This document shows, piece after piece, positions 1 to 64,000 of a DNA stretch of 64,000 bases. Position numbers and translations under genes: made by a program. Positions within the stretch are counted from its first letter, which is position 1. Each line of letters opens with the position of its first letter. The notes beneath the pieces were generated by a model. It was not told the origin of the DNA. It ran no database searches and saw only the letters and a program-made list of their open reading frames with translations. The stretch comes from Paludisphaera soli (GTDB taxonomy: Bacteria; Planctomycetota; Planctomycetia; Isosphaerales; Isosphaeraceae): assembly GCF_011064595.1 (NCBI RefSeq), contig NZ_JAALJI010000006.1, positions 124,001 to 188,000 on the forward strand, given 5' to 3'.

Positions 1-296
1 GGAGATATGGTATCACCCGACCTTGGGCTCGGCTCGCTTCGAGATGATGGACGGAAACGCTCCCATCCCCGCCGATCCGACGTGCGAAGGACGGTTAAGA
101 ACCGTCACGATGAACATCGAGCCGAGCCCCACCGTCGTGCGACGGTCAAGCGGCCCCGCGAGGCGTACGGACCACTGGCCGGTGCGAGCGTCGGATGCGA
201 GGACGGCATCGGAGTGTGCTCTGAAAGTCCGGTCTGGCGACTGCCATCGTTGTGGTCGACCTGGCACCCTTATACTGCGACGGCGAGGCTCTCCCC
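1..296. other. No recognisable gene at window start
   Basis: Several frames stay open here, as expected at this GC content, but the translations are Arg/Pro-rich and show no family motif. One plus-strand frame is open from base 2 to 1009 and could include the tail of a gene that begins outside the window. Nothing in the sequence proves this. Confidence 0.4.
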
Positions 297-599
297 ATGC
301 CCTGGTACGCTCCCAGAGATCCGACGCCTCGCGAGCAGTGCCCCTGCTGTGGCTATGTCACGCTCCCGGAGCGAGGTCGGAGCCTGATCTGCAAGGTCTG
401 CTTTTGGGAGGACGACGCCTTCATCGGCGACCGATTGGACGAGCGTTCGCTCTGCAACAAGATGAGCCTTCGCCAGGGCCGCGCCAACTTCGTCGCATTC
501 GGGGCGTGCGATCGGGAGATGCTCATCCACGTCGCGACGCCGGAGCAACGGTCTCAGTACGCCTGGAAGCCTCTCCCGGCGGATTCGCCCCGCGCGTAA
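297..599 (+). CDS. CPCC-type cysteine-rich small protein
   Basis: This encodes a 100-residue protein. Near the N-terminus are the motif CPCCGY and then a second pair, CKVCFWEDD, together a four-cysteine set that probably binds zinc. It continues with NKMSLRQGRANF. This order is characteristic of the small bacterial Cys_rich_CPCC family, whose members are often found among toxin/immunity-type accessory genes and whose function is not established. I chose the ATG at 297 because the family starts just before the CPCC motif; an earlier in-frame GTG at 252 adds only unremarkable residues. Two further small unknown genes follow on the same strand. The family call rests on motif recognition; the function is unknown. 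Confidence 0.8.
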   Translation: MPWYAPRDPTPREQCPCCGYVTLPERGRSLICKVCFWEDDAFIGDRLDERSLCNKMSLRQGRANFVAFGACDREMLIHVATPEQRSQYAWKPLPADSPRA

Positions 600-682
600 C
601 CCGGCCGCGTCGTGAGCGTCGGCGTCCCGGACAGGCCGGTTCCCGTTCATCCACCACATGCCCGGCGGCCCCGAGGCGATCT

Positions 683-1009
683 ATGGAAGAGCCAGATCTC
701 CTACAAGAGAATCTGCACGCCATCGCGGCAGACCTCCTCTCATTGAAACGGTTCCAGCCCGTCATGCGTCGCATCTTCGCGGTGCCCGCCGGCGTCTGGC
801 AGACGGTCGCCTCCTGCTGCTCCGGGGAGTTCGATTGGCCCGAATCCGCCGCCGAGATCTTCGCCGGCCACGCGGATCAGTTCGTCGTCACCTACCTGCC
901 TTGGCCCGGCTTAACCGAGTGTGATCCTGGCTGTATGGTCGTGTTCGTCCACGGCGCCGAGCTTTGGTCCACCGTCGCCTACTTCAATCGAGCGACCTTG
1001 TCGATGTGA
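683..1009 (+). CDS. Hypothetical small protein
   Basis: This encodes about 108 residues and begins MEEPDLLQENLHAIAAD. It looks helical in the first third and is Trp/Phe-rich later. I recognise no domain, signal peptide or membrane segment. The ATG at 683 has a GAGG sequence about 7 bases upstream. The same frame is open much further upstream, but that part is Arg/Pro-rich and overlaps the CPCC gene, so it was not included. It lies between two other small genes on the same strand. Confidence 0.5.
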   Translation: MEEPDLLQENLHAIAADLLSLKRFQPVMRRIFAVPAGVWQTVASCCSGEFDWPESAAEIFAGHADQFVVTYLPWPGLTECDPGCMVVFVHGAELWSTVAYFNRATLSM

Positions 1010-1044
1010 CCGAGGGCGAACGAGAGGAGATCCGGAGGCCCCGC

Positions 1045-1488
1045 ATGACGCCGCCCCGAGCGATCCGCTGGCGATGGTTCGTCCTGCCCGCCCTGGCCCT
1101 GGCGTTCGTCGCCGCGATGGCCTCGAACTGGACGACGGTCGGCTTCGAGGTGCGCCCCGAGGAGGCGAACGGGACGATCCATCAGCGGTTCGCGATCCCG
1201 GCGACGGCGTTGAGGGTCTCGTTCGTCAGCACGCCGAGGGGCTCCTCCGTGTCCTTCGACGTCGATCGCGAGGGCTTCGAAGCCTGGCGTCGCGGGCACG
1301 GCTTCCGGGTCGTCCCGATCACGGCCGAGCGCCCGGGCGCGGGGTTCACCATCGACCGGGAGGGCGTCGTTCATCCGGACGTCATCCTGACCGAGGGGGT
1401 GGCTTTCCAGGGGGACGGGGAATGCTCCTACTCGGGGTGCTACGACACGCGAACGCGCCGCTGCTACGCCGGCTTCTCCTGCCGTTGA
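1045..1488 (+). CDS. Hypothetical membrane-anchored small protein
   Basis: This encodes about 147 residues. A short basic N-terminus (MTPPRAIRWRW) is followed by one hydrophobic segment (residues 12-30, Ala/Leu/Val-rich), consistent with a signal anchor. The rest is soluble, ending in a Cys-containing tail with four cysteines (GECSYSGCYD, then RRCYAGFSCR) that could form disulfides outside the membrane. I recognise no family. The ATG at 1045 is preceded by a GGAGG sequence. Base composition is like that of its neighbours. Confidence 0.6.
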   Translation: MTPPRAIRWRWFVLPALALAFVAAMASNWTTVGFEVRPEEANGTIHQRFAIPATALRVSFVSTPRGSSVSFDVDREGFEAWRRGHGFRVVPITAERPGAGFTIDREGVVHPDVILTEGVAFQGDGECSYSGCYDTRTRRCYAGFSCR

Positions 1489-1625
1489 GGGTCGGTCGGT
1501 TCTCGCGTGCCGGATCGGGGCTGGAATCTCGCGCGAGGCACGCGACAATGGTCCTGGACGCGCATGAGGTCCCGCGCGGGATCGACTCGGCTCGGATCGG
1601 ACGTCTTCACCAGGAGCGCAGACGG

Positions 1626-2333
1626 ATGAGCATGCTTCAGCAGGCCTGGCGGCTCGGCCTCGGACTCGGGATCGCGCTCGCGGCGGGCGTCGCCTTCGCG
1701 CAGGAAGCGAAGACGACGGAGAAGGCGGCCGACGCGACGAAGGCCGAGGCCAAGGACGAAACCCCCGCGAAGAAGGACGCCGAGCCCAAGAAGCCGAAGC
1801 TGGAGCAGGCGACGTTCGGCGGCGGCTGCTTCTGGTGCACCGAGGCGGTCTTCGAGCGGATCCCGGGCGTGAAGTCGGTCGTCTCAGGCTACTCGGGGGG
1901 CAACGTCGCCAACCCGACGTACGAGATGGTCTCCACCGGCCTCACCGGCCACGCCGAGGTGATCCAGATCACCTACGACGCGAACGTCGTCCCGTTCGAC
2001 AAGCTCCTCGACTACTTCTGGATCGCCCACGACCCGACCACCGTCGACGCCCAGGGCCCCGACCACGGCCCCCAGTACCGCTCGATCATCCTCTACCACA
2101 ATGACGACCAGAAGCGCCTCGCCGAGGAGGCCAAGAAGACCCTGAACGCCAGCCGCGGCCGCAAGTCGCCGATCGTCACCCAGATCGTCCCTTTCGAGGC
2201 CTTCTTCCCCGCCGAGGAGTACCACCAGGACTTCGCCCGCAACAACCCCTACCACGGCTACATCGAGACGTACCTGCCTTCCAAGATGTCCAAGCTCAAG
2301 GCCAAGCTGAAGGCGGAGGCGGCCAAGAAGTGA
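1626..2333 (+). CDS. msrA: Peptide-methionine (S)-S-oxide reductase MsrA, secreted form
   Basis: MsrA reduces S-methionine sulfoxide in oxidised proteins back to methionine. The catalytic signature GGGCFWCTEAVF carries the nucleophilic Cys. Downstream family blocks VVSGYSGG, NPTYEMVSTGLTGHAE, DYFWIAHDPT and YHQDF are all present. Unlike cytoplasmic MsrA, this 235-residue protein has a signal peptide (LGLGLGIALAAGVAFA, cut near residue 25) and then a Lys/Glu/Ala-rich linker of about 35 residues before the catalytic domain, so it probably repairs proteins outside the cytoplasm. The ATG at 1626 follows an AGGAG-type ribosome site. No msrB lies nearby. Confidence 0.96.
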   Translation: MSMLQQAWRLGLGLGIALAAGVAFAQEAKTTEKAADATKAEAKDETPAKKDAEPKKPKLEQATFGGGCFWCTEAVFERIPGVKSVVSGYSGGNVANPTYEMVSTGLTGHAEVIQITYDANVVPFDKLLDYFWIAHDPTTVDAQGPDHGPQYRSIILYHNDDQKRLAEEAKKTLNASRGRKSPIVTQIVPFEAFFPAEEYHQDFARNNPYHGYIETYLPSKMSKLKAKLKAEAAKK

Positions 2334-2421
2334 CTCGGGTTGCATGCAGAACCTCGCCTAGGGGGCAAAGCCCATTCAAGGCGAGAGGAGTGACTGCAAC
2401 GCGTGAGTGGAAGCAGGTGCC

Positions 2422-3315
2422 ATGCCCATGCAATTCGGTCAGGAGTTCTCATTCAACGGCGAAGTCGTCGGCTGCTTCTTCGACGAACGCGCGCCGCTTT
2501 CGCCCGGCCCGCGTCGTTACGAACCCTATCGATCGAACGGCCATTTCGAGATGCACCGGGCTTTGGACGAGGGCGAAACTCCACGCTGCCGCTACGTCCG
2601 GGACGGCGAACGCGTCGAGTTCACCGTGAACTCCTCGCCCCGGTACGGCGTCCTGGAACTTGCCGACTTCGCCTATTTTCCGCCGGGCCATCCGGGCGAA
2701 CCATCGACGTGGGAGCATCCCGCCCCGCGTCCGCTCGCCTCCCGAAAGCGAGGCAAGGATTATCGCCGAAGATATCCCGGAGCGGACGACGGAGCGGCCC
2801 GCCCGCCCCGCCAACCCTCGGACGTCGCGCTCGCCGGCTTCCGGCTCGATCCTGGCTCTGAACGGGCGGACCTCTACGCCGTGGTGAGGTTCTTCGCGGA
2901 CGGTGAAGACCGCCCGATCCTCGTCGACGGCCGTCTCGCCTTCGTGACCGAGCCTGAACGCGTCCGCAACGTGCTGGATCGGTGCGACCCCGAGGTTCGC
3001 TCGATCGCGAAGAACCCGGGGCGCATCGCCGTCGAGTGCGACGTCGCCGGCTCGCTCTATCGAATCCAGTGCGAGGACGGCGACGAGGACGCCATGGTCG
3101 CCGACAGCCTCTTCGCACTGCTCGACCTCCTCCGCGGCGCCGGCGTGGATCGGCCCGCCGGGCCGTGGAGCCGCCTCGGCTCGTTCGTCGACGACGCGGC
3201 CAGTCGCGGCGAGTTCCGCTCGTGGTTCGACAGTCACCGCACCCCTCGTCGCGACGTCCTCGATGCCGTCGCCTGGTGCGTCGGCAAGGTCGCGATGCTT
3301 ACGCGGTTCTACTGA
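2422..3315 (+). CDS. Hypothetical protein, possibly a two-part fusion
   Basis: This encodes about 297 residues with no recognised domain. The N-terminal part (about residues 1-95, starting MPMQFGQEFSFNGEVVG) and the C-terminal part (about 130-297, from DVALAGFRLDPGS) both read like folded protein. Between them is a stretch rich in Arg, Pro and Lys (about 95-130) that does not. ATG codons occur at 2422 and 2428; a GTG at 2407 is also in frame. Either this is a two-domain protein with a linker, or two small genes were joined. It contains no signal peptide. It is followed 60 bases later by the YkgJ-type gene. Confidence 0.6.
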   Translation: MPMQFGQEFSFNGEVVGCFFDERAPLSPGPRRYEPYRSNGHFEMHRALDEGETPRCRYVRDGERVEFTVNSSPRYGVLELADFAYFPPGHPGEPSTWEHPAPRPLASRKRGKDYRRRYPGADDGAARPPRQPSDVALAGFRLDPGSERADLYAVVRFFADGEDRPILVDGRLAFVTEPERVRNVLDRCDPEVRSIAKNPGRIAVECDVAGSLYRIQCEDGDEDAMVADSLFALLDLLRGAGVDRPAGPWSRLGSFVDDAASRGEFRSWFDSHRTPRRDVLDAVAWCVGKVAMLTRFY

Positions 3316-3375
3316 GGAAATTCGAGCGGCGAGGGTTCCGGTCCGGTCGCGGCTTTCACGTCCTTGGAGGCTCTC

Positions 3376-4185
3376 ATGGCCGAACGTTACGAGGCGAGGC
3401 CGGCGGCCGATGTCGAGGCGGTGGAGGTCGTGCTGGACGCCGGGGCGTGGGAGCTTCGCGGGGCGCTCGGGGTGCCGACGGGGCCGACGACGCTCTCGGA
3501 CCTGCTGCCGGCGGCGCGGGCGATCGCGGACGCGGTGGTGGGCGAGACCTCGGCGGCGGTCGAGGGCCTCGGCGCATGCGTCTCGTGCGGGCCGGGCTGC
3601 GGGGCCTGCTGCCGGATGCTGGTGAACGTCTCCGAGGTCGAGGCCCGCCGGCTCCGCCAGGTCGTCCATGACCTGCCCGAGCCGCGCCGGGGCGAGATCC
3701 TGGCCCGGTTCGCCGCCGCCCTCCGCCGCCTGGACGCCGCCGGGCTCATGCCGGCGCTCCGACGCGCCGGAGGGCTCACGCCGGCGCAGGTCGACGCCCT
3801 CACCGGCGCGTACTTCGGGCTGAAGATCCCCTGCCCGTTCCTCGAAGCCGAGTCGTGCTCGATCTACGAGGAACGCCCCGTCACCTGCCGCGAGTACCTC
3901 GTCACGTCCGACCCGAAGCATTGCGCCGAGGGCTCGGCCGCCGACGTCGTCCGCATCCAGCTCCCGCTCAAGACCTTCAACGCCCTGGCCCGCTGGGACG
4001 TGCCGCCGGCCGAGCACTTCCTGGAGCGGTTCGTCCCCCTGATCCTCGCCCTCGAATGGGCCGAGGCCCATCCCCACGACCCCCCGGCGCGCCCGGGGGT
4101 CGAACTTTTCCGCGAGTTCATCGGTCTGCTCAAGGAGCAGATGGGCCCGCCGGGCGGGGGGCCAGCTCCGGGAGCGACCGCGTGA
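3376..4185 (+). CDS. YkgJ-family cysteine cluster protein
   Basis: This encodes 269 residues. A cysteine cluster is spread over the protein: CVSCGPGCGACC in the first third, then CPFLEAESCSIYEERPVTCREY and a later Cys at PKHC. This is the YkgJ/UPF0153 arrangement, thought to bind a metal ion or an Fe-S cluster; the biochemical role of the family is uncertain. The N-terminal 70 residues before the cluster are extra helical sequence. The ATG at 3376 follows a GGAGG sequence. The stop codon overlaps the start of the macro-domain gene (TGATG at 4183-4187), so the two are probably translated together. Confidence 0.88.
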   Translation: MAERYEARPAADVEAVEVVLDAGAWELRGALGVPTGPTTLSDLLPAARAIADAVVGETSAAVEGLGACVSCGPGCGACCRMLVNVSEVEARRLRQVVHDLPEPRRGEILARFAAALRRLDAAGLMPALRRAGGLTPAQVDALTGAYFGLKIPCPFLEAESCSIYEERPVTCREYLVTSDPKHCAEGSAADVVRIQLPLKTFNALARWDVPPAEHFLERFVPLILALEWAEAHPHDPPARPGVELFREFIGLLKEQMGPPGGGPAPGATA

Positions 4186-4661
4186 TGACCACGATCCGAT
4201 ACCTGCAAGGCGACGCCACGCGGCCCCAGGCGAAGGGGAACAAGCTCATCGCCCACGTCTGCAACGACCTCGGCGGCTGGGGCAAGGGCTTCGTCCTGGC
4301 GATCTCGAATCGCTGGCCAGGGCCGGAAGAGGCCTACCGGGGCTGGCATCGACATCGCGCGCAGAACGACTTCGCCCTCGGCGCCGTCCAGGTGGTCGCG
4401 GTCGAGCCCTACGTCTGGGTCGCCAACATGGTCGCCCAGCGCGGCACGAAGACCGGCTCGAACGGCCCGCCGATCCGCTACGACGCCTTGCAGGCCTGCC
4501 TGCGACGGCTCGCCGTGGAGGCGGCGGCGCTGAAGGCGAGCGTGCACATGCCCCGGATCGGGTGCGGCCTGGCCGGCGGCTCCTGGGAGCGAGTGGAGCC
4601 GATCGTCGCCGAGGAGCTGGTCGCGAAGGGGGTCGACGTCACGGTCTACGACTTCGATTGA
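4185..4661 (+). CDS. Macro-domain (ADP-ribose-binding) protein, TARG1-like
   Basis: This encodes a 158-residue stand-alone macro domain. The ADP-ribose-binding blocks are visible: GDATRPQAKGNKLIAHVCND at the N-terminus, then WGKGFVLAIS and, near the C-terminus, MPRIGCGLAGGSWERVEPI, ending VTVYDFD. The C-terminal block closely resembles human TARG1/OARD1, which removes ADP-ribose from proteins. The catalytic Asp after GCGL in TARG1 is Ala here, so it may bind rather than cleave (inference from recalled alignment). Its ATG overlaps the stop of the YkgJ-type gene by one base, and its 3' end overlaps the convergent protease gene by 23 bases. Confidence 0.9.
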   Translation: MTTIRYLQGDATRPQAKGNKLIAHVCNDLGGWGKGFVLAISNRWPGPEEAYRGWHRHRAQNDFALGAVQVVAVEPYVWVANMVAQRGTKTGSNGPPIRYDALQACLRRLAVEAAALKASVHMPRIGCGLAGGSWERVEPIVAEELVAKGVDVTVYDFD

Positions 4662-6213
4662 GCCGCCAGTCGACCTTCCCCCGATAGCCCATCGTCTCGT
4701 CGACCAGTCCGAAGAGGCCCGGGTCGTAGGTCTGCAGGGCCTCGCGGGTCGCGATCGGCGCGGGGGCGTCGGCCGGGGCGGGGACCTGGCCCTGGGCGTC
4801 GAAGTAGGCCAGGACGCCCTCGACCCAGTAGGCGTCTCGGTCCCGCGCGGCGGCCGTCCCCCGCCATTTGCCGGCGGCGGTCGCGGCCTCGAACAGGGAC
4901 TTGAGGCGCGCGTCGAAACTCGCGTCCAGCCGCTTCACGCGCAGCTCGTACTGCTGCACGTCGCGGTCGTTCGGGTCGCGCCCGGGGACGGCCGGCCGTC
5001 GGCCGGGGCCGCGCAGGATGGCCCCGGCGAAGGCCCGGACGACCTGATCGCCGCCGGTCCTCGGGGCCGTCGGGTCGCCCAGCACGTTCTCCTCGCCGAC
5101 GACCATCAGGCCCAGGCCAGGCGCGTATTCAAGATGGCGCGAGAGCGCGTCGACGTCCTTGCCCTTCAGATCGCCCCATTCGGGGAGGCCGGCGATCGAC
5201 TCCTCGGGGCCCAGGACGATGAGCCGGAGCCCCTCGTCGATCAGGGCTTTCAGGACGTCGTGGCGGTAGGCGAACATCTTGCGGATCACGTCGTTGGCCC
5301 GCAGCATCGCCCGGTCGCTGGCGCCCCGGCCGAGGACGGGGAAGCTCCGCGCCCAGGTGGCCTTCTTGTAGTGGGCGTCGAACCCGGATCGGGCCGGCGG
5401 CGGCTCGACGTTCGGCAGGGTTTGCAGCCAGGAGTAGCGCCAGTCCTGCTCGGGCGCGAGCTTGAACGCGGAGCGGGCCAGCTCGTAGCCGTCGGGGTCG
5501 TAGGCCTTGAGCTGCTCGCGCGTGCCGACGGGGCCGTGGTTCCAGTTGTTGACGCGGTTGCAGTCGAAGTACGCCTGGACGACCTCGGCCCAGTACTCGG
5601 CCGGGTTTCCGGCGGCGTAGGCGTCGCGGTAGAGCCCCCTGTCGATCGCGGCGCAGTAGGTGGAGCGGAGGCGGCCCTTCCAGTCGGGCTCGACGGCGGC
5701 CAGGGTCGAGTCGATGGTGTGGGCGAACTCGTGCACGGCGATGCTCTCGTCGTCGTAGCGGTCGAGCGGCAGGCTGAGGAGGTTCTCCTCGCCGAAGCTC
5801 GTCGGCCGGCCGCCGGTCCCGCGCACGCGCTCGTTGACGAAGGCCGGGTCGGGGTGGCGGCGGTATTCGGGCATGTCGGTGTAGACCTGGTCCTTGCCGA
5901 TGACGACCAGGTACATCCCCCGCTCGGCCATCGCTCGGATCAGGTCGGGCCGGCCGGCGAGCATCCGGGAGACGATCTCGCGGGTGCGGACGAGGGCCCG
6001 GTCGTCGACCTCGGCCGAGGCGGCGACCGGCAGCCCGCCGACGTCCAGATGCTTGGCGTAGAAGCCGCGGGCCGCCTCGCGGTCGGGCTCGGCCACGAGG
6101 GCGAAGAACGATTCCGGGGGGGCGGCCGCCTGCGCGCGGGACGAGCCCGGCGCGACCGTCAGGGCCGCCAGCCCGAAGCAGGCCGCGATCGTCCGCCTTG
6201 CCGCCTGTCGCAT
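4639..6213 (-). CDS. Secreted zinc-metalloprotease-like protein with duplicated domain
   Basis: This encodes 524 residues with an N-terminal signal peptide (RRTIAACFGLAALTVAPG). The first half has a protease-like zinc site, VHEFAHTID (HExxH), and downstream Glu-containing helices (NPAEYWAEVVQAYFD) that may supply the third ligand. The second half repeats the fold: REIVSRMLAGRPDLIRAMAE aligns with NDVIRKMFAYRHDVLKALID, and GEENLL with GEENVL. At the HExxH position the second half reads VVRAFAGAI, so this copy lacks the zinc site. The second half also repeats the Tyr-Trp-containing motif (DAYWVEGVLAYFDAQ). The start at 6213 gives the best signal peptide; the frame is open further upstream. The substrate is unknown. 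Confidence 0.75.
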   Translation of the reverse strand: MRQAARRTIAACFGLAALTVAPGSSRAQAAAPPESFFALVAEPDREAARGFYAKHLDVGGLPVAASAEVDDRALVRTREIVSRMLAGRPDLIRAMAERGMYLVVIGKDQVYTDMPEYRRHPDPAFVNERVRGTGGRPTSFGEENLLSLPLDRYDDESIAVHEFAHTIDSTLAAVEPDWKGRLRSTYCAAIDRGLYRDAYAAGNPAEYWAEVVQAYFDCNRVNNWNHGPVGTREQLKAYDPDGYELARSAFKLAPEQDWRYSWLQTLPNVEPPPARSGFDAHYKKATWARSFPVLGRGASDRAMLRANDVIRKMFAYRHDVLKALIDEGLRLIVLGPEESIAGLPEWGDLKGKDVDALSRHLEYAPGLGLMVVGEENVLGDPTAPRTGGDQVVRAFAGAILRGPGRRPAVPGRDPNDRDVQQYELRVKRLDASFDARLKSLFEAATAAGKWRGTAAARDRDAYWVEGVLAYFDAQGQVPAPADAPAPIATREALQTYDPGLFGLVDETMGYRGKVDWRLNRSRRP

Positions 6214-6359
6214 CGCAGCCCCCCTCGCCTTCGTCGGACGCCCGGCCGCGGCGGCCCTTGGATCGCCGGCCCCGGGCTGGTATGTTAGGACCGTCCCGCG
6301 AGGCGGCCCCGCCGCGTCGTATTGTACGCATTCTTTGAGCAACATCGAAGGACGTCCTC

Positions 6360-7367
6360 ATGATTCGGGTCGGGATCGTCGGGCTGGGTTTCATGGGCCG
6401 GATGCACTACCGCTGCTGGAAGTCGCAGCCGGGGGCGACGATCACGGCCATCTGCGAGGCGAACCCGAAGGTCCTGGCCGACGCCGGCGGGGCCCCCAAG
6501 GGGAACGTCCAGGGCGCGGCCGACCACATCGACCTGACGGGCATCCAGACGTTCACCGACTTCGACGCGATGCTCGCCTCGGGCGAGGTCGACGCCATCT
6601 CGATCACCCTGCCGACGTTCGTCCACCCGGACACCACGATCAAGGCGCTGAAGGCGGGCGTGCACGTCCTCTGCGAGAAGCCGATGGCGCTCAACCCGGC
6701 CGAGTGCGACCGGATGGTCGCCGCGGCCGAGGAGACGGGCAAGATCCTCCAGATCGGCCACTGCATCCGGTTCTGGCCCGAGTACGTCGCGGCCCGCGAC
6801 CTGGTGAACTCGGGCGAGCTTGGCAAGCCGATCGCCGCCACCTTCCGCCGGTTCTCGACGGCCCCGAACTGGAGCCCGGACAACTGGTTCGCCGACGAGT
6901 CGCGCTCGGGCGGCCAGCCGCTCGACCTGCACATCCACGACACGGACTACGTCCATTACCTGTTCGGCCTGCCCGCCGCCGTGTCGAGCATCGCCGACCC
7001 GCCGCTGGCCTACATCTCCAGCCAGTACTTCTACCCCGGCGGCCCGGCCGTCGTGGCCGAGAGCACCTGGCGGATGGCGCCGACCTTCGGCTTCGAGATG
7101 AGCTTCAACATCGTGCTGGAGAAGGCCACCATCGTCTTCGACTGCACCCGCACCCCGGCCTTCCGCGTCTGCCCCGCCGAGGGCGAGGCCTACACCCCCG
7201 AACTCCCCCCCGGCGACGGCTACACGCGCGAGATCGACCACTTCGCCCGCGCCGTGGCCGGCGAGACCCTCGAACCCGTCGTCACCCCCTTCCAGTCCCG
7301 CGAGACCGTCCGCCTCGTCCTCGCCGAGAAGGAATCCGCCCGCGAAGGCCGCCGCGTCGACCTCTGA
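6360..7367 (+). CDS. Gfo/Idh/MocA-family oxidoreductase
   Basis: This encodes a 335-residue NAD(P)-dependent sugar or cyclitol dehydrogenase. The Rossmann fingerprint GIVGLGFMGRMHY is at the N-terminus, the family motif CEKPMALNPAEC around residue 105 carries the conserved Lys, and HIHDTDY further on supplies the catalytic His. The C-terminal half is the alpha/beta substrate domain. It has no signal peptide or Tat motif, so it is cytoplasmic. The ATG at 6360 is unambiguous and lies about 150 bases from the divergent protease start at 6213. Planctomycetes carry many paralogues and the exact substrate cannot be read from the sequence. Confidence 0.93.
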   Translation: MIRVGIVGLGFMGRMHYRCWKSQPGATITAICEANPKVLADAGGAPKGNVQGAADHIDLTGIQTFTDFDAMLASGEVDAISITLPTFVHPDTTIKALKAGVHVLCEKPMALNPAECDRMVAAAEETGKILQIGHCIRFWPEYVAARDLVNSGELGKPIAATFRRFSTAPNWSPDNWFADESRSGGQPLDLHIHDTDYVHYLFGLPAAVSSIADPPLAYISSQYFYPGGPAVVAESTWRMAPTFGFEMSFNIVLEKATIVFDCTRTPAFRVCPAEGEAYTPELPPGDGYTREIDHFARAVAGETLEPVVTPFQSRETVRLVLAEKESAREGRRVDL

Positions 7368-7389
7368 CGCGACCCGCCGGCACGCCGAT

Positions 7390-7413
7390 TGACCCGCCGG
7401 CCAGGGCGGGTCA
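7390..7413. terminator. Hairpin after oxidoreductase gene
   Basis: A perfect 9-bp stem (TGACCCGCC / GGCGGGTCA) with a 6-base loop sits 22 bases after the oxidoreductase stop. There is no T-tract, so it may protect the mRNA 3' end or act weakly as a terminator. Confidence 0.35.
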
Positions 7414-7473
7414 TACTTCGATCCGATGGTTGCGATGCGTCCCCCCGGTCGGGTTGCGCGGAGGCCGACGATC

Positions 7474-8061
7474 ATGGGCCAGGTCACGCAGGCGTCGGAA
7501 GCCGAAGTCGTCGGACCTCGCGAGACGCGGGACCTCGCCCGGCGCGGCCTCCGCGTCCTGGAGGAATCGGGCCGGTTCGTGATCGAGCCGGCCCCGCTCG
7601 AGATCCCGCGCACGGCCTTGCAACTGGCGACCACGACGGGTGCCTTCCTCGTGATGGGGGCGGTGTTCGAGGGCTCGTTCGCGGCCCCGTCGCTCGTCGC
7701 GGCGGCCCTCTTCGTCCCGGGGATCCTGGCGCTGGAGTACGCCGTCTCGCGGTGCGACGCGTCGCGCGGCCCTCTACTCGTCGTGGATCAGGAGCGAGGC
7801 TCGATCGAGATCCCTCGGTCCGGGGACGCGTTCGCGATCGCCGACGTCGAGTCCGTGACGCTCCGTCGCGGATCTCATGGGGGGCCCGACGGGTTGGTGG
7901 ATCTGGACCGGCTCGGCCTCCTGGCGCGTCGCGGCGGAGCGCTTGCGGACGTCCCGGTCGCCTGGAGTCGAGACGTCGATCAGGGCGGGGAGGTGGCCGC
8001 TCGCCTGGCCGACGCGCTGAATCGGCCGCTGCTGCTGCTCACGACCGGCGACGGGTCGTGA
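7474..8061 (+). CDS. Hypothetical membrane protein
   Basis: This encodes about 195 residues. After a soluble N-terminal 50 residues there is a hydrophobic hairpin (about 55-100: TALQLATTTGAFLVMGAV, then VAAALFVPGILALEYAV), followed by a C-terminal soluble region that looks beta-rich (PLLVVDQERGSIEIPRSG). The architecture is like that of small bacterial PH-like or DUF membrane proteins, but I recognise no specific family. An in-frame ATG lies further upstream at 7426; the ATG at 7474 was chosen as the start closer to the predicted fold. The next gene is 43 bases downstream and is also a small membrane protein. Confidence 0.6.
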   Translation: MGQVTQASEAEVVGPRETRDLARRGLRVLEESGRFVIEPAPLEIPRTALQLATTTGAFLVMGAVFEGSFAAPSLVAAALFVPGILALEYAVSRCDASRGPLLVVDQERGSIEIPRSGDAFAIADVESVTLRRGSHGGPDGLVDLDRLGLLARRGGALADVPVAWSRDVDQGGEVAARLADALNRPLLLLTTGDGS

Positions 8062-8104
8062 AGACGTCGCGGTGCCGTGGAGGCCTAAACGCAAGGAAGC
8101 GCCC

Positions 8105-8527
8105 ATGCTTCGAGGCCCGTTCGGTTGCCTGGGGGCGTTCCTGATCGGCGTCACGCTGACGGTCGTCTTCCTCCCCCTGGCGTTCCTCGTCGGCTATCCC
8201 GCGCTTGCGGCCCTGGGCCTCTGGTATCTGGCCCGAGGCGTCCTCGGCCGCCTGGAGCGGCCCGGAGAGGTGGCGTCGATCTGGACCGCCTACCTGGGAC
8301 TCATCCTGATCCTGCACGGGATCGTCCTCGGTTTCGACACCCCCCTGGCCGGCGCGCCGCCGACCCCCGAGGAGAAGCGGTTCGGCGCCCGCCGCCGTCT
8401 CGGGCGTGGCGCTGGGCAGGGGCCGCCCGGCGCGGACGCCTCCGCCCCCCTCTTGATTCTCCGGAATCCATGCCGCACCCTCGATTCCTTCGGTGTTGAA
8501 CATCGCGGGACGAGGGGTCGACGATGA
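8105..8527 (+). CDS. Hypothetical small membrane protein
   Basis: This encodes about 140 residues. Three hydrophobic stretches can be seen in the first 80 residues (FGCLGAFLIGVTLTVVFLPL, LVGYPALAALGLWYLA and WTAYLGLILILHGIVLG). The C-terminal 55 residues are Arg/Gly/Pro-rich and look unstructured. The stop overlaps the next ATG as ATGA at 8524-8527, so translation of the ceramidase-like gene may be coupled to it. The tail composition leaves some doubt that the protein really extends to this stop. Confidence 0.5.
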   Translation: MLRGPFGCLGAFLIGVTLTVVFLPLAFLVGYPALAALGLWYLARGVLGRLERPGEVASIWTAYLGLILILHGIVLGFDTPLAGAPPTPEEKRFGARRRLGRGAGQGPPGADASAPLLILRNPCRTLDSFGVEHRGTRGRR

Positions 8528-10059
8528 AGAAGGCGATGCGTGGGTTGGCGGCGTTCGCGGTCGTTCTGGGCGCCGTCTCGGCGGCGAGGGCCGAGGAGAA
8601 GCCGACGTTCAAGGCGGGGTTCGCCGAGCGCGACGTCTCGCCGAAGATCGGCGACGAGGCGCCGGGGGGCTACGGCAAGGCCTATCACAGGACCTTCCAC
8701 GACCCCTGCAAGGCCCGCGCGGCGGTCTTCGACGACGGGGCGAACCGGGTGGCGATCGTCGGCCTGGACGCGCTGTTCATCCGCGGCAAGACGGTGGGCG
8801 AGGTCCGGACCGCGATCGAGGCGAAGACCGGCATCCCCGCCGGCTCGATCCTGGTCTCCGCCTCGCACACCCACAGCGGCGGCCCGACGGGCCTGTTCCT
8901 CCCCGGCGAGTTCGCCGACGCCTCGCCGCTGGTCCGCGACATGGTCGAGAAGGAGACCGTGATCGCCGACGCCGCGTACCTGGAGAAGGTCAAGGCGGGG
9001 ATCGTCGAGGCGGTCGTCGAGGCCGACGCCAACCGCGTCCCGGCCCGGGGAGGCGCGGGCTTCGGCCTGGCCGAGAACGTCGCGTTCAACCGCCGATTCC
9101 TGATGAAGCAGGGCCACGCGATGACCCACCCGGGCGTCGGCAACCCGGACATCGTCGAGCCCGCCGGCCCGGTCGACCCCCAGGTCGGCGTCCTGGGCGC
9201 GTGGGACGAGAAGGGGAAGTTCCTCGGCTGCGTCGTGAACTTCGCCTGCCACTGCACGACCGGCCCCGGCGGGATCTCGGCGGATTACGTCTACTACATC
9301 GAGAGGGCGATCCGCGGCCTGATGGGGGACGACGCCAAGGTCGTCTTCGTCCCCGGCATGGCGGGCGACGTCACCCAGGTCGACAATCGCCTACCCTACC
9401 AGGCCGCCCAGTTCGGTGAGGGGTCGGCCCGGCTCGTCGGCGGCACCGTCGGCGCCGAGGCCGGCAAGGCGCTCGTCGCGATGGAACGCCAGGCCGGCCC
9501 GATGGTCCCGGTGGCGGCGACCTCGCGCAAACTCTCCATCCCGCGCCGCAAGCCTTCGCCCGAGCACGTCGCGGCGGCTTTGGAGCTTATCCAGAAGCCG
9601 GACAAGGCGAGCGTCGACACGACGGATTGGGCTTTCGCCAAGGAGACGGTCGTCCTGGATGCGCGGATCGCGCGGGAGCCCGTGGTCGAGACCGAGGTCC
9701 AGGCCGTGCAGGTCGGCCCGGCGGTCTTCCTGACCTCGCCCGCCGAGTATTTCTGCCAGTACGGCCTGGACCTGAAGGCCGGGTCGAAATTCCCGTTCAC
9801 GTTCCCGGTCTCGCTGGCGAACGACGTCGTCGGCTACGTCCCGCACGAGAACGCGCTCGACCCCCAGACCGGCGGCGGCTACGAGACCCGCCTGACCAGC
9901 TACAGCAACCTGGAGCCCGCCGCCGGCCGCAAGATCGCCGACGCGCTCTTGGAGCTGGCCGCCGGCCTCACGCCCGGCGTCGCCCCTAGGGCCCCGGCGC
10001 TCAACCCCTTCACGGGTAAGCCCTGGACCTACGGCGATCGCCGGCCGCAACTGGACTGA
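8524..10059 (+). CDS. Secreted neutral/alkaline ceramidase-like protein
   Basis: This encodes 511 residues starting with a signal peptide (AFAVVLGAVSAARAEE). The mature part begins KAGFAERDVSPKIG, the typical opening of the neutral/alkaline non-lysosomal ceramidase superfamily, and contains SASHTHSGG (metal-ligand His residues) and FACHCTTGPGGISADY. True ceramidases hydrolyse the amide bond of ceramides; they are usually longer and have a C-terminal Ig-like domain, which I do not see here. The substrate is therefore uncertain. Planctomycetes encode many such homologues. Its ATG overlaps the upstream stop by four bases. Confidence 0.85.
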   Translation: MKKAMRGLAAFAVVLGAVSAARAEEKPTFKAGFAERDVSPKIGDEAPGGYGKAYHRTFHDPCKARAAVFDDGANRVAIVGLDALFIRGKTVGEVRTAIEAKTGIPAGSILVSASHTHSGGPTGLFLPGEFADASPLVRDMVEKETVIADAAYLEKVKAGIVEAVVEADANRVPARGGAGFGLAENVAFNRRFLMKQGHAMTHPGVGNPDIVEPAGPVDPQVGVLGAWDEKGKFLGCVVNFACHCTTGPGGISADYVYYIERAIRGLMGDDAKVVFVPGMAGDVTQVDNRLPYQAAQFGEGSARLVGGTVGAEAGKALVAMERQAGPMVPVAATSRKLSIPRRKPSPEHVAAALELIQKPDKASVDTTDWAFAKETVVLDARIAREPVVETEVQAVQVGPAVFLTSPAEYFCQYGLDLKAGSKFPFTFPVSLANDVVGYVPHENALDPQTGGGYETRLTSYSNLEPAAGRKIADALLELAAGLTPGVAPRAPALNPFTGKPWTYGDRRPQLD

Positions 10060-10103
10060 CCGGTGGATCCAGTCGTATGTACCCAAGGAAAGGAATCTCG
10101 CGC

Positions 10104-11360
10104 ATGATCTCGTCCGGGCGACTAAGGTTCCTCGCGACCCTGCTCCTGATCGCGCCGACCATCCCTTCCGGAGGCTCAACTCTCGACGATCCCAAGCTCC
10201 GCGAGGGCTACGAGGCGATCCTCGCCGAATATGACTCGGCGATGAAACGCTACATGGCGGAGGCCGCCAAGGCCAAGGACGAGGCGGATTACGAGGCCCG
10301 TGCGAAACCCTTGTATCCCGACTCCAGAGCGTATGCGAACCGCTTCGTCGACCTGGCCGCCGCCAACCCGGGAGATCCGGCCTCGCGGGACGCGTTGCTG
10401 TGGGTCCTCGGGACGATGCGGACGGATCGTCGCGAGAACCCGGCGCTCGCGCGTGCGATCGACCTCCTGATCGGAAGTCACGCGGACGACCTGCAAGCGG
10501 CCCGCGCGACCCTCTCGCTCAGCGACCGTCAGTCGCCGCAGCTCGATCGGCTGTGCGCCGCGATGGACGCCGGCGCGAGGAGTCGCGAAGTGAAGGGGAC
10601 CGCGTGCCTGGCCCTGGGGCGCCACCTCCTCATGAAGTCCGAAGTCGTGGCCTTTCTCGCCGGCGAGGCGTCGCCCTTCCGATTGCCCTTCGAGGAGGCC
10701 GACCCGTCCGGAAAGCCGACGACGAAGCTGGGAAAGCCTGTCTTCGAGGCGGCCTACGAGGCGCACCTCCGCTCGCTGGATCCCGTCGCCCTAGCGAATG
10801 AGGCCGAGCGATCATTCGAGCGCGTGATGGCCGAATACGCGAACGTTCCCAACGCTCCGAAGGCGCGGCGGCCCACGTTGGGCGAGGAGGCGAGAGCGTC
10901 CCTCGACGAGCTGCGCAACCTGGCCGTCGGCAGGCCCGCGCCCGAGATCGAGGGCCCGGGGCTCGACGGCGCGCCCCTGAAGCTGAGCGACTACCGCGGC
11001 AAGGTCGTCTTGCTTGTCTTCTGGGGATCGTGGTGCGGCCCTTGCCTGGACCAGGCGCCCCACGAGCGCGAACTGGCCGCACGCCACAAGGACCGGCCGT
11101 TCGCGATCCTCGGCGTCGACTGCGAGGAGGACAAGGAAAAGGGGATCGAAGCCGCGAGCCGCGAGGGGATGACCTGGCCCCACTTCTTCGACGCCGGGAT
11201 CGGCGAAGGGCCGATCTGCGCCCGCTACCACGTCCAGGGGTTCCCGACCGTGTTCGTGATCGACGCCAAGGGGGTCATCCGCTCCAAGCATCTGGTCGGC
11301 TCACTCCTCGACAAGGTCGTGGAAGGGCTTCTGCAAGAGGCCGAGGCGGCGAACCAGTAG
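10104..11360 (+). CDS. TlpA-family thioredoxin-like protein, secreted
   Basis: This encodes 418 residues with a signal peptide (RFLATLLLIAPTIPSGGS). A helical N-terminal region of about 270 residues is followed by a TlpA/ResA-type thioredoxin domain: GRPAPEIEGPGLDG, LSDYRGKVVLLVFWGSWCG and, near residue 309, the redox motif WCGPC, then GFPTVFVIDAKG with the cis-Pro. Such proteins reduce or exchange disulfides outside the cytoplasm. The helical extension is characteristic of planctomycete homologues and its partner is unknown. The ATG at 10104 gives a clean signal peptide; a start 27 bases upstream is also in frame. Confidence 0.9.
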   Translation: MISSGRLRFLATLLLIAPTIPSGGSTLDDPKLREGYEAILAEYDSAMKRYMAEAAKAKDEADYEARAKPLYPDSRAYANRFVDLAAANPGDPASRDALLWVLGTMRTDRRENPALARAIDLLIGSHADDLQAARATLSLSDRQSPQLDRLCAAMDAGARSREVKGTACLALGRHLLMKSEVVAFLAGEASPFRLPFEEADPSGKPTTKLGKPVFEAAYEAHLRSLDPVALANEAERSFERVMAEYANVPNAPKARRPTLGEEARASLDELRNLAVGRPAPEIEGPGLDGAPLKLSDYRGKVVLLVFWGSWCGPCLDQAPHERELAARHKDRPFAILGVDCEEDKEKGIEAASREGMTWPHFFDAGIGEGPICARYHVQGFPTVFVIDAKGVIRSKHLVGSLLDKVVEGLLQEAEAANQ

Positions 11361-11467
11361 GGATCGATCGAGGCGCATCAGGTCGAGCGCCAGGCCTGCC
11401 GCCGAACTCGACCTTCGCATACGCCGCGATCCGACGAATTCCGGATGCTCCAGAAGGCCCATCCACC

Positions 11468-12814
11468 ATGAAGCACCTCTCCGCGAGTCTCCTTGTCCTC
11501 CTCGCCGTCGGCCCGCTCGTCGCCAGGGCCGACGTCCCGCCGCCGGGCGACCGGCCGAACATCGTCGTCTTCTTCAGCGACGACCAGGGGTACGGCGACC
11601 TCGGCTGCTACGGGTCGAAGGACCTGCGGACGCCGAACATCGACCGGATGGCCGCCGAGGGCCTGCGGTTCAAGTCGTGGTACTCGGCGGCGCCGGTCTG
11701 CTCGCCGTCGCGCGCGGCGCTCCTGACGGGCCGGTCGCCGCAGGGGGCCGGGGTGCCGGGCAACGTCTCTTCCTACCCGGGCAAGCCCGGGATGCCGCCC
11801 GAGCAAATCACCATCGCCGAGCGGCTCAAGCCGCTGGGCTACGCGACGGCCGCCGTCGGCAAGTGGCACCTGGGCTCGGCCCCGGGCGCGGCTCCCAACG
11901 ACCAGGGCTTCGGCCGCTTCTTCGGCTTCTTCGCCGGCTGCGTCGACAACTTCAGCCACACGTTCTACTGGGACGCCCCCCACTTCCACGACCTCCGCCG
12001 CGACGACCGCGAGGTTTACGAGGACGGGACGTACCTGGCCGACATCGTCACCCGCGAGGCCCTCCGCTTCGTCGACGAGAACCGCGACGGGCCGTTCTTC
12101 CTCTACGTCGCCTACAACCTGCCGCACTACCCGCTGCAGGCCCCGCAGCGGATCCTCAAGAAGTTCGCCCACCTGCCCCCCTCGCGTGCGAAATACGCGG
12201 CGACGCTCGCCGTCGTCGACGAGAGCGTCGGCGACGTGCTGGCCCGGCTGGACGAGCACAAGCTCGCCGACCGCACCCTCGTCGTCTTCCTGAGCGACCA
12301 CGGCGCGACGGCCGAGGCCCGCGGCGACGGCCCCGTCGGCGACAACGGCCCGTTCCGGGGCCGCAAATTCAGCCTCTTCGAAGGCGGCCTCCGCGTCCCC
12401 AGCATCATCCGCCGCCCCGGCGTCGTTCCCGCCGGACAGGTGCGCGATCAGGTCGCCTGCACGTTCGACCTCGCCCCCACCTTCCTCGCCGCCGCCGGCG
12501 GATCGGCCGAGCCCGGCGCGTTCGAGGGGAAGGCCCTGACCGAGGTCATCCTCCGCGACGCCCCGTCCCCGCACGCCTCGCTCGCCTGGTCCTCCGCCGG
12601 CCAGGACGCCGTCCGCGAAGGGCGCTGGAAGCTCGTCCGCAACGGCCGCGACGACCAGAACCGCCCCCTCTCCGGCCCCGACGCCCTCTTCCTCGCCGAC
12701 CTCGAAGCCGACCCCGGCGAGACGAAGAACCTCGCCGCCGACCACCCCGAGATCGTCGAGAGGTTCACGAAAATCCACGCCGACTGGGCGAAATCGGTCG
12801 CGGGGCCGAGATGA
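11468..12814 (+). CDS. Secreted type-I sulfatase
   Basis: This encodes 448 residues with a signal peptide (LSASLLVLLAVGPLVARA). The formylglycine site CSPSRAALLTGR begins with Cys78, which a formylglycine-generating enzyme converts to the catalytic aldehyde. Metal-binding residues are in FFSDDQGYGDLGCYG and FLSDHGA, and GKWHLG carries conserved Lys and His residues. These features define the sulfatase S1 family, which removes sulfate esters from polysaccharides or small molecules. No formylglycine-generating enzyme gene lies in the window. The ATG at 11468 gives the signal peptide. It is 108 bases downstream of the TlpA-type gene. Confidence 0.95.
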   Translation: MKHLSASLLVLLAVGPLVARADVPPPGDRPNIVVFFSDDQGYGDLGCYGSKDLRTPNIDRMAAEGLRFKSWYSAAPVCSPSRAALLTGRSPQGAGVPGNVSSYPGKPGMPPEQITIAERLKPLGYATAAVGKWHLGSAPGAAPNDQGFGRFFGFFAGCVDNFSHTFYWDAPHFHDLRRDDREVYEDGTYLADIVTREALRFVDENRDGPFFLYVAYNLPHYPLQAPQRILKKFAHLPPSRAKYAATLAVVDESVGDVLARLDEHKLADRTLVVFLSDHGATAEARGDGPVGDNGPFRGRKFSLFEGGLRVPSIIRRPGVVPAGQVRDQVACTFDLAPTFLAAAGGSAEPGAFEGKALTEVILRDAPSPHASLAWSSAGQDAVREGRWKLVRNGRDDQNRPLSGPDALFLADLEADPGETKNLAADHPEIVERFTKIHADWAKSVAGPR

Positions 12815-12838
12815 CGCGCAGGCGATTCCGCTCCGACT

Positions 12839-14287
12839 TCACGGCCTGCACGTGTACGTCAGGTCGTCGAAAAAGACGTGCTGGCCGTTGCCGTCGATCC
12901 AGGTGGTGACCAGGCCGAAGCGGTCGAAGCGGGCTCCGTCGGCTTTGGCGGCCTCGCCGACGTCCAGGGTGACGGAGCGGTCGTCGAGCCGGACGGTGAT
13001 CCGGCCGGGTCCTTCGGGGTCGTAGCTCAGCGACCACGCGTGCGAGGCGCCGTCGGGGTAGATGTGGGGCGAGCCGGCGCCGGCGAGCCGAGCCCCGTCG
13101 CGGGTGGCGAGCGCGGGGGCGAAGTAGAAGCCCTCGCGGCTGGGCCCCTCGATGGCGACGCCCAGGAAGTTCGTCGGCAGCATCGTGGCCTGGGAGTCGC
13201 GGACGGTCATCGACTCGCGGGAATCGAAGAAACCGAGCAGCGTCGTGCTGTCGGTCACCCCCCGGCGCAGGGCGACGCGGCCCGAGGCCTGGATCGGCGT
13301 ACGCAGGGTGAGTTCGTCGAGCCGGTCGGCGTAGGAGGCCATCCGCGCGGGCTCGCGGCAGTCGCCCCGGAAGATCAGGCCGCCGAGCTCGCCCGGGCCG
13401 GCTCCGCCCGCGAACTGGGTCGGGCTGAAGCCGAAATCGAACCGGGGCCGGACGTTCGTCGACGTGGACTCCCGACGGTTCTGGAACCCCTCCCAGCCGG
13501 GGTCGTCCGCGAGGTCCTGCCGCACGCCGTCGATCGCCAGGTCGCCCAGCCACACCTCGCCGCCGGAGTCGGCCGACTTCATGACGGTCATCAGCCCGAA
13601 GCGGTCGAAGGTCGCCCCGTCGGCCCTGTGGCCCTCGGCGAGGTGGCAGACGGCCGTCCGGTCGTCGATCGTCGCTGTGATCGAGCCGCCGCCGCCGTTC
13701 GCCTCGGGGTCGTACCGGAGCGACCAGCGATGCACCGCCCCCTTCGCCGTGAAGCCGATGGGCGTGGCGCGGCCGGTCCCAGGGTCGGGCGTGGAGAACC
13801 CCCGGGGATCGTCGCCCCCCGCCCGCCATCGCGAGGTCGCGTACTCCAGCCAGGCGTAGAAGACGTCGCCGCGCCCCGAGACCCGCAGGGCGATCGTGTT
13901 CGGCGTCCGCCACTCGTTGAGCGTCCCCGCGTTGAAGAAGCCGACGAGCGCGTGGACCGGCCGGCCGTCGAGCGCGATCGTACCCGAGGCCGACATCGGG
14001 CGGTCGAACGTCGACCGGGGGATGGCCTTCGCGTAGTACGCCGGCTCCGCCGCCGGGCAGACGAAGCCGCCGACCTCGCCGACGCCTCCCCCGGCGTGCG
14101 CCGTCCGGCTGTGGCCGAAGTCCTGCCGGACCGACCGGGGCTCGAAATGCGTCGAGCGGTTGTTCCGCCCCTCCCAGCCGGGATCGCGGTCGAACCGCTC
14201 GGTCCGCTCCTCGGCCGAGGCCCGGCCCGCCAGGCACGCGGCGAGACATCCGACCGCGAACCATCGACCCCGCTTCTCGTTCGACAT
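12839..14287 (-). CDS. Secreted two-repeat beta-rich protein
   Basis: This encodes 482 residues with a signal peptide (WFAVGCLAACLAGRASA). The mature protein consists of two homologous halves of about 220 residues. Each begins DPGWEG followed by an Asn/Arg motif, then a Gly-rich GEVGG or GELGG block, and each ends with (K/R)ADGA(T/R)FDRFGL and a hydrophobic beta strand. The alternating hydrophobic pattern suggests a lectin or laminin-G-like sandwich, but I recognise no named family. It is convergent with the sulfatase gene, 24 bases away, and may bind a surface glycan. Confidence 0.8.
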   Translation of the reverse strand: MSNEKRGRWFAVGCLAACLAGRASAEERTERFDRDPGWEGRNNRSTHFEPRSVRQDFGHSRTAHAGGGVGEVGGFVCPAAEPAYYAKAIPRSTFDRPMSASGTIALDGRPVHALVGFFNAGTLNEWRTPNTIALRVSGRGDVFYAWLEYATSRWRAGGDDPRGFSTPDPGTGRATPIGFTAKGAVHRWSLRYDPEANGGGGSITATIDDRTAVCHLAEGHRADGATFDRFGLMTVMKSADSGGEVWLGDLAIDGVRQDLADDPGWEGFQNRRESTSTNVRPRFDFGFSPTQFAGGAGPGELGGLIFRGDCREPARMASYADRLDELTLRTPIQASGRVALRRGVTDSTTLLGFFDSRESMTVRDSQATMLPTNFLGVAIEGPSREGFYFAPALATRDGARLAGAGSPHIYPDGASHAWSLSYDPEGPGRITVRLDDRSVTLDVGEAAKADGARFDRFGLVTTWIDGNGQHVFFDDLTYTCRP

Positions 14288-14335
14288 CGTCGGCTCCCGA
14301 ACGGTGACGCCACCTCCCGCGATCCGCCCCGCCGT

Positions 14336-14698
14336 CTATTCTGGGAGGCCCGGAGTGAGCGTGTAAAGCAGCAGCGCGATCAAGCACGCCAGGGCCAGGT
14401 GGGCCAGAGAACGGGATCGCTCCGGCGCGGCCGATCCGACGAACATCCTCACGAGGAACGACACGCCGATCGCCGCCCCGAGGAAGACCGCCTCAACCAG
14501 GTTGCCGAGCGACTTCGGAGAAACCTCAGCGAGCATCAGCGCCGCCCAGAGGCCGAAGGGGACGACGAACAACGACCCGTCGAACGACGTCAGCCGCCGA
14601 CGGTCGAGCAGCCAGGCCGGCAGGCCGAAGAACAGCGCCGCCACGACGTGCATGATCCAGAGGACGGCGAAAATCTCGATGACGTCGGGGTCGCGCAT
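14336..14698 (-). CDS. Hypothetical four-helix membrane protein
   Basis: This encodes about 120 residues, most of them in four predicted transmembrane helices: IFAVLWIMHVVAALFFGL, FVVPFGLWAALML, LVEAVFLGAAIGVSFLV and LAHLALACLIALLLYTL. No family is recognised. The start at 14698 (MRDPDVIEI) was chosen; a longer frame upstream to 14746 adds a Gly/Arg-rich piece. It lies between two secreted-protein genes on the same strand. Confidence 0.65.
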   Translation of the reverse strand: MRDPDVIEIFAVLWIMHVVAALFFGLPAWLLDRRRLTSFDGSLFVVPFGLWAALMLAEVSPKSLGNLVEAVFLGAAIGVSFLVRMFVGSAAPERSRSLAHLALACLIALLLYTLTPGLPE

Positions 14699-14798
14699 GG
14701 CCGATCTCCGGGGGCCGAGGACTCCTCCACCGTCCTCTCCATGCACGTCCCGACTCTTCCCATGCCAACCCCGTAGCCTGCATCGCGTCCGGTCCGCC

Positions 14799-16751
14799 TC
14801 ACTCCGTCGGCGGGCCGGTGCGGAAGGAGTGTTCGCGGGAGAAGGGGGTGGCGGCGGCGTGCTCGACGCGGAGCCAGGATCGGTAGCGGGAGCCGTCGGC
14901 GCCGGCGGTGGCGAAGTCGCGGAGCTTTACGGTCTTGCCGTCGGCGGTCTTCGCCTCCACGAGGACGATCGAAGCCTGCGGGCCCTTGGCGTCGGACGCG
15001 GGGAGGATGCGGAGGGAGCGGGCGTCGATGGGCTCGGGGTCGTCGGGGCCGTTGTCGTTCAGGCTGGCGTCATAGGCGAGGAGGGTCGGGCCGACGTACA
15101 GCGAGCCGCGGCCCTCGTAGTTCTTCTCGCCGAGCCAGACGCGCGGGGCCATGTCCAGGTCCAGCTCGACGACTTCGCCGGGCTTCCATTCGCGGTCGAT
15201 CGTCTTGTACGTCGCGGGCTTCACGTCGGCGACCGTCTCGCCGCCCACGGCCAGCTTGGTGGCCGTGGACCATTGCGGGATGCGGAGCCCGAGCGCGAAC
15301 TTCGTCGGCCGGTCGACGTCGACCTTGATGCGGATCCGGCCCGAGCGCGGGTAGTCGGTCTCGGTGGTCAGGCCGACCCGCGCGCCTCCTTTCAGGCGGC
15401 CGGCCAGCTTGCCGGGCCCATACCAGTTGAGGACCAGGCCGCCGGTCGCGTCGTCAACCAGGAGGGCCCACTGCGAGACCAGGCCCAGGCCCCTCGCGGC
15501 GTTGACCGAGCAGCAGTTCAGCTCGGGCGAGCCGGGGCGGGCCTGGAAGACGATCTCGTGGAAGTTCGCCTGGCGGAAGCCGTCCATCGGCGTGTTGTAC
15601 GTGCTCCAGCGCCCCGAGGGGGAGAACATCCCGAGCGCCGAGTTCATCGTGGACAGCTCCAGCTCGTCGGCGACGACCGGGTCGCCCGACTGCTTGAGCA
15701 TGTCGACCGAGAGGGCCAGCCAGGCGATCGTGCAGCAGGTCTCGATGGCGCCGGCGTGGTACGGGTCGCCCTGCGCCTGCTCGCCCGACGAGAACCCGCC
15801 GTTGTTGTGGCGGTCGAGCCTGGCGATGCTCCACCAGAGGTTCGCATACGCCTTGCGGCGGTCGGCGTCGTTCTCGATCCGCCCCAGCGCGGCGAGGGCC
15901 TGCATGGGGTGGAGGCTCTCCCACCGGGGCTTGGGCGTCTGGAAGAACTCGTCGCCCGCCAAGCCGCGCCGGAAGTAGTCTCCGGCCAGCGGCGCGCCGT
16001 CGGGGCCCGTCGCGGCGAACTCGTCGACGATCTGCTTCGCGAGCTTCAGGTACTTCTCGCGACGGGTTTTCTCATAGAGCAAGACGAGCGCGTGGGCCGG
16101 GGCGAGGTTCATCTCGGTGGAGCCGGTGTCGACCAGGCGGGGCTTCTTCTCGCCCAGGAACTTCTCGCAGAGGAGGTCGGCGATCTTCACGGCGACGGCG
16201 AGGGCCTCGGGGTCGCCCACGGCCTCGTCCCAGGTCATCAGGCCGAGCATCATGTGATAATGCCCCCAGGCGTCCCACGAGCCGCCGGGCTTCCCCTGGA
16301 TGTTGGGGGCGGTGCCCGTCAGCCGGTGCTCCTTCGAGAAGGGGCCGAAGTAGCCGTCCTCGGCCTGGAGCGGCAGGAGCGAGCGGACGTAGGCCTGGAG
16401 CGAACGCTTCAGCGCGGGGTCGTTCGTGGCCTGGTAGACCTGCGTGGCGCCCGTGAGGAACTTGCCGGCGAACTCGCCCGACCAGGGGAGCAGGTCGCGA
16501 TAGGGCGGTCGGTCGCGGTCGGCGAACATCGCCAGGATGGCCGGGTTCGCCTTCGGGCCCGGCAGCAGCCAGTTCGTCGTGACGGCGTCCAGGTACTCCC
16601 GCAGCGGCCCGGCGGGCTCCATGCGAAAGCCGGCGGGGTGCCGCAGGGGGTGGTCGGGGGGCGTCTCGGGGGGCGCGGCGGCCGTGGACGTGGAGAGGGT
16701 CGCGGCGAGGATCGCCGCCATCGCGAGGCCTGGATTTCGTGCGTTCATCAT
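14799..16751 (-). CDS. GH127-type beta-L-arabinofuranosidase, secreted
   Basis: This encodes 650 residues with a signal peptide (MAAILAATLSTSTAAAP). Family GH127 removes beta-L-arabinofuranose from glycoproteins and pectin side chains. In the characterised enzyme HypBA1 a zinc-bound cysteine is the nucleophile, with ligands Glu338, Cys340, Cys417 and Cys418 (recalled). This protein has ETCC at residues 337-340 and NCC at 412-414, the same arrangement, plus a Glu near residue 324 (SSGEQ) at the acid/base position. The alpha/alpha barrel sequence and a C-terminal beta domain follow. It is divergent from the GH5-like gene and shares a 248-bp intergenic region with it. Confidence 0.9.
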   Translation of the reverse strand: MMNARNPGLAMAAILAATLSTSTAAAPPETPPDHPLRHPAGFRMEPAGPLREYLDAVTTNWLLPGPKANPAILAMFADRDRPPYRDLLPWSGEFAGKFLTGATQVYQATNDPALKRSLQAYVRSLLPLQAEDGYFGPFSKEHRLTGTAPNIQGKPGGSWDAWGHYHMMLGLMTWDEAVGDPEALAVAVKIADLLCEKFLGEKKPRLVDTGSTEMNLAPAHALVLLYEKTRREKYLKLAKQIVDEFAATGPDGAPLAGDYFRRGLAGDEFFQTPKPRWESLHPMQALAALGRIENDADRRKAYANLWWSIARLDRHNNGGFSSGEQAQGDPYHAGAIETCCTIAWLALSVDMLKQSGDPVVADELELSTMNSALGMFSPSGRWSTYNTPMDGFRQANFHEIVFQARPGSPELNCCSVNAARGLGLVSQWALLVDDATGGLVLNWYGPGKLAGRLKGGARVGLTTETDYPRSGRIRIKVDVDRPTKFALGLRIPQWSTATKLAVGGETVADVKPATYKTIDREWKPGEVVELDLDMAPRVWLGEKNYEGRGSLYVGPTLLAYDASLNDNGPDDPEPIDARSLRILPASDAKGPQASIVLVEAKTADGKTVKLRDFATAGADGSRYRSWLRVEHAAATPFSREHSFRTGPPTE

Positions 16752-16999
16752 TCTCCCCGATCGTGGGCGGACGGTTCGCTTGGCGTCCTCGGCGAGGCCC
16801 GCATGACGGCCTCGACGGATGGAGGGAGGACGCCCGACACCCGAGAATAGACCCGATCCGCGACGCCGCCGCCAGCCTCCGCCCCCTCGACGCCGGGCTG
16901 CTTCGGCGGTAGCCTCGACGGGAGTCCCGCGAGATCCACCCACCCCAGCCGTCGCGACGGCCCTCCCCGAGCCGCGCGGCGACGATTCAGGATCGCATC

Positions 17000-18220
17000 A
17001 TGAGACGGTTCGCTTATGCGACGGTGATGGTCGTCTCGTGCCTCGCCGCGCGGGCCTCGGCCCCGGTCGAGGGCTTCGTGAAAGCCGACGGCCCTCGTCT
17101 CGTCCTGGACGGCCGCGAGTACCGGGCCGTGGGCGTCAACGTGCCGCACCTGCACCAGATCTATCTGGGGACCTGGTTCCACCTCGGCCAGCTCTACGGC
17201 ACGCCCGAGAAGGCGAGGGCCGCGGCCGTCGCGGCGGTCGAGGACGCCTCGCGCAGCGGCTTCGCGTTCATCCGGTTTTTCGCCGGCCCCGGCTATCCGA
17301 TCGAGGCCCGTCGGCTCTACGAGACGGACCCGGAAGCCTACTGGCGGGGCCTGGACGAGCTGTTCGCCCTCTGCCGCCGCGAGGGCCTCCGCCTGGTCCC
17401 CTGCCTCAACGTGGCGTCCGGCCACGCCCGCTTCGCCGAGCCTCGAAGCGCGATCCTCGACCCCGACTCGAAGACCTGGAAGGCGAACCGCGAGTACGTC
17501 CGCGCGTTCGTGACTCGCTACAAGGACGACCCGATCGTCCTGATGTGGGAGCTGGAGAACGAGCTGATGCTCGCGGCCGACGTCGACATGACGGGGACGC
17601 CCCAGCCCCCCCGCGCCGTCCATCCCGAAGGGGCCGAGGTCCGCGAGGTCGGCACGCGCGAGGATTCCCTGACCTGGGCGATGACGCAGCGGATCTATCG
17701 CGAGCAGGCCGCGTTCATCAAGTCGCTCGATCCGAACCACCTGGTCACCAGCGGCGACGCCGGCGTCCGGCCCGAGGCGACGAGCCGCCGGGAGACTTTC
17801 CCGGACTTCCGATACCGCGACGACGCCTGGCGCGAGCACCTGGCGAACGAGCTGGCCTCCCAGCCCGAGCCGCTCGACGTCCTCAGCCTCCACCACTACG
17901 GACCCGCCGACCCCGGCCCCAAGAGCGCGGGCCTCGACCCCCTCGAACGCGCCCGCCTCACCGCCCGCGCCGTGCGGGCCGCCCGGGTCCCCCTGTTCAT
18001 CGGCGAGCTGGGCCAGGACGCCCCCGCCTTCAAGTCCGATCCCGAGGCGAGGTGGGCCCGCGCGTATCTCGACATGGCCGAGGAGGAAGGGATCTCCCTG
18101 ATCGCCCTCTGGGTCTGGCACTTCCCCTGGCAGCCGGAGCTGACCCTCGACGGCCGCTCGCACCCCCGGCTGATCGAGCGGGCGCGGGAGTTCGACGGGC
18201 GGCGTGCGGGGGCGGAGTGA
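17000..18220 (+). CDS. GH5-like endo-glycosidase (mannanase/cellulase type), secreted
   Basis: This encodes 406 residues with a short signal peptide (ATVMVVSCLAARASA). The (beta/alpha)8 glycosidase pattern includes WELENEL, where the Glu of the Asn-Glu pair is the acid/base, and FIGELGQ, whose Glu is the nucleophile. LSLHHYG adds the conserved His-Tyr. The overall form resembles the beta-mannanase group of GH5, but the substrate cannot be read from the sequence alone. The start at 17000 gives the signal peptide directly. Its divergent neighbour is the GH127 gene. Confidence 0.85.
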   Translation: MRRFAYATVMVVSCLAARASAPVEGFVKADGPRLVLDGREYRAVGVNVPHLHQIYLGTWFHLGQLYGTPEKARAAAVAAVEDASRSGFAFIRFFAGPGYPIEARRLYETDPEAYWRGLDELFALCRREGLRLVPCLNVASGHARFAEPRSAILDPDSKTWKANREYVRAFVTRYKDDPIVLMWELENELMLAADVDMTGTPQPPRAVHPEGAEVREVGTREDSLTWAMTQRIYREQAAFIKSLDPNHLVTSGDAGVRPEATSRRETFPDFRYRDDAWREHLANELASQPEPLDVLSLHHYGPADPGPKSAGLDPLERARLTARAVRAARVPLFIGELGQDAPAFKSDPEARWARAYLDMAEEEGISLIALWVWHFPWQPELTLDGRSHPRLIERAREFDGRRAGAE

Positions 18221-18296
18221 CCGGGGCGTTCTCGTCCCGGCCGCGACGCGCGGGTAAGATGCCTGCGATGGCGGGCCGTTGAATTGGGGGGATCGA

Positions 18297-19205
18297 ATGT
18301 CGAGGGCGTTTCGGCCGTTCTGGATCGGCGTCGCGTCGTGGGCCTTCCTCGTGGGGGCGGGCGCGCCCTGCTTGGGGGACGAGGCGGAGCGGGCTCGGCT
18401 CCTCGCCGCGATCGTGGATTCCGGCGGGAAGGTCGAGCGGGACGAGGACGCCCCGGGCCGGCCCGTCGTGCGGATCGACCTCGTCCTGAACGCCAAGAAG
18501 TCCCTCGGCGGCCTGAAGGCCTTTCCCGAGCTGAAGATCCTGGTGGCGAGGTTCGCCTCGCTCGCCGACGACGATCTCGAACCCCTCGCGTCCCTGACCG
18601 CCCTCGAAACGCTGGACCTCGCGAACAACGACGTCACCGACAAGGGACTGACCCACCTCAAGGGCTTGAAGGCTCTGCGGCGGCTCGCGCTGGGGGGCAA
18701 CGCGATCACCGACGCCGGCCTGGCCGAGCTGGGCGGACTCGGGCGACTCCAGTTCCTCGGACTGGACTCGACGAACGTCACGGACCGTGGCCTGGCCCGG
18801 CTCGAGGGGCTGACCGAGCTGGAGGAGCTGGGGCTGATGGGCTGCGAGGTCACCGACGCCGGCATGAAGTCCCTCGACCGGATGGATCGCCTGCGCGGCC
18901 TCTACCTCGCGGGGACCCAGGTCGGCGACGCCGGCGTCGGCCACCTCCTCAAGGGGGGCCGACCGGCCCTGCGGAGCCTGGTGCTGACCAGCACCCGCAT
19001 CACAGACGCGTCCCTGGAACGCCTGGCGACCCTGACCCAGCTCCGAGAGCTGAGGCTCAACGACAACGCGATCACCGACGCCGGCCTGGCTCGTCTGGAA
19101 GCCTTGCCGGCCCTCGAGCGGCTGACCATCGGCCGCACTCGGGTCACCGAAGCCGGGATCGATCGGATGCGTCGCGCGCGGCCCGGGCTGAAGATCATCC
19201 GCTGA
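18297..19205 (+). CDS. Secreted leucine-rich repeat protein
   Basis: This encodes 302 residues. After a signal peptide (FWIGVASWAFLVGAGAPC) and a region of about 60 residues come eight or so leucine-rich repeats of 24 residues with the pattern LxxLxLxxNxITDAGLxxLxxL. These cysteine-poor repeats are abundant in planctomycetes, where they are exported; their partners are unknown. The ATG at 18297 is preferred; a TTG at 18279 is also in frame. The 77 bases before it contain no clear promoter. It may be transcribed with the GH5-like gene. Confidence 0.9.
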   Translation: MSRAFRPFWIGVASWAFLVGAGAPCLGDEAERARLLAAIVDSGGKVERDEDAPGRPVVRIDLVLNAKKSLGGLKAFPELKILVARFASLADDDLEPLASLTALETLDLANNDVTDKGLTHLKGLKALRRLALGGNAITDAGLAELGGLGRLQFLGLDSTNVTDRGLARLEGLTELEELGLMGCEVTDAGMKSLDRMDRLRGLYLAGTQVGDAGVGHLLKGGRPALRSLVLTSTRITDASLERLATLTQLRELRLNDNAITDAGLARLEALPALERLTIGRTRVTEAGIDRMRRARPGLKIIR

Positions 19206-19519
19206 TTCGAGCGGAGGCACGCGCTTCCGGGGCGCGGAGCCGCGACGACCTCGGATCCGTGACGCCCATCCGTCAAGGATCGACGTAAGATCGCCGTCAT
19301 GCTGCGGCGACGCGACGTTCCCGATGCACGGCCGCGTCGCGGACGCGGCGTCCGTCGCGTTCCGGCCGCCTCGCGCCGATTCGAGGCGGCGCGAGGCCGG
19401 CGGCGAAGTCCCAATCCCGGGCCCATGCGTAATCCATGCGTCGGTGAATGGCGAGGCTTCCGGCGGCCCGAGGAACTCAACGGGTGGCGGGGCCGGCCCC
19501 CGGCGCGAGGGCGGACGGT
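19206..19519. other. Intergenic, no gene seen
   Basis: Open frames in this stretch are Arg/Gly-rich and show no family motif. The adjacent segment at 19520-19591 contains nested inverted repeats and is listed separately. Confidence 0.5.
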
Positions 19520-19591
19520 GTCGTGGGCGAGGCCGCGGGGCGGCCGAGTCGATCGGAGATCCCCGGCCGGAGCCGGGGGTCCGCCCACGAC
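19520..19591 (+). promoter_or_regulatory. Three-way-junction-like inverted repeats upstream of PEP-CTERM gene
   Basis: A 10-bp outer stem (GTCGTGGGCG at 19520-19529 with CGCCCACGAC at 19582-19591) encloses two smaller hairpins. One is a 5-bp stem at 19531-19545; the other is a 7-bp stem with a CGGA tetraloop at 19561-19578. The structure ends about 45 bases before the PEP-CTERM start. There is no T-tract. It could be a leader RNA or a protein-binding site; an A+T-rich TAAAAT at 19605-19610 may instead be a -10 element that starts transcription after it. Confidence 0.35.
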
Positions 19592-19636
19592 CTGATTCAA
19601 GGATTAAAATTCATGAGAAAATGAAGGATGAACTTG

Positions 19637-20272
19637 ATGATCGGGAAACTCTGCCTGGCCCTGAGTCTCGTCGCGGCCGTCGCCACCCCGAACCTGAGCG
19701 CCGGGAGCGTGGCGATCGCCGACCTCTACAACACGGGGGTGGATTCCTCCCACGTCCTCCTGGCGACCGGGGAGCCGGACCTGAACTACACGCTCGCCCA
19801 CGCCGGGAGCCCCACCACGCCCGTCGCGAACCGCCTGGCTGGGACCTGGGTGCCGGACACCTCGATCGCCCGGTGGATCGTGCCGCAGGGGAGCATGCCC
19901 AACGGCACCTACACTTACTCGACGACCTTCACGGTGGGCGCCGACGCCGACCTGGCCTCGGCCTCGATCCTCGGCCGGCTCACCGCGGACGACACGGTCG
20001 ACGACGTCCTGCTCAACGGCAACTCCCTGGGGATCTCCACCGGCGACCAGTCGTACGGGACGTGGTACGACCTGGCCATCAACGACTACTTCCAGGTGGG
20101 CGAGAACGTCCTGACCTTCGTCACGCGGAACACCAACGGCGGCCCCACGGGCCTGATCGTCGAGATGACCGGCTCGTACAACGCCGTCCCCGAGCCCTCC
20201 TCGATGGCCCTGCTGGGCCTGGGGGCCGTCGGCGCCCTGGCCTGCCGCCGCCTCCGTCGCCGCCCCGCCTGA
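19637..20272 (+). CDS. PEP-CTERM sorting-domain protein
   Basis: This encodes about 211 residues. A signal peptide (GKLCLALSLVAAVATPNLSA) is followed by a beta-rich body of about 160 residues. At the C-terminus is the sorting signal VPEPSS, then a hydrophobic helix (MALLGLGAVGALAC) and a basic tail (RRLRRRPA), which is the PEP-CTERM arrangement recognised by exosortase. The protein is therefore probably exported, cut and attached to the cell surface or matrix. The ATG at 19637 has GAAGGA 8 bases upstream; an in-frame ATG at 19628 has poor spacing. No exosortase gene lies in the window. Confidence 0.88.
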   Translation: MIGKLCLALSLVAAVATPNLSAGSVAIADLYNTGVDSSHVLLATGEPDLNYTLAHAGSPTTPVANRLAGTWVPDTSIARWIVPQGSMPNGTYTYSTTFTVGADADLASASILGRLTADDTVDDVLLNGNSLGISTGDQSYGTWYDLAINDYFQVGENVLTFVTRNTNGGPTGLIVEMTGSYNAVPEPSSMALLGLGAVGALACRRLRRRPA

Positions 20273-20373
20273 TCTCGAGACGCAGGCCCGCGTCGTCGCT
20301 GCTGAACGAGGCGAAAGCCCTCGCCCTCCATCGCGGGGGGGCGGGGGCGGTCCCGTGCGCCCTCCTCGGATCC

Positions 20374-21102
20374 TCAATCGCCGTCGGGGACGATGAGCCA
20401 CAGCCGCCTCAGGAGCGCGTGGCCCTCCGGGTCGCGTTTCGCCAGCTCGGCGCGGACGAAGGGGTCGAAGTCGTTCGTACCGATCAGGGCCTCGGAGGAT
20501 TCGGCGAAGTACTCCATCGGGTTCGTCAGGGCGTAGTGGCGCTCCTCGCGGCCGTTGATGTGGAGCACCTTCTCGTACGTCTTGGCCTCGCGGACGCGGG
20601 CGAGCGCGGCGGCGATCTCGGGGTTCTCGAAACCGTCCTGGATGAACTGGTGGTGGTAGGCGTGGGCCAGCTCGTGGAAGACCATCCAGGGTTGGTCGCG
20701 GCACCAGTCGAGGAAGTTGCGGGCGTTGGCGATCTCGACGCAGCGGGCCTTGTCCGGGTTCATGTCGTGCTCGCGGAGCCAGCCCTCGGCCGGGTGGTAC
20801 GCCATGCAGGGGTGGTGCGGCTCGTCGCGTTCGACCCAGATCACGACCTGCTTGAGCTTCGCCACGGCGTCTGCCGGCACGGCGCGGACGATCGCCCGGA
20901 GCTGGTCGGCCAGCAGCGACATCGTGTGGTGGGCCAGCTCGGGCTCGTCGCGCGGGAAGTCCTTGTGGACGCGAACCGTCCATCCCACGACGTCCTGCGT
21001 CTCGTAGTTCGCGGTCGGCTCCTGGCCGGCCGAGGGGCGGACGAGCAGCAGGCCGAACATCGTCAGGGCGGCGATCCGGGCGAGCGGGGGCATGGTGGGC
21101 AT
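20374..21102 (-). CDS. Secreted zinc metallopeptidase-like protein
   Basis: This encodes 242 residues with a signal peptide (LARIAALTMFGLLLVRPSAG). The zinc site is HELAHAYHHQF (HExxH) around residue 150, and a Glu in the following helix (NPMEYFAESSEAL) is a plausible third ligand, as in gluzincins. I cannot name the peptidase family. The start follows the TIM-barrel isomerase stop by 17 bases on the same strand, so both are probably one transcript. The substrate is unknown. ATG codons at 21102 and 21093 are equally possible. Confidence 0.8.
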   Translation of the reverse strand: MPTMPPLARIAALTMFGLLLVRPSAGQEPTANYETQDVVGWTVRVHKDFPRDEPELAHHTMSLLADQLRAIVRAVPADAVAKLKQVVIWVERDEPHHPCMAYHPAEGWLREHDMNPDKARCVEIANARNFLDWCRDQPWMVFHELAHAYHHQFIQDGFENPEIAAALARVREAKTYEKVLHINGREERHYALTNPMEYFAESSEALIGTNDFDPFVRAELAKRDPEGHALLRRLWLIVPDGD

Positions 21103-21119
21103 TGGGGAGTCCGGGAGGA

Positions 21120-21893
21120 TCAGCGGGTGGGTTGGTAGGCCATCCAGAGGGAGCGGAAGTAGCGGAGGACGCGGTCGGGGTCGGCGCTCTCGGGGATCTC
21201 GGCCAGCGTGTAGCCGTCGTAGCCGCTCGCGACGAGCAGGCCGAACAGCTCGCGCCAGGGGTACTTCTCGTCGGTCAGGTCGCGGAGGTGGACGGTCCGG
21301 ATCCTGTCGGCGACGAGCCGGAAGTTGGGGGCGATGGAGCCGCCGTCCGCCGGCACGTCCTGGGGGTTGGAGTTCCAGCAGACGCCGACGTTGGGGTGGT
21401 CGGCGTGCTGGATGATCCGGGCGAAGCCGGGCCATTCCGAGGTGCCGGAGCCGTGGACCTCGACCCGGATCTCGATCCCCTGCCCCGCCGCGTCCTCGCC
21501 GACCTCGTGCAGGGCCTCGCCGATGCGGCGGAAGACGGCCTCGGGGTCCTCCCCCTTCGGCAGCCCGTTGGGCCGGACCTTCACGCCCGAAGCGCCGACG
21601 TCGTGCGCCAGGCGGACGTACTCCTTCGTGTCGGCGATCTGCTTGCGGACCACGGCCGGGTCCGGGCTCTGGTACTCGAACGCGCTGCCGAGCCCCACCA
21701 GCTCCACCGGCGAGTCCTCGAACCGCTTGCGGACCTCGCGGCGCTCGTCGGCCGACAGCGAAACCTCGACGCCGTGGCGATGCGTCGTGCGCAGCTCCAC
21801 CCCGCCGTACCCCAGCGCCTCCAGCTTCTGGAGCAGCGTCGGCAGGTCCCAGTCCTTGGCGATGTTGTAGGTCACGATCCCGAGCTGGAGCAT
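21120..21893 (-). CDS. Sugar phosphate isomerase/epimerase-type TIM-barrel protein
   Basis: This encodes 257 residues starting MLQLGIVTYNIAKDWDL. The pattern of strands and Glu/His residues (GGVELRTTH, IRVEVHGSG, VGVCWNSNP, HLRDL, YTLAEIPES) is that of the xylose-isomerase-like AP-endonuclease 2 superfamily, whose members isomerise or epimerise sugars using a divalent metal. The exact reaction cannot be assigned. It has no signal peptide. It is upstream of the metallopeptidase gene by 17 bases, so the two probably form an operon. The start at 21893 was chosen; the open frame extends to 21959 without features. Confidence 0.85.
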   Translation of the reverse strand: MLQLGIVTYNIAKDWDLPTLLQKLEALGYGGVELRTTHRHGVEVSLSADERREVRKRFEDSPVELVGLGSAFEYQSPDPAVVRKQIADTKEYVRLAHDVGASGVKVRPNGLPKGEDPEAVFRRIGEALHEVGEDAAGQGIEIRVEVHGSGTSEWPGFARIIQHADHPNVGVCWNSNPQDVPADGGSIAPNFRLVADRIRTVHLRDLTDEKYPWRELFGLLVASGYDGYTLAEIPESADPDRVLRYFRSLWMAYQPTR

Positions 21894-22114
21894 GGCGTCT
21901 GGCCTCGATTCGTCGCGAGGGGGCGTAGCGTGCGGCTCCTCGACATTGTGACTGCCCAACCGCCCCGCACAAGGGGCCGCCCCGGCGCGAGCCGCGCCTC
22001 AGAATTTTACAGGCTTCTCCCGTCGCGACTTATCAGGACCGGCCGATCCCTGCGAAGCCGTATCGCTCGTCCGAGGCGACCCTCTCCGAGTGGAGAGGTC
22101 AGGATCGACGGCGA

Positions 22115-22438
22115 TCAGAACTCCGTCGGATCCGCCCAGCTGAAATCCGTCTCGTTGGAAGGTTTCAGCTCCTCAAGGAGCCGAGCAAATCGTTCGAGCG
22201 CGTCCCCCAACGCCTGGTCTATGGTGTCTCCAAGCCCTGCGTCCCAACTCGGATGCCCGTCCGCCCCGAGGGCGGACACGTTTGGAACCGCCAGGAATGA
22301 GCCATCCCTTCGCTCAAGGACCTTGATCTTGAAGCTGGAGAATGGAAGTCGTTCCAGTGGGGCCCCGACTTGAAAAATGGCAGCCACCTTTGAAATCGGG
22401 CCAAGGCCTTCCACTCGCATTTCACGCCAGTCGAGCAT
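22115..22438 (-). CDS. Hypothetical small protein
   Basis: This encodes 107 residues starting MLDWREMRVEGLG. A beta-rich core (FKIKVLERRDGSFLAVPN) is followed by a helix (TIDQALGDALERFARLLEEL). No family is recognised. Codon use is slightly lower in GC than in the surrounding genes, which, with two small unknown genes just upstream on the same strand, suggests an accessory cluster. Confidence 0.65.
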   Translation of the reverse strand: MLDWREMRVEGLGPISKVAAIFQVGAPLERLPFSSFKIKVLERRDGSFLAVPNVSALGADGHPSWDAGLGDTIDQALGDALERFARLLEELKPSNETDFSWADPTEF

Positions 22439-22540
22439 GCTCGCCCACCTTCGAGGAGTTGTCCCGATTCTTCGGGAAGTCTGTAAAGGTTAGCGAAGAG
22501 TCGGCCCCCGCGTCGCACGCTTCGGCTGCGAGTGTGTCAG

Positions 22541-22789
22541 CTAGGAGTCCGCCTCGTCGGTATCGCCCATCGCTTCAGCCCAGCTGATGAACCCTTCGGT
22601 CCAGTGGTCCTGCCCGAGGGTGTATTGGTCCACCTGAAATCCTTCGGGAAGATCCCGGAAGCCGGGCTGCGATTGGACCCGGAGCCTGGCCGCCTCGGCG
22701 TCCTCGGCGGTGGCGTAGACGCCGATGAGCTTGGCGTCGTCCTCGCCGTCGGGGATCTCGTGGACGTGCCAGAGGATGAAAACGTCCAT
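22541..22789 (-). CDS. Small DUF7336-like protein
   Basis: This encodes 82 residues starting MDVFILWHVHEIPDGEDDAKLIGVY. The pattern of a first strand with His-Val-His, then GVYATAEDAEAARLR and WTEGFISW resembles a family of very small bacterial proteins that I recall as DUF7336. Their function is unknown; they occur near other accessory genes. The ATG at 22789 fits the family start. It sits between two other small genes on the same strand. Confidence 0.7.
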   Translation of the reverse strand: MDVFILWHVHEIPDGEDDAKLIGVYATAEDAEAARLRVQSQPGFRDLPEGFQVDQYTLGQDHWTEGFISWAEAMGDTDEADS

Positions 22790-22866
22790 GAGGATTCTCC
22801 TCGCTGCTTGCGATTGGCGTCACCGTTTCGATCTTCTCACCGTCGTCCTGGCTGCGGATTCGAGTG

Positions 22867-23250
22867 CTAGGCGTCCCCGCTGCCGCCGTGGAGCTTGGTC
22901 AGGTGCTCCTCCAACGCGATCAGCGCCTGATGCAACCTCGGTGGCAGCAAGCTCCTAGCCTTGGTCGGACCGGCCTTGCGGCCTTCGAACCGGAGATGTT
23001 CGAGGTACGAGACGTAGACGGCGTTCTCGACGTCGGAGGCCGCATCCCGGAGCACCTCGTCGACGAAGCGGAAGTGCTGCTTCACGGTCTCTCGATGCTG
23101 CGAGTCGATCGCCGCTTGAGTGGCCCGGCCGAGGACGCCCATCTCCAAGTGCAGCAAGCCTTCCGAGGCGTCGTCGATCTGTGAGGCGACTTCGGGAAGC
23201 CGTTCGTTCAGCAGGGCGACGAATCGCTCGCGATCGATGGCCTTGCTCAT
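22867..23250 (-). CDS. Small DUF7674-like helical protein
   Basis: This encodes 127 residues starting MSKAIDRERFVALLNERLPEV. It is almost entirely helical and includes HLEMGVLGRATQAAIDS and FVDEVLRDA, a pattern that I recall from the DUF7674 family. Some relatives occur next to toxin genes, where an immunity role has been suggested, but no toxin is visible here. The ATG at 23250 was chosen from the family-like start. It is the first of three small genes on this strand (22115-23250). Confidence 0.7.
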   Translation of the reverse strand: MSKAIDRERFVALLNERLPEVASQIDDASEGLLHLEMGVLGRATQAAIDSQHRETVKQHFRFVDEVLRDAASDVENAVYVSYLEHLRFEGRKAGPTKARSLLPPRLHQALIALEEHLTKLHGGSGDA

Positions 23251-23432
23251 CCCACCTCTCCGTAGCCTGACGACACCGCGCAGACGGGGCCTACCCGACC
23301 GGCACGACGGCCGCTGCGCGCCGGACGCTTGCGCGAAGCCAACCCCGTGGCATCGTCGCACCCGCCTCCCGCCCCGCACAAGGGGCCGCCCCGGACCGCT
23401 CCGGACGCAGCCCCCGCCTGCCGGGGGCCGGC

Positions 23433-23903
23433 TCAATACGCGTCGAACAATCCCCTGTGGATCGGACCATCGCCGTACTTCAGGTCGGAGTAGGCTTGCC
23501 ACTGGGCGGGGGTGACGGGCGGCTTCGCCGCCCAGGGGCGAGCCGCCGCTCGCTCGTGGCGCGAGGCCCACCAGGCCATCAGGCCCGCCGAATCGTGCAG
23601 GACGACGATCGCCTCGGCGGGCGTGCGGACCGCCTCGCGGAGCGGGGCCTGCTCCCAGGCCTTCTGGCAGACCGGGCACGACGTCGCGTCGCGGTCCACG
23701 GCGCCGTGGCCCGAGCGGCAGGCCTCGAACCGACCGGCCGCGTCGAGCAGGCGCTGCTCGTACAGGCGCGACTCCGCCGCCCAGCCCAGGTTCTCCCTCC
23801 GGAACTTCCGGGCGCCGGACAGCTCGTAGAGGGCGAAAGTCGCCAGGGCGAACACAGCGACCGCCGCCATCTTCCTCCCGACCGTCCATCGAGGTCTTCG
23901 CAC
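23433..23903 (-). CDS. Hypothetical membrane-anchored protein with CxxC
   Basis: This encodes 156 residues. One N-terminal hydrophobic helix (MAAVAVFALATFALYEL) follows the basic start MRRPRWTVGRK, as in a signal anchor. The exposed part contains a Cys-xx-Cys pair (SCPVCQKAW) and an earlier Cys-His region (ACRSGHG), which could bind zinc or form disulfides. No family is recognised. It lies 60 bases from the GH55-like gene on the same strand. Confidence 0.65.
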   Translation of the reverse strand: MRRPRWTVGRKMAAVAVFALATFALYELSGARKFRRENLGWAAESRLYEQRLLDAAGRFEACRSGHGAVDRDATSCPVCQKAWEQAPLREAVRTPAEAIVVLHDSAGLMAWWASRHERAAARPWAAKPPVTPAQWQAYSDLKYGDGPIHRGLFDAY

Positions 23904-23963
23904 GCCCCACCCCCCTCCGAGATCGATCGAACGTCGGGCGGCGCCCGCTTCGTCGGCCCGTGT

Positions 23964-25841
23964 TCAACGATCGCCGCCCGGCCTGGGCGCGGGGTTCGCG
24001 ACGTACGGCCAGACGCCCCCCTCGCCGCGGCGGACGACCTTCGTGACGTCGCCGCGGCGTTCGCGGACGAGCGTGCGGTACGGGTCGCCGCTGAAGCAGA
24101 CCTCGTTGAGGAAGGCGAAGACCGAGGCGTCCTCGGTGACGAACATCGGCGCGAGCGAGCCGGCGGTCGTGGTGTAGCTGAAGTTGCCGAAGATCTCGGT
24201 CGCGCCGCCGTTCGAGGTCCGCGCCAGGCAGCCGCCGCGCTCGGTCTTGTAGCCCAGGACCCAGAGGGCGCCGCCGGGGTTGGTCAGGTGGGTCCCCTGG
24301 TTCTCGATGTTGAGCTGCCGGGCCCACGCGCGCTGGCCGGGGGCGAGCCGCAGGTCGCCGGTGGCGACGTCCTCCAGGAACAGGTCGCCCCGGCCGAGAG
24401 GCGCGAGGAAGGCCACCTCCAGGCTCCGGAAGACCACCGTGCGGTCGGTCTCGATCGAGACGCCGCCGTTGATGGGCGCGAACCGCTCGACGACCACCAC
24501 GGGAGCCTCGCCGTCCTCGATGACCAGGTCGGGCGCGGAGTGCCTGTTGTAGTCCAGCCAGTTCCCGACGCCCAGCAGTCGGCGCACCTTGCCCCGGACC
24601 CGGACCGGCGAGCGCAGGTCGTAGGCCCCGGGAAAGAAGACCGTCTCGGCGCCCGAGTCGATCGCCTTCTGGATCGCCTCGGAGGAGTCGCGGTCCCCCG
24701 TGGGATCGGCGCCGAAGGCGTCGACGACGGCCCAGCCGGCCGGGTCGCCGTAGGGGACCTCGGGCGTCTCGCGCACCGGCAGGCGGAGCGACGCCGGCGC
24801 CGAGGCGAACGGGCTCGTGGGTTCCTCGCCGAGGAACTCGGTCAGGACCGGCCCGGCCGCAGCCCGTCGGCCTTCCGGGGCTGCCAAGGCCGTCGCGTAG
24901 CCCCGTGTCGCCACGTCGCGCGCGTAGAAGGGAGCCTGGCCGATCCGGATCGCGGGCGCCCCCGCCGCGGCGTCCCGGCCGACCAGATCGCAGTCGAGAA
25001 TCGCCGTGAACCCTTCGAGCCGAAGCGCCGTGACGGCGTTGTCGCTGGCGAGGCCGCGGATGCTCACGCTCTGGCCGAAGTTCGCCAGGCCGACCTCGCG
25101 CTGGCGCTCCAGGCGGATGTGCTCGAACGTCTGGCTGTTCACGGCCGCCCCGGCGCGGATGCCGACGTCGAAGCCGCGGACCTCCACGTTGCGGACCAGC
25201 AGCGGGCCGTTCATGTCGCGGTGGCCCAGGTCCAGGCCGACCGCCCCCGCGCCGTCGCCCGATATGACGGCCACGTCGCGCACCGAGCCCACGTTGTTCG
25301 AATAGAACTGCAGGCCGATCGCCCCCGGGTTGCCCCGGCCGACGTCGAAGGTGACCCCCTGGACGTGGTTGTGGAACCAGTCCGCCGAGCCGAACCCGCC
25401 GCACCCCATCATCGCCTTCGGGTCCTTCGGGTCGGTGAACGTCGCGTCCTTCAGGCGGATGACGGTGCGTCGAGGGTGCCGCCCCTGGATGGCGTTGAAG
25501 CCCCAGGCGTCCCCGCCGTCGGCGTTCTTCTTCGACCATTCCAGGGTCCGCGAGATCAGGTAGGTCCCCTCGGGGAGATAGAGCACCCGATGCCGACCCA
25601 TCGCGTCGGCCAGGGCTTTCTGGAGCGCCTCGGTGCAGTCGGTCGCGCCGTCGCCCCTGGCGGAATAGGGCGGCTTCGTGACGTCGACGACGGCCGCGCA
25701 TTCGGGGAACGACCGGGGCTCGACCGAGTCGAGATCGGCCCCGATCGCGGGACGATCCGCGCCCCTCGTCGATCCCTCGGCCAACACGAGGACGAGGGCC
25801 AGGGCGACCGAGAGTCGTGCCGGATTCTCGAACATTCGCAT
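23964..25841 (-). CDS. GH55/pectate-lyase-like right-handed beta-helix protein, secreted
   Basis: This encodes 625 residues with a signal peptide (ARLSVALALVLVLAEGSTRG). Two beta-helix modules are visible. Each begins with a Gly-Asp-rich block followed by EALQKAL or EAIQKAID (GDGATDCTEALQKAL near residue 65, and FGADPTGDRDSSEAIQKAID near 375). Between and after them are Asn/Gly/Val coils typical of pectate-lyase superfamily helices. Two such modules in tandem are the layout of GH55 (exo-beta-1,3-glucanase), but a pectin-active enzyme is also possible. It is divergent from the GH140-like gene. Confidence 0.8.
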   Translation of the reverse strand: MRMFENPARLSVALALVLVLAEGSTRGADRPAIGADLDSVEPRSFPECAAVVDVTKPPYSARGDGATDCTEALQKALADAMGRHRVLYLPEGTYLISRTLEWSKKNADGGDAWGFNAIQGRHPRRTVIRLKDATFTDPKDPKAMMGCGGFGSADWFHNHVQGVTFDVGRGNPGAIGLQFYSNNVGSVRDVAVISGDGAGAVGLDLGHRDMNGPLLVRNVEVRGFDVGIRAGAAVNSQTFEHIRLERQREVGLANFGQSVSIRGLASDNAVTALRLEGFTAILDCDLVGRDAAAGAPAIRIGQAPFYARDVATRGYATALAAPEGRRAAAGPVLTEFLGEEPTSPFASAPASLRLPVRETPEVPYGDPAGWAVVDAFGADPTGDRDSSEAIQKAIDSGAETVFFPGAYDLRSPVRVRGKVRRLLGVGNWLDYNRHSAPDLVIEDGEAPVVVVERFAPINGGVSIETDRTVVFRSLEVAFLAPLGRGDLFLEDVATGDLRLAPGQRAWARQLNIENQGTHLTNPGGALWVLGYKTERGGCLARTSNGGATEIFGNFSYTTTAGSLAPMFVTEDASVFAFLNEVCFSGDPYRTLVRERRGDVTKVVRRGEGGVWPYVANPAPRPGGDR

Positions 25842-25968
25842 CGGCGGGACCTCCTGCGAACGGCGAAGGAAGGACGGGGGCCGGCCCTATCCGCATCGGT
25901 CGGGGCGATCTATCATGACCGTCCGATCCCATTCGAGGCAAGTTGGTCCGCAATCGGGGAGGAAGCCG

Positions 25969-27669
25969 ATGACGCACGCGCCGCGAGGTCGAAATGTCGA
26001 GGGGCGTCGATTCGCCTGGACGATCGGGATGGGCCTGCTGCTGATGATCTCGGCGGCTTCCTTCGCGGACGACCCGCCGCGCGTCGAGGCGGGGAAGGTC
26101 GCGGAGGTCACGCTCACGTCGACGAAGGCCCGGACCGACCCGTTCAACGAAGTGGTCGTCGACGTGGCCTTCACGACGCCCGACGGCGCGACGCTCCGCG
26201 TGCCGGCGTTCTGGGCGGGCGGGAACGCGTGGAAGGTCCGCTACTCGGGCCGGACGCCGGGTGCGCACAAGTTCGTCACCGCTTCCAGCGACGCCGACGA
26301 CCCGGGGCTTCACGGCGTCTCGGGCGTGGTGGAGGTCGTCCCTTACGCCGGCGAGAACCCCCTGCTCCGCCACGGGACGCTCCGCGTGGCCGACGACAAG
26401 CGGCATCTTTGTCATGCCGACGGCACGCCCTTCTTCTGGCTGGGCGACACCTGGTGGATGGGCCTCACCGACCGCCTGGCCTGGCCCGAGGACTTCCAGG
26501 CCCTGGCCGACGACCGCGCGGAGAAGGGCTTCAACGTCGTCCAGATCGTCGCCGGGCTCTATCCCGACATGCCGGCCTTCGACCCTCGCGGGCGCAACGA
26601 GGCCGGCTTCCCGTGGGAGCCCGATTACGCCCGGATCAACCCCGCGTACTTCGACGCCGCCGACCGCCGCATCGCCCACCTCGTCGACCGGGGGATCACC
26701 CCCTGCGTCGTCGGCGCGTGGGGCTATCACCTCCCCTGGCTGGGCGAGGCGAGGATGAAGCAGCACTGGCGGAACCTCGTGGCGCGCTGGGGGGCGTACC
26801 CCGTCGTCTGGTGCGCGGCGGGCGAGACCACCATGCCGTTCTACCTCGCCGAGGACAAGAAGGGGGACGCCGAACGCCAGAAGCGCGGCTGGACCGAGGT
26901 GATCGCCGACCTCCGCGCGATCGACCCGTTCCATCGGCTGATCACCACGCACCCCTCGCGGACCGCCCGGGCGTCGGTGACCGACCCGGCGGTGCTCGAC
27001 TTCGACATGCACCAGAGCGGCCACGGCACGCCGGCCGAGAAGCAGGCGGCGCTGGCCTTCGAGGGCTGGAACACCGAGCCCGTCATGCCGGTCCTCAGCG
27101 GCGAGTCGCGCTACGAGGCCCTGGAGATCAACCCCACGCTCACCGCCGACGACGCCCGCAAGGCCTTCTGGGCCCACACGATGGCCAGCGGCTGCGTCGG
27201 CCACACCTACGGCGCGAACGGGATCTGGCAGGTCAACCGCGAGGGGAAACCCTACGGGCCCTCGCCCGCCGGCAACAACTGGGGGACGACGCCGTGGAAC
27301 CTCGCCATGAAGCTCCCCGGCTCGTCCCAGCTCGCCGCCGCGAAGAAGCTCATCGAGTCCGTCCCCGGCTGGAACCGCCTCGCGCCGCATCCCGAACTCG
27401 TCGCCTGGGCCGACGCCTCGAACAAGGCTCCCGCCCCGCTTTGCGCGGCGACGCCGGACGGGGCGCGGCTCGCCTACCTGATCGCGCCCGGCGAGGTCGC
27501 CCTCTCCGGCCTCCCCGCCGGGTCGACCTTCGCGGCCTCGTGGTTCGACCCGACCACCGGCGCCCGCGGCGCCCCGTTCGAGCTGACGGCCTCGCCGGAA
27601 GGCCGGGCGACCGCTTCGCCCCCCGAGGGGGAACACGACTGGGCACTGGTCGTCTCCCCAAAGGGTTGA
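25969..27669 (+). CDS. GH140-type apiosidase-like (DUF4038) protein, secreted
   Basis: This encodes 566 residues with a signal peptide (AWTIGMGLLLMISAASFA). The domains in order are: an N-terminal DUF5060-like beta domain (about 35-130), the DUF4038/apiosidase-like (beta/alpha)8 domain (about 140-460) starting FFWLGDTWWMGL, and a C-terminal domain of the putative collagen-binding type. The catalytic Asp/Glu candidates lie in FEGWNTEPV and VVWCAAGETTMPF. Family GH140 removes apiose from rhamnogalacturonan II (recalled), so this points to plant pectin as a substrate. The ATG at 25969 follows GGAGGAAG. Confidence 0.85.
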   Translation: MTHAPRGRNVEGRRFAWTIGMGLLLMISAASFADDPPRVEAGKVAEVTLTSTKARTDPFNEVVVDVAFTTPDGATLRVPAFWAGGNAWKVRYSGRTPGAHKFVTASSDADDPGLHGVSGVVEVVPYAGENPLLRHGTLRVADDKRHLCHADGTPFFWLGDTWWMGLTDRLAWPEDFQALADDRAEKGFNVVQIVAGLYPDMPAFDPRGRNEAGFPWEPDYARINPAYFDAADRRIAHLVDRGITPCVVGAWGYHLPWLGEARMKQHWRNLVARWGAYPVVWCAAGETTMPFYLAEDKKGDAERQKRGWTEVIADLRAIDPFHRLITTHPSRTARASVTDPAVLDFDMHQSGHGTPAEKQAALAFEGWNTEPVMPVLSGESRYEALEINPTLTADDARKAFWAHTMASGCVGHTYGANGIWQVNREGKPYGPSPAGNNWGTTPWNLAMKLPGSSQLAAAKKLIESVPGWNRLAPHPELVAWADASNKAPAPLCAATPDGARLAYLIAPGEVALSGLPAGSTFAASWFDPTTGARGAPFELTASPEGRATASPPEGEHDWALVVSPKG

Positions 27670-27731
27670 TGGCGGGGCCGGTTGCGGCGAGAATCGAATC
27701 CGAATCGAATTCGGTTCTCGCCGGAGGCCCC

Positions 27732-27980
27732 ATGCTCGACGTCAGCCGCGACATCCAATCCCTGACCGACTTCAAGAAGAACACGCCGGAGTTCATCCGC
27801 CAGTTGAAGGAGACCGGCGAGCCGATCGTCCTGACGATCAACGGCAAGGCGGAGGTCGTCGTCCTGGACGCCGCCGCCTACCAGAAGCTCCGCGAGCAGG
27901 CCGAGGTCGCCCGGGTCTTCGACGGCGTCCGCCAGGGCCTCGCGATCCCCGGGGCCGCCCGCCCCGCCCCGCCCGCATGA
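27732..27980 (+). CDS. Phd/YefM-family antitoxin, apparently orphan
   Basis: This encodes 82 residues starting MLDVSRDIQSLTDFKKNTPEFI. It continues QLKETGEPIVLTINGKAEVVVLD and YQKL, the typical Phd/YefM fold that binds DNA at its N-terminus and neutralises a RelE/Doc-type toxin with its C-terminus. No toxin gene is present on either side: the next frame, overlapping at ATGA 27977, translates as Arg/Pro-rich sequence with no RelE or Fic motif. It may regulate a toxin encoded elsewhere or be a relic. It lies 62 bases after the GH140-like gene. Confidence 0.88.
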   Translation: MLDVSRDIQSLTDFKKNTPEFIRQLKETGEPIVLTINGKAEVVVLDAAAYQKLREQAEVARVFDGVRQGLAIPGAARPAPPA

Positions 27981-28082
27981 CCCCGAGGCGGCCCGCCCCG
28001 GCCGGTCGGCGGCCTGTTGCGTCGCGCGGCCGCCCGCGCGATCATCGACGGGACGTCCGGTCCAGTCTGCCAGGGAGGAATC

Positions 28083-29411
28083 ATGAATCGAGTTTCATGT
28101 TCGACTGCGTGGGTGACGAGGGTTTTCGTCGCGGCGGGGGGATTCATCATGGCGATGCTGCCGGGGGCCGAGGTCTCGGCCCAGACGAACTACGACGAGG
28201 CGGCGGTGAGGCCGTACACCCTGCCCGACCCGCTGCGGACGGTCGAGGGGCGGGAGGTGACGTCGGCCGACCTCTGGGCGAAGACGCGGCGGCCGGAGTT
28301 GCTGCGGCTGTTCGAGTCCCAGGTCTACGGCAAGACGCCGGTCCTCTCCCGCGAACTCCCCATCCCCTACCACGTCGTCTCCGAGGAATCCGAGGCGCTC
28401 GGCGGCAAGGCGGTCCGTCGCGAGATCACGATCCGGTTCGGCGAGGGCCCCGACGCGCCTCGCATGGAACTGCTCGTCTTCCTCCCCGGGGGGGCGTCGA
28501 AGGATCGCCCCGTCCCGGCGTTCCTGGGCCTGAACTTCGAGGGGAACCACGCCGTCAGCAACGATCCCGGCGTGCGGCTCTCCACCGCCTGGATGCGGGG
28601 CGACCACGGCAAGGGGGTCGTCGACCATCGGGCGACCGAGGAGGCCCGCGGGTCGGTCGCCGACCGCTGGTGCGTCGAGCGGGTCGTCGGGCGCGGCTAC
28701 GCGCTGGCGACGGCCTACTACGGCGACCTCGACCCCGACTTCGACGACGGCTTCCAGAACGGAATCCACCCCCTCTTCTACCGCGAGGGCCAGACGAAGC
28801 CCGACCCCGACCAGTGGGGCGCCATCGGCGCGTGGGCCTGGGGCCTGAGCCGGGCGCTCGACTACCTGGAGACGGTCCCCGAGGTCGACGCGAAGAAGGT
28901 CGCCGTGATGGGCCACTCGCGGCTCGGGAAGACGGCCCTCTGGGCCGGCGCGCAAGACCCTCGGTTCGCGATGGTGATCTCGAACAACTCGGGCGAAGGG
29001 GGCGCGTCGCTCTCGCGCCGGAACTTCGGCGAGGACGTGGCGCACCTCAACAAGAGCTTCCCGCACTGGTTCTGCGGCAACTACAAGCAGTACTCCGGCC
29101 ACGAGGACAAGCTCCCCGTCGACCAGCACGAGCTGATCGCCCTGATCGCCCCCCGTCCCGTCCTGATCAGCAGCGCCGAGGAGGACCAGTGGGCCGACCC
29201 CCGCGGCGAATTCCTCGCCGCCCAGGCCGCCGACCCGGTCTACCGCCTTCTCGGGACCGACGGCCTGCTCCTGAAGGACTGGCCCGCCCCCGCCGAGGAC
29301 TCGCTCAGCAAGGGGACCATCGGCTACCGCCACCGCCCCGGCAAGCACGACGTCCTCCCCTCGGACTGGGAGGCGTTCCTGGATTTCGCGGATGTGCATT
29401 TGAAAAAGTGA
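28083..29411 (+). CDS. CE15-type glucuronoyl esterase, secreted
   Basis: This encodes 442 residues with a signal peptide (VFVAAGGFIMAMLPGAEVSA). The alpha/beta-hydrolase nucleophile is Ser279 in GHSRLGKTALWAG, matching the CE15 consensus G-C/H-S-R-x-G-K, and the catalytic His is near 422 in RPGKHDV. CE15 enzymes split ester links between lignin alcohols and the 4-O-methyl-glucuronate of xylan. The start at 28083 (MNRVSC) was chosen because it follows an AGGGAGG sequence and gives a signal peptide. It fits the other plant-wall enzymes in this region. Confidence 0.88.
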   Translation: MNRVSCSTAWVTRVFVAAGGFIMAMLPGAEVSAQTNYDEAAVRPYTLPDPLRTVEGREVTSADLWAKTRRPELLRLFESQVYGKTPVLSRELPIPYHVVSEESEALGGKAVRREITIRFGEGPDAPRMELLVFLPGGASKDRPVPAFLGLNFEGNHAVSNDPGVRLSTAWMRGDHGKGVVDHRATEEARGSVADRWCVERVVGRGYALATAYYGDLDPDFDDGFQNGIHPLFYREGQTKPDPDQWGAIGAWAWGLSRALDYLETVPEVDAKKVAVMGHSRLGKTALWAGAQDPRFAMVISNNSGEGGASLSRRNFGEDVAHLNKSFPHWFCGNYKQYSGHEDKLPVDQHELIALIAPRPVLISSAEEDQWADPRGEFLAAQAADPVYRLLGTDGLLLKDWPAPAEDSLSKGTIGYRHRPGKHDVLPSDWEAFLDFADVHLKK

Positions 29412-29587
29412 TCACTCTTGTGGGATCAACGGCCTTTCCCCCCTGGCGGGGGGAGGTGGACCGAAGGGCCGGACGACGGGGGGGCGAGTACGGACGCCAT
29501 CGGCGTTCCCGCGACCTCCAACCGTGACGCCCGGGCGGGCCGCCGTCTCCGAGAACAGAACTGAGTCTCGTCATGCGAATCCCCGTC

Positions 29588-29773
29588 ATGACCACCCGGC
29601 GCTGGATGCTCGCCGTTGCGCTGACGGCGGCCGCGTTGGTTGCGTTGCAGATGATCGCCGTCCTCGTGTGGGATGCTCGGCAGAGGGCGGCGGACGAGCG
29701 ATGGATGGATCCGTATCTGAGGGCCGAAGACCAGCATGCGGAGGGCTATCGACTGATAGACGAGGGCCCATGA
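29588..29773 (+). CDS. Small membrane protein
   Basis: This encodes about 61 residues starting MTTRRWMLAVALTAAALVALQ. One N-terminal membrane helix is followed by a charged tail (DARQRAADERWMDPYLRAEDQ). Very short proteins starting MTTRRWML are common in planctomycetes; their function is unknown. An ATG at 29573 is also in frame. The stop overlaps the next start as ATGA (29770-29773), which supports the reading and suggests coupled translation. Confidence 0.65.
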   Translation: MTTRRWMLAVALTAAALVALQMIAVLVWDARQRAADERWMDPYLRAEDQHAEGYRLIDEGP

Positions 29774-30459
29774 ACTCCATCCGGCGACCAGTTCGTCCGG
29801 TGTCGCTCAGGCGGGTCCAGGCCTGGCTGGCCGGCGTGGTCGTGCTGCGGGTGGTCGCGAGCGTTGCGGCGAATTACCGCGCGTACATCCCGCCCGATTT
29901 TGGCTCCGAGTTCCTGCGCGGTCGAGAAGCCTATTTCTGGGGCGGGTATTCCTGGGCCTTCTACGTCCACATCGCGTCCGGGCCCGTCGCGCTGGTGCTG
30001 GGGCTGTTCCTGGTCGGCGAGTGGTCGCGGAAGCGGCTGCGGGCCTGGCATCGCCGCCTGGGCTGGGTCCAGGTGATGTGCGTGCTGGGGCTGGTGACCC
30101 CCAGCGGGCTGGCGATGGCCCGATACGCGGCGGCGGGGCCGGTCGCGGCGGTCGGGCTGGCGAGCCTGGCGGTCGCCACGGCGGCCTGCACCACGCTCGG
30201 CGCGCGGGCCGCGGCGCGGCGACGTTTCGCGGAGCATCGCCGGTGGATGTGGCGGAGCTACCTGCTCCTCGCCTCCGCCGTCGTGCTGCGGCTCCTCGGC
30301 GGCCTGGCGACGGTCCTCGGGATCGCCGCCCCGTGGTTCGACCCCTTGGCGAACTGGATGAGCTGGCTCCTGCCCCTCGCCGCGTTCGAGGTGTGCGAGC
30401 GGATCCGGCGGAGGTCGGGGACGATCGCGGCGGGCGCCCGGGCGGTCACAACTCGCTGA
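29770..30459 (+). CDS. DUF2306-family membrane protein
   Basis: This encodes 229 residues with about six predicted helices. The order FYVHIASGPVALVLGLF, AWHRRLGWVQVMC and RRFAEHRRWMWRSYLLL matches the DUF2306 family, in which conserved His residues in the helices suggest heme or metal binding; the function is unknown. The start overlaps the stop of the 61-residue membrane protein. Its 3' end overlaps the convergent DUF1559 gene by 14 bases. Confidence 0.82.
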   Translation: MNSIRRPVRPVSLRRVQAWLAGVVVLRVVASVAANYRAYIPPDFGSEFLRGREAYFWGGYSWAFYVHIASGPVALVLGLFLVGEWSRKRLRAWHRRLGWVQVMCVLGLVTPSGLAMARYAAAGPVAAVGLASLAVATAACTTLGARAAARRRFAEHRRWMWRSYLLLASAVVLRLLGGLATVLGIAAPWFDPLANWMSWLLPLAAFEVCERIRRRSGTIAAGARAVTTR

Positions 30460-31300
30460 GGTCCGCCTTCTCGCCTCCGGCGATCGTGATCAACGCCCGA
30501 CGTTGCTCCGGCGGCATGGTGGTCTTATAGAAATGGGCGCTGGCGTCGAGCAACGCCGCGTTCACGCCGCCGGGATGGGTGAGCTTGGACTCCGGGCCGA
30601 TCTTGCGGATCCGGGCCTCGTCCGCGTCGGCCGGGGCCATCCACGGGACGGCGTTTTCCTCGCCCGCCTCGATCACGAGGAGGGTGGAGGCGAGGCCGTC
30701 GGTGATCTCGGACGGCGGCCGGGCCCGATCGGGGGCCAGGGCCGATTCGACGCCGACGCTGGCCAGGTAGGTCGTCGCGTTCGGGAGGGCCTGGCTGCCG
30801 CTCGGACACTGGAAGACTGCAAGTGCCGTCTCCCCCGCCCTGGCATTGACCGGGTCGTCCCAGGGCTTCGACAGGTCGATCGAGTCGTAGAGCGATCCCT
30901 GTTGGAGATACGGCAGGATCAACGTCCGCCAACTGTGCAGCGGCCGCCCGTCCGGGCCCACCGTGTAGGCGGGGGGCAACGCCTGATGCTCGTCCTGGTA
31001 GGCGAGGATCGCCCTCGCGATCTGCTTCAGATTGTTGGTGCACTGGGCCCGCCTGGCCGCCTCTCTCCCCCCGCTGCGACTGAGCGGCAGTAGGAGGGCG
31101 ATCAGCAGCGCGATCACCGCCACGACCACCAGGAACTCGATCAGGGTGAAGCCGCGTCCCCCGGACGGCCTCCGCGTCGCGAGGGTGGGGGCGGGGGGGC
31201 GCACGCTGCGGGTCGACACGATCAGGGTGAAGCCGCGTCCCCCGGACGGCCTCCGCGTCGCGAGGGTGGGGGCGGGGGGGCGCACGCTGCGGGTCGACAT
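30446..31300 (-). CDS. DUF1559 prepilin-like protein with duplicated leader
   Basis: This encodes 284 residues. The prepilin motif GRGFTLIEFLVVVAVIALL starts the N-terminal helix, followed by ARRAQCTNNLKQIARAILAY and a DUF1559 body (PPAYTVGPDGRPLHSWRTLILPYL, later NAALLDASAHFYK). DUF1559 proteins are planctomycete type-IV-pilin-like secreted proteins of unknown role. The first 54 residues are two tandem copies of a 27-residue block (STRSVRPPAPTLATRRPSG then GRGFTLI), produced by an exact 81-bp DNA duplication, so the first leader is not followed by its helix. A start inside the second copy (GTG at 31219) would give a normal protein. Confidence 0.9.
   Translation of the reverse strand: MSTRSVRPPAPTLATRRPSGGRGFTLIVSTRSVRPPAPTLATRRPSGGRGFTLIEFLVVVAVIALLIALLLPLSRSGGREAARRAQCTNNLKQIARAILAYQDEHQALPPAYTVGPDGRPLHSWRTLILPYLQQGSLYDSIDLSKPWDDPVNARAGETALAVFQCPSGSQALPNATTYLASVGVESALAPDRARPPSEITDGLASTLLVIEAGEENAVPWMAPADADEARIRKIGPESKLTHPGGVNAALLDASAHFYKTTMPPEQRRALITIAGGEKADLSEL
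31138..31299. repeat. 81-bp perfect tandem repeat in DUF1559 leader
   Basis: Bases 31138-31218 and 31219-31299 are identical over 81 bp (27 codons), so the frame is kept. The repeat covers the start region and prepilin cleavage motif of the DUF1559 gene. The inner copy begins with GTG where the outer copy begins with ATG, because the start codon falls on the repeat boundary. Identity suggests a very recent event or an assembly artefact. Confidence 0.97.
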
Positions 31301-31358
31301 GAGGGGAACTCCGTTGTCTCGCGTCCGAGACGAGCGAGGAGCATGGCCTGACTCCAGG

Positions 31359-32165
31359 CTATCGCGGGGGGCGTGCCGGAGGAAGCGGGCGGGCCGGATA
31401 TAGGTCCTCGACGGCCGCGTCGTCGCCCCCGGCGATCGTCGTGAGCGCGCGACGGACCTCCAGGGGAGTCGTGGCCCTCAGGAAGCGAACGCCGCCGTCG
31501 AGGAAGGCGGCGTTCACGCTGCCGTTATGGGGAAGCTCGGGCTCCGCGCTGATCTTTGTAATCAGGGCCTCGGCCACGTCGTTCGGCGACATCCAGTGGA
31601 CGGCGTCCTCGTCGCCGGACTCGATAACCAGGAGCGTCGAGCCGTGGCCGTCGGTGATCTCGGAAAGGGGTCGGGCCCGGTCGGGGGCCAGGGCCGCATC
31701 GGGGCCGACGCTCGCCAGGTATCTCGTCGCGCCTTCCGCTCGGGACGCCTCCGGGCATCGGAAGATCGAGAGGCGAACGGCCCGCGCCTCGGCGTTGGCC
31801 GGGTCGTCCCAGGGCTTCGACAGGTCGTTCGAGCGGTAGACGTCGCCTTGATCGAGATGCGGCAGGATCAAGGTCCGCCAGCTGTGCAGCCGTCGGCCCG
31901 CCGGGTCCACGGTGTAGGCGGGCGGTAGGGCGCCGTGCTCGCCCTGGTAAGCGAGGATTGCCAGCGCGATGTTCTTGAGGTTGTTCTGGCACTGGGCCCG
32001 CCTCGCGGCCGGTCTCGCGCTCCGGGTGGCCGGCAGCAGCAGGGCGATCAAGAGGGCGATCACCGCCACGACCACCATAAGCTCGACCAGGCTGAAGCCG
32101 CGCCTCGCGGCCGGTCTCGGCGCGGCGGGCGTGGGGACGGGCTGCCGCTCGATGCGGACTGACAT
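31359..32165 (-). CDS. DUF1559 prepilin-like protein
   Basis: This encodes 268 residues. The prepilin motif RRGFSLVELMVVVAVIALL near residue 23 with the conserved Glu5 is followed by ARRAQCQNNLKNIALAILAY and a DUF1559 body with the same blocks as the neighbouring gene (WRTLILPHLDQGDVYRSNDL, EITDGHGSTLLVIESGDE, NAAFLDGGVRFLR). The two are clearly tandem paralogues. This copy has a normal single leader. The start at 32165 gives the standard short leader. The 58-base gap to its neighbour suggests one transcript. Confidence 0.93.
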   Translation of the reverse strand: MSVRIERQPVPTPAAPRPAARRGFSLVELMVVVAVIALLIALLLPATRSARPAARRAQCQNNLKNIALAILAYQGEHGALPPAYTVDPAGRRLHSWRTLILPHLDQGDVYRSNDLSKPWDDPANAEARAVRLSIFRCPEASRAEGATRYLASVGPDAALAPDRARPLSEITDGHGSTLLVIESGDEDAVHWMSPNDVAEALITKISAEPELPHNGSVNAAFLDGGVRFLRATTPLEVRRALTTIAGGDDAAVEDLYPARPLPPARPPR

Positions 32166-32349
32166 GGAAGTGACCCCTGTTCCGTCGCACCAGAGACGGG
32201 CACGTTGCGCCGTTCGGTTCCAGGATACCTCAACGGTCGTTCGAAGTGGAGCCGGGTCGCCGATCGCCCCGACCCTGGCGTCCTCGGTCGATCGATGGTC
32301 CGTCCGGACCCGATGGACCGCTTTCCTTCCCCGCGGTTCGACCCCGATC

Positions 32350-33216
32350 TCACGCCGAGAGGACGACGCGTCGGCAGAGGCCGAAGAGGACCCCGGCGAG
32401 GCCCAGTCCGGCCAACAAGAGGCTCCCCGGCTCGGGGACGGCGACGGCCGTGGGCTCGGCGTAGAGGAAGTCGTCCATGACGACGACGTCGTCGTTTGGG
32501 TTGCCGAGCTGGCCGTTGGCGATGATCGTGTTGGCACCCGACGTGATCCGGACGCGGCCGATACGCTCGCCGGCGTCGGCCACGGCGCCGAGGAAGGAGA
32601 GTCCCCGATTGCCGCCGACGAGGGCGTCGCGGCTGAAGATCAGGTTGTCGCTCTGGTCGAAGAACTCGATCTTGGTGAGGCCGGCCACCTCGACGTCGAC
32701 GAAGACGAGCCCGAAGGCGCTCGTGGTGGCCGCGTCGGACGTCCCCGGCACGACGAAGCGGACGTCGGTGATGTTGCTGTTCACGGCCGTGAAGAGTCGC
32801 TGGGGGCTGAACGCCTGGAAATCGTTCGGGAATCCGAACAGCGGCGTCGCGGCCGTCCCCGGGTTGGCGCTGACGAGGAAGCCGGTGCCGGGGGTCGCGA
32901 ACACCGCCCCGCGAGCCGCGAAGAAGTCGCCGGGGAAGGGATTGGGGTCGGCGAAGGCGTCGGGGACGCCGTCCCAGTTGATCTCGCGGCGGAGCCCGCC
33001 GAACGAGCCGCCGGGCCCGGCTACCGATCCGCCGCCGACCGCCGCGCGGAAGGCGTCGCGCGTCGGGGTGATCGCGGCCGCGTCGGCGCCGGCCGACTCG
33101 AAGACGATGAATCCGGCGTCGGCCCGGGACGACGAGATCGCGACGGCGAGCAGGGACAGCGTCGCGACGCCTGCGAATCGCCTGCCCGTCCGGAAGAAGT
33201 TCGAGATGTCGACCAT
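32350..33216 (-). CDS. PEP-CTERM sorting-domain protein
   Basis: This encodes 288 residues. A signal peptide (FAGVATLSLLAVAISSSRADA) is followed by a beta-rich body and the C-terminal sorting signal VPEPGS, a hydrophobic helix (LLLAGLGLAGVLFGL) and a short basic end (CRRVVLSA). The body contains Asp/Asn-rich strands (WDGVPDAFADPNPFPGDFFAA), as in other planctomycete surface proteins of unknown function. The start at 33216 (MVDISNFF) gives the best signal peptide. A short A+T-rich patch lies about 110 bases upstream. Confidence 0.9.
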   Translation of the reverse strand: MVDISNFFRTGRRFAGVATLSLLAVAISSSRADAGFIVFESAGADAAAITPTRDAFRAAVGGGSVAGPGGSFGGLRREINWDGVPDAFADPNPFPGDFFAARGAVFATPGTGFLVSANPGTAATPLFGFPNDFQAFSPQRLFTAVNSNITDVRFVVPGTSDAATTSAFGLVFVDVEVAGLTKIEFFDQSDNLIFSRDALVGGNRGLSFLGAVADAGERIGRVRITSGANTIIANGQLGNPNDDVVVMDDFLYAEPTAVAVPEPGSLLLAGLGLAGVLFGLCRRVVLSA

Positions 33217-33328
33217 GGGAACCCCCTGAGACGACGTTGCCATCGATTCGGCCGCCCCGCATCGTCGCGGGCGTCGGAGATTATCGATCCAGAAGTATGG
33301 GAATGAAAGACCTGACAAGACGAGACGG

Positions 33329-33334
33329 ATTTTA
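33329..33334 (-). promoter_or_regulatory. Possible -10 element for PEP-CTERM gene
   Basis: Read on the minus strand, TAAAAT stands in an A+T-rich patch about 110 bases before the PEP-CTERM start at 33216. No convincing -35 hexamer is seen. Confidence 0.25.
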
Positions 33335-33374
33335 TCAGATCAAGCACTCATGAGGACCGCGGCCCGGCGAGTCC

Positions 33375-33420
33375 CGCCCGGATCGGGCGAGGGTCCGCGA
33401 TCGTCGCCCCCTGATGGGGG
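33375..33420. terminator. Two hairpins after sensor kinase gene
   Basis: CGCCCG/CGGGCG with loop GAT (33375-33389) and CCCCC/GGGGG with loop TGAT (33407-33420) lie 90-135 bases after the kinase stop. Neither has a T-tract on the minus strand, so they may be 3' mRNA structures. Confidence 0.25.
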
Positions 33421-33509
33421 ACGCGAGAGGACCCGACGGCCGCGGTGATCGTCGTTTCGCGCCGAAGGGGGCCGATCCGGCTCCGTTCGCGAGCGAGGCC
33501 GATTCCCGG

Positions 33510-36500
33510 TCAGCATTCGACGGCGGCCCTGGGGGTGTGGTCGGCCCATTCGAGGGAGGCGACGACGGCGAGGATGGCCTCGGGGTCGACGGGCTTGACG
33601 AGGTGGTGGTCGAAGCCGGCCTCGTGGGACTGGCGGCGGGCCTCGTCCTCGGCGTAGCCGGTGACGGCGGCCAGGGGCAAGGCGGCGGACTCGGGCCGGG
33701 CGCGGAGGCGGCGGGCGACCTCGTAGCCGGTCATGCCGGGGAGGCCGATGTCCATGAAGACGACGTCGAAGGCCTGCTCGCAGACGGCCTGCAGGGCGGT
33801 CGGGCCGTCGTGGACGACCTGCACGTCGTGGCCCTCGTACTGGAGGATGAGGGCCAGGCTCTGGGCCGAGGAGACGTTGTCGTCGACGACGAGGATCCGC
33901 CGGGGTTGGACGTCGGCCGGGGCCTCGGGGGCGGGATCGGGCCGGTGGAGCGGCTCGGCGTGGCAGAGGGGGAGGCGGACGACGAACTCGGAGCCCCGGC
34001 CGAGGCCGTCGCTGCGGGCCTCGACGGCCCCCCCGTGCATCTCGACGAGGCTGCGGACGAGCGAGAGGCCCAGCCCCAGCCCCCCCTCGGAGCGGTCGAG
34101 CGTGCGGTCGACCTGGGTGAAGACGTCGAAGACCCGGTCGAGCATGGGGGCCGGGATGCCGATGCCGTCGTCGATCACCCGGAAGACGACCTGCTCCCCC
34201 TCGACGGCCGCCGAGATCCGGATCGAGCCGCCGTCCTCGGTGTACTTGGCGGCGTTGTGCAGGAGGTTCGAGAGGACCTGTGCCATGCGCAGCGGGTCGG
34301 CCAGCACCAGGGCCCGCTGGGGGGGGGTGGCGATGGTCAGGCGGTGGCGGTGGGCGTCGATCTCGGGGCGGCTGGTCTCGACGGCGGCCGAGACCACGGC
34401 CGCCGCGTCGACCGGCTCGAGATGGAGCCGGACCTTCCCCCGGTTGACCCGGGCCAGCTCCAGGATGTCGCCGACGAGGTGGGCGAGCTGGCCGACCTGG
34501 CGGTCGATCACGTCGCGGGCCCAGGCGAGGTCGGGGTCGTCCCCCCCGCGCCGCTTCATCACCCGGACGGCGTTGCGGATCGGGGCCAGGGGGTTGCGCA
34601 GCTCGTGGCCGAGCATGGCGATGAACTGGTTCTTGCGGTGGTCGGCCTCGGCGAGGTCGGCGGCGTGGCGGCGCAGCTCGTCCTCCAGCTGCTTGCGCTC
34701 GGCGAGGTCCAGGCAGAAGGCGACGATCGGGGCGCGGGGGTCGATCCGGGTCTCGTCGAGGCGGGCGAGCCCCAGGAGGATCGGCAGGGTGCGACCGTCC
34801 TTGCGGCGGACCTGGATCTCGAAGGGGGTGCAGCTCCCCCGCCGGGCGAGCTGGACCCGGCAGCGGCGGACCCAGCGGCCCGAGGTCTCGGCGACGATGT
34901 TGAGCCAGTGGACGCCGCCGTCGATCAGGTCGTCGCGGGAGTAGCCGACCATGTCGAGGAAGGCGTCGTTGGCGTCGGTCAGGGCGCCGGTCATCTCGCC
35001 GAAGGCGACGCCGAAGATGTTGGCCTCGACCAGGCGGCGGAGCCGGGCCTCGCTGGTGCGGACCTGGCGCTCGGCGGCCTGACGCTGGCTGAGGTCGGTG
35101 GCGATGGCCAGGAAGCCCCGGAGGTTCCCCTCGGGGTCGCGGACGGCGGTGACGGCCAGGAGGACGGCGATCCGCGTCCCGTCCTTGCGGACGAGGGTCC
35201 ACTCGCGGACGTCGTGGCCGTCGCGGCGGGCGCGGGCGACCAGGGCCTCGAAGCCCTGCACCGGCCGGCCCAGCTCCGCGGCCAGCTCGGCGGCGCGGGC
35301 GGCGACCTCGGCGGGGTCGTGGAGGATGAGGGGGGTGGTCCGGCCGATGATCTCCCCCGCCGCGTAGCCGAGCATCCGCTCGGCCCCGGTGTTGAAGACC
35401 GTGATCAGGCCGGCGGGGTCGGCGACCAGGATCGACGAGTGGGTGGAGGCGTCCAGCATGGCGTTGAGCCGGGCGTTGATCTCCACCTGCTCGCGCACCG
35501 CCTTGCGGCGCTCGGCGAACAGGCCGATCTGGCGGCCCAGCGTGGTCAGGACCTGCAGCAGCGGCTCGTCGTGGATCAGCGGGTCGCGGCTGAACAGGGT
35601 GAGCACGCCGACCAGCGGGCTCTTCTCGGCGTCGGCCACCGGGATGATGACGGCCCCCCGCAGGCCTCGGGGGGCGTCCGCCGCGGCGGCGACGTCGGCG
35701 GGGGGGGCGTCCGGGTCGGGGGCGATCTCGGAGACCCAGGCGGGGGCCCCGGTGCTCCAGACCCGCTCCAGCGGCCCGGCGATCGCGGCGTGGGGGAGGG
35801 CCGCCCGGTCCCCGTCGCCGCCGACCCGGGACGAGGCCCAGGTCCGGCCGGCGAGCCGGGGGCCGCGGGCCTGCCGGTCCCAGATCCAGAACGCGGCGAC
35901 GTCGAAGTCCAGCGTCCGGCCGATGGTCGCCAGCAGGTGGGGGACCGCCTCGTCCAGCCGCAGGCAGTCGCCCAGGATCCGCATCACGGCGTACTGGACC
36001 TCCAGCCGCCGCTCGGCCCGCTTGCGCTCGGTCACGTCGGTCTGGACCGACAGGTAGTTGGCGACCCGGCCCTGGGCGTCCAGCACGGGCTGGACCTCGA
36101 TCGCCGCCCAGTATTTCCGGCCGCTCTTGGCGTAGTTGAGGATCTCGGCCCGGACGGGCTTGGCGGCGCGGATCCGCCGGCCGATGAAGTCGCGCACCGC
36201 CGGGTCGGTCTCGGGCCCCTGGAGCAGGGCCCCGGGCTCGCGGCCGATCGCCTCGGCCGGCTCGTAGCCGGTGATCCGGGTGAAGCCCTCGTTGACCCAC
36301 TCGATCCGGCGGCGGGCGTCGGTGACGATCATCGCCTCCTCGGTCCGGCTGGCGAGGAGCTGGAGCCAGCGCGCGTCGCGGCGGGCCGGGCCCGGGTCCT
36401 CTCGCGGGAGGTCGGGGCCGCCCAGGGACGGCGCGACGAGGGCCATCGCCCCGCCCCTCGCCCGCCCCCCGCGCGCCGCCAGCCCCAGGGCGATCGAGCC

Positions 36501-36842
36501 CGCCGCGGCCGTCCGGCCCAGCCCCAGGGCCAGGCGGACGTCGCCCCGCCCCGCCAGGCCGAGCGACGCCGCGAAGGTCCCCGCCGCGGCCAGGGCGGCG
36601 AACGCGGCCAGGCCCCAGACGAGCCCGGGCGCGAACCGGCCGGGCCGGTCCGGGACCCCCCGCAGCCGCTCGGCCGCCAGCGCGCCGGCGCAGGCCAGGC
36701 AGACCAGGCCGACCGCGGCTTCCAGCGAGCGGGCGGCGACTTCATATCCCGTCGGCGACGACAGGGCCTCGAGCGGGCCCATCAGCGTCGAGACCTTCCG
36801 CATCGATTCATGGCCCGTCCGCCCATTCTCCTTGAGGTTCAT
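33510..36842 (-). CDS. Hybrid sensor histidine kinase with PAS, GAF and receiver domains
   Basis: This encodes 1110 residues. An N-terminal membrane part (about 40-140) has three or four helices. Then follow a PAS domain (about 160-275), a GAF domain (290-445), a second PAS (455-590), a third PAS (600-720), the HisKA domain (735-800) with His746 in GHELRNPLAP, the ATPase domain (850-960) with NLLHNAAKY, DDGIGIP and GLGLGLSL, and a C-terminal receiver (982-1100) with DDN, phosphoacceptor Asp1031 and Lys near 1083. The first PAS resembles a LOV domain but the flavin-binding Cys motif is replaced by REPGALLQ, so it is unlikely to sense light that way. No response-regulator gene is adjacent. Confidence 0.93.
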   Translation of the reverse strand: MNLKENGRTGHESMRKVSTLMGPLEALSSPTGYEVAARSLEAAVGLVCLACAGALAAERLRGVPDRPGRFAPGLVWGLAAFAALAAAGTFAASLGLAGRGDVRLALGLGRTAAAGSIALGLAARGGRARGGAMALVAPSLGGPDLPREDPGPARRDARWLQLLASRTEEAMIVTDARRRIEWVNEGFTRITGYEPAEAIGREPGALLQGPETDPAVRDFIGRRIRAAKPVRAEILNYAKSGRKYWAAIEVQPVLDAQGRVANYLSVQTDVTERKRAERRLEVQYAVMRILGDCLRLDEAVPHLLATIGRTLDFDVAAFWIWDRQARGPRLAGRTWASSRVGGDGDRAALPHAAIAGPLERVWSTGAPAWVSEIAPDPDAPPADVAAAADAPRGLRGAVIIPVADAEKSPLVGVLTLFSRDPLIHDEPLLQVLTTLGRQIGLFAERRKAVREQVEINARLNAMLDASTHSSILVADPAGLITVFNTGAERMLGYAAGEIIGRTTPLILHDPAEVAARAAELAAELGRPVQGFEALVARARRDGHDVREWTLVRKDGTRIAVLLAVTAVRDPEGNLRGFLAIATDLSQRQAAERQVRTSEARLRRLVEANIFGVAFGEMTGALTDANDAFLDMVGYSRDDLIDGGVHWLNIVAETSGRWVRRCRVQLARRGSCTPFEIQVRRKDGRTLPILLGLARLDETRIDPRAPIVAFCLDLAERKQLEDELRRHAADLAEADHRKNQFIAMLGHELRNPLAPIRNAVRVMKRRGGDDPDLAWARDVIDRQVGQLAHLVGDILELARVNRGKVRLHLEPVDAAAVVSAAVETSRPEIDAHRHRLTIATPPQRALVLADPLRMAQVLSNLLHNAAKYTEDGGSIRISAAVEGEQVVFRVIDDGIGIPAPMLDRVFDVFTQVDRTLDRSEGGLGLGLSLVRSLVEMHGGAVEARSDGLGRGSEFVVRLPLCHAEPLHRPDPAPEAPADVQPRRILVVDDNVSSAQSLALILQYEGHDVQVVHDGPTALQAVCEQAFDVVFMDIGLPGMTGYEVARRLRARPESAALPLAAVTGYAEDEARRQSHEAGFDHHLVKPVDPEAILAVVASLEWADHTPRAAVEC

Positions 36843-37091
36843 CCTGAAGCGCGGCGTCGTGGGTCGAGGGCGTCGGCCGTCCTCGCGGGGCGGCCGCCGA
36901 ACCAGGTATACCCATCGCCCGGTCGGATCTCAACCGGATCTTTCGAACAGGCCCGCCGCGACCGCCCCCGCCCCGGCGACGCGGGCGAATGCGGTTGACG
37001 GCGGCGTCGAGTCCCCCTAGACTCGCCCCCCGTCGGCGGAGGCGATCCGGTCGGGGACGAGGTCGGGCATTTGCGGAAAGGATTCCGCCCC

Positions 37092-38039
37092 ATGCGTGCG
37101 AATCGAGGGGTTTCGGCCGTGAGCCGGCGGGCGGTCCTCGCCGGCCTGACGACGGGGCTCGCCGCCGCCTGGGGCTGCAACCCCCACAAGGACCAGATCC
37201 GACCCGACAACCTCCTGGGGCGGATCGGCGGCCGCCAGGGCCAGGTCATCGAGCCCAAGAAGTGCGCCCTGCGCATGGCGGTGGTCACCCGCCCGTTCCG
37301 CGACCCGATCATCAACGAGGTCGCCTGGCGGTCGGTCGACGAGCAGGCGGTCGCCCCCGAGGAGCGACTGGCCCTGCAGGCCAACGGCATCCGCATGGGC
37401 CGGATCACCGGCGAGCTCCCCCGCGAGCTGGAATCCCTGCTGAACGCCCCCCCGCCCAACCAGGTGGAGCCGATCACCTTCCTCGTCCCCGAGGGGACCC
37501 AGGAGCTGCTCACGGTCTGCGACCCGGTCGCCCAGGCGAGCCTCCTGATGAACCGCGACCGCCGCGTCACGGGCAAGGACTACAGCGAGGCCGCCGGCTT
37601 CTACCGGGTCACGCCCGAGCACCACGACGGCGAGGCCGTCGCCCTGCGGCTCACCCCGGAGATCCACCACGGGCCCGTCCAGCGGTCGTACCAGCCGCTC
37701 CAGCAGCCGACCCCCTACTCCCCCCAGGAGTTCAAGATCGCCGACGGCCAGCAGCAGGACTCGCTCCGCGACCTGGCCGCCAACCTCGTCGTCGAGCCCC
37801 AGCAGGCCGTCGTGCTCGGCTGCCTCCCCGACCAGGAGCGGAGCCTCGGCGCCTTCCTGTTCACCGCCTCGGCCGACCACCCCGACCGCCGCAGCCAGCG
37901 CCTGGTGCTGATCTGGGCCGCCCGCAACCAGGTCGGCGTGCTCGACGACAAGGCGAAGAAGGGGGGCGACGCCGAGGGCCCGGCCGGCCCCGGCCTGACG
38001 GCCCGCCCCACCGCGGCCAAGGACGAGGCCGCCCGCTGA
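37092..38039 (+). CDS. Hypothetical lipoprotein
   Basis: This encodes about 315 residues. The N-terminus has twin Arg (VSRRAVLAGL) and a lipobox-like end (TGLAAAWGC), so it is probably exported, perhaps by Tat, and lipidated at Cys. The mature part has VEPKKCALRMAVV-like sequences, a Glu/Leu-rich centre (GELPRELESLLNAPPPN) and a Lys/Ala-rich tail. No family is recognised. The ATG at 37092 follows a TTG in frame at 37071. It is divergent from the kinase gene, 250 bases away. Confidence 0.75.
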   Translation: MRANRGVSAVSRRAVLAGLTTGLAAAWGCNPHKDQIRPDNLLGRIGGRQGQVIEPKKCALRMAVVTRPFRDPIINEVAWRSVDEQAVAPEERLALQANGIRMGRITGELPRELESLLNAPPPNQVEPITFLVPEGTQELLTVCDPVAQASLLMNRDRRVTGKDYSEAAGFYRVTPEHHDGEAVALRLTPEIHHGPVQRSYQPLQQPTPYSPQEFKIADGQQQDSLRDLAANLVVEPQQAVVLGCLPDQERSLGAFLFTASADHPDRRSQRLVLIWAARNQVGVLDDKAKKGGDAEGPAGPGLTARPTAAKDEAAR

Positions 38040-38304
38040 CGTCCGCCCGACGAGAGGCCGCGCCGCGGAACGACTCCGGGCGGGCGGCGTCCCGTTGACC
38101 TCGCACCCAAGGAGCGCGACCATGGAAGGCGACATCGGATCCGGGGATCGGCGGGAACGCCCCCCGACGGGCCTCGAACCGAAGCCCGCCGGCGGGTGTC
38201 GGAAGCGCTGGGTCGGCCACGCCGCGCACGAGCCGACCCCGGGACCGGTGCGGCCGTCGTGGGCCTCTCCCCCCAGTCCTCGGCCTCCCAGGGGATCGCG
38301 CGCC

Positions 38305-39375
38305 GTGTCGACTTCCAAGTCCCCCTCCGAATCCCTGGTCGTCCTCGACGGCTCGCGCGGCGAGGGGGGCGGGCAGATCCTCCGCACCGCCCTGTCGCTG
38401 TCGCTGCTGACGGGCCGGCCGTTCCGGATCGTGAAGATCCGGGCGAACCGCGACAAGCCGGGGCTGCGGCCCCAGCACCTCAAGGCCGTCGAGGCCGCCG
38501 CGCTGCTCGGCCGCGCGGACCTCCTCGGCGCCGAGGTCGGCTCGCGCGACCTGGTCTTCCGGCCCGGCCGGGTCGAGCCCCGCGACCTGGCGATCGACAT
38601 CGGCACCGCCGGCTCGACCGGCCTGGTGCTCCAGACCCTCCACCTCCCCCTGGCGATGCGCGCCGAGACCGCCTGCCGCGTGGTCCTGACGGGGGGCACG
38701 TTCAACCCCAAGGCGCCCGCCTATCTGTTCCTGGAGCAGACCTGGCGCGGCCACCTGGCGAACCTGGGGATGCCGGTCGCCCTGGCCATGCCCTCGGCCG
38801 GCTTCTACCCCCGCGGCGGCGGCCGGCTGGAGGCCTGGATCGAGCCGGCCCGGCCCCGGGCCTGGGTCCGCACCACGCGCGGCGACCTGCTGCGGATCCG
38901 GGGGGTCGCCGGCTCCGCCAACCTCCGCGAGGACGTGGCCCGCCGGATGCGCGAGCGGGCCCTGGCCCGCCTGGCGGACGAGGGCTGGAACGTCGACGTG
39001 GAGATCGAGGCCGCCTCGTGGCCCAGCCCCGGCCAGGGCGCGGCGATCGCGCTGACGGCCGAGCACGCCGGCTCCGCCCCCGCCACGTTCGTCGGCCTCG
39101 GCGAGCGCGGCAAGCCCGCCGAGCGGGTCGCCGACGAGGCCGTCGACGAGCTGCTCGACTTCCTGGGCGTCCCCGACGGCGCGGTCGACCCCCACTCGGC
39201 CGACCAGATCCTCCTGCCCCTGGCCCTGGCCGACGGCCGCTCGGTCTACACCGTCTCCCGCGTGACCGAGCACCTCCGCACCAACGCCGCCACCATTGGG
39301 GCCTTCCTCGACCGCGAGATCGAGGTCGAGGAGTCCGTCGCCCCCGACCAGCCCGGCCGCGTCGTCGTGGCCTGA
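38305..39375 (+). CDS. rtcA: RNA 3'-terminal phosphate cyclase
   Basis: This encodes 356 residues. RtcA converts an RNA 3'-phosphate to a 2',3'-cyclic phosphate using ATP. The family signature LDGSRGEGGGQILRTALSLS is at the N-terminus, followed by RPQHLKAV, GTAGSTGLVLQTL, GFYPRGGG and, near the C-terminus, the nucleophilic His region (HSADQILLPLALADG, VTEHLRTNA). A GTG at 38305 was chosen because the family begins there; an ATG at 38122 with a strong AAGGAG site would add 61 Arg/Pro-rich residues. RtcB and RtcR, often adjacent in other bacteria, are not in the window. Confidence 0.93.
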   Translation: MSTSKSPSESLVVLDGSRGEGGGQILRTALSLSLLTGRPFRIVKIRANRDKPGLRPQHLKAVEAAALLGRADLLGAEVGSRDLVFRPGRVEPRDLAIDIGTAGSTGLVLQTLHLPLAMRAETACRVVLTGGTFNPKAPAYLFLEQTWRGHLANLGMPVALAMPSAGFYPRGGGRLEAWIEPARPRAWVRTTRGDLLRIRGVAGSANLREDVARRMRERALARLADEGWNVDVEIEAASWPSPGQGAAIALTAEHAGSAPATFVGLGERGKPAERVADEAVDELLDFLGVPDGAVDPHSADQILLPLALADGRSVYTVSRVTEHLRTNAATIGAFLDREIEVEESVAPDQPGRVVVA

Positions 39376-39468
39376 CGCCCCGTCGGCCGGGGAGAGCGGC
39401 TCCGGCGGCGGACGGATGCGGGGGCGACGGGCCTGGCCGCCGCCCCCGGGATCATCGGTCGGCCCGCC

Positions 39469-39894
39469 TCAGTCGTGCGAGCCGGCCGGGGTCAGGTGAT
39501 AGATCAACACCGGCGTGCGCTTGCGGGTGATGGCCTGGGCGACCTCGCCGCGGATGTGGCCCGAGGCCTTCGCCAGGTGGCCCTCCACGCGGTCGAGCGC
39601 CCGGTCCTCGTCGCACTCCAGGGCGACGACGAGCCGCGAGGCGTCGGGCGCCGGCTCGACGTTCACGACCCGGAGGCCCTGCAAGAGCGGGTCGCCGCAG
39701 TCGGCCAGGACCTCGCTCAGCGTCACCGCGACTTGATGGCAGAGCTGCATGGCCTTGCGGCCCGCCGGCTCCGACGGCCCGCCGCCCCGGCCGCCCCGAC
39801 GCCGACGCGCCCCCGCAGGTCGCGCGCCCTCGCGGTCGCTCGCCTCGGTCGGGGTCCAGTCCTCGATCCGGCGCAAGGGGAAATGACGTCCCAT
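39469..39894 (-). CDS. rbfA: Ribosome-binding factor A
   Basis: This encodes 141 residues. RbfA is a KH-fold protein that helps 30S ribosome maturation. Family blocks are visible: LCHQVAVTLSEVL, then VVNVEPAPDASRLVVALEC and HLAKASGHIRGEVAQAITRKRTP with the conserved Arg-Lys-Arg-x-Pro. An N-terminal Arg/Gly-rich region of about 45 residues is atypical. The ATG at 39894 (MGRHFPLRR) was chosen. The usual nusA-infB-rbfA-truB context is absent, so this is probably an isolated copy. Confidence 0.85.
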   Translation of the reverse strand: MGRHFPLRRIEDWTPTEASDREGARPAGARRRRGGRGGGPSEPAGRKAMQLCHQVAVTLSEVLADCGDPLLQGLRVVNVEPAPDASRLVVALECDEDRALDRVEGHLAKASGHIRGEVAQAITRKRTPVLIYHLTPAGSHD

Positions 39895-40444
39895 GATCGT
39901 CCTCGTTCCTGAGATTCGCTGTGCCTGAGAGCTTCCTTCGGCGCCTCGCGACATCGCGCGAAGCGTCGTCGACCGCCGGTCCCGATCCTCGGGCGCGGCG
40001 GCGTGGATGAAGAAACGGCCCGAACTCGCGGGATGCCGCCGCGACGGGCGCGGGGCGGAACCGGAGCGTCGCACGGTCAGGACGCGCGGACGCTAAGCTC
40101 AGCGGCGATCCGAAAGGGCGGCGAGAGGCGGAGTCGGGCTCGACGGCTCAAGAGGGCGGGGGAAATGCAGCATCGTCGGCCTCCTTCGCATGAGGAAAGG
40201 AGAGGTGGCATCGCGTTCGAACCGCGTTAAATCACGATCGACCGTGCAAGTCTATTCTAGCTTGCCGATGCGGGGCGGGCAACACGGTCCTTCGGACGCC
40301 GGCGGGCCTCGCCGGGTTCGCGGGCCGGGCCCGGGCACCCGGCCGACCCGGCCCCGGAGGCAGGTGGCCCTCGGCCGCCGGCGGGGCTACCATCGGAGGG
40401 CGTCGCGTGAGGAGCCCGGCCCCGGCCCCCTGCGAGTCGAACCG
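39895..40444. other. Divergent intergenic region, no gene seen
   Basis: This 550-base gap between the rbfA gene and the PH-like gene shows no protein motif. The only A+T-richer patch is near 40225-40265. A TTCGAAC sequence at about 40208 resembles a tRNA T-loop but is not part of a cloverleaf. Regulatory signals for both genes are likely here. Confidence 0.4.
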
Positions 40445-41077
40445 ATGGACGAGTCCGCGGACGAAGCGGCCTTGCTTCGCGAGGTCGCCCCCTGGCTCGG
40501 CGACGACGAGTCGATCGTCTGGATCGGCCGCCCCGACCCCCGCCGGTTCCGCTGGGAGTCGGCCGGGATCGGATGCCTCGGCGCGATCGCCTTCGGGGCG
40601 GTCCTCTTGCCTGCGGTCGCGATCGCCGACGTCGTGGGGACGCGAATGCACGCCCCATGGCTCAAGGGCCTGACCGCCAACATCCTACTGTTGCTCCTCC
40701 TTCGGCGGCTCGTCGGTCCGCATCAGGGGAGAGTCCTGTGCGAGCGAACGCTTTACGTCGTAACGACCGCCCGGGCCATCGTCCTGAACGGATTCCAGCA
40801 TTCCATCGAGCGGAACCGCCTTGAGTCGACCTTTGTCGACCGAGCGTTCGAGATCCCTTCGATTCGACGCCGCATCGTTAAGCGCCGGCGTCGAGGCGGT
40901 TCGGGCGACCTGATCTTCGACGCGAACGAGGTCAGTCGCGAGAATCGAAGCCAGGGCGGGTTCCAATTCGGCTTCTTCGGCGTGCCCCGCGTCGACGAGG
41001 TCGACCGCATCCTGGAGCGGGTCGCGGTCGGCGGCAAGGACGAGAAGAAGGACGCGCCGGACCCGGACTTCCCCTGA
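40445..41077 (+). CDS. Membrane protein with PH-like domain
   Basis: This encodes 210 residues. An N-terminal soluble part (EVAPWLGDDESIVWIGRPDP) precedes two helices (IGCLGAIAFGAVLLPAVAIA and LTANILLLLLLRRLV), then a beta-rich part (RTLYVVTTARAIVLNGF, then DLIFDANEV). The strand pattern with a terminal helix (PRVDEVDRILERV) resembles the bacterial PH-like domains of the YdbS type. No specific function is known. The ATG at 40445 (MDESAD) was chosen as the start close to the fold. Confidence 0.7.
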   Translation: MDESADEAALLREVAPWLGDDESIVWIGRPDPRRFRWESAGIGCLGAIAFGAVLLPAVAIADVVGTRMHAPWLKGLTANILLLLLLRRLVGPHQGRVLCERTLYVVTTARAIVLNGFQHSIERNRLESTFVDRAFEIPSIRRRIVKRRRRGGSGDLIFDANEVSRENRSQGGFQFGFFGVPRVDEVDRILERVAVGGKDEKKDAPDPDFP

Positions 41078-41190
41078 CCGAATCCGCCCGGGCCTGTCAC
41101 GAATCGCCCCCCCTCCGACGTCCTTGCCCACGAACGGCGGGGCGAGTCCCGCTGTCGACGGACCCATCGGGAATCGAGGGAGGGACGATC

Positions 41191-41616
41191 ATGAATCGCG
41201 GTCTACTGGTTCTTCTGGCGATCGGGCTCGGGGCGGGCGTGATGGCGGCCGCCCATCGCCACGACGACGGCGAGTCGGTGCGGCTGATCTCCGCCCGCGA
41301 CATCGCGGAGAAGCTGGACGGCGAGGCGACGAAGGCGTCCGTCGTCGAGGTGACCATCGAGCCCGGCCGGTCCGGACCGCCCCACCGGCATCCCGGCCCC
41401 GGCTTCGGCTACGTCCTGGAGGGCGAGTACGAACTGGGGATCGACGACCAGCCGACCCGCGTCTACAAGGCCGGCGAGACCTTCTACGAGCCGGGCGGCT
41501 GCCTGCACCGGGTCTCGCGCAACCCCGCCTCGAAGGGGAAGACCCGCCTCATCGCCCTGGTCCTCCACCCGCGCGACGCGGCCGAGATCGCCGTGCCGGA
41601 GAAGGTGCACGACTGA
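41191..41616 (+). CDS. Secreted cupin-domain protein
   Basis: This encodes 141 residues with a signal peptide (GLLVLLAIGLGAGVMAA). A single cupin barrel follows: GPPHRHPGPGFGYVLEGEYEL holds the first metal-binding His/Glu set and EPGGCLHRVSRNP the second His. Small exported cupins of this kind may bind metal or act as simple oxygenases; the substrate is unknown. The ATG at 41191 follows GGGAGGGA. Confidence 0.88.
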   Translation: MNRGLLVLLAIGLGAGVMAAAHRHDDGESVRLISARDIAEKLDGEATKASVVEVTIEPGRSGPPHRHPGPGFGYVLEGEYELGIDDQPTRVYKAGETFYEPGGCLHRVSRNPASKGKTRLIALVLHPRDAAEIAVPEKVHD

Positions 41617-41733
41617 CGCCGACGAGCCACGGGCGCGCCGATCGAAGGACTTTCGCATCATGAAGCCTTGGTCTCAAAGCCTTCCCCCACCGGGGGGGAT
41701 CGGGTCATCATCCGTCGATCAGGAGAATTGCAG

Positions 41734-42498
41734 ATGAAGATCGTGGTCGTCGGCGGCAGCGGGTTGATCGGGTCGAAGGTGGTGGCCGGGCTGCGTCGGC
41801 TCGGCCATGAGGTGACGGCGGCTTCGCCCTCGTCGGGGGTGGACGCGGTGACCGGCGAGGGGCTGGCGGAGGCGCTCGCCGGCGCCCGGGTCGTCGTCGA
41901 CGTGGCGAACTCCCCCTCGTTCGAGGACGCGGCGGTCCTGGCGTTCTTCGAGGCCTCGGGCCGGAACCTGGCGGCCGCCGAGGCCGCCGCCGGGGTGGAG
42001 CACCACGTCGCGCTCTCGGTGGTCGGGACCGATCGCATGCTCCAGAGCGGCTACTTCCGCGCGAAGCTCGCCCAGGAGGGGTCGATCAAGGCGTCGGGGA
42101 TCCCTTATACGATCGTCCGCGCGACCCAGTTCTTCGAGTTCGTCCCGGCCATCGCCGAGTCCGGCGCGGACGCCGTCGACCGGACGGTCCGGATGCCGAC
42201 CGCCCTGTTCCAGCCGATCGCGGCGACGGACGTCGCGGCGGCGCTCGTCGACGTGGCCCTCGCCGCGCCGGCGAACGGCACGATCGAGCTGGCCGGCCCC
42301 GAGCGGCTGCCGTTCGCCGAGATGGTCCGCCGGCTCCTCGCCTCGAAGGGAGATGACCGCGCGGTCGTCGCGGACCCCGACGCCCGCTACTTCGGCGCGG
42401 CGATCGACGACCGATCCCTCGTCCCCGACGACGGCTCGCTCGTCGGCCCGACGCGGTTCGACGACTGGCTGGCCGCGGCGGTCGCGAGCGGCCGGTGA
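41734..42498 (+). CDS. NmrA-like NAD(P)-binding protein (SDR family)
   Basis: This encodes 254 residues. The Rossmann motif GGSGLIGSKVV is at the N-terminus of MKIVVVG, followed by VVDVANSPSF, VALSVVGTDR and YFRAKLAQE, typical of the atypical short-chain dehydrogenases (NmrA/TMR-like). The canonical YxxxK Tyr is replaced by a Tyr-Phe pattern, so it may bind the nucleotide without classic SDR chemistry. The ATG at 41734 has AGGAG 9 bases upstream. It follows the cupin gene on the same strand. Confidence 0.88.
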   Translation: MKIVVVGGSGLIGSKVVAGLRRLGHEVTAASPSSGVDAVTGEGLAEALAGARVVVDVANSPSFEDAAVLAFFEASGRNLAAAEAAAGVEHHVALSVVGTDRMLQSGYFRAKLAQEGSIKASGIPYTIVRATQFFEFVPAIAESGADAVDRTVRMPTALFQPIAATDVAAALVDVALAAPANGTIELAGPERLPFAEMVRRLLASKGDDRAVVADPDARYFGAAIDDRSLVPDDGSLVGPTRFDDWLAAAVASGR

Positions 42499-42581
42499 TT
42501 CCGCGCCTCGCCGTCGGGGCCTGGGCGGGGCGCGGGATTCCTGGCAGAATCGTCGCCCGACCCGACAAGGAGGAGCGCGCG

Positions 42582-43535
42582 ATGGCCGAGAGAACCGCCC
42601 GATCCGAAGCCCCCGAGCCAGGTGGCGTCGTCCTGGAGTGGCTGCTGGATTCGGACCCCTCGATCCGATGGCAGGTCCTGCGCGACCTGACGGGCGAGCC
42701 TCCCGAGGTCGTCGCCGCCGAGCGGGCGCGGGTCGCCTCCGAGGGCTGGGGCGCCCGGCTGCTCGACCTTCAGGCTGCCGACGGCCAGTGGGGGGGCGGC
42801 GTCTATTTCCCGTACTGGACCGCGACCACGGACACGCTGGCCCTGCTTCGGGAGCTGGGCGTGGACCCGGATTGCGATCGCGCCCGACGCGCGGCGGGCC
42901 TCGTCCGCGACCGCGTCACCTGGGGGGAGGAGTTCGGCGACGCCCCCTTCTTCGAGGGCGAGGTCGAGCCCTGCATCAACGGCCGGGTGCTCGCCCTCGG
43001 CGCGTACTTCGGCGAGCCGAGCGATCGGCTGGTCGACCGGCTCCTGGGCGAGCAACTCGACGACGGCGGCTGGAACTGCGAGGCCCCGGCCAGCAAGCGC
43101 TCCTCGTTCCACTCGACGATCTGCGTCCTCGAAGGGCTGCTGGAGTACGAGAAGGCCAGAGGCCCCGCGACGGCCGTGGCCGACGCCTCCGCCCGGGGCC
43201 GGGAGTACCTGCTGGAACGCGGCCTGTTCCGCAGGCGGTCCACCGGAGCGGTGATCGACGCCGACTGGGCGCGGTTCTCGTTCCCGACCCGCTGGGCTTA
43301 CGACGTCCTGCGGGGTCTGGACTACCTGCGAGCCGCCGGCGTCGAGCCCGACCGGCGGATTGCCGAGGCCGTCGCTCTGGTCGTGCGGAAGCGCGACGAT
43401 TCCGGGCGCTGGCCCCTGGAGAACCCCCATCCCGGCGAGGTCCACTTCGCGATGGAGGCCGCCGACGAGCCCAGCCGCTGGAATACGCTCCGGGCCCTGC
43501 GCGTGCTGGACTGGGCCTCGGACGGAGCGTGGTGA
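42582..43535 (+). CDS. Terpene-cyclase/prenyltransferase-fold protein
   Basis: This encodes 317 residues built from alpha/alpha-toroid repeats: LQAADGQWGGG, GEQLDDGGWNCEAP, then VRKRDDSGRWPLEN resemble the QW motifs of squalene cyclases and the prenyltransferase fold. The catalytic Asp-rich motif of squalene-hopene cyclase (DxDD) is not seen. Relatives in this size range have no known function. The ATG at 42582 follows AAGGAGGAG. It is cytoplasmic by sequence. Confidence 0.75.
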   Translation: MAERTARSEAPEPGGVVLEWLLDSDPSIRWQVLRDLTGEPPEVVAAERARVASEGWGARLLDLQAADGQWGGGVYFPYWTATTDTLALLRELGVDPDCDRARRAAGLVRDRVTWGEEFGDAPFFEGEVEPCINGRVLALGAYFGEPSDRLVDRLLGEQLDDGGWNCEAPASKRSSFHSTICVLEGLLEYEKARGPATAVADASARGREYLLERGLFRRRSTGAVIDADWARFSFPTRWAYDVLRGLDYLRAAGVEPDRRIAEAVALVVRKRDDSGRWPLENPHPGEVHFAMEAADEPSRWNTLRALRVLDWASDGAW

Positions 43536-43638
43536 TCCGGGACGCCCCGGCCCCGGATCGACACGGCTTGACGCCGTGTGGCGATCATGCGATACCCCGC
43601 AAGATCCACGTCCCGTCCCCACGAACTCGGAGGAGGCG

Positions 43639-44133
43639 ATGATGCGTCCCAGGTCCCTTGGGCTCGCGATGTCAGCTTGCGCGATGCTGGCGGGCGCCGT
43701 CCTGGCGGCCGGCGAGCCGGGCCCTGGCGGGGCCGAGACGCCCCGCGCCCACGTCGTGCCGCCGGAGGTGGGCTCGCGTTGCCGCATCGAGCTGAACCCG
43801 ACGACGGCCGGCCGAGATGAGACCGTCGCGGAGTATGAGGGCGTGGTCGTCAGGTCGAGCGCGGAGGGGGTCGGCCTGTCGGTGGTGGAGAAGCGGGTGA
43901 CCGTGGTCCGCAAGACGCCGCTCGCCCGCGTGCCGTACCTGGAACGGCTCTTTCGGAACGTCGGGGTCAGCCGCTCTGGGTCGGGGGCCGGGGCGGAAGT
44001 CTGGCTGCCGACGGCGACGATCCGCTCGGTCAGGCGGACCCCCACCGGGGCTGCGAGGCCGGACGACCCGCGAGTCTCGACCCCCGAGTTCTCGTCGATC
44101 GACGCCCGACCCGCGCCCTCGCGCGAGGATTGA
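43639..44133 (+). CDS. Hypothetical secreted protein
   Basis: This encodes 164 residues with a signal peptide (GLAMSACAMLAGAVLAAG). The mature part is beta-rich with a conserved-looking block (GSRCRIELNPTTAGRDET, VVEKRVTVVRKTPLARVPYL) and a disordered tail. No family is recognised. ATG codons occur at 43639 and 43642 after a strong GGAGGAGG site. It is convergent with the alkaline-phosphatase-superfamily gene, 22 bases away. Confidence 0.7.
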   Translation: MMRPRSLGLAMSACAMLAGAVLAAGEPGPGGAETPRAHVVPPEVGSRCRIELNPTTAGRDETVAEYEGVVVRSSAEGVGLSVVEKRVTVVRKTPLARVPYLERLFRNVGVSRSGSGAGAEVWLPTATIRSVRRTPTGAARPDDPRVSTPEFSSIDARPAPSRED

Positions 44134-44155
44134 GCGCCCGACGCGGCGGGCTCGT

Positions 44156-45832
44156 TTACAGATACCCCAGGTCGGCCAGGCGGCTCTGGATGGCGGCGTC
44201 GTCGTCGGCGTCGTAGGCCGAGCCGACGGCGGCGGCCTGGTCGTCGTGGCGGTCGTCGCGGTGGTCGGCGGTGGCGGCCAGCTCGGGCGTGAGCAGCTCG
44301 GCGAGGACGCGGCCGTCCATGTCGGCGGGGACGGGGACGCCCAGCAGGTGGAGGACGGTCGGGGCGACGTCCAGGAGGTCGGCGCCCTCGGGCGCGGCGT
44401 GGGGCCGGACGCCGGGGCCGCCGGCCACCAGGATCCCCTCCATCCGGTGGTCGCCGGTGGGGCCGAAGGCCGGCGAGATCAGCTTGTGGGTCGTGAAGTC
44501 GTGGAGGCCGATCGTGCGGTACTTCCAGTCCTTCAGGACCACGGTCAGGTCGGGGGCCTTGTCGGCGTGGGGGCCGTGGTACAGCTCGGCGGCCTCGTGC
44601 ACGCGCTCGACCAGCGGCTCGCCGGTCTCGGGGTTGGGGATCGCCATGAGGCCGGCCTTGATCTCGTCGAGCAGGGCGCGGGCGTCGTTCGGGTCGACGC
44701 AGCCCTGGGGCTGGCGGCCCTTGAGGTTCAGGAAGATCTGGCCGAAGTTCCCCTGGGCGTAGGCCCGGGTGCGCGACCAGTCGATGTGCTCGCGCGAGAG
44801 GAAGGTCTTCTCGCCCAGGCGGTCGAGCCAGCTCTCCTGCTTCCCCCGGAACCGGGTGACGCGGTGGTTCGCCATCCCCCACTTGCTCATCAGGCCGTAG
44901 AACCACTGGGGGGTCACGCCGCGGCGGTAGAACCAGTGCTTCTGCTTGACGTAGAAGTTGTCCTTGAGCGCGATGTAGCCCTGCTCCAGCAGCCAGACGT
45001 TGAAGTTGACGTAGTGCTCGATCGGCCCGAAGCCGTGGTCGCTCATCAGCAGGAACGTGGTGTCGGAGTCGGCCTTGTCGAAGATCGCGCCCAGGCCGCG
45101 GTCGAGGGTCTTCCAGAATTCCAGCAGCTTGGGCCGGAGGGCCTGCAGCTCCTTCTCACGCCCCTTGGCGGCGGCGTGGGTGGTGTCCCAGGCGTGCCAC
45201 AGCTCATGGCCGAAGCGGTCGGTGGCCATGAGGTCGAACATCAGGAGGTCCCACTCGCACCGCTCCATCAGGAAGGCGATGCTCTTGAGGTGCTGGTCGA
45301 GGAACGCGGTGAGGTCGTCGGTCACGGCCTCCTCGTTGTTGCCGTCGTGGATCGAGGTCGACCAGGCGTGATAGGGGCCGACGGCCTTCTCCAGTTCGGC
45401 GAACAGGGCGGGGTCGGAGGAGAAGTCGGGCGCGTTCTCGGGGCTGAGGAAGTCCCCCAGGTAGAAGCCGGGGAAGTCCTTCGCCGGGCGCGGGGGGTAG
45501 CTCATGGGGACGCCGCCGGCGATCGCCTTCTTGCCGTGGCGGGCGGCGACCTCCCAGATCAGGTCGGAGCGGATCGCGCGCGAGGAGTTGACCCGGCCCT
45601 TCATGGGGTCGTGGTCGTGCTCCAGGAACTCGAAGACGCCGTGCTTGCCCGAGTTCTTGCCGGTCATGACGCCGGTCCAGGCGACCGGGCTGAGGGGCGG
45701 GAAGACCGATCGCAGCTCGCCCGAGGCCCCGCCCCGGCGGAGTCGCTCGAAGTTCGGCAGCAGCCCGTCCGCGGCGAGGGGCCCCAGGATGTCCCAGGTG
45801 GCCCCGTCCAGGCCCAGCACCATGACCTTCAT
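44156..45832 (-). CDS. Alkaline phosphatase superfamily phosphodiesterase
   Basis: This encodes 558 residues starting MKVMVLGLDGATWDIL, where the Asp starts the metal-binding set. The nucleophile region is SPVAWTGVMTGKNSGKHG, and the second metal site includes LLMSDHGFG with the HDxH-like Asp/His. Further metal ligands lie in FDLMATDRFGHELWHAW and a C-terminal GDHRMEGILV. This is the type I phosphodiesterase/nucleotide pyrophosphatase group. The substrate is unknown. The C-terminal Asp/His-rich tail is a family extension. The start at 45832 was chosen because the Asp motif follows directly. Confidence 0.92.
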   Translation of the reverse strand: MKVMVLGLDGATWDILGPLAADGLLPNFERLRRGGASGELRSVFPPLSPVAWTGVMTGKNSGKHGVFEFLEHDHDPMKGRVNSSRAIRSDLIWEVAARHGKKAIAGGVPMSYPPRPAKDFPGFYLGDFLSPENAPDFSSDPALFAELEKAVGPYHAWSTSIHDGNNEEAVTDDLTAFLDQHLKSIAFLMERCEWDLLMFDLMATDRFGHELWHAWDTTHAAAKGREKELQALRPKLLEFWKTLDRGLGAIFDKADSDTTFLLMSDHGFGPIEHYVNFNVWLLEQGYIALKDNFYVKQKHWFYRRGVTPQWFYGLMSKWGMANHRVTRFRGKQESWLDRLGEKTFLSREHIDWSRTRAYAQGNFGQIFLNLKGRQPQGCVDPNDARALLDEIKAGLMAIPNPETGEPLVERVHEAAELYHGPHADKAPDLTVVLKDWKYRTIGLHDFTTHKLISPAFGPTGDHRMEGILVAGGPGVRPHAAPEGADLLDVAPTVLHLLGVPVPADMDGRVLAELLTPELAATADHRDDRHDDQAAAVGSAYDADDDAAIQSRLADLGYL

Positions 45833-46259
45833 CGCCGCTCGATCCTTTCTGTGCGTCCGCCGATTCGTCGATCCGCCGGGAATCCCGGAACTTCGGCCCC
45901 ATTTCTCCCAGCTTGCGGGATTCCGGCCGCGATCGTCAACCGACCTTTGCGCTCGCCCCCGCCCCGCCTTCCGGCCCATTCGCGGTCAGTCCGAATCGCC
46001 GCAACCGCGAAACCCGACCCCGGCGCGACATCCGAAAGGCCCGTTCGACCGCCCCAACTTGTTCTATCCTATCACCTGCCCGGATTCTGGGCGGCGGTCG
46101 ATGATTTTCTGGGCGGTCGTGCCGCGTGAAAGGAGTGTGAGGTGGTCGAGAAATCCCTCCCGAGCCTCCTTGCGGAGAAAATTTCCGAACCCCAAAACCA
46201 GGCTGTTTTTGGGTTTGCGAGCGACGGTGCGCTCGCCCTTTCGGAAGATTCAAGTCTTG
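45833..46259. other. Intergenic, no gene seen
   Basis: This gap precedes the RNA candidate. It contains an A+T-richer patch with the near palindrome CGGAGAAAATTTCCG near 46170 and two hairpins at about 46188-46250, including GCGAGCG/CGCTCGC. Open frames show no protein family motif. Confidence 0.4.
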
Positions 46260-46273
46260 GGCACGCCTCGTGC
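46260..46273 (+). promoter_or_regulatory. Sigma54-like promoter (-24/-12)
   Basis: The sequence GGCACGCCTCGTGC has GGCACG followed by four bases and GTGC, against the sigma54 consensus TGGCACG-N4-TTGC. The GG and GC pairs are 10 bases apart, as required. It points to the plus strand, toward the structured segment at about 46285-46446. No activator gene is seen nearby. Confidence 0.35.
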
Positions 46274-46284
46274 TTTAGATGCAT

Positions 46285-46446
46285 TTCGTTGTGAGCGACG
46301 AGGCCGAGTCTGACGAGGCACTGAGTCGCTTCCCCAAGTCACGCCGAGAGATCCGACGACTCCGTCGGATCGCGGCAGCCCTCACGAGCAAGCGTCGTTC
46401 TCCCTGGCTGTGCCCGGCTCCCTCGGGGGGAGCCGGGCTTTTTTTT
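46285..46446 (+). ncRNA. Candidate structured small RNA
   Basis: This segment lies between a sigma54-like element and a strong terminator and has no convincing gene. A 9-bp hairpin (GATCCGACG / CGTCGGATC) is extended by a 4-bp stem (GCCG/CGGC), and outer stems such as GTGAG/CTCAC can close it. It does not match 6S, SRP, RNase P or tmRNA as far as I can tell by eye. An open frame through it (from 46279) would read across the terminator and gives no family. Confidence 0.4.
46412..46446 (+). terminator. Rho-independent terminator
   Basis: An 11-bp GC stem (GCCCGGCTCCC / GGGAGCCGGGC) with a 5-base loop is followed by eight T residues. It ends transcription coming from the left on the plus strand. 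No plus-strand gene precedes it, which is the main reason to suspect a small RNA. Confidence 0.9.
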
Positions 46447-46507
46447 GCGCTACGATGGCCGGCCGGGGACTTCGGCCATGGCTCGGGACCGTCACGACGC
46501 CGACTCA

Positions 46508-46530
46508 CCACGGGTTCTGCGAACCCGTGG
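46508..46530. repeat. REP-like palindrome 1
   Basis: CCACGGGTTC, three bases (TGC), GAACCCGTGG form a perfect 10-bp stem, followed by CACCCGG. It pairs in opposite orientation with palindrome 2. Confidence 0.85.
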
Positions 46531-46598
46531 CACCCGGCGCCGCACTTATCAGGTCCCTCGCTCAGCTTCATCGGGTCGTGGCGGATAACCCTCGGGTG

Positions 46599-46621
46599 CC
46601 ACGGGTTCTGTGAACCCGTGG
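46599..46621. repeat. REP-like palindrome 2
   Basis: The same 10-bp stem with loop TGT. It is preceded by CTCGGGTG, the inverse of the CACCCGG that follows palindrome 1, so the two form an inverted pair 68 bases apart. Confidence 0.85.
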
Positions 46622-46678
46622 ACCGGCGTCGGACCGATCTCGGGGCTTCGCCGAGAGGCTCGCCCAATCCGATTCGAT

Positions 46679-47263
46679 TCAGACCCCGTCGGATGAGCCT
46701 CGGGCATCATCGAGCGTCGGGATGGTCGGATCGATCTCGATCGGGACCGGACGAATGCCGGCGTACCAGCGGGCGCTCGACCACTCCCAATCTTCCGGCC
46801 GTTCCACGAGACCGCGGCGTACCGGATTGAGGTGGATATAGGCGATCACGGACCGGACCGTCGAAGGGTCCAGGATGTTCCGGTCATAGCCACCGCCGAC
46901 CTGCCAGAACCGCCGCTCGATGGTGCCGTCGCCGCGTTCGATGGTCAAACGTCTCAACCACGCGACGTCGTGCTCTTGCAGAAAGCGGATGGCCCGGAGC
47001 CCGACCGGCCGCTTGATCCTCCAGAGGATCCGGGAGATCTGGTACGGCCGCTCGCGCGGCGACAGCAGGATGTGGACATGCTCGGGCATCACGACGTACG
47101 CCCAGAGTTCAAAATTCATCGTCCGCCTGGCCGCTTCGATGGCCTCGACGAGCCAGTTCCGCGATCGGTCTCGGGCCAGCAGCGGGAGCCGCCGGTAGCA
47201 AGAGAAGGTCAGCTCATGAGCATGGCCGGGCTCGTCGATCCGCCGGCAGGCTTTTCGTGCCAT
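46679..47263 (-). CDS. REP-associated tyrosine transposase (RAYT, Y1 family)
   Basis: This encodes 194 residues. The HUH motif is MPEHVHILL, with the two metal-binding His residues, and the catalytic Tyr is in VIAYIHLNPVRRGLV. These, with a C-terminal EDWEWSSARWY block, identify the IS200-like Y1 transposase group of RAYT type, which nicks single-stranded DNA at palindromic REP sequences. Palindromes of one type flank it on both sides (46508-46621 and 47324-47418), fitting that role. The start at 47263 gives the usual N-terminus (HELTFSCYRR). It is probably immobile but may spread REPs. Confidence 0.92.
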   Translation of the reverse strand: MARKACRRIDEPGHAHELTFSCYRRLPLLARDRSRNWLVEAIEAARRTMNFELWAYVVMPEHVHILLSPRERPYQISRILWRIKRPVGLRAIRFLQEHDVAWLRRLTIERGDGTIERRFWQVGGGYDRNILDPSTVRSVIAYIHLNPVRRGLVERPEDWEWSSARWYAGIRPVPIEIDPTIPTLDDARGSSDGV

Positions 47264-47323
47264 GAGTCCGCCTGGCTCAATAGGTGAACGTCGCCAGCGG
47301 CGCTAGTTGACAGCTTTCGGCAA

Positions 47324-47346
47324 CCGCGGGTTCTCCGAACCCGTGG
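47324..47346. repeat. REP-like palindrome 3
   Basis: CCGCGGGTTC, TCC, GAACCCGTGG: the same palindrome with one G-T pair. It is located on the start side of the transposase gene. Confidence 0.85.
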
Positions 47347-47395
47347 AAATCGGCCTCGGGCCGGTCCCGAGCTGTTGCCGAGATCCCGAGCCGGT

Positions 47396-47418
47396 CCACG
47401 GGTTCGGAGAACCCGTGG
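47396..47418. repeat. REP-like palindrome 4
   Basis: CCACGGGTTC, GGA, GAACCCGTGG followed by CACCC. Its loop is the reverse complement of that of palindrome 3, so these two are also in inverted orientation, 49 bases apart. Confidence 0.85.
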
Positions 47419-47517
47419 CACCCAGGATCCCTACCGTCAAAGGCGTGGTCGAGGTGAGCAGGAAGGTCGGACCTGCTACGCAAAGGCTCGACGACCCCTG
47501 CGCCACCCGATTCTACC

Positions 47518-48066
47518 TTACAGCTCCCCGTCGACGCCCAGCTTGTGGAAGTAGTGCTCGACCTTGTCCTGGTTCTCCAGGAGCCAGTCGATGGAGGGGG
47601 CGTTGTTCAGGGCCTTGCGGATGACCTTGACGGTGGCCTCGCGGTGGACGTCGAAGAGGGCCTTGTGGTCGACGGTCCCGACGTCGAGCACGGATGGGTC
47701 GAGCCAGACCGAGTAGATGATCCCCAGGTCGTAGGCCTTCTCCTTGGGTATGATCCCTTCGCGGACGGCGTCGAGGACGCCGTGGGCGATCGCGGCCTGC
47801 ACGGTGCCCATCAGGATGTTCGTGTACTTGGCGTCCTTGACGGTGACCTTGCTGACCATGAGCGTGGCCGGGCGGACCTGGACGTCGCTGTTGAGGATCG
47901 CGAAGACCCGCGAGTGCCCCTTCACCTGGTCGCCCATCAGGGTCGCCAGGGCCGTGCCCACCGGCCCGTCCAGCTCGCCGATCACGATCTCCGGCTCGGC
48001 GCAGAGGTAGTCCTCGGAGCCTTCCACCAACGCCTCGCCCGTCCGCAGCAGGATGCGCTCGCTCAT
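47518..48066 (-). CDS. Formaldehyde-activating-enzyme-like (Fae) protein
   Basis: This encodes 182 residues. Fae condenses formaldehyde with tetrahydromethanopterin in C1 metabolism. Family blocks RTGEALVEG, PVGTALATLM, ATLMVSKVTVKDAKYTNI and AVREGIIP are visible. By recalled alignment to the Methylorubrum enzyme, the catalytic His (His17) falls at a Glu here, within LCAEPEIVIG, so this may be one of the Fae-like paralogues known from planctomycetes rather than an active Fae. The ATG at 48066 was chosen. No other C1-transfer genes lie nearby. Confidence 0.85.
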   Translation of the reverse strand: MSERILLRTGEALVEGSEDYLCAEPEIVIGELDGPVGTALATLMGDQVKGHSRVFAILNSDVQVRPATLMVSKVTVKDAKYTNILMGTVQAAIAHGVLDAVREGIIPKEKAYDLGIIYSVWLDPSVLDVGTVDHKALFDVHREATVKVIRKALNNAPSIDWLLENQDKVEHYFHKLGVDGEL

Positions 48067-48164
48067 CGTCGCCTCGTCTCTCGGTCTCGTCGTCACTGGC
48101 CTGTTCCTCGCGAGGGACCAGGATAGCGGATCGACGGGCGACAAGGAATCGATCGGGCCCGAGG

Positions 48165-48755
48165 CTACTTCGTCGCGGCCTTCGGGAGCCGGACGGCCTT
48201 GATGGAGCCGTTGGCCTCCAGGTCCTTCCCGAACGCCAACTCGACCTCGACGCCCTCAGCCGGGAAGCCGGGCACGGTCGCCTTCGGCTTGGAGCTGTAG
48301 CCTGCGCCGGCGTCCTCGATCTCGAAGCCGACGACCTTGCCGTCGCGGACCAGGGCGAAGGCGACTGCCGGCCTCGCCGTCCAAAGCTCGCCGCGGCCGG
48401 GAATGTAGCGGTAATGGTCGGAGACCTCGTCGAGCCGCTCGTTGGTGACGCCGTACGGGCCCAGGGCCTTGAGGAGCACGGCCTTGTTCGCCCGCTCGCG
48501 CTCGCGCGTCGGCCTGGTCCCCGCCGGCGCGGGGCGGACCTGCTTGAAGGCCTCGCGGAAGACCTCAGGTTTCACGCCGAGCCCGCCCGCGACCAGGACC
48601 ACCGGCCGGCCCCGGTCCGCCGGGTCGGTCTCGTGGCCGCCTGAGAAGACCGCGGGGATTCGCTTCACGCCCTTCGCGGGCTCGTCGGCCCGGGCGGCGC
48701 AGGAGGTGAGGCAGGAGAGGCCGAGCGCGGCGAGGATCGCGGGGGTGGGCTTCAA
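48165..48755 (-). CDS. Hypothetical lipoprotein
   Basis: This encodes about 196 residues starting at a TTG with AAAGGA 8 bases upstream. The N-terminus (PAILAALGLSCLTSC) is a lipoprotein signal with Cys at the end. The mature part has Arg/Glu-rich helices (RPTRERERANKAVLLKAL) and a beta part (FALVRDGKVVGFEIEDAG). No family is recognised. No ATG start fits the signal peptide. A very strong hairpin lies just upstream (48786-48825). Confidence 0.7.
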   Translation of the reverse strand: MKPTPAILAALGLSCLTSCAARADEPAKGVKRIPAVFSGGHETDPADRGRPVVLVAGGLGVKPEVFREAFKQVRPAPAGTRPTRERERANKAVLLKALGPYGVTNERLDEVSDHYRYIPGRGELWTARPAVAFALVRDGKVVGFEIEDAGAGYSSKPKATVPGFPAEGVEVELAFGKDLEANGSIKAVRLPKAATK

Positions 48756-48785
48756 GCGAGTCGTCCTTTCGGGAGCCGGGCGCAG

Positions 48786-48825
48786 CGACGACGCCGCGCG
48801 ACCGGATGATCGCGCGGCGTCGTCG
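48786..48825. other. 16-bp perfect inverted repeat
   Basis: Two 16-bp arms, fully complementary (starting CGACGACGCC), enclose an 8-base loop. It lies 59 bases after the SYLF gene stop and 30 bases before the lipoprotein start, both on the minus strand. There is no T-tract. It could end or stabilise the SYLF transcript or affect translation of the lipoprotein. Confidence 0.8.
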
Positions 48826-48883
48826 GGTGATCGGGAGGGCGATTCGGCGGTCCGCCCCGGATATTGCGTCGGCCCCGCTGGGC

Positions 48884-49975
48884 TCAGGACTTGGGCGGGT
48901 CGAGCGGCGGGATGGAGTCCAGGTCGAGGCCGGGCTCGGCGGTCGGCCTGGGGGACGATTCGACCTTGGCCTTCGGCTTCGGGAGCGGCTCGTTGTCGGG
49001 GCGGGCCGGGCGCGGGTCGGGGATGGCGGCGGGGAGGTCCTCGTCGTTCATCTTCTCCGAAGGCCGGGCGCTGGGGAGCGGGTCCAGCTCGTCCTCGTCG
49101 AGGTACTCGGGGCGGATCACCCGGGGGCGGGGCCGGGGCTTGGCCTCGGGGGCGGTGCGGACGGAGGACGAGGTCCGGGGCGGGGTGCCTTCCATCACCT
49201 CGTCGTCGCCTTCGAGGATGATGGTCTCGCCCTCGACGACCCGGCCGGGGCGCTCGACGATCACGCCGTCGGCGGGGAGCGCGGTCTTCTCGGCGAGCAT
49301 CTGCTGGAGGGTTACGGCCTGGATGGGGACGGGGAGCGTGCTGTTGATCGCCACGATCTCGCCGACGGAGACGGGCCGGCCGTAGTAGAGCATGTTGGCC
49401 CGCCAGTCGATCTGGAGCGTCCCCCCCTCGGCCGAGACGCCGGCGAAGACTCCCCGGCTGTTGGAGTACGAGAGGATCTCGGACTTCAGGGCGACGTCGG
49501 TGCCGGCCTCGAACCGCCTGCCCGCCGGCCCGGCCGCCACGCCGACGTCCACGCCCAGGGTCATCTTGTCGCGGCCCTTGATGAAGCGATCGAGCCCGCG
49601 CTGGGTCTGGAAGACCAGGATCAGGTCGGTCTTCTGCGCGCCGGCCTGGAAGCCGAAGCTGCCGCCGACCAGGTGGATGAAGACCGGGTTGCTCCAGGAG
49701 CCGTCGGCCTGGCGGATGAGCAGCGCGCCGCGGCCGAACCGGGCACCGATGACGAAGCCCGCCTTGACCATGCTGGGGATGATGGCGATCCCCTGGGCGT
49801 TGCGCATCACCAGCCGGGGCATGCCCGTCTTGGGGTTCCGCGTCACCTCGCTGAGCGCCTGGATCGACTGGCCGATCACCACGTCCGGGGGCTTCTGCGC
49901 CCGCGCCGCGTTCAGGGGGAGGCATCCGAGGACGACGCACAGGGCGGCGATCCGCAGCCGGCCGGGAGTCCGCAT
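48884..49975 (-). CDS. SYLF-domain lipid-binding protein, secreted
   Basis: This encodes 363 residues with a signal peptide (RIAALCVVLGCLPLNAARA). The SYLF domain (about 25-235) includes MRNAQGIAIIPSMVKAGFVIG, GSWSNPVFIHLVGGSFGFQAG and DLILVFQ, typical of the Ysc84-like lipid-binding family. The C-terminal third is Pro/Glu/Asp-rich and disordered. The role in bacteria is not known; the domain binds phosphoinositides in eukaryotes. The start at 49975 (MRTPGR) was chosen over 50014. Confidence 0.9.
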   Translation of the reverse strand: MRTPGRLRIAALCVVLGCLPLNAARAQKPPDVVIGQSIQALSEVTRNPKTGMPRLVMRNAQGIAIIPSMVKAGFVIGARFGRGALLIRQADGSWSNPVFIHLVGGSFGFQAGAQKTDLILVFQTQRGLDRFIKGRDKMTLGVDVGVAAGPAGRRFEAGTDVALKSEILSYSNSRGVFAGVSAEGGTLQIDWRANMLYYGRPVSVGEIVAINSTLPVPIQAVTLQQMLAEKTALPADGVIVERPGRVVEGETIILEGDDEVMEGTPPRTSSSVRTAPEAKPRPRPRVIRPEYLDEDELDPLPSARPSEKMNDEDLPAAIPDPRPARPDNEPLPKPKAKVESSPRPTAEPGLDLDSIPPLDPPKS

Positions 49976-50187
49976 CGAAGTTCTCGCTTTCTCAAAGGCT
50001 GCCGCGTGAAACAAAGCGCCGTCGACCGATCGGACGGCGGGGATTCCGGCGGCTTGTACAGCGATTCCGATTTTTCGTCAAGCGGAGCAGCCTGCGTGCC
50101 GACGGGGTCGAGTCTGCGGCCGGGCCTGTCGTCCCGCCTGCGGATCGGGAGGGTGAGAGGGGTTGGCGCGGCGACCGGCCGCGGCGC

Positions 50188-50871
50188 TTACCAGGCGACG
50201 CCGTCCTGCTCCAGGCTCCGGCCGGCCAGGCCGATCCAGGGGCAGATGAGGGCGATGCAGCGGCCCTCGTCGTCGAAGCCCAGGTAAGGATGGCAGCCGC
50301 CGGGGGTCATGAAGCCGACGCCGTCGCCCCCTTCCGGGTGAACGTTGAAGCGGAAGCCCTGTCCTTCCCAGAACGCCTCGGCCCCCTCGAGCGCGCCGCA
50401 GAGGTCGACGACGCCGTTCCAAAAGCGGCCGTCGTCCGGCGTCCATTCGCGGTCGCCCCGGTCGAGGTCGGCCGCGGACTCCCGCTCCAGGAGATCCACC
50501 AGGCGCGCGAAGGCCGTCGGGACGATCAGCATCACGTTGGACGTGCCTGTCGAGAACGGTCGGGGGGACCGCTCCCAGCGCGTGGGCGGCGGGCCTTCGC
50601 GGTACGCGCAGGTCGCGATCGCGCCGTAGTTGGTCGCCTCGACGTCCGCCTCGCGGAGGGTGGCCACGCGATACCGGCCGGGGGCGAGCGGGACGGGGAA
50701 GGCGTCGGCGAGCGACCAGTCGTTGAGCGGGTCGATCAGCAACGCGCCGTCGTCCCCGACCCGGATCGCGCCGTGCTCGCGCGGCGCGGCCCGCAGCTCC
50801 CGGCCGTCGAGGGTCGTCACGAGGGTCCGGCCCAGGAGGCCCGCGATCGATCCGAAAGGTGGCTCGTCCAT
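50188..50871 (-). CDS. Hypothetical protein
   Basis: This encodes 227 residues starting MDEPPFGSIAGLLG. Blocks such as FPVPLAPGRYRVATLREADVEA and FWEGQGFRFNVHPEGGDG suggest a beta-rich cytoplasmic protein like many bacterial DUF proteins (possibly related to DUF4241), but I do not recognise it with certainty. There is no signal peptide. The ATG at 50871 was chosen. It lies between the SYLF gene and the alpha/beta-hydrolase gene, 89 bases from the latter. Confidence 0.65.
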   Translation of the reverse strand: MDEPPFGSIAGLLGRTLVTTLDGRELRAAPREHGAIRVGDDGALLIDPLNDWSLADAFPVPLAPGRYRVATLREADVEATNYGAIATCAYREGPPPTRWERSPRPFSTGTSNVMLIVPTAFARLVDLLERESAADLDRGDREWTPDDGRFWNGVVDLCGALEGAEAFWEGQGFRFNVHPEGGDGVGFMTPGGCHPYLGFDDEGRCIALICPWIGLAGRSLEQDGVAW

Positions 50872-50960
50872 CGTCGTCGTTCCTGCTCCGCTCGGGTCCG
50901 AGGTGGGGGTCCTACGGATAATCGAACGGCCGGGCCGATCGGCGTCAAGGCGGGGGCGGC

Positions 50961-52883
50961 TCAGCGGAGGATCCGCAGGTCCAGGGGCTTCTCGTCGCGG
51001 GCGACGTCGGCCTTGACGCGGGGGTCGGCGGCGGCGTCGTCGAAGCGGGGGCGGGTGGGGCCGTCGGGGCGGGCGGGGCGTTCCGGCGGGGCCTTGCCGG
51101 CGAGCAGGGCCATGCGGTCGGCGGCGAACTCGTTGTAGTGGACGGCCAGGACCCGGCGCATCTCCTCGATGGCGGCCTCGGTCTCCTGGGCGGTGTGGCC
51201 GCTGGAGACGATCAGCTCGGACATGGCGCCGTCGAGGTGGGCGCTCAGGTAGGGGACGACGCCGTCGCCGCCGGTGGGGAGCGGCTCCTCGCCGTCGTAG
51301 CCGATGATCGAGTGGAACGGCACGGAAGGCTCGATGGGGAGGTCGTCGATGGCGCGGAGGACCGGGTTGGCCACGCCGAGCTGGGCGACGCTGGTCGCGT
51401 AGCGGCGGTCCTTGAAGTCCCATCCCACGTCGTCGCCGCCGTTGAGCTTCGCCAGGGCGCCCTGGATGTCGACGACCTGCTGCGGCACCCGGATCAGCCG
51501 CGAGGCGATCCGGCCGATCCAGGCGTCCCCCATCGGGCTGCCGTGGTGGGGCGTGGCCACGAAGACGGCCCGGCGGACGGTCGGCACGGGGGCGAAGAAC
51601 ATGGTGTCCATCAGCATCCGCTTGGGCTCGTCGGCCAGCACCACGTCGTCGGGCGACTTGGCGGACGCGGCCTTCCAGAGCGAGTCGCCGCTGTCGCTGA
51701 CCATCAGGCGCGTGAGCACCCCCCCCATGCTGTGGCCGATCACCACCATCCGGTCCATCGCCGGGTCCTTCGCCTGGGGGTCGAAGTCGTCTCGGATCGA
51801 GATCAGGGACGACCGCAGCCGGGCGGCCGAGGTGAGGATCGGGTTGCCGGTGGAGTAGAAGAACATCCAGAACTGGTAGCGCTTGCGCAGCTCCGGGTCG
51901 CCGCGCAGCTCGTTGATCGCGTTGGTCCAGGCGGCGGGGCTGGACATCAGGCCGTGGACGAAGACGACCGGGATCTTGCCGGGCTGGTACGGGTCCATCA
52001 TGAAGATGCCCGTCTTGCCGTCGTACTCGGACGGGTAGAGGACGCCGAGGCCGCCGACGAGGTCCAGGTTCCCCTCGTGGAACTGGCGGGCGATCCCGAT
52101 CGTCATGTCGTAGGCCAGCGGCAGGGGCTCGCCGCCGTCCGGGCTCCAGGTCATGTCGGGGTCGCGCACCGGGTCGTGGAACTCCAGCACGGCCGGCGGC
52201 TCGCCCGGGCCGCCGGGGCGGAGGACGGCCGAGGCCGACCGGAAGAGCTGATCCGGGAAGTGCCGCTCGGACGGGTCGGTCAGGTCGACGGCGCCCTCGA
52301 TGACGCGACGGCGGTCCTCGACCACCTTGGCCATGCGGATGACCACCGGGGCGCCCACGCCGCCGCGCGCCATCGAGCGGTGGAAGCCCTTGACCTCGAA
52401 CTCCCGCGTGGGGAGGACCTCGCGCCAGAGCGCCGGGTCGTACAGGGCGACCCGGCCCGAGACGCCGATGCCGGACTGCGAGAGGGCGTCGGTCCAGGCG
52501 ACCTTCTCGGTCTTCACGCGGCGGTCGGCCGTGACCAGCAGGAATTCGATGGCCCGGCGGTACGCGCCCCGGCCGTCGACCGCCTCGGCGGAACCTTCGC
52601 CGCCGGCGCCCCCCTCGATCACGGCCGACAGGGCCTCCAGGGCGGCGTCCCGGAAGTAGGTGACGGCCCAGCCGGGGTGCTTGCGGTCCAGCTCCAGCCC
52701 GGTCTTGATCAGGGCGTGCGCGCGGCGGTTCCCCGCCGGGGCGAGCGTGGCCGTCTCCACGACCTCGCGCTTCTCTCGGTTCAGGATCGGCTTCTGGTGC
52801 ACCACGATCTGCGCGCAGCCGCCGACCGCCGTCAGGACGACGGCCAGGACCGAGAGCATCGCCGCACGCCGTCGTCGCATCAT
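50961..52883 (-). CDS. Alpha/beta-hydrolase lipoprotein
   Basis: This encodes 640 residues. A lipobox-type signal (LAVVLTAVGGC, Cys23) predicts lipidation. The C-terminal half is an alpha/beta hydrolase: the nucleophile is Ser385 in VIGHSMGGVL, with the oxyanion region VVFVHGLMSS upstream and HTAQE near 570 for the catalytic His. The N-terminal 270 residues have no recognised domain. The enzyme is probably a membrane-attached lipase or esterase of unknown substrate. The tail is Arg/Pro-rich. Confidence 0.85.
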   Translation of the reverse strand: MMRRRRAAMLSVLAVVLTAVGGCAQIVVHQKPILNREKREVVETATLAPAGNRRAHALIKTGLELDRKHPGWAVTYFRDAALEALSAVIEGGAGGEGSAEAVDGRGAYRRAIEFLLVTADRRVKTEKVAWTDALSQSGIGVSGRVALYDPALWREVLPTREFEVKGFHRSMARGGVGAPVVIRMAKVVEDRRRVIEGAVDLTDPSERHFPDQLFRSASAVLRPGGPGEPPAVLEFHDPVRDPDMTWSPDGGEPLPLAYDMTIGIARQFHEGNLDLVGGLGVLYPSEYDGKTGIFMMDPYQPGKIPVVFVHGLMSSPAAWTNAINELRGDPELRKRYQFWMFFYSTGNPILTSAARLRSSLISIRDDFDPQAKDPAMDRMVVIGHSMGGVLTRLMVSDSGDSLWKAASAKSPDDVVLADEPKRMLMDTMFFAPVPTVRRAVFVATPHHGSPMGDAWIGRIASRLIRVPQQVVDIQGALAKLNGGDDVGWDFKDRRYATSVAQLGVANPVLRAIDDLPIEPSVPFHSIIGYDGEEPLPTGGDGVVPYLSAHLDGAMSELIVSSGHTAQETEAAIEEMRRVLAVHYNEFAADRMALLAGKAPPERPARPDGPTRPRFDDAAADPRVKADVARDEKPLDLRILR

Positions 52884-53092
52884 CCGCCGTCGCCTCCGGG
52901 ACCCGGCCGAGGCCGTGGGAGAGGATCTCGGTGCGGATCCTAGCGACTTCGGCGATCCTGTCTGCGCCGGTTCGGAGCGAGCCGCGCCGGGAACCGCCGG
53001 ATCCCGGCGCGATTCTTCGCAAGATCCGGCCGGCGGCGGCGAGATCCGAGGGCGGATGACGCGAAAGGGACCCGACCGCCGGGGAGGCGACG

Positions 53093-53548
53093 ATGGACAT
53101 TCGCTCGGGGATCCGCGGCCGGCTGGGCCTCCGGTCCCTCACGCTGGCCTGCCTGGGCGCGCTCGCGGCCCTGGCGATCTTCTCGGTGCGCGACCACCTG
53201 GGGCGCCTCCGGCGGGATCCCGAGATCAGGCGGCTCCTCGTCCGGGGGACCGAGGTCGAGCCGGCCGAGGACGGCCGCTTCCCGTGGAGTTCCCTGGCGC
53301 GCGCCACATGGCGCGGCAAGGTGGCCGCCGCCCGGAAGCTCGTGGATCTCCAGGTCGATCCCGAATCGTCGGACCTGGACGAATTCCGCGCGCTCACCCT
53401 CGCCGTCGCCGAGGGCCGTTGGGACGTCGTCCGCGGGTTGCTCAGGCGCGTCGACGCCCCGGCCTCGCGCGACGGCGAGGGCGGTGCGCCGCCCGGCGAG
53501 GGGGAGGCGGGGGACGGGGTCCCTTCGAGCCGGGCGAAGCGGGAGTGA
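53093..53548 (+). CDS. Hypothetical membrane-anchored protein
   Basis: This encodes 151 residues. One N-terminal helix (LTLACLGALAALAIFSV) follows a basic start, then a helical region that resembles ankyrin-like hairpins (GKVAAARKLVDLQVDPES, EFRALTLAVAEGRWDVVRGLL). The tail is Gly/Glu-rich. No family is assigned with certainty. The ATG at 53093 follows GGAGGCG. It is convergent with the HtrA-type gene, 16 bases away. Confidence 0.6.
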   Translation: MDIRSGIRGRLGLRSLTLACLGALAALAIFSVRDHLGRLRRDPEIRRLLVRGTEVEPAEDGRFPWSSLARATWRGKVAAARKLVDLQVDPESSDLDEFRALTLAVAEGRWDVVRGLLRRVDAPASRDGEGGAPPGEGEAGDGVPSSRAKRE

Positions 53549-53564
53549 CGCGGCGCGGCCGGAA

Positions 53565-55115
<1,551 letters not shown>

Positions 55116-55405
55116 GCTCGACCCGGCCTTTTTCGCGAAGTGACCCCGGTGCAAACCCCAAGGAGGCAAGTCATTGTGCGGGCGGCCCTCGGGGAAATCA
55201 ACCGCCGTGGCGAGCCCCCCTCCCACCTCTCCCCCGACCTCCCGGCGGCCACCGCGACCCTCCCCGCGCATTTCCTTGGGATCCGGCGCGACGTCGCCTT
55301 ACCTTGTTCGGGAGGCTTGGTCTTTCCGTTCGCGCTCGGGCTCCGATCCGGAGCCGCCCGAACCGGGGCGACGATCGGGAACAGGACCACCTCGGAGCGA
55401 CGACC

Positions 55406-56467
55406 ATGATCCGACTCGGCCTCCCGGCATTCCTGATCGCCCTCTCCCTGGCCGACGGCTCGGGAGCGTCCGTCGCCGACGACCGGGTCTTCCCCGGCGT
55501 CGAGTGGGAGCACGCCTCGCCCGAGGATCGGGGGCTGGACGGGCCGACGCTCGACCGGCTCGCCGAGGCGCTGGGGGGCCGGGGTTGCGTCGTCCGGGAC
55601 GGCTACGTCGTGAAGGCCTGGGGCGACCAGACGCTCCGGACCGACTGGTACTCGTCGGTGAAGCCGCTCCTGAGCACGCTCCTGTTCTTCGCTGTCCACG
55701 AGGGGAAGGTCGCCGGCGTCGACGCGCCGATCCGGGACTTCGGCTGGGACCTGAAGCCGAAGGATCAGGCGATGACGTTCCGCCACCTGGCCGACATGAC
55801 GAGCGGCTACGCCCGCCCCGAGCCGCCGGGCGTGGCCTGGGCCTACAACGACTTCGCCATCCAGCTCTACCAGGAGACCCTCTTCGACCGGGTCTTCCGC
55901 GCCGAGGCCGAGGAGGTGGTCGGCCACCCGGACCGCCTGGGGCCGCTGCGGTTCCAGGACGGCCTGAAGTTCAACGCCAAGCGCCGGCTGAAGGCCTCGG
56001 TGCGCGACTTCGCCCGGATCGCATGGTTCTGGGCCAACCGGGGCCGCTGGGGAGACCGTCAGCTCCTCCCCCGCCGCGACTTCGACGACTGGATGCGCCC
56101 GGACGTCCCCGCCGGCCTGCCGCGCACGGCGAAGGCCGAGACCGACGACTACCTCGGCGTCGGCAGCTTCGGCGGCGGCTCGGACCACTTCACCGCGTCC
56201 GGCCCCGGCATCTACGGCTTCAACTGGTGGTTCAACGCCCCGCTCGCCGACCCGGCCCGCCGGACCTGGCCCGACGCCCCGCCGGAGACCGTCATGAGCC
56301 TCGGCTTCGGCGGCAATTGCACCGCGATCCTGCCCGACCTCCGCCTCGTCCTGGTCTCGGCCGAGGGGGACTGGGGCGAGATCCAGCCCGGCGACCCCGG
56401 CTCGAAGATGAACCTCCGCCTCAAGCGCCTGGCCGGCTCCGTGCGCGACGACGCCCCGATGCCCTGA
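55406..56467 (+). CDS. Beta-lactamase-fold serine hydrolase, secreted
   Basis: This encodes 353 residues with a signal peptide (LPAFLIALSLADGSGA). The SxxK motif is in WYSSVKPLLSTL, and the second motif is Tyr-Asn in AWAYNDFAIQLY, as in class C beta-lactamase-like esterases and peptidases. A Gly-rich block FGFGGNCTAIL-like (SLGFGGNCTAI) may supply the third motif. Members include esterases and peptidases rather than true beta-lactamases. The ATG at 55406 was chosen. It shares the upstream region with the protease gene. Confidence 0.88.
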   Translation: MIRLGLPAFLIALSLADGSGASVADDRVFPGVEWEHASPEDRGLDGPTLDRLAEALGGRGCVVRDGYVVKAWGDQTLRTDWYSSVKPLLSTLLFFAVHEGKVAGVDAPIRDFGWDLKPKDQAMTFRHLADMTSGYARPEPPGVAWAYNDFAIQLYQETLFDRVFRAEAEEVVGHPDRLGPLRFQDGLKFNAKRRLKASVRDFARIAWFWANRGRWGDRQLLPRRDFDDWMRPDVPAGLPRTAKAETDDYLGVGSFGGGSDHFTASGPGIYGFNWWFNAPLADPARRTWPDAPPETVMSLGFGGNCTAILPDLRLVLVSAEGDWGEIQPGDPGSKMNLRLKRLAGSVRDDAPMP

Positions 56468-56595
56468 TCCGACCGGCCCGGGGGAGACCCTCGGCGTCTC
56501 GTTTGACGCGGCCACGGGAGGTCCGATAAGATGCCCGGCGGCGGGGTCGAGGTATGAGCACGTCTGCGGACGAGGGACCGGCGAGGGGTCGCACG

Positions 56596-58764
56596 ATGCT
56601 CGAAACGGGACGACGCGCGGCGGCGGGGATGGTCCTTTGGCTCGCGGCGGCCGGCGTCGGCGCCCCGCCCCCGCAGGCGCCGGCCCGCAAGCAGGCGGCG
56701 GCCCCGGCCCCCCCCGCGGCGAAGGCCGCGCCGGGCCCGCGCTCGGCCGTGGCGTTCGGGTTCGGCGGCAAGCTGGGGCCGAAGGACGAGGGGTTCGTCC
56801 CCGGCTTCGAGTCGTACAAGCTCCGGTTCGGCCCCGGCGACTGGGCCGGCGCCCGGATCGTCATCACGAGCGCCTGGGGCGACAAGAACCCGGATACGGA
56901 CCTGTGGCACTGGCTCAACGGGCTGGAAGTCCGGACCTCGGACGTCCTGTCGGACAAGGACGGCGCCTACTTCATCTACTCGCTGGCCACGGCCAACGCC
57001 GACGACTGGATCGTCGCCAACTTCCGCTACACGCTGAGGGACGGCCGCAACGGCGTCGCGAGCGCCGTCATCCCCTACGGCGGCGACCCGACCATCCCGA
57101 GGGATACGATCGCGGTCCTGGGCTTCGGCGGCAAGCTGGGGCCGAAGGACGAGGGGTATCTCCCCGACTTCGAGTCGTACAAGCTCCGGTTCGGGCCGGG
57201 CGACTGGGAGGGGACGACGATCGGCGTCGCCATGAGCTGGGGCGAAGGGTCGGGCGCGATGGACCACTGGGGTTGGAAGGACCTGGCCGAGACCCGGACG
57301 TCCGAACTCCGTCGCGACGCGCAAGGGGCCTACTTCGTCCACTCGCTCCACAAGGAGGGCCACGCGCGTTGGGTCGCGTCGCTCTTCCGATTCACGCGGA
57401 AGGACGGCCGCCACGGCGTCGCCCGGGCGATCCACTCGTACCTGGGGGCGCTCGCCCCGCCGGTCCCGCACGGCGAGCCCGCCGGCTTCCCGTCCGCCCC
57501 GACGATCGCGGTCAAGCGTCCCCCGAAGCCGACCCCGCGCGCCCTGGCCGCGGCCCGCGTCACCCCCGCCGACCTGAAGTACCTGCAGGGCCTCACGGAC
57601 GAGCTGCAGGGGATGGAGCCGGAGGACGTCGCCGAGATCACCAAGCTGAACCTCGACGAGAAGCCGATCGACGACGCCGGCATGGCCCACCTGCGGGGGC
57701 TCAAGGCGCTCCGATCCCTCTCGCTCCGGAATACCCGCGTCGGCGACGCCGGGCTGGAGAACATCGCCGGCCTCCAGGATCTGCAGGCGCTGACCCTGAT
57801 CGGCACCCCCACGACCGACGCCGGGCTCCAGGTCGTCGGCCGCCTGGCGGGCCTGGTCGAGCTGCACGTCGACCAGACGCTGGTGACCGACGCGGGCCTG
57901 CGCTCGCTCCGGGGCCACAAAAACCTCCGCCAGGTGACCCTGACCACCACCGACGTGGGGGACGCCGGGATCTCCGCGCTCAAGGAGGTGCCCGACCTCC
58001 GCCGCCTGGTCCTCTCCAAGGACCCCGGCTACGTCAGCGAGCCGATCACCAAGGCCGGCCTGGCGACCCTGAGGACCTTCCCGAACCTGATGGAGCTGGA
58101 GCTGACGCACCTGCCGATCGGCGACGACGAGCTGGCGCAGCTCAAGGGGGCGCGGAAGCTCTACCTGCTGAACCTGTGGGCGACCCGGGTCACCGACGCC
58201 GGGCTGGTCCACCTCCAGGGGCTGCCGGAGCTGAACCAGCTCACGCTCGACGAGACGCCGGTCACCGGGGCGGGGCTGGGCGCGTTGAAGAAGCTCCCCG
58301 AGCTCAAGTACCTATTCCTGGGCTTCGGCGACATCGGCGACGCGGGGATGGCCCACATCGGCGAGCTGAAGGACCTGGAGGTCCTCCAGATCACCAAGGG
58401 GAACGTCACCGACGCCGGCTTCGCCCACATCGCCAAGCTGACGAAGCTCGACCGGATGCGCCTCCCGGACAACAAGATCACCGGCGCAGGATTGGCGAGC
58501 CTGCGGGGCCTGACCGCCCTGTATGAGCTCAACCTCTACTACAACAAGCTGGACGACGACTCGCTCGCCGTGTTCGCGTCGCTGCCGGAACTCCGAGACC
58601 TCTACATCTCGGGCGACCGGATCACGGACGCGGGCTTGGCCCACCTGAAGGGACTGGCCAACCTCCGCTACCTGAACATCTCGTGGACCAAGGTGACCGA
58701 GGCCGGCCTCGACGACCTCCGGAAGGCCCTGCCGGACCTGCGAATCGACCACGGCGACTTCTGA
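56596..58764 (+). CDS. Leucine-rich repeat protein with duplicated N-terminal domain, secreted
   Basis: This encodes about 722 residues. A signal peptide-like start (RRAAAGMVLWLAAAGVGA) is followed by two copies of a domain of about 115 residues, each beginning FGGKLGPKDEG and containing FESYKLRFGPGDW and later DG(R)xGVA. These are followed by about 14 LRR units of 24 residues with the pattern LxxLxLxxTxVTDAGLxxL. I do not recognise the N-terminal domain. The copies are also very similar at the DNA level (56761-56845 and 57124-57208). ATG codons occur at 56554 and 56596; the latter has a good GAGGGG site. Confidence 0.9.
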   Translation: MLETGRRAAAGMVLWLAAAGVGAPPPQAPARKQAAAPAPPAAKAAPGPRSAVAFGFGGKLGPKDEGFVPGFESYKLRFGPGDWAGARIVITSAWGDKNPDTDLWHWLNGLEVRTSDVLSDKDGAYFIYSLATANADDWIVANFRYTLRDGRNGVASAVIPYGGDPTIPRDTIAVLGFGGKLGPKDEGYLPDFESYKLRFGPGDWEGTTIGVAMSWGEGSGAMDHWGWKDLAETRTSELRRDAQGAYFVHSLHKEGHARWVASLFRFTRKDGRHGVARAIHSYLGALAPPVPHGEPAGFPSAPTIAVKRPPKPTPRALAAARVTPADLKYLQGLTDELQGMEPEDVAEITKLNLDEKPIDDAGMAHLRGLKALRSLSLRNTRVGDAGLENIAGLQDLQALTLIGTPTTDAGLQVVGRLAGLVELHVDQTLVTDAGLRSLRGHKNLRQVTLTTTDVGDAGISALKEVPDLRRLVLSKDPGYVSEPITKAGLATLRTFPNLMELELTHLPIGDDELAQLKGARKLYLLNLWATRVTDAGLVHLQGLPELNQLTLDETPVTGAGLGALKKLPELKYLFLGFGDIGDAGMAHIGELKDLEVLQITKGNVTDAGFAHIAKLTKLDRMRLPDNKITGAGLASLRGLTALYELNLYYNKLDDDSLAVFASLPELRDLYISGDRITDAGLAHLKGLANLRYLNISWTKVTEAGLDDLRKALPDLRIDHGDF
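56761..57208 (+). repeat. Intragenic direct repeat in LRR gene
   Basis: Bases 56761-56845 and 57124-57208 match at about 79 of 85 positions, 363 bases (121 codons) apart. They encode the start of the two copies of the N-terminal domain. Confidence 0.9.
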
Positions 58765-58781
58765 GCCGTCCCCGCCCGGTT

Positions 58782-59489
58782 TCAGCGGGCGAGGAACGGC
58801 CGGACGTGCTCGGCTAGGAGCTTGTAGCCCTCTTCGGAGAAATGGAGCCGGTCCTCGACGAACAGCTCGGGGCGGGCGCGGCCTTCCTCGTCGACGGTGA
58901 ACTCGTCGGCGTCGACGAAGCCGACGCGGGGCATCTCCAGGGCCATCTCGCGGATCAGGCGGTTCAGCTCGCGGCCCTTGTCCACCTCGCCCCAGCGGGC
59001 GGGGGCGGGGCTGAGGCCGATGTAGAGGATCTCGGCCTGGGGGAGGCGCTCGTGGACGAGCCGGACGAACTCGGCGAAGTCGGCCGCGACCTCGCGGGGC
59101 AGCCGGCCGGCGTGGATGTCGTTGCCGCCGGCCCGCAGGAAGATCTGCTTGGGCTCGAAGGGGAAGATCAGGCGGTCGGCGAAGTGGGTGGAGTCGGTGA
59201 TCTCCGAGCCGCCGAAGCCGCGATTGACGACCTTGTGGTCCGGGAAGTCCTGGGCCAGCGTCTTCCAGAGCCGGATCGTCGACGAGCCGATGAACAGGCC
59301 CCCCCCCTTGGCCGGCGGGGACTGCGCGTCGGCCGCCTCCATGGCGGCGATCTCGCTCTCCCACTTCGCGTAATCGTGCGCGATATGGCCGCGCCCGACC
59401 GGCTGCTGGCCGCGCAGCTCGGCCGTCAGCAGGCCCGCCCCGAGGATCAGGAGGAGGCTCGCGGCGATCGACGTCTTCTTGAGGTTCAT
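58782..59489 (-). CDS. SGNH/GDSL hydrolase, secreted
   Basis: This encodes 235 residues with a signal peptide (SIAASLLLILGAGLLTAEL). The SGNH blocks are visible: block I LFIGSSTIRLW with the catalytic Ser, block II NRGFGGSEI, block III RAGGNDIHAG with Gly and Asn of the oxyanion hole, and block V DRLHFSEEGY with Asp and His. Such enzymes act as esterases or acetylhydrolases on glycans or lipids. It is convergent with the LRR gene, 17 bases away. The start at 59489 was taken as given by the signal. Confidence 0.93.
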   Translation of the reverse strand: MNLKKTSIAASLLLILGAGLLTAELRGQQPVGRGHIAHDYAKWESEIAAMEAADAQSPPAKGGGLFIGSSTIRLWKTLAQDFPDHKVVNRGFGGSEITDSTHFADRLIFPFEPKQIFLRAGGNDIHAGRLPREVAADFAEFVRLVHERLPQAEILYIGLSPAPARWGEVDKGRELNRLIREMALEMPRVGFVDADEFTVDEEGRARPELFVEDRLHFSEEGYKLLAEHVRPFLAR

Positions 59490-59762
59490 CTTGGCAAGGG
59501 CCTCGGGCCAGGTTCACTGGGCGGTCCAGACGCCCCCTCGTCGGGCGGCGCGGACATATCCTGACAAGGCGAAAGAAAGCTCGCAAGGGGTCCGGTGCCG
59601 GCGATTCGAGAACGTAAATCTTCGGGGACCGGGCCGGCCCGAGTCGCGAAATCCGACGGCCGGCGGCGGCCGGGGTTCCGGGGCCCCCGGGGTTGCGTCA
59701 TCATGAATCCCGAGGGCCGCCGATTCGCGGCGGGCGTGGGAGCATCGCGGGAGGGCGGCACG

Positions 59763-60068
59763 ATGATCGGCGGCGAGAACGAGCGGCTGACGGGCGACCT
59801 GAAATCCGAGGCGGGCGAGGTCCTGGCCCCGGGGGTGACGGCGGAGATCGACAAGCTGGGGGGGATCCACGTCGTCGTGTTCCACCTGGCCGAGCGGGTC
59901 GTCGAGGCGGACCAGGGGCTGCGGTTCAGCGTCCGGGGGGGCCGCGAGATCGAGCTTTACGTCCCCGACGGCGGCGTCTGGGCCGACGGCACGGTGCGGG
60001 CGGCCGTCGTGAACGACACCGGCCAGCCCGCCTACGGCCTGGGCCTGGAGCCGTTCTCGGCCGATTGA
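59763..60068 (+). CDS. Hypothetical small protein
   Basis: This encodes about 101 residues starting MIGGENERLTGDLK. It is beta-rich with blocks IHVVVFHLAERVVEADQGLRF-like and REIELYVPDGG. No family is recognised. The ATG at 59763 has GGAGGG 7 bases upstream; the frame is open to 59595 but the extra part is Arg/Pro-rich. The gamma-glutamyltransferase gene follows 123 bases later. Confidence 0.6.
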   Translation: MIGGENERLTGDLKSEAGEVLAPGVTAEIDKLGGIHVVVFHLAERVVEADQGLRFSVRGGREIELYVPDGGVWADGTVRAAVVNDTGQPAYGLGLEPFSAD

Positions 60069-60191
60069 TCCCCCGAGATCGGGAGATGGGGCGGCCGGGC
60101 GTGGCGGGTGCGGGCGGAGACGTGTATGTTCGGTCGAGACCTCTCCCCCGGACGCCAACGATCCGCCGCCGTTCCCGAGGAGTCGCCGCGC

Positions 60192-61916
<1,725 letters not shown>

Positions 61917-62075
61917 GCGGCCGGTGGAGGCGGGGGGCTCGCGCTCGCGGTATAGTTGGGGGGTCGGCCCCGGCCGGGTGGCCCCGGCGCGCGGGCGGTT
62001 CGCGATCGACGGTCAGCCGCCAGGGACGCCTCGCGGGAGTCCGCAAGCCCGCGCGGCCGTGAAGGATCAAGCTTG

Positions 62076-64000
62076 ATGAATGCGTCGACGGTTCACCCCG
62101 ACACCAGCGGGTCGTACAAGCAATCGGCGGCCGAGGTGGTCGCCGCGCTCGGGACGGACGAGCGGCTCGGCCTCAGCCGGCAGGAGGCCCGCGAGCGGCT
62201 GGAGAGCTACGGCCGCAACGAGCTGACGGCGGAGGAGCCGGAGCCGGGCTGGCGGAAGTTCCTGGCCCAGTTCGGCGACGTCCTGGTGATCCTGCTGCTG
62301 ATCGCCACCGCGATCTCGGCCGCGCTCTGGCTCTACGAGCGCGACACCGCCCTGCCCTACGAGGCGCTGGCGATCTTCGGCGTGGTGCTGCTCAACGCCG
62401 TGATCGGCTACGTCCAGGAGTCGCGGGCCGAGGCGGCGGTGGCCGCGCTGCGGGCGATGACCGCCGACGAGGCGGCCGTGGTCCGCGAAGGCCGACGGCA
62501 CATGATCCCGGCCGGGGAGCTGGTCCCCGGCGACCTCGTGCTGATCGAGGAGGGGGATACGATCCCCGCCGACGGCCGCCTGGTCCGGTCCACGTCGTTG
62601 CAGATGGCCGAGGCGGCGCTCACGGGCGAGAGCCTGCCGGTCTCGAAGGACGTGGACCCGATCGCCGAGGACGCGGAGCTGGGCGACCGCCGCAACATGG
62701 TCTACAGCGGCACGTCGGCGACCTACGGCCGGGGCGCGGCGGTGATCACGGCGACCGGCATGGCGACCGAGATGGGCCGGATCGCCGAGATGCTCCAGTC
62801 GGCCCCGACCGAGCTGACGCCGCTCCAGGTCGAGCTGGCCCGCGTCGGCAGGATGCTGGGGGCGATCGTCGTCGTCATCGCCGTGGTGATGATCGCGACC
62901 ATCCTGCTGGTGGAGGAGGTCCGCGGGATCTCGGCGTTCTTCGACGTCCTGATCCTGGGCGTGGCGCTGGCGGTCGCGGCCGTGCCCGAGGGGCTGCCGG
63001 CCGTGGTGACGGCCGTGCTGGCGCTGGGGGTCCAGCGGATGGCCGCGCGGAAGGCCATCGTGCGGCGGCTGTCGGCCGTCGAGACGCTGGGCTCGGCCAC
63101 CGTGGTCGCCTCGGACAAGACCGGCACGCTCACCCGCAACGAGATGACCGTCCGGGTCGTCGCCGTCGCGAGCGGCCGGGCCGACTTCGGCGGCACCGGC
63201 TACGACCCCGAGGGGGCGATCGACTTCCGCGGGGAAGGGCCCGACGACGGGGCGCTCCGCGAGGAGGTCCGCCACGCGCTCTCGGTCGCCGCCCGGGCCA
63301 ACAACGCCGTGGTGCAGGAGCGCGAGGGCCGTTGGACCGTGCAAGGCGACCCGACCGAAGGCGCGCTCGTGGTCGCCGCCCGCAAGGCCGGGCTGGCGGA
63401 CGAGGCGCTGGAGGCCCGGTACGACCGCGTCGGCGAGGTGCCGTTCTCGTCCGAGCGCAAGCTGATGTCGACCGTCCACACCGACGCCGAGCGGCTGGAG
63501 CGCATCCTCGTCTTCACGAAGGGCGCCCCCGACGTCCTGATCGCCCGGTGCACGCACGAGCTGGTCGGCGAGGGCAAGCGGCCCCTGGCCGACGACCGCC
63601 GGGCGGAGCTGCTCCGCTCCAACGAGGAACTCGCCGGCAAGGCCCTGAGGGTGCTGGGCGTGGCCTCGCGCGAGCTGCCCGCCGACGCCCCCGAGCGCGA
63701 GTCGGTGGACGAGGGGGTGGAGCGCGAGCTGGTATTCCTCGGCCTCATCGGCATGATCGACCCCCCCCGAGGCGAGGCTCGCCAGGCCGTGGAGCGGGCC
63801 CGAGGGGCGGGCATCCGGCCGATCATGATCACCGGCGACCACCCCATCACCGCGTCGGTGATCGCGACCGAGCTGGGCATCTCGGCCGACGGCCGGGTGA
63901 CGACCGGCGCGACGCTCCAGCAGCTCTCGGACGAGGAGCTGGCGGCGACGGTCCGCGAGGTCTCGGTCTACGCCCGCGTGAACCCCGAGCACAAGCTCCG
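62076..64000 (+). CDS. P2A-type cation-transporting ATPase (partial, 3' end cut by window)
   Basis: The visible 641 residues start [19 protein letters not shown]. The N-terminal cation-ATPase domain is followed by helices ([19 protein letters not shown]), the TGES motif in the actuator domain, helix M4 with PEGLPAVVT typical of Ca2+-type P2A pumps, the phosphorylation site Asp347 in [18 protein letters not shown] of the nucleotide-binding domain and [10 protein letters not shown]. The final GDGxND motif and the last membrane helices lie beyond the window. It probably pumps Ca2+ (or Mn2+) out of the cytoplasm. The ATG at 62076 follows GAAGGATC. Confidence 0.95.

Follow-up and report, generated by a model that had tools for sequence, protein, structure and literature searches.

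The DUF1559 gene and its doubled leader

The window, a stretch of 64,000 nucleotides on contig C154 of the Paludisphaera soli draft genome (7.97 Mb, 197 contigs, 99.97% complete), contains a DUF1559 gene and a neighbouring paralogue on the same strand (Table 1). The encoded protein matched PF07596 across residues 78-170 with 124.4 bits (cut-off 23.3; 1.2e-35), a match spanning only the first ~100 of 268 positions. Translation of the open reading frame gave MSTRSVRPPAPTLATRRPSGGRGFTLI-VSTRSVRPPAPTLATRRPSGGRGFTLIEFLVVV..., in which the prepilin motif GFTLI occurs twice and, as the original prediction held, only the second occurrence runs into Glu5 and a hydrophobic helix. This second motif forms a class III signal (RG before the cut and FTLIEFLVVVAVIALLIALLLP after it), with a hydrophilic leader, a Gly and a hydrophobic stretch that includes Glu5, and it was recognised by both N_methyl PF07963 (22.7 bits, cut-off 21.2; 6.9e-5; residues 49-71) and the NCBIfam model for the prepilin cleavage/methylation domain, TIGR02532 (24.2 bits, cut-off 16.3). 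The first GFTLI is followed by VSTRSVRPP, lacks Glu5 and a hydrophobic stretch, does not qualify as a class III signal and was matched by neither model.

Table 1. Positions and strands of the features at the doubled leader, numbered from the first base of the window
Feature	Position	Strand	Details
DUF1559 / SBP_bac_10 (PF07596) gene	30446..31300	-	ORF list; 284 aa from ATG; Pfam
ATG start	31298..31300	-	GGAG Shine-Dalgarno-like sequence 8 nt upstream; duplex energy -6.1 kcal/mol
Outer (5' in gene) copy of 81-bp unit	31219..31299	-	TG of ATG to ATCG; sequence, Tandem Repeats Finder
Leader copy 1 (= outer copy)	31219..31299	-	GFTLI, no helix after it
Inner GTG	31217..31219	-	made by the junction (G+TG); no Shine-Dalgarno; -1.7 kcal/mol
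Inner copy of 81-bp unit = leader copy 2	31138..31218	-	GFTLI(E) abuts hydrophobic helix; sequence, Tandem Repeats Finder
G-quadruplex motif GGGTGGGGGCGGGGGGG, inner copy	31183..31199	+	
G-quadruplex motif, outer copy	31264..31280	+	
Neighbouring DUF1559 paralogue	31359..32165	-	single 22-residue leader; 66% identical past leader

The exact in-frame duplication described from the sequence was borne out, with two identical 81-bp blocks lying end to end and the match broken at 31137 and at 31300. Because the unit equals 27 codons, the reading frame is kept and the leader carries 27 extra residues. On the coding strand, the first base of the unit is the T of the start codon ATG and its last is the G opening the Glu5 codon, which leaves the Shine-Dalgarno sequence and the A of the ATG outside. 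The unit is 79% GC, each copy holds a G-quadruplex motif and a G7 run, and microhomology at the breakpoints is zero. An antisense ORF (31032-31403, +) is also present across the repeat region.

By its sequence signatures, this is still a constrained coding gene, with dN/dS of ~0.3-0.5 against relatives, a normal GC3 (0.91) and three departures at conserved columns (0-5 in relatives). Residue 253 is Ala, replacing a near-invariant Gly in the C-terminal H-X9-DG motif. An AlphaFold2 model built from 26 sequences had an overall pLDDT of 87.9 and comprised a low-confidence segment at residues 1-50 (55-67), a long helix at 53-105 of mostly high confidence with a break at 76-77, and a head containing short strands. 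The closest solved structures in the PDB were type IV pilins, matched weakly: PilA4, a T4 pilin, came first (VIA-align Z 5.0, rmsd 5.6, 119 aligned; Foldseek E 0.25), with lower VIA-align Z for other pilins, and a pilin fold is therefore not firmly claimed. At its 3' end the gene overlaps a DUF2306 membrane-protein gene (29773-30459, +) tail to tail by 14 bases, and a Phd/YefM-type antitoxin gene (27732-27977, +; PF02604, 44 bits) also lies in the window.

Distribution and origin of the repeat

A whole-genome DNA search matched the repeat at one locus only. It was the longest exact tandem repeat with a period of 30-600 bp in the 2.43 Mb scanned (31% of the genome), and chance is excluded as the source of an 81-bp repeat. 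The gene shares its Pfam match, class III leader and prepilin N-methylation motif with the large paralogous DUF1559 family of Planctomycetes, which accounts for 123 matches in this genome, but differs in its doubled leader and in belonging to a branch that often lacks the cleavage motif. In all, 146 DUF1559 leaders were recovered by motif, 71 from this genome (70 besides this gene) and 75 from relatives in the Isosphaeraceae. In none of the other leaders sampled (70 here and 75 elsewhere) did the 100 residues upstream hold another GF[ST]L-like motif. The orthologues examined, in G002, G003 and other relatives, have a single leader, and the inner GTG falls on the start ATG in both the neighbouring paralogue and the G002 orthologue. 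Plasmid records likewise held no near match of the duplication. At the level of sequence, a duplication specific to this lineage or to this assembly is supported.

The neighbouring paralogue also has one leader, as translation and alignment confirmed. With a dS of 0.53, it and the window gene were the closest pair among six genes compared, and the two therefore look like products of a gene duplication in this lineage that came before that of the leader. G002 and G003 each have one family member within the 20 kb surrounding the matching gene, with flanking genes also matching in G002, while G005 and G028 carry tandem clusters of seven and six members.

The original prediction called the change recent, a description that suits two identical copies and orthologues with single leaders, although the event is not datable and the second copy may have arisen during assembly. 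Under that alternative the cell would hold one copy, and two pieces overlapping by 81 bp would have been joined end to end in a G-rich stretch that is difficult to sequence, which is unlikely but weighty enough to be the main competitor. The assembly is a draft in many contigs, the unit is GC-rich with quadruplex motifs and G runs, and zero microhomology with perfect identity is what an untrimmed overlap would be expected to leave; nor was a Ku gene found for end joining, a route of duplication that we rejected on this ground. With neither microhomology nor Ku, the usual duplication routes are not obvious, which leaves room for an assembly error and counts against a neutral duplication. However, no second exact 81-bp tandem occurred in the sequence scanned, so a systematic k-mer join is not indicated, and the 162-bp array lies within the span of a read pair. 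N runs were absent from the stretches read, 39 contig ends had no shared overlaps, and neither G-quadruplex motifs nor G runs were concentrated at contig ends. A systematic assembler artefact was accordingly discarded across the 31% of the genome and the 39 contig ends covered, which yielded no recurrent 81-bp joins, shared end overlaps or N gaps.

Start codon choice and leader processing

The Shine-Dalgarno sequence lies upstream of the unit and was not duplicated, which favours translation from the ATG at 31300; from sequence context most of the protein should be the long form, with the inner GTG as a possible minor start only. Since the inner GTG falls on the ATG of the neighbouring paralogue and the G002 orthologue, the ancestral gene must have begun with an ATG and carried a leader of 22 residues. 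The GTG itself is a by-product of the junction rather than an evolved start, because the unit opens with the second base of the start codon. It had been suggested that translation from this codon would make the gene normal, and initiation mainly at 31219 would indeed yield the ancestral 257-residue protein and leave the outer copy untranslated. GTG is a legal start and its alignment is apt, yet the single Shine-Dalgarno sequence serves the other codon (-1.7 against -6.1 kcal/mol) and the nearest ATG starts in the genome mostly fall at -4 to -12 kcal/mol, making predominant use of the GTG improbable.

We consider it fairly probable, on these sequence features, that a single, recent in-frame duplication of 81 bp lengthened the leader of one DUF1559 pilin-like gene with essentially neutral effect. 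Translation would still begin at the ATG at 31300, and the 27 added residues, hydrophilic, Arg/Pro-rich and disordered, would lie on the cytoplasmic side, with helix insertion unchanged. The first GFTLI should escape the prepilin peptidase because no membrane helix follows it, and a cut between G49 and F50 would remove a leader of 49 residues instead of 22, leaving the mature protein unaltered. Two Peptidase_A24 (prepilin peptidase) genes scored above the cut-off in this genome. Gly-1 is the key residue driving prepilin cleavage, and the class III site beside the membrane helix, between G49 and F50, is intact. Prepilin leaders vary in length and are cut on the cytoplasmic side, near the membrane (review, PMC10191384), and in Geobacter PilA both isoforms, with leaders of 10 and 29 residues, are cleaved by PilD (PMC6201914). 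The leaders of type IVb pilins, at 15-30 residues, exceed those of type IVa and are likewise cut after a Gly before the hydrophobic helix (PMC6201914), but the leader described here is longer and its extension is an exact internal repeat.

This length also weighs against neutrality, as 49 residues exceeds the published examples consulted (up to 29-30). Measured from the nearest ATG, it is longer than that of any other of the 71 DUF1559 genes sampled from the genome, whose median is 10, and 22 residues is the commonest length in this branch. The proposal that the first leader copy delays or blocks processing was not upheld, given the variable length of prepilin leaders, the intact Gly-1 and the frequent lack of a site in branch relatives. 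It is very improbable that processing suffers from the doubled leader and that the gene is heading to inactivation: the exceptional leader length and the Ala in the H-X9-DG motif would fit such a course, but the frame is intact, dN/dS is below 1, GC3 is normal and the departures at conserved columns are within the range of the relatives.

Likewise, the change had been described as possibly switchable, a suggestion that the geometry of the unit does not support. As the unit's length is divisible by three and both the Shine-Dalgarno sequence and the start lie outside it, a change in copy number would alter leader length only, and because the unit begins within the start codon, any promoter upstream is also outside. 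The repeat accordingly offers no switch of frame or promoter by copy number of the kind that defines phase-variable repeats. The closest parallel is PilA of Geobacter sulfurreducens, which likewise has two possible starts and one cleavage site, as related in PMC6201914 from Richter et al. 2012; in that account the arrangement occurs naturally in the major pilin, whereas the second start here derives from a duplication and lacks a Shine-Dalgarno sequence. As the two Geobacter isoforms have different roles (PMC6201914), a repeat selected as a tuner, giving two prepilin isoforms with distinct roles through two leader lengths (by copies or by starts), could be imagined. We regard this as barely credible for a repeat confined to one gene of one genome, with a weak inner start and no copy-number variation seen, and hold it only marginally less remote that the repeated leader governs how much or when the pilin-like protein is processed, through leader length and two starts. 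Most likely the duplication is a harmless accident, or an assembly error, rather than a switch.

The significance of the doubled leader is mostly slight. It is nevertheless a clean case in which a short duplication lengthens the cytoplasmic leader of a prepilin and creates an apparent second start codon, and, provided that the long form is produced and processed, it would offer a natural test of the leader length tolerated by a prepilin peptidase.

Cleavage motifs across the DUF1559 branch

For the function of DUF1559 proteins, it may be of greater consequence that the cleavage site is so often missing. The class III motif was missing from 27 of 37 homologues in this branch (loci L009-L023 and L090-L100). 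With only 10 of the 37 retaining Gly/Ala-1 and Glu5 in the motif, processing does not seem to be a strict requirement here, as far as the sequences indicate. Most of the motif-less members retain the hydrophobic helix and a leader of ~22 residues, and the sequence pattern of the branch suggests that this pilin-like family is drifting towards membrane anchoring without cleavage. A DPEF-like motif was present in the leader of 13 of the 27 motif-less members.

Follow-up and report, generated by a model that had tools for sequence, protein, structure and literature searches.

The locus lies in a 64,000-nt stretch of a Paludisphaera soli contig (hereafter, the window) and centers on a gene at positions 46679–47263 on the minus strand that encodes a protein of 194 aa. 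The protein matches the NCBIfam profile NF047646, “REP-associated tyrosine transposase” (RAYT), with 97.6 bits against a curated cut-off of 80 and Pfam Y1_Tnp with 24.9 bits (cut-off 23), whereas it fails the IS200 family model with 18.4 bits against a cut-off of 55. In an alignment of a clean set of 19 RAYTs, from which L024, L042, and L153 were omitted for stops in their stated span along with several others (e.g., L022, L028, L148, and L154), the HUH residues H62 and H64 (the HVH motif) and the tyrosine Y142 fall at conserved positions. A sequence search of the PDB gave 4er8, a TnpA-REP protein, as the sole match (E = 1.5e-5), and the AlphaFold model (mean pLDDT 87.8) has the same structure, a RAYT with a REP hairpin, as its best Foldseek match in the PDB (E = 1.3e-9, TM 0.63/0.74). 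An earlier, sequence-only reading had recognized a Y1/HUH gene with the HVH and Tyr motifs of REP-associated transposases, and family profile and alignment bear this out. The genome has no second close copy of the gene, which is present once at full length. A gene for the formaldehyde-activating enzyme Fae adjoins the locus (47518–48066, minus strand), and on the other side is a gene for a type I phosphodiesterase (44156–45832).

Four palindromes with 10-nt arms and a 3-nt loop surround the RAYT gene. On the left, REP A (46508–46530, minus strand) has the foot CACCC at 46531–46535, which is GGGTG on the minus strand, and REP B (46599–46621, plus strand) has the foot GGGTG at 46594–46598. On the right, REP C1 (47324–47346, plus strand) has a decayed foot (CGGCAA) and one changed arm base (CCGCGGG), and REP C2 (47396–47418, minus strand) has the foot CACCC at 47419–47423. 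The sequence-only reading had located all four correctly but gave the palindrome a CACCC/GGGTG flank, which is present on three of the four. It had also described two inverted pairs, one on each side of the gene; their positions hold, their likeness does not. Judged by its feet, which point outside, the right pair is a normal doublet with one decayed half and a 49-nt spacer (47347–47395, plus strand; nhmmer 92.6 bits), whereas the left pair is reversed, with the feet inside and a 91-nt spacing, and represents two half elements back to back.

A 200-position model of the repeat element, built from ten copies, matches the window at 46551–46457 (minus strand), 46555–46659 (plus strand, nearly equal on the minus strand), and 47316–47459 (plus strand). 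These matches show the RAYT bordered on the left by a decayed outer arm, a REP, and a spacer, and on the right by a doublet with its right arm. The left remnant of an outer arm or terminal inverted repeat lies outside REP B at 46555–46593 (plus strand; nhmmer matches on both strands, 55.3 and 51.9 bits), and the REPIN spacer of REP B (46622–46659, plus strand; nhmmer, element model) is followed by the RAYT, its second REP being absent. The corresponding remnant on the right occupies 47424–47459 (plus strand), where the nhmmer alignment runs up to model position 190. A further half element lies outside, to the left of these RAYT-flanking remnants; here REP A adjoins a spacer remnant (46457–46507, minus strand; nhmmer with the same model, 61.6 bits, E = 2e-18) that has lost its second REP. 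This arrangement may mean that the window RAYT was once carried along in the frame of these repeats or that two elements inserted on either side of it. A terminator-like G+C-rich hairpin with a T run after it occupies 46408–46447, immediately beyond the left half element.

The palindrome CCACGGGTTC-NNN-GAACCCGTGG was found at 69 places with at most two mismatches in the 7.97-Mb assembly (197 contigs), and the reversed control pattern at none in the same genome search. The genome-wide search that the sequence-only reading had proposed thus reveals a dispersed family and not merely four local copies, and with this many dispersed copies the RAYT/REP interpretation stands. When palindromes with up to four arm mismatches were counted in the 39 loci fetched around the 69 places and weaker matches, 75 palindromes were obtained, which make up 44 elements (31 doublets and 13 single palindromes). 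The spacing is exactly 70 nt in 26 of the 32 pairs of neighboring palindromes that lie 60–100 nt apart, and the 26 spacers of 47 nt have a mean identity of 85% (range 68–100%). A GGTG foot stands at 71 of 150 palindrome ends, on the outer side in doublets, as in the head-to-head layout of REPINs. In full, the foot of this family reads GTGC (GGGTGC) and is one-sided, and it differs from the GT[AG]G-type feet described together with RAYT subclasses in PMC6006769.

All 44 elements are intergenic according to our own codon-based gene caller, by which 14.5% of the window is noncoding, and they mostly lie between co-directional or convergent genes. A search of Rfam returned weak hairpin matches only, far under the gathering scores.

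Three RAYTs in the genome score above the family cut-off, each beside its own REP family. The second REPtron (G000:C1:210151–210803; L018, L135; G000 being the P. soli genome) has its RAYT at C1:210209 and GTAG-GGTGGGCA...CGCCCACC palindromes with 18 matches, and the third (G000:C143:26308–27026; L020, L124) has its RAYT at C143:26449 and GTGG-CCCGGGCGG...CCGCCCGGG palindromes with 19 matches. No outer terminal repeats were found around the doublets of these two families.

Named relatives of the window RAYT are mostly from planctomycetes, the nearest being that of Singulisphaera sp. GP187 (63%), and the REP beside the latter is close to the window REP. A 1.5-kb stretch of the GP187 locus recurs unchanged in the RAYT locus of G014, a genome of the same family as the window, which identifies this family as Isosphaeraceae. 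Among 59 genomes, including its own, the footed window REP (at most two mismatches) occurs only in G000 (71 matches) and in G002 of the same genus (41 matches). A search with the window RAYT alone gave no match in G002 at E ≤ 1e-3, and the REPs of G002 show no clear difference in decay when the match listing is judged by eye. In G005, also of the same genus, a RAYT 54% identical to that of the window is flanked by a different palindrome, GGGTGC-CATGGCCACGC...GCGTGGCCATG, which has 116 + 103 matches in its own genome at up to three mismatches. Repeated flanking hairpins were present at 15 of 43 RAYT loci scanned (the window locus included; L021 and L148 are the same organism), and all 15 show GTGG or GTGC directly at the stem or a few bases away. 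The REP thus goes with its RAYT, and the feet of this clade are GTG[GC].

Sequence conservation extends beyond the doublets. A left arm starts with GACACTCCTCACTCAACxCCACC about 57 nt (57–58) from the palindrome, and a right arm ends in the inverse of this start 49 nt from the palindrome, the whole being a MITE-like element with 22-bp terminal inverted repeats and the doublet as its core. As a single strand, one whole element folds into a continuous hairpin of −75.8 kcal/mol (shuffles −37.1 ± 3.4, z = −11.5). With class limits of our own choosing (model position ≤25 for the left arm and ≥180 for the right), both arms of the 200-position model are present in 22 of the 44 elements. Of the other 22, 11 begin at the left REP foot and retain the right arm, 4 have the right arm only, 3 have the left arm only, 2 are bare, and 2 are of other form. 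For G005, the best 30 loci (28 distinct elements) of the 116 + 103 matches were judged by eye, and most of these 28 elements are without one or both arms. Such copies with one or both arms missing, in both genomes, mean that REPINs occur outside the MITE, too.

Of 99 genomes searched, 21 gave a match to the terminal repeat; three or more matches were confined to four genomes of this genus and three of another (G021, G062, and G065). Single matches in distant genomes (L284–L286, L296, L302, and L303) appeared by eye to be coding and were not counted as elements. Just outside the terminal repeats, a repeated motif, AATTGGCTTCGTTCGGCGCG or its inverse, is often seen (L097, L099, L111, L113, L114, L116, L121, L133, and L134).

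Target-site duplications were assessed by a search of six genomes of the genus for the terminal repeat and a comparison of 50 inverted-repeat pairs, from G000, G002, G004, and G005. The 8-bp flanks of these pairs agree at 6.02 of 8 positions, compared with 2.34 when re-paired (maximum 3.16 in 2000 re-pairings). Agreement at 7 or 8 positions was seen in 25 of the 50 pairs (re-paired mean 0.77, maximum 5) and was perfect in 14. The agreement is 0.75 at a width of 8 and only 0.22–0.40 at widths of 2–7, 9, and 10. Such a target duplication is a mark of a DDE transposon and not of a Y1 enzyme, and a length of 8 bp is typical of ISL3. The REP/BIME layout attributed to the locus by the sequence-only reading is confirmed as to doublets, feet, and copy number, but it is not the complete mobile unit, since half of the elements (22 of 44) have the doublet at the center of a ~200-nt element with terminal inverted repeats and 8-bp duplications.

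In contig C20 of G004, a unit of ~1.46 kb is bounded on both sides by the terminal repeat (the contig start lies inside one repeat), and a 440-aa ORF within this unit is a DDE_Tnp_ISL3 transposase (Pfam 49.5 bits, cut-off 23). The ends of the ISL3 insertion sequence L196 agree with the terminal-repeat consensus of the MITE at 17 of 18 compared positions and at 19 of 22 positions. G003 encodes a transposase 56% identical to the ISL3 one in an 1844-nt unit with similar ends, and the IS copy L231, such an 1844-nt unit, has a perfect 8-bp duplication. Because the ends of the MITE match those of an ISL3-family IS in sister species, an ISL3-family DDE transposase is its likely mover. Homologues of the ISL3 transposase were not found at E ≤ 1e-3 in G000 or G005, and the presumed mover therefore appears to be absent from, or diverged in, the P. 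soli genome today. Related loci in different species are ~70–80% identical and have few shared flanks. L225 (a decayed frame in G000) and L205 (intact, in G002) have a similar flank on one side and are possibly the same ancient insertion.

The frame holds different REP cargo in different species. Frames of G002 contain the window-type REP, frames of 199 nt in G005 contain that species' own REP pair (L188, L189), matching its RAYT, and in those of G004 the pairs are of the GTGGCCCGGCCGG or the GGTGGTCCGGGCGG type. Elsewhere in the family, the frames L288 and L295 from other genera show perfect duplications and, by eye, unrelated inverted palindromes inside; inverted palindromes were also seen by eye inside the frames L291 and L294. 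Three short frames of G002 (L209, L250, and L251; 86–94 nt) have terminal repeats and 7-of-8 duplications with no room for a REP doublet. L185 of G005 is a 383-nt frame with REP remnants and another inverted repeat, of type GGCCACGGATGGACACTGATGAACACC.

In 13 of the 44 G000 elements, similarity begins at model position 51–53, i.e., at the left REP foot. These are the 11 right-armed copies mentioned above plus L105 and L112, which are foot-edged on the left and in which the right arm is partly or wholly absent. CGC occurs within five bases before GGGTG in 11 of the 13 foot-edged copies versus 1 of 21 two-armed copies (Fisher p = 3e-6), the background frequency of CGC being 12–15%; the list of 21 omits element B of L132 as well as L134 (no CGC in either by eye) and L225–L227 (no intact REP). 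Foot-edged starts were seen in 0 of 24 REP loci of G002, found with the footed pattern and with starts judged by eye from coordinates (Fisher p = 0.003 versus G000), and L213 and L244 of that genome are cut inside the spacer instead. The foot-edged copies would fit a sequence-specific cut at the foot in the RAYT-bearing genome, one genome pair being a small sample; as an alternative, the 13 copies may share ancestry. For one enzyme, a change of foot shifts the cut dinucleotide, GTGG going with CC and GTAC with GA or GT (PMC8266576). A guide-base pairing of this sort, by which a GTGC foot would direct a GC cut, would suit the CGC of 11 of the 13 copies, but the idea arose post hoc, and the GTGG family, for which CC is expected, has CTC before the foot in 4 of 6 pairs by eye; it is a lead at most.

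We consider it highly probable that the locus is a REPtron of a familiar kind and that a DDE-type MITE carries its repeats. The anatomy is read directly from the sequences, and from it we infer which enzyme moves what. By analogy with TnpA-REP enzymes, the single-copy HUH/Y1 RAYT would bind single-stranded REP hairpins via the GTGC foot and cut nearby. On this reading, the REP doublets have spread largely as the core of the ~200-nt MITE, with its 22-bp terminal inverted repeats, arms of ~57 and 49 nt, and 8-bp duplications, probably moved by an ISL3-family transposase, and two mobility systems thus meet on one element. Copies truncated precisely at the REP foot, behind CGC(C)(T), could, with less certainty, be products of the RAYT. 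A more far-reaching proposal, which we put forward tentatively and with more doubt than belief, is that in Isosphaeraceae the ISL3-type frame and the REPIN form one lasting element. The DDE enzyme would paste the frame, leaving 8-bp duplications, and the RAYT of each species would recognize and rewrite the palindrome and clip or re-insert the element at the foot next to CGC, such that the frame would be kept and the palindromes exchanged with the RAYT.

In a plain REPtron, the RAYT alone would disperse the doublets, and the arms would be coincidental or would mark the MITE as a preferred target in which REPINs landed repeatedly. Armless REPINs do exist (2 bare ones among 44 and most of the G005 set), and repeated landing predicts what is seen in different species, the same frame with different REP pairs. 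The arms, however, stand at fixed distances (57–58 and 49 nt) in many copies, and the 8-bp duplications lie outside the arms and not outside the doublet, whereas the landing of a REPIN would not duplicate 8 bp around a 200-nt frame. Moreover, the sister species G002, in which no RAYT was found, carries the same elements, and we regard dispersal by the RAYT alone as improbable. It is very unlikely that the palindromes are the ends of an IS200/IS605-type insertion sequence with the gene as its transposase, as the Y1 fold and the presence of palindromes on both sides of the gene might suggest, given that the RAYT model was passed and the IS200 model was not, that one full-length gene faces 69 palindromes, and that doublets without the gene are in genome-wide excess. 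The notion that the palindromes are transcription terminators or selected RNA elements beside an incidental transposase would suit their strong hairpins and their exclusively intergenic positions, mostly with co-directional or convergent neighbors, but is very unlikely for a conserved element without a T-run, whose REP is wholly different between sister species and tracks the local RAYT, which has target duplications, and for which Rfam holds no match near gathering score.

The preferred reading, a REPtron with its repeats in a DDE-type MITE, has much in common with the REPtrons and REPINs of E. coli, Pseudomonas, Stenotrophomonas, and R. baltica (RAYTs, PMC2817692; REPINs, PMC3116915). Shared features are a single REP-flanked RAYT with the RAYT fold, inverted doublets with outside feet, many intergenic copies, and several REP families with their own RAYTs. 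The differences are that the foot is GTGC (GGGTGC) here and GTAG/GTGG there and that the doublet here is often the core of a larger element with terminal inverted repeats and 8-bp duplications. A 2013 survey (PMC3733652) lists Planctomycetes, and R. baltica especially, among the carriers of REP families and of repeat-flanked tyrosine transposases, and the view of the sequence-only reading that descriptions of such modules are much scarcer for planctomycetes holds only in part.

For A. variabilis, H. neapolitanus, and T. roseum, the same survey describes longer palindromes that enclose REP dimers, and these likewise are REP doublets within a larger conserved palindrome. Its passages on these dimers mention neither a target duplication nor a parent IS, whereas here there are 8-bp duplications, an ISL3 relative, and several REP cargoes. 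TIRtrons with their TIRYT (PMC3733652) also have a tyrosine transposase gene inside inverted repeats, and the repeats are dispersed, but in them inverted repeats replace the REPs; here both occur, and it is a DDE (ISL3) element that the outer repeats match. The present frame resembles IS-derived bacterial MITEs in being noncoding, ~100–200 nt long, and equipped with the terminal inverted repeats of a larger IS and a fixed-length duplication, and it differs in having at its core a REP doublet whose cognate RAYT is resident. A literature search by title and abstract, with subscription journals mostly outside its scope, returned no description of REPINs inside an ISL3-type MITE.

What RAYTs do has been learned chiefly from cutting assays in vitro and from rare excision reads (PMC8266576, PMC3116915), and the present system bears on how REPs spread. 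The GTGC foot widens the described set of REP feet. Because REP copies can ride in another transposon, REP counts of a genome alone are no measure of RAYT activity. One frame whose REP pair varies, found both in species where a matching RAYT was detected and in species where none was, makes it possible to tell the roles of the DDE enzyme and of the RAYT apart.
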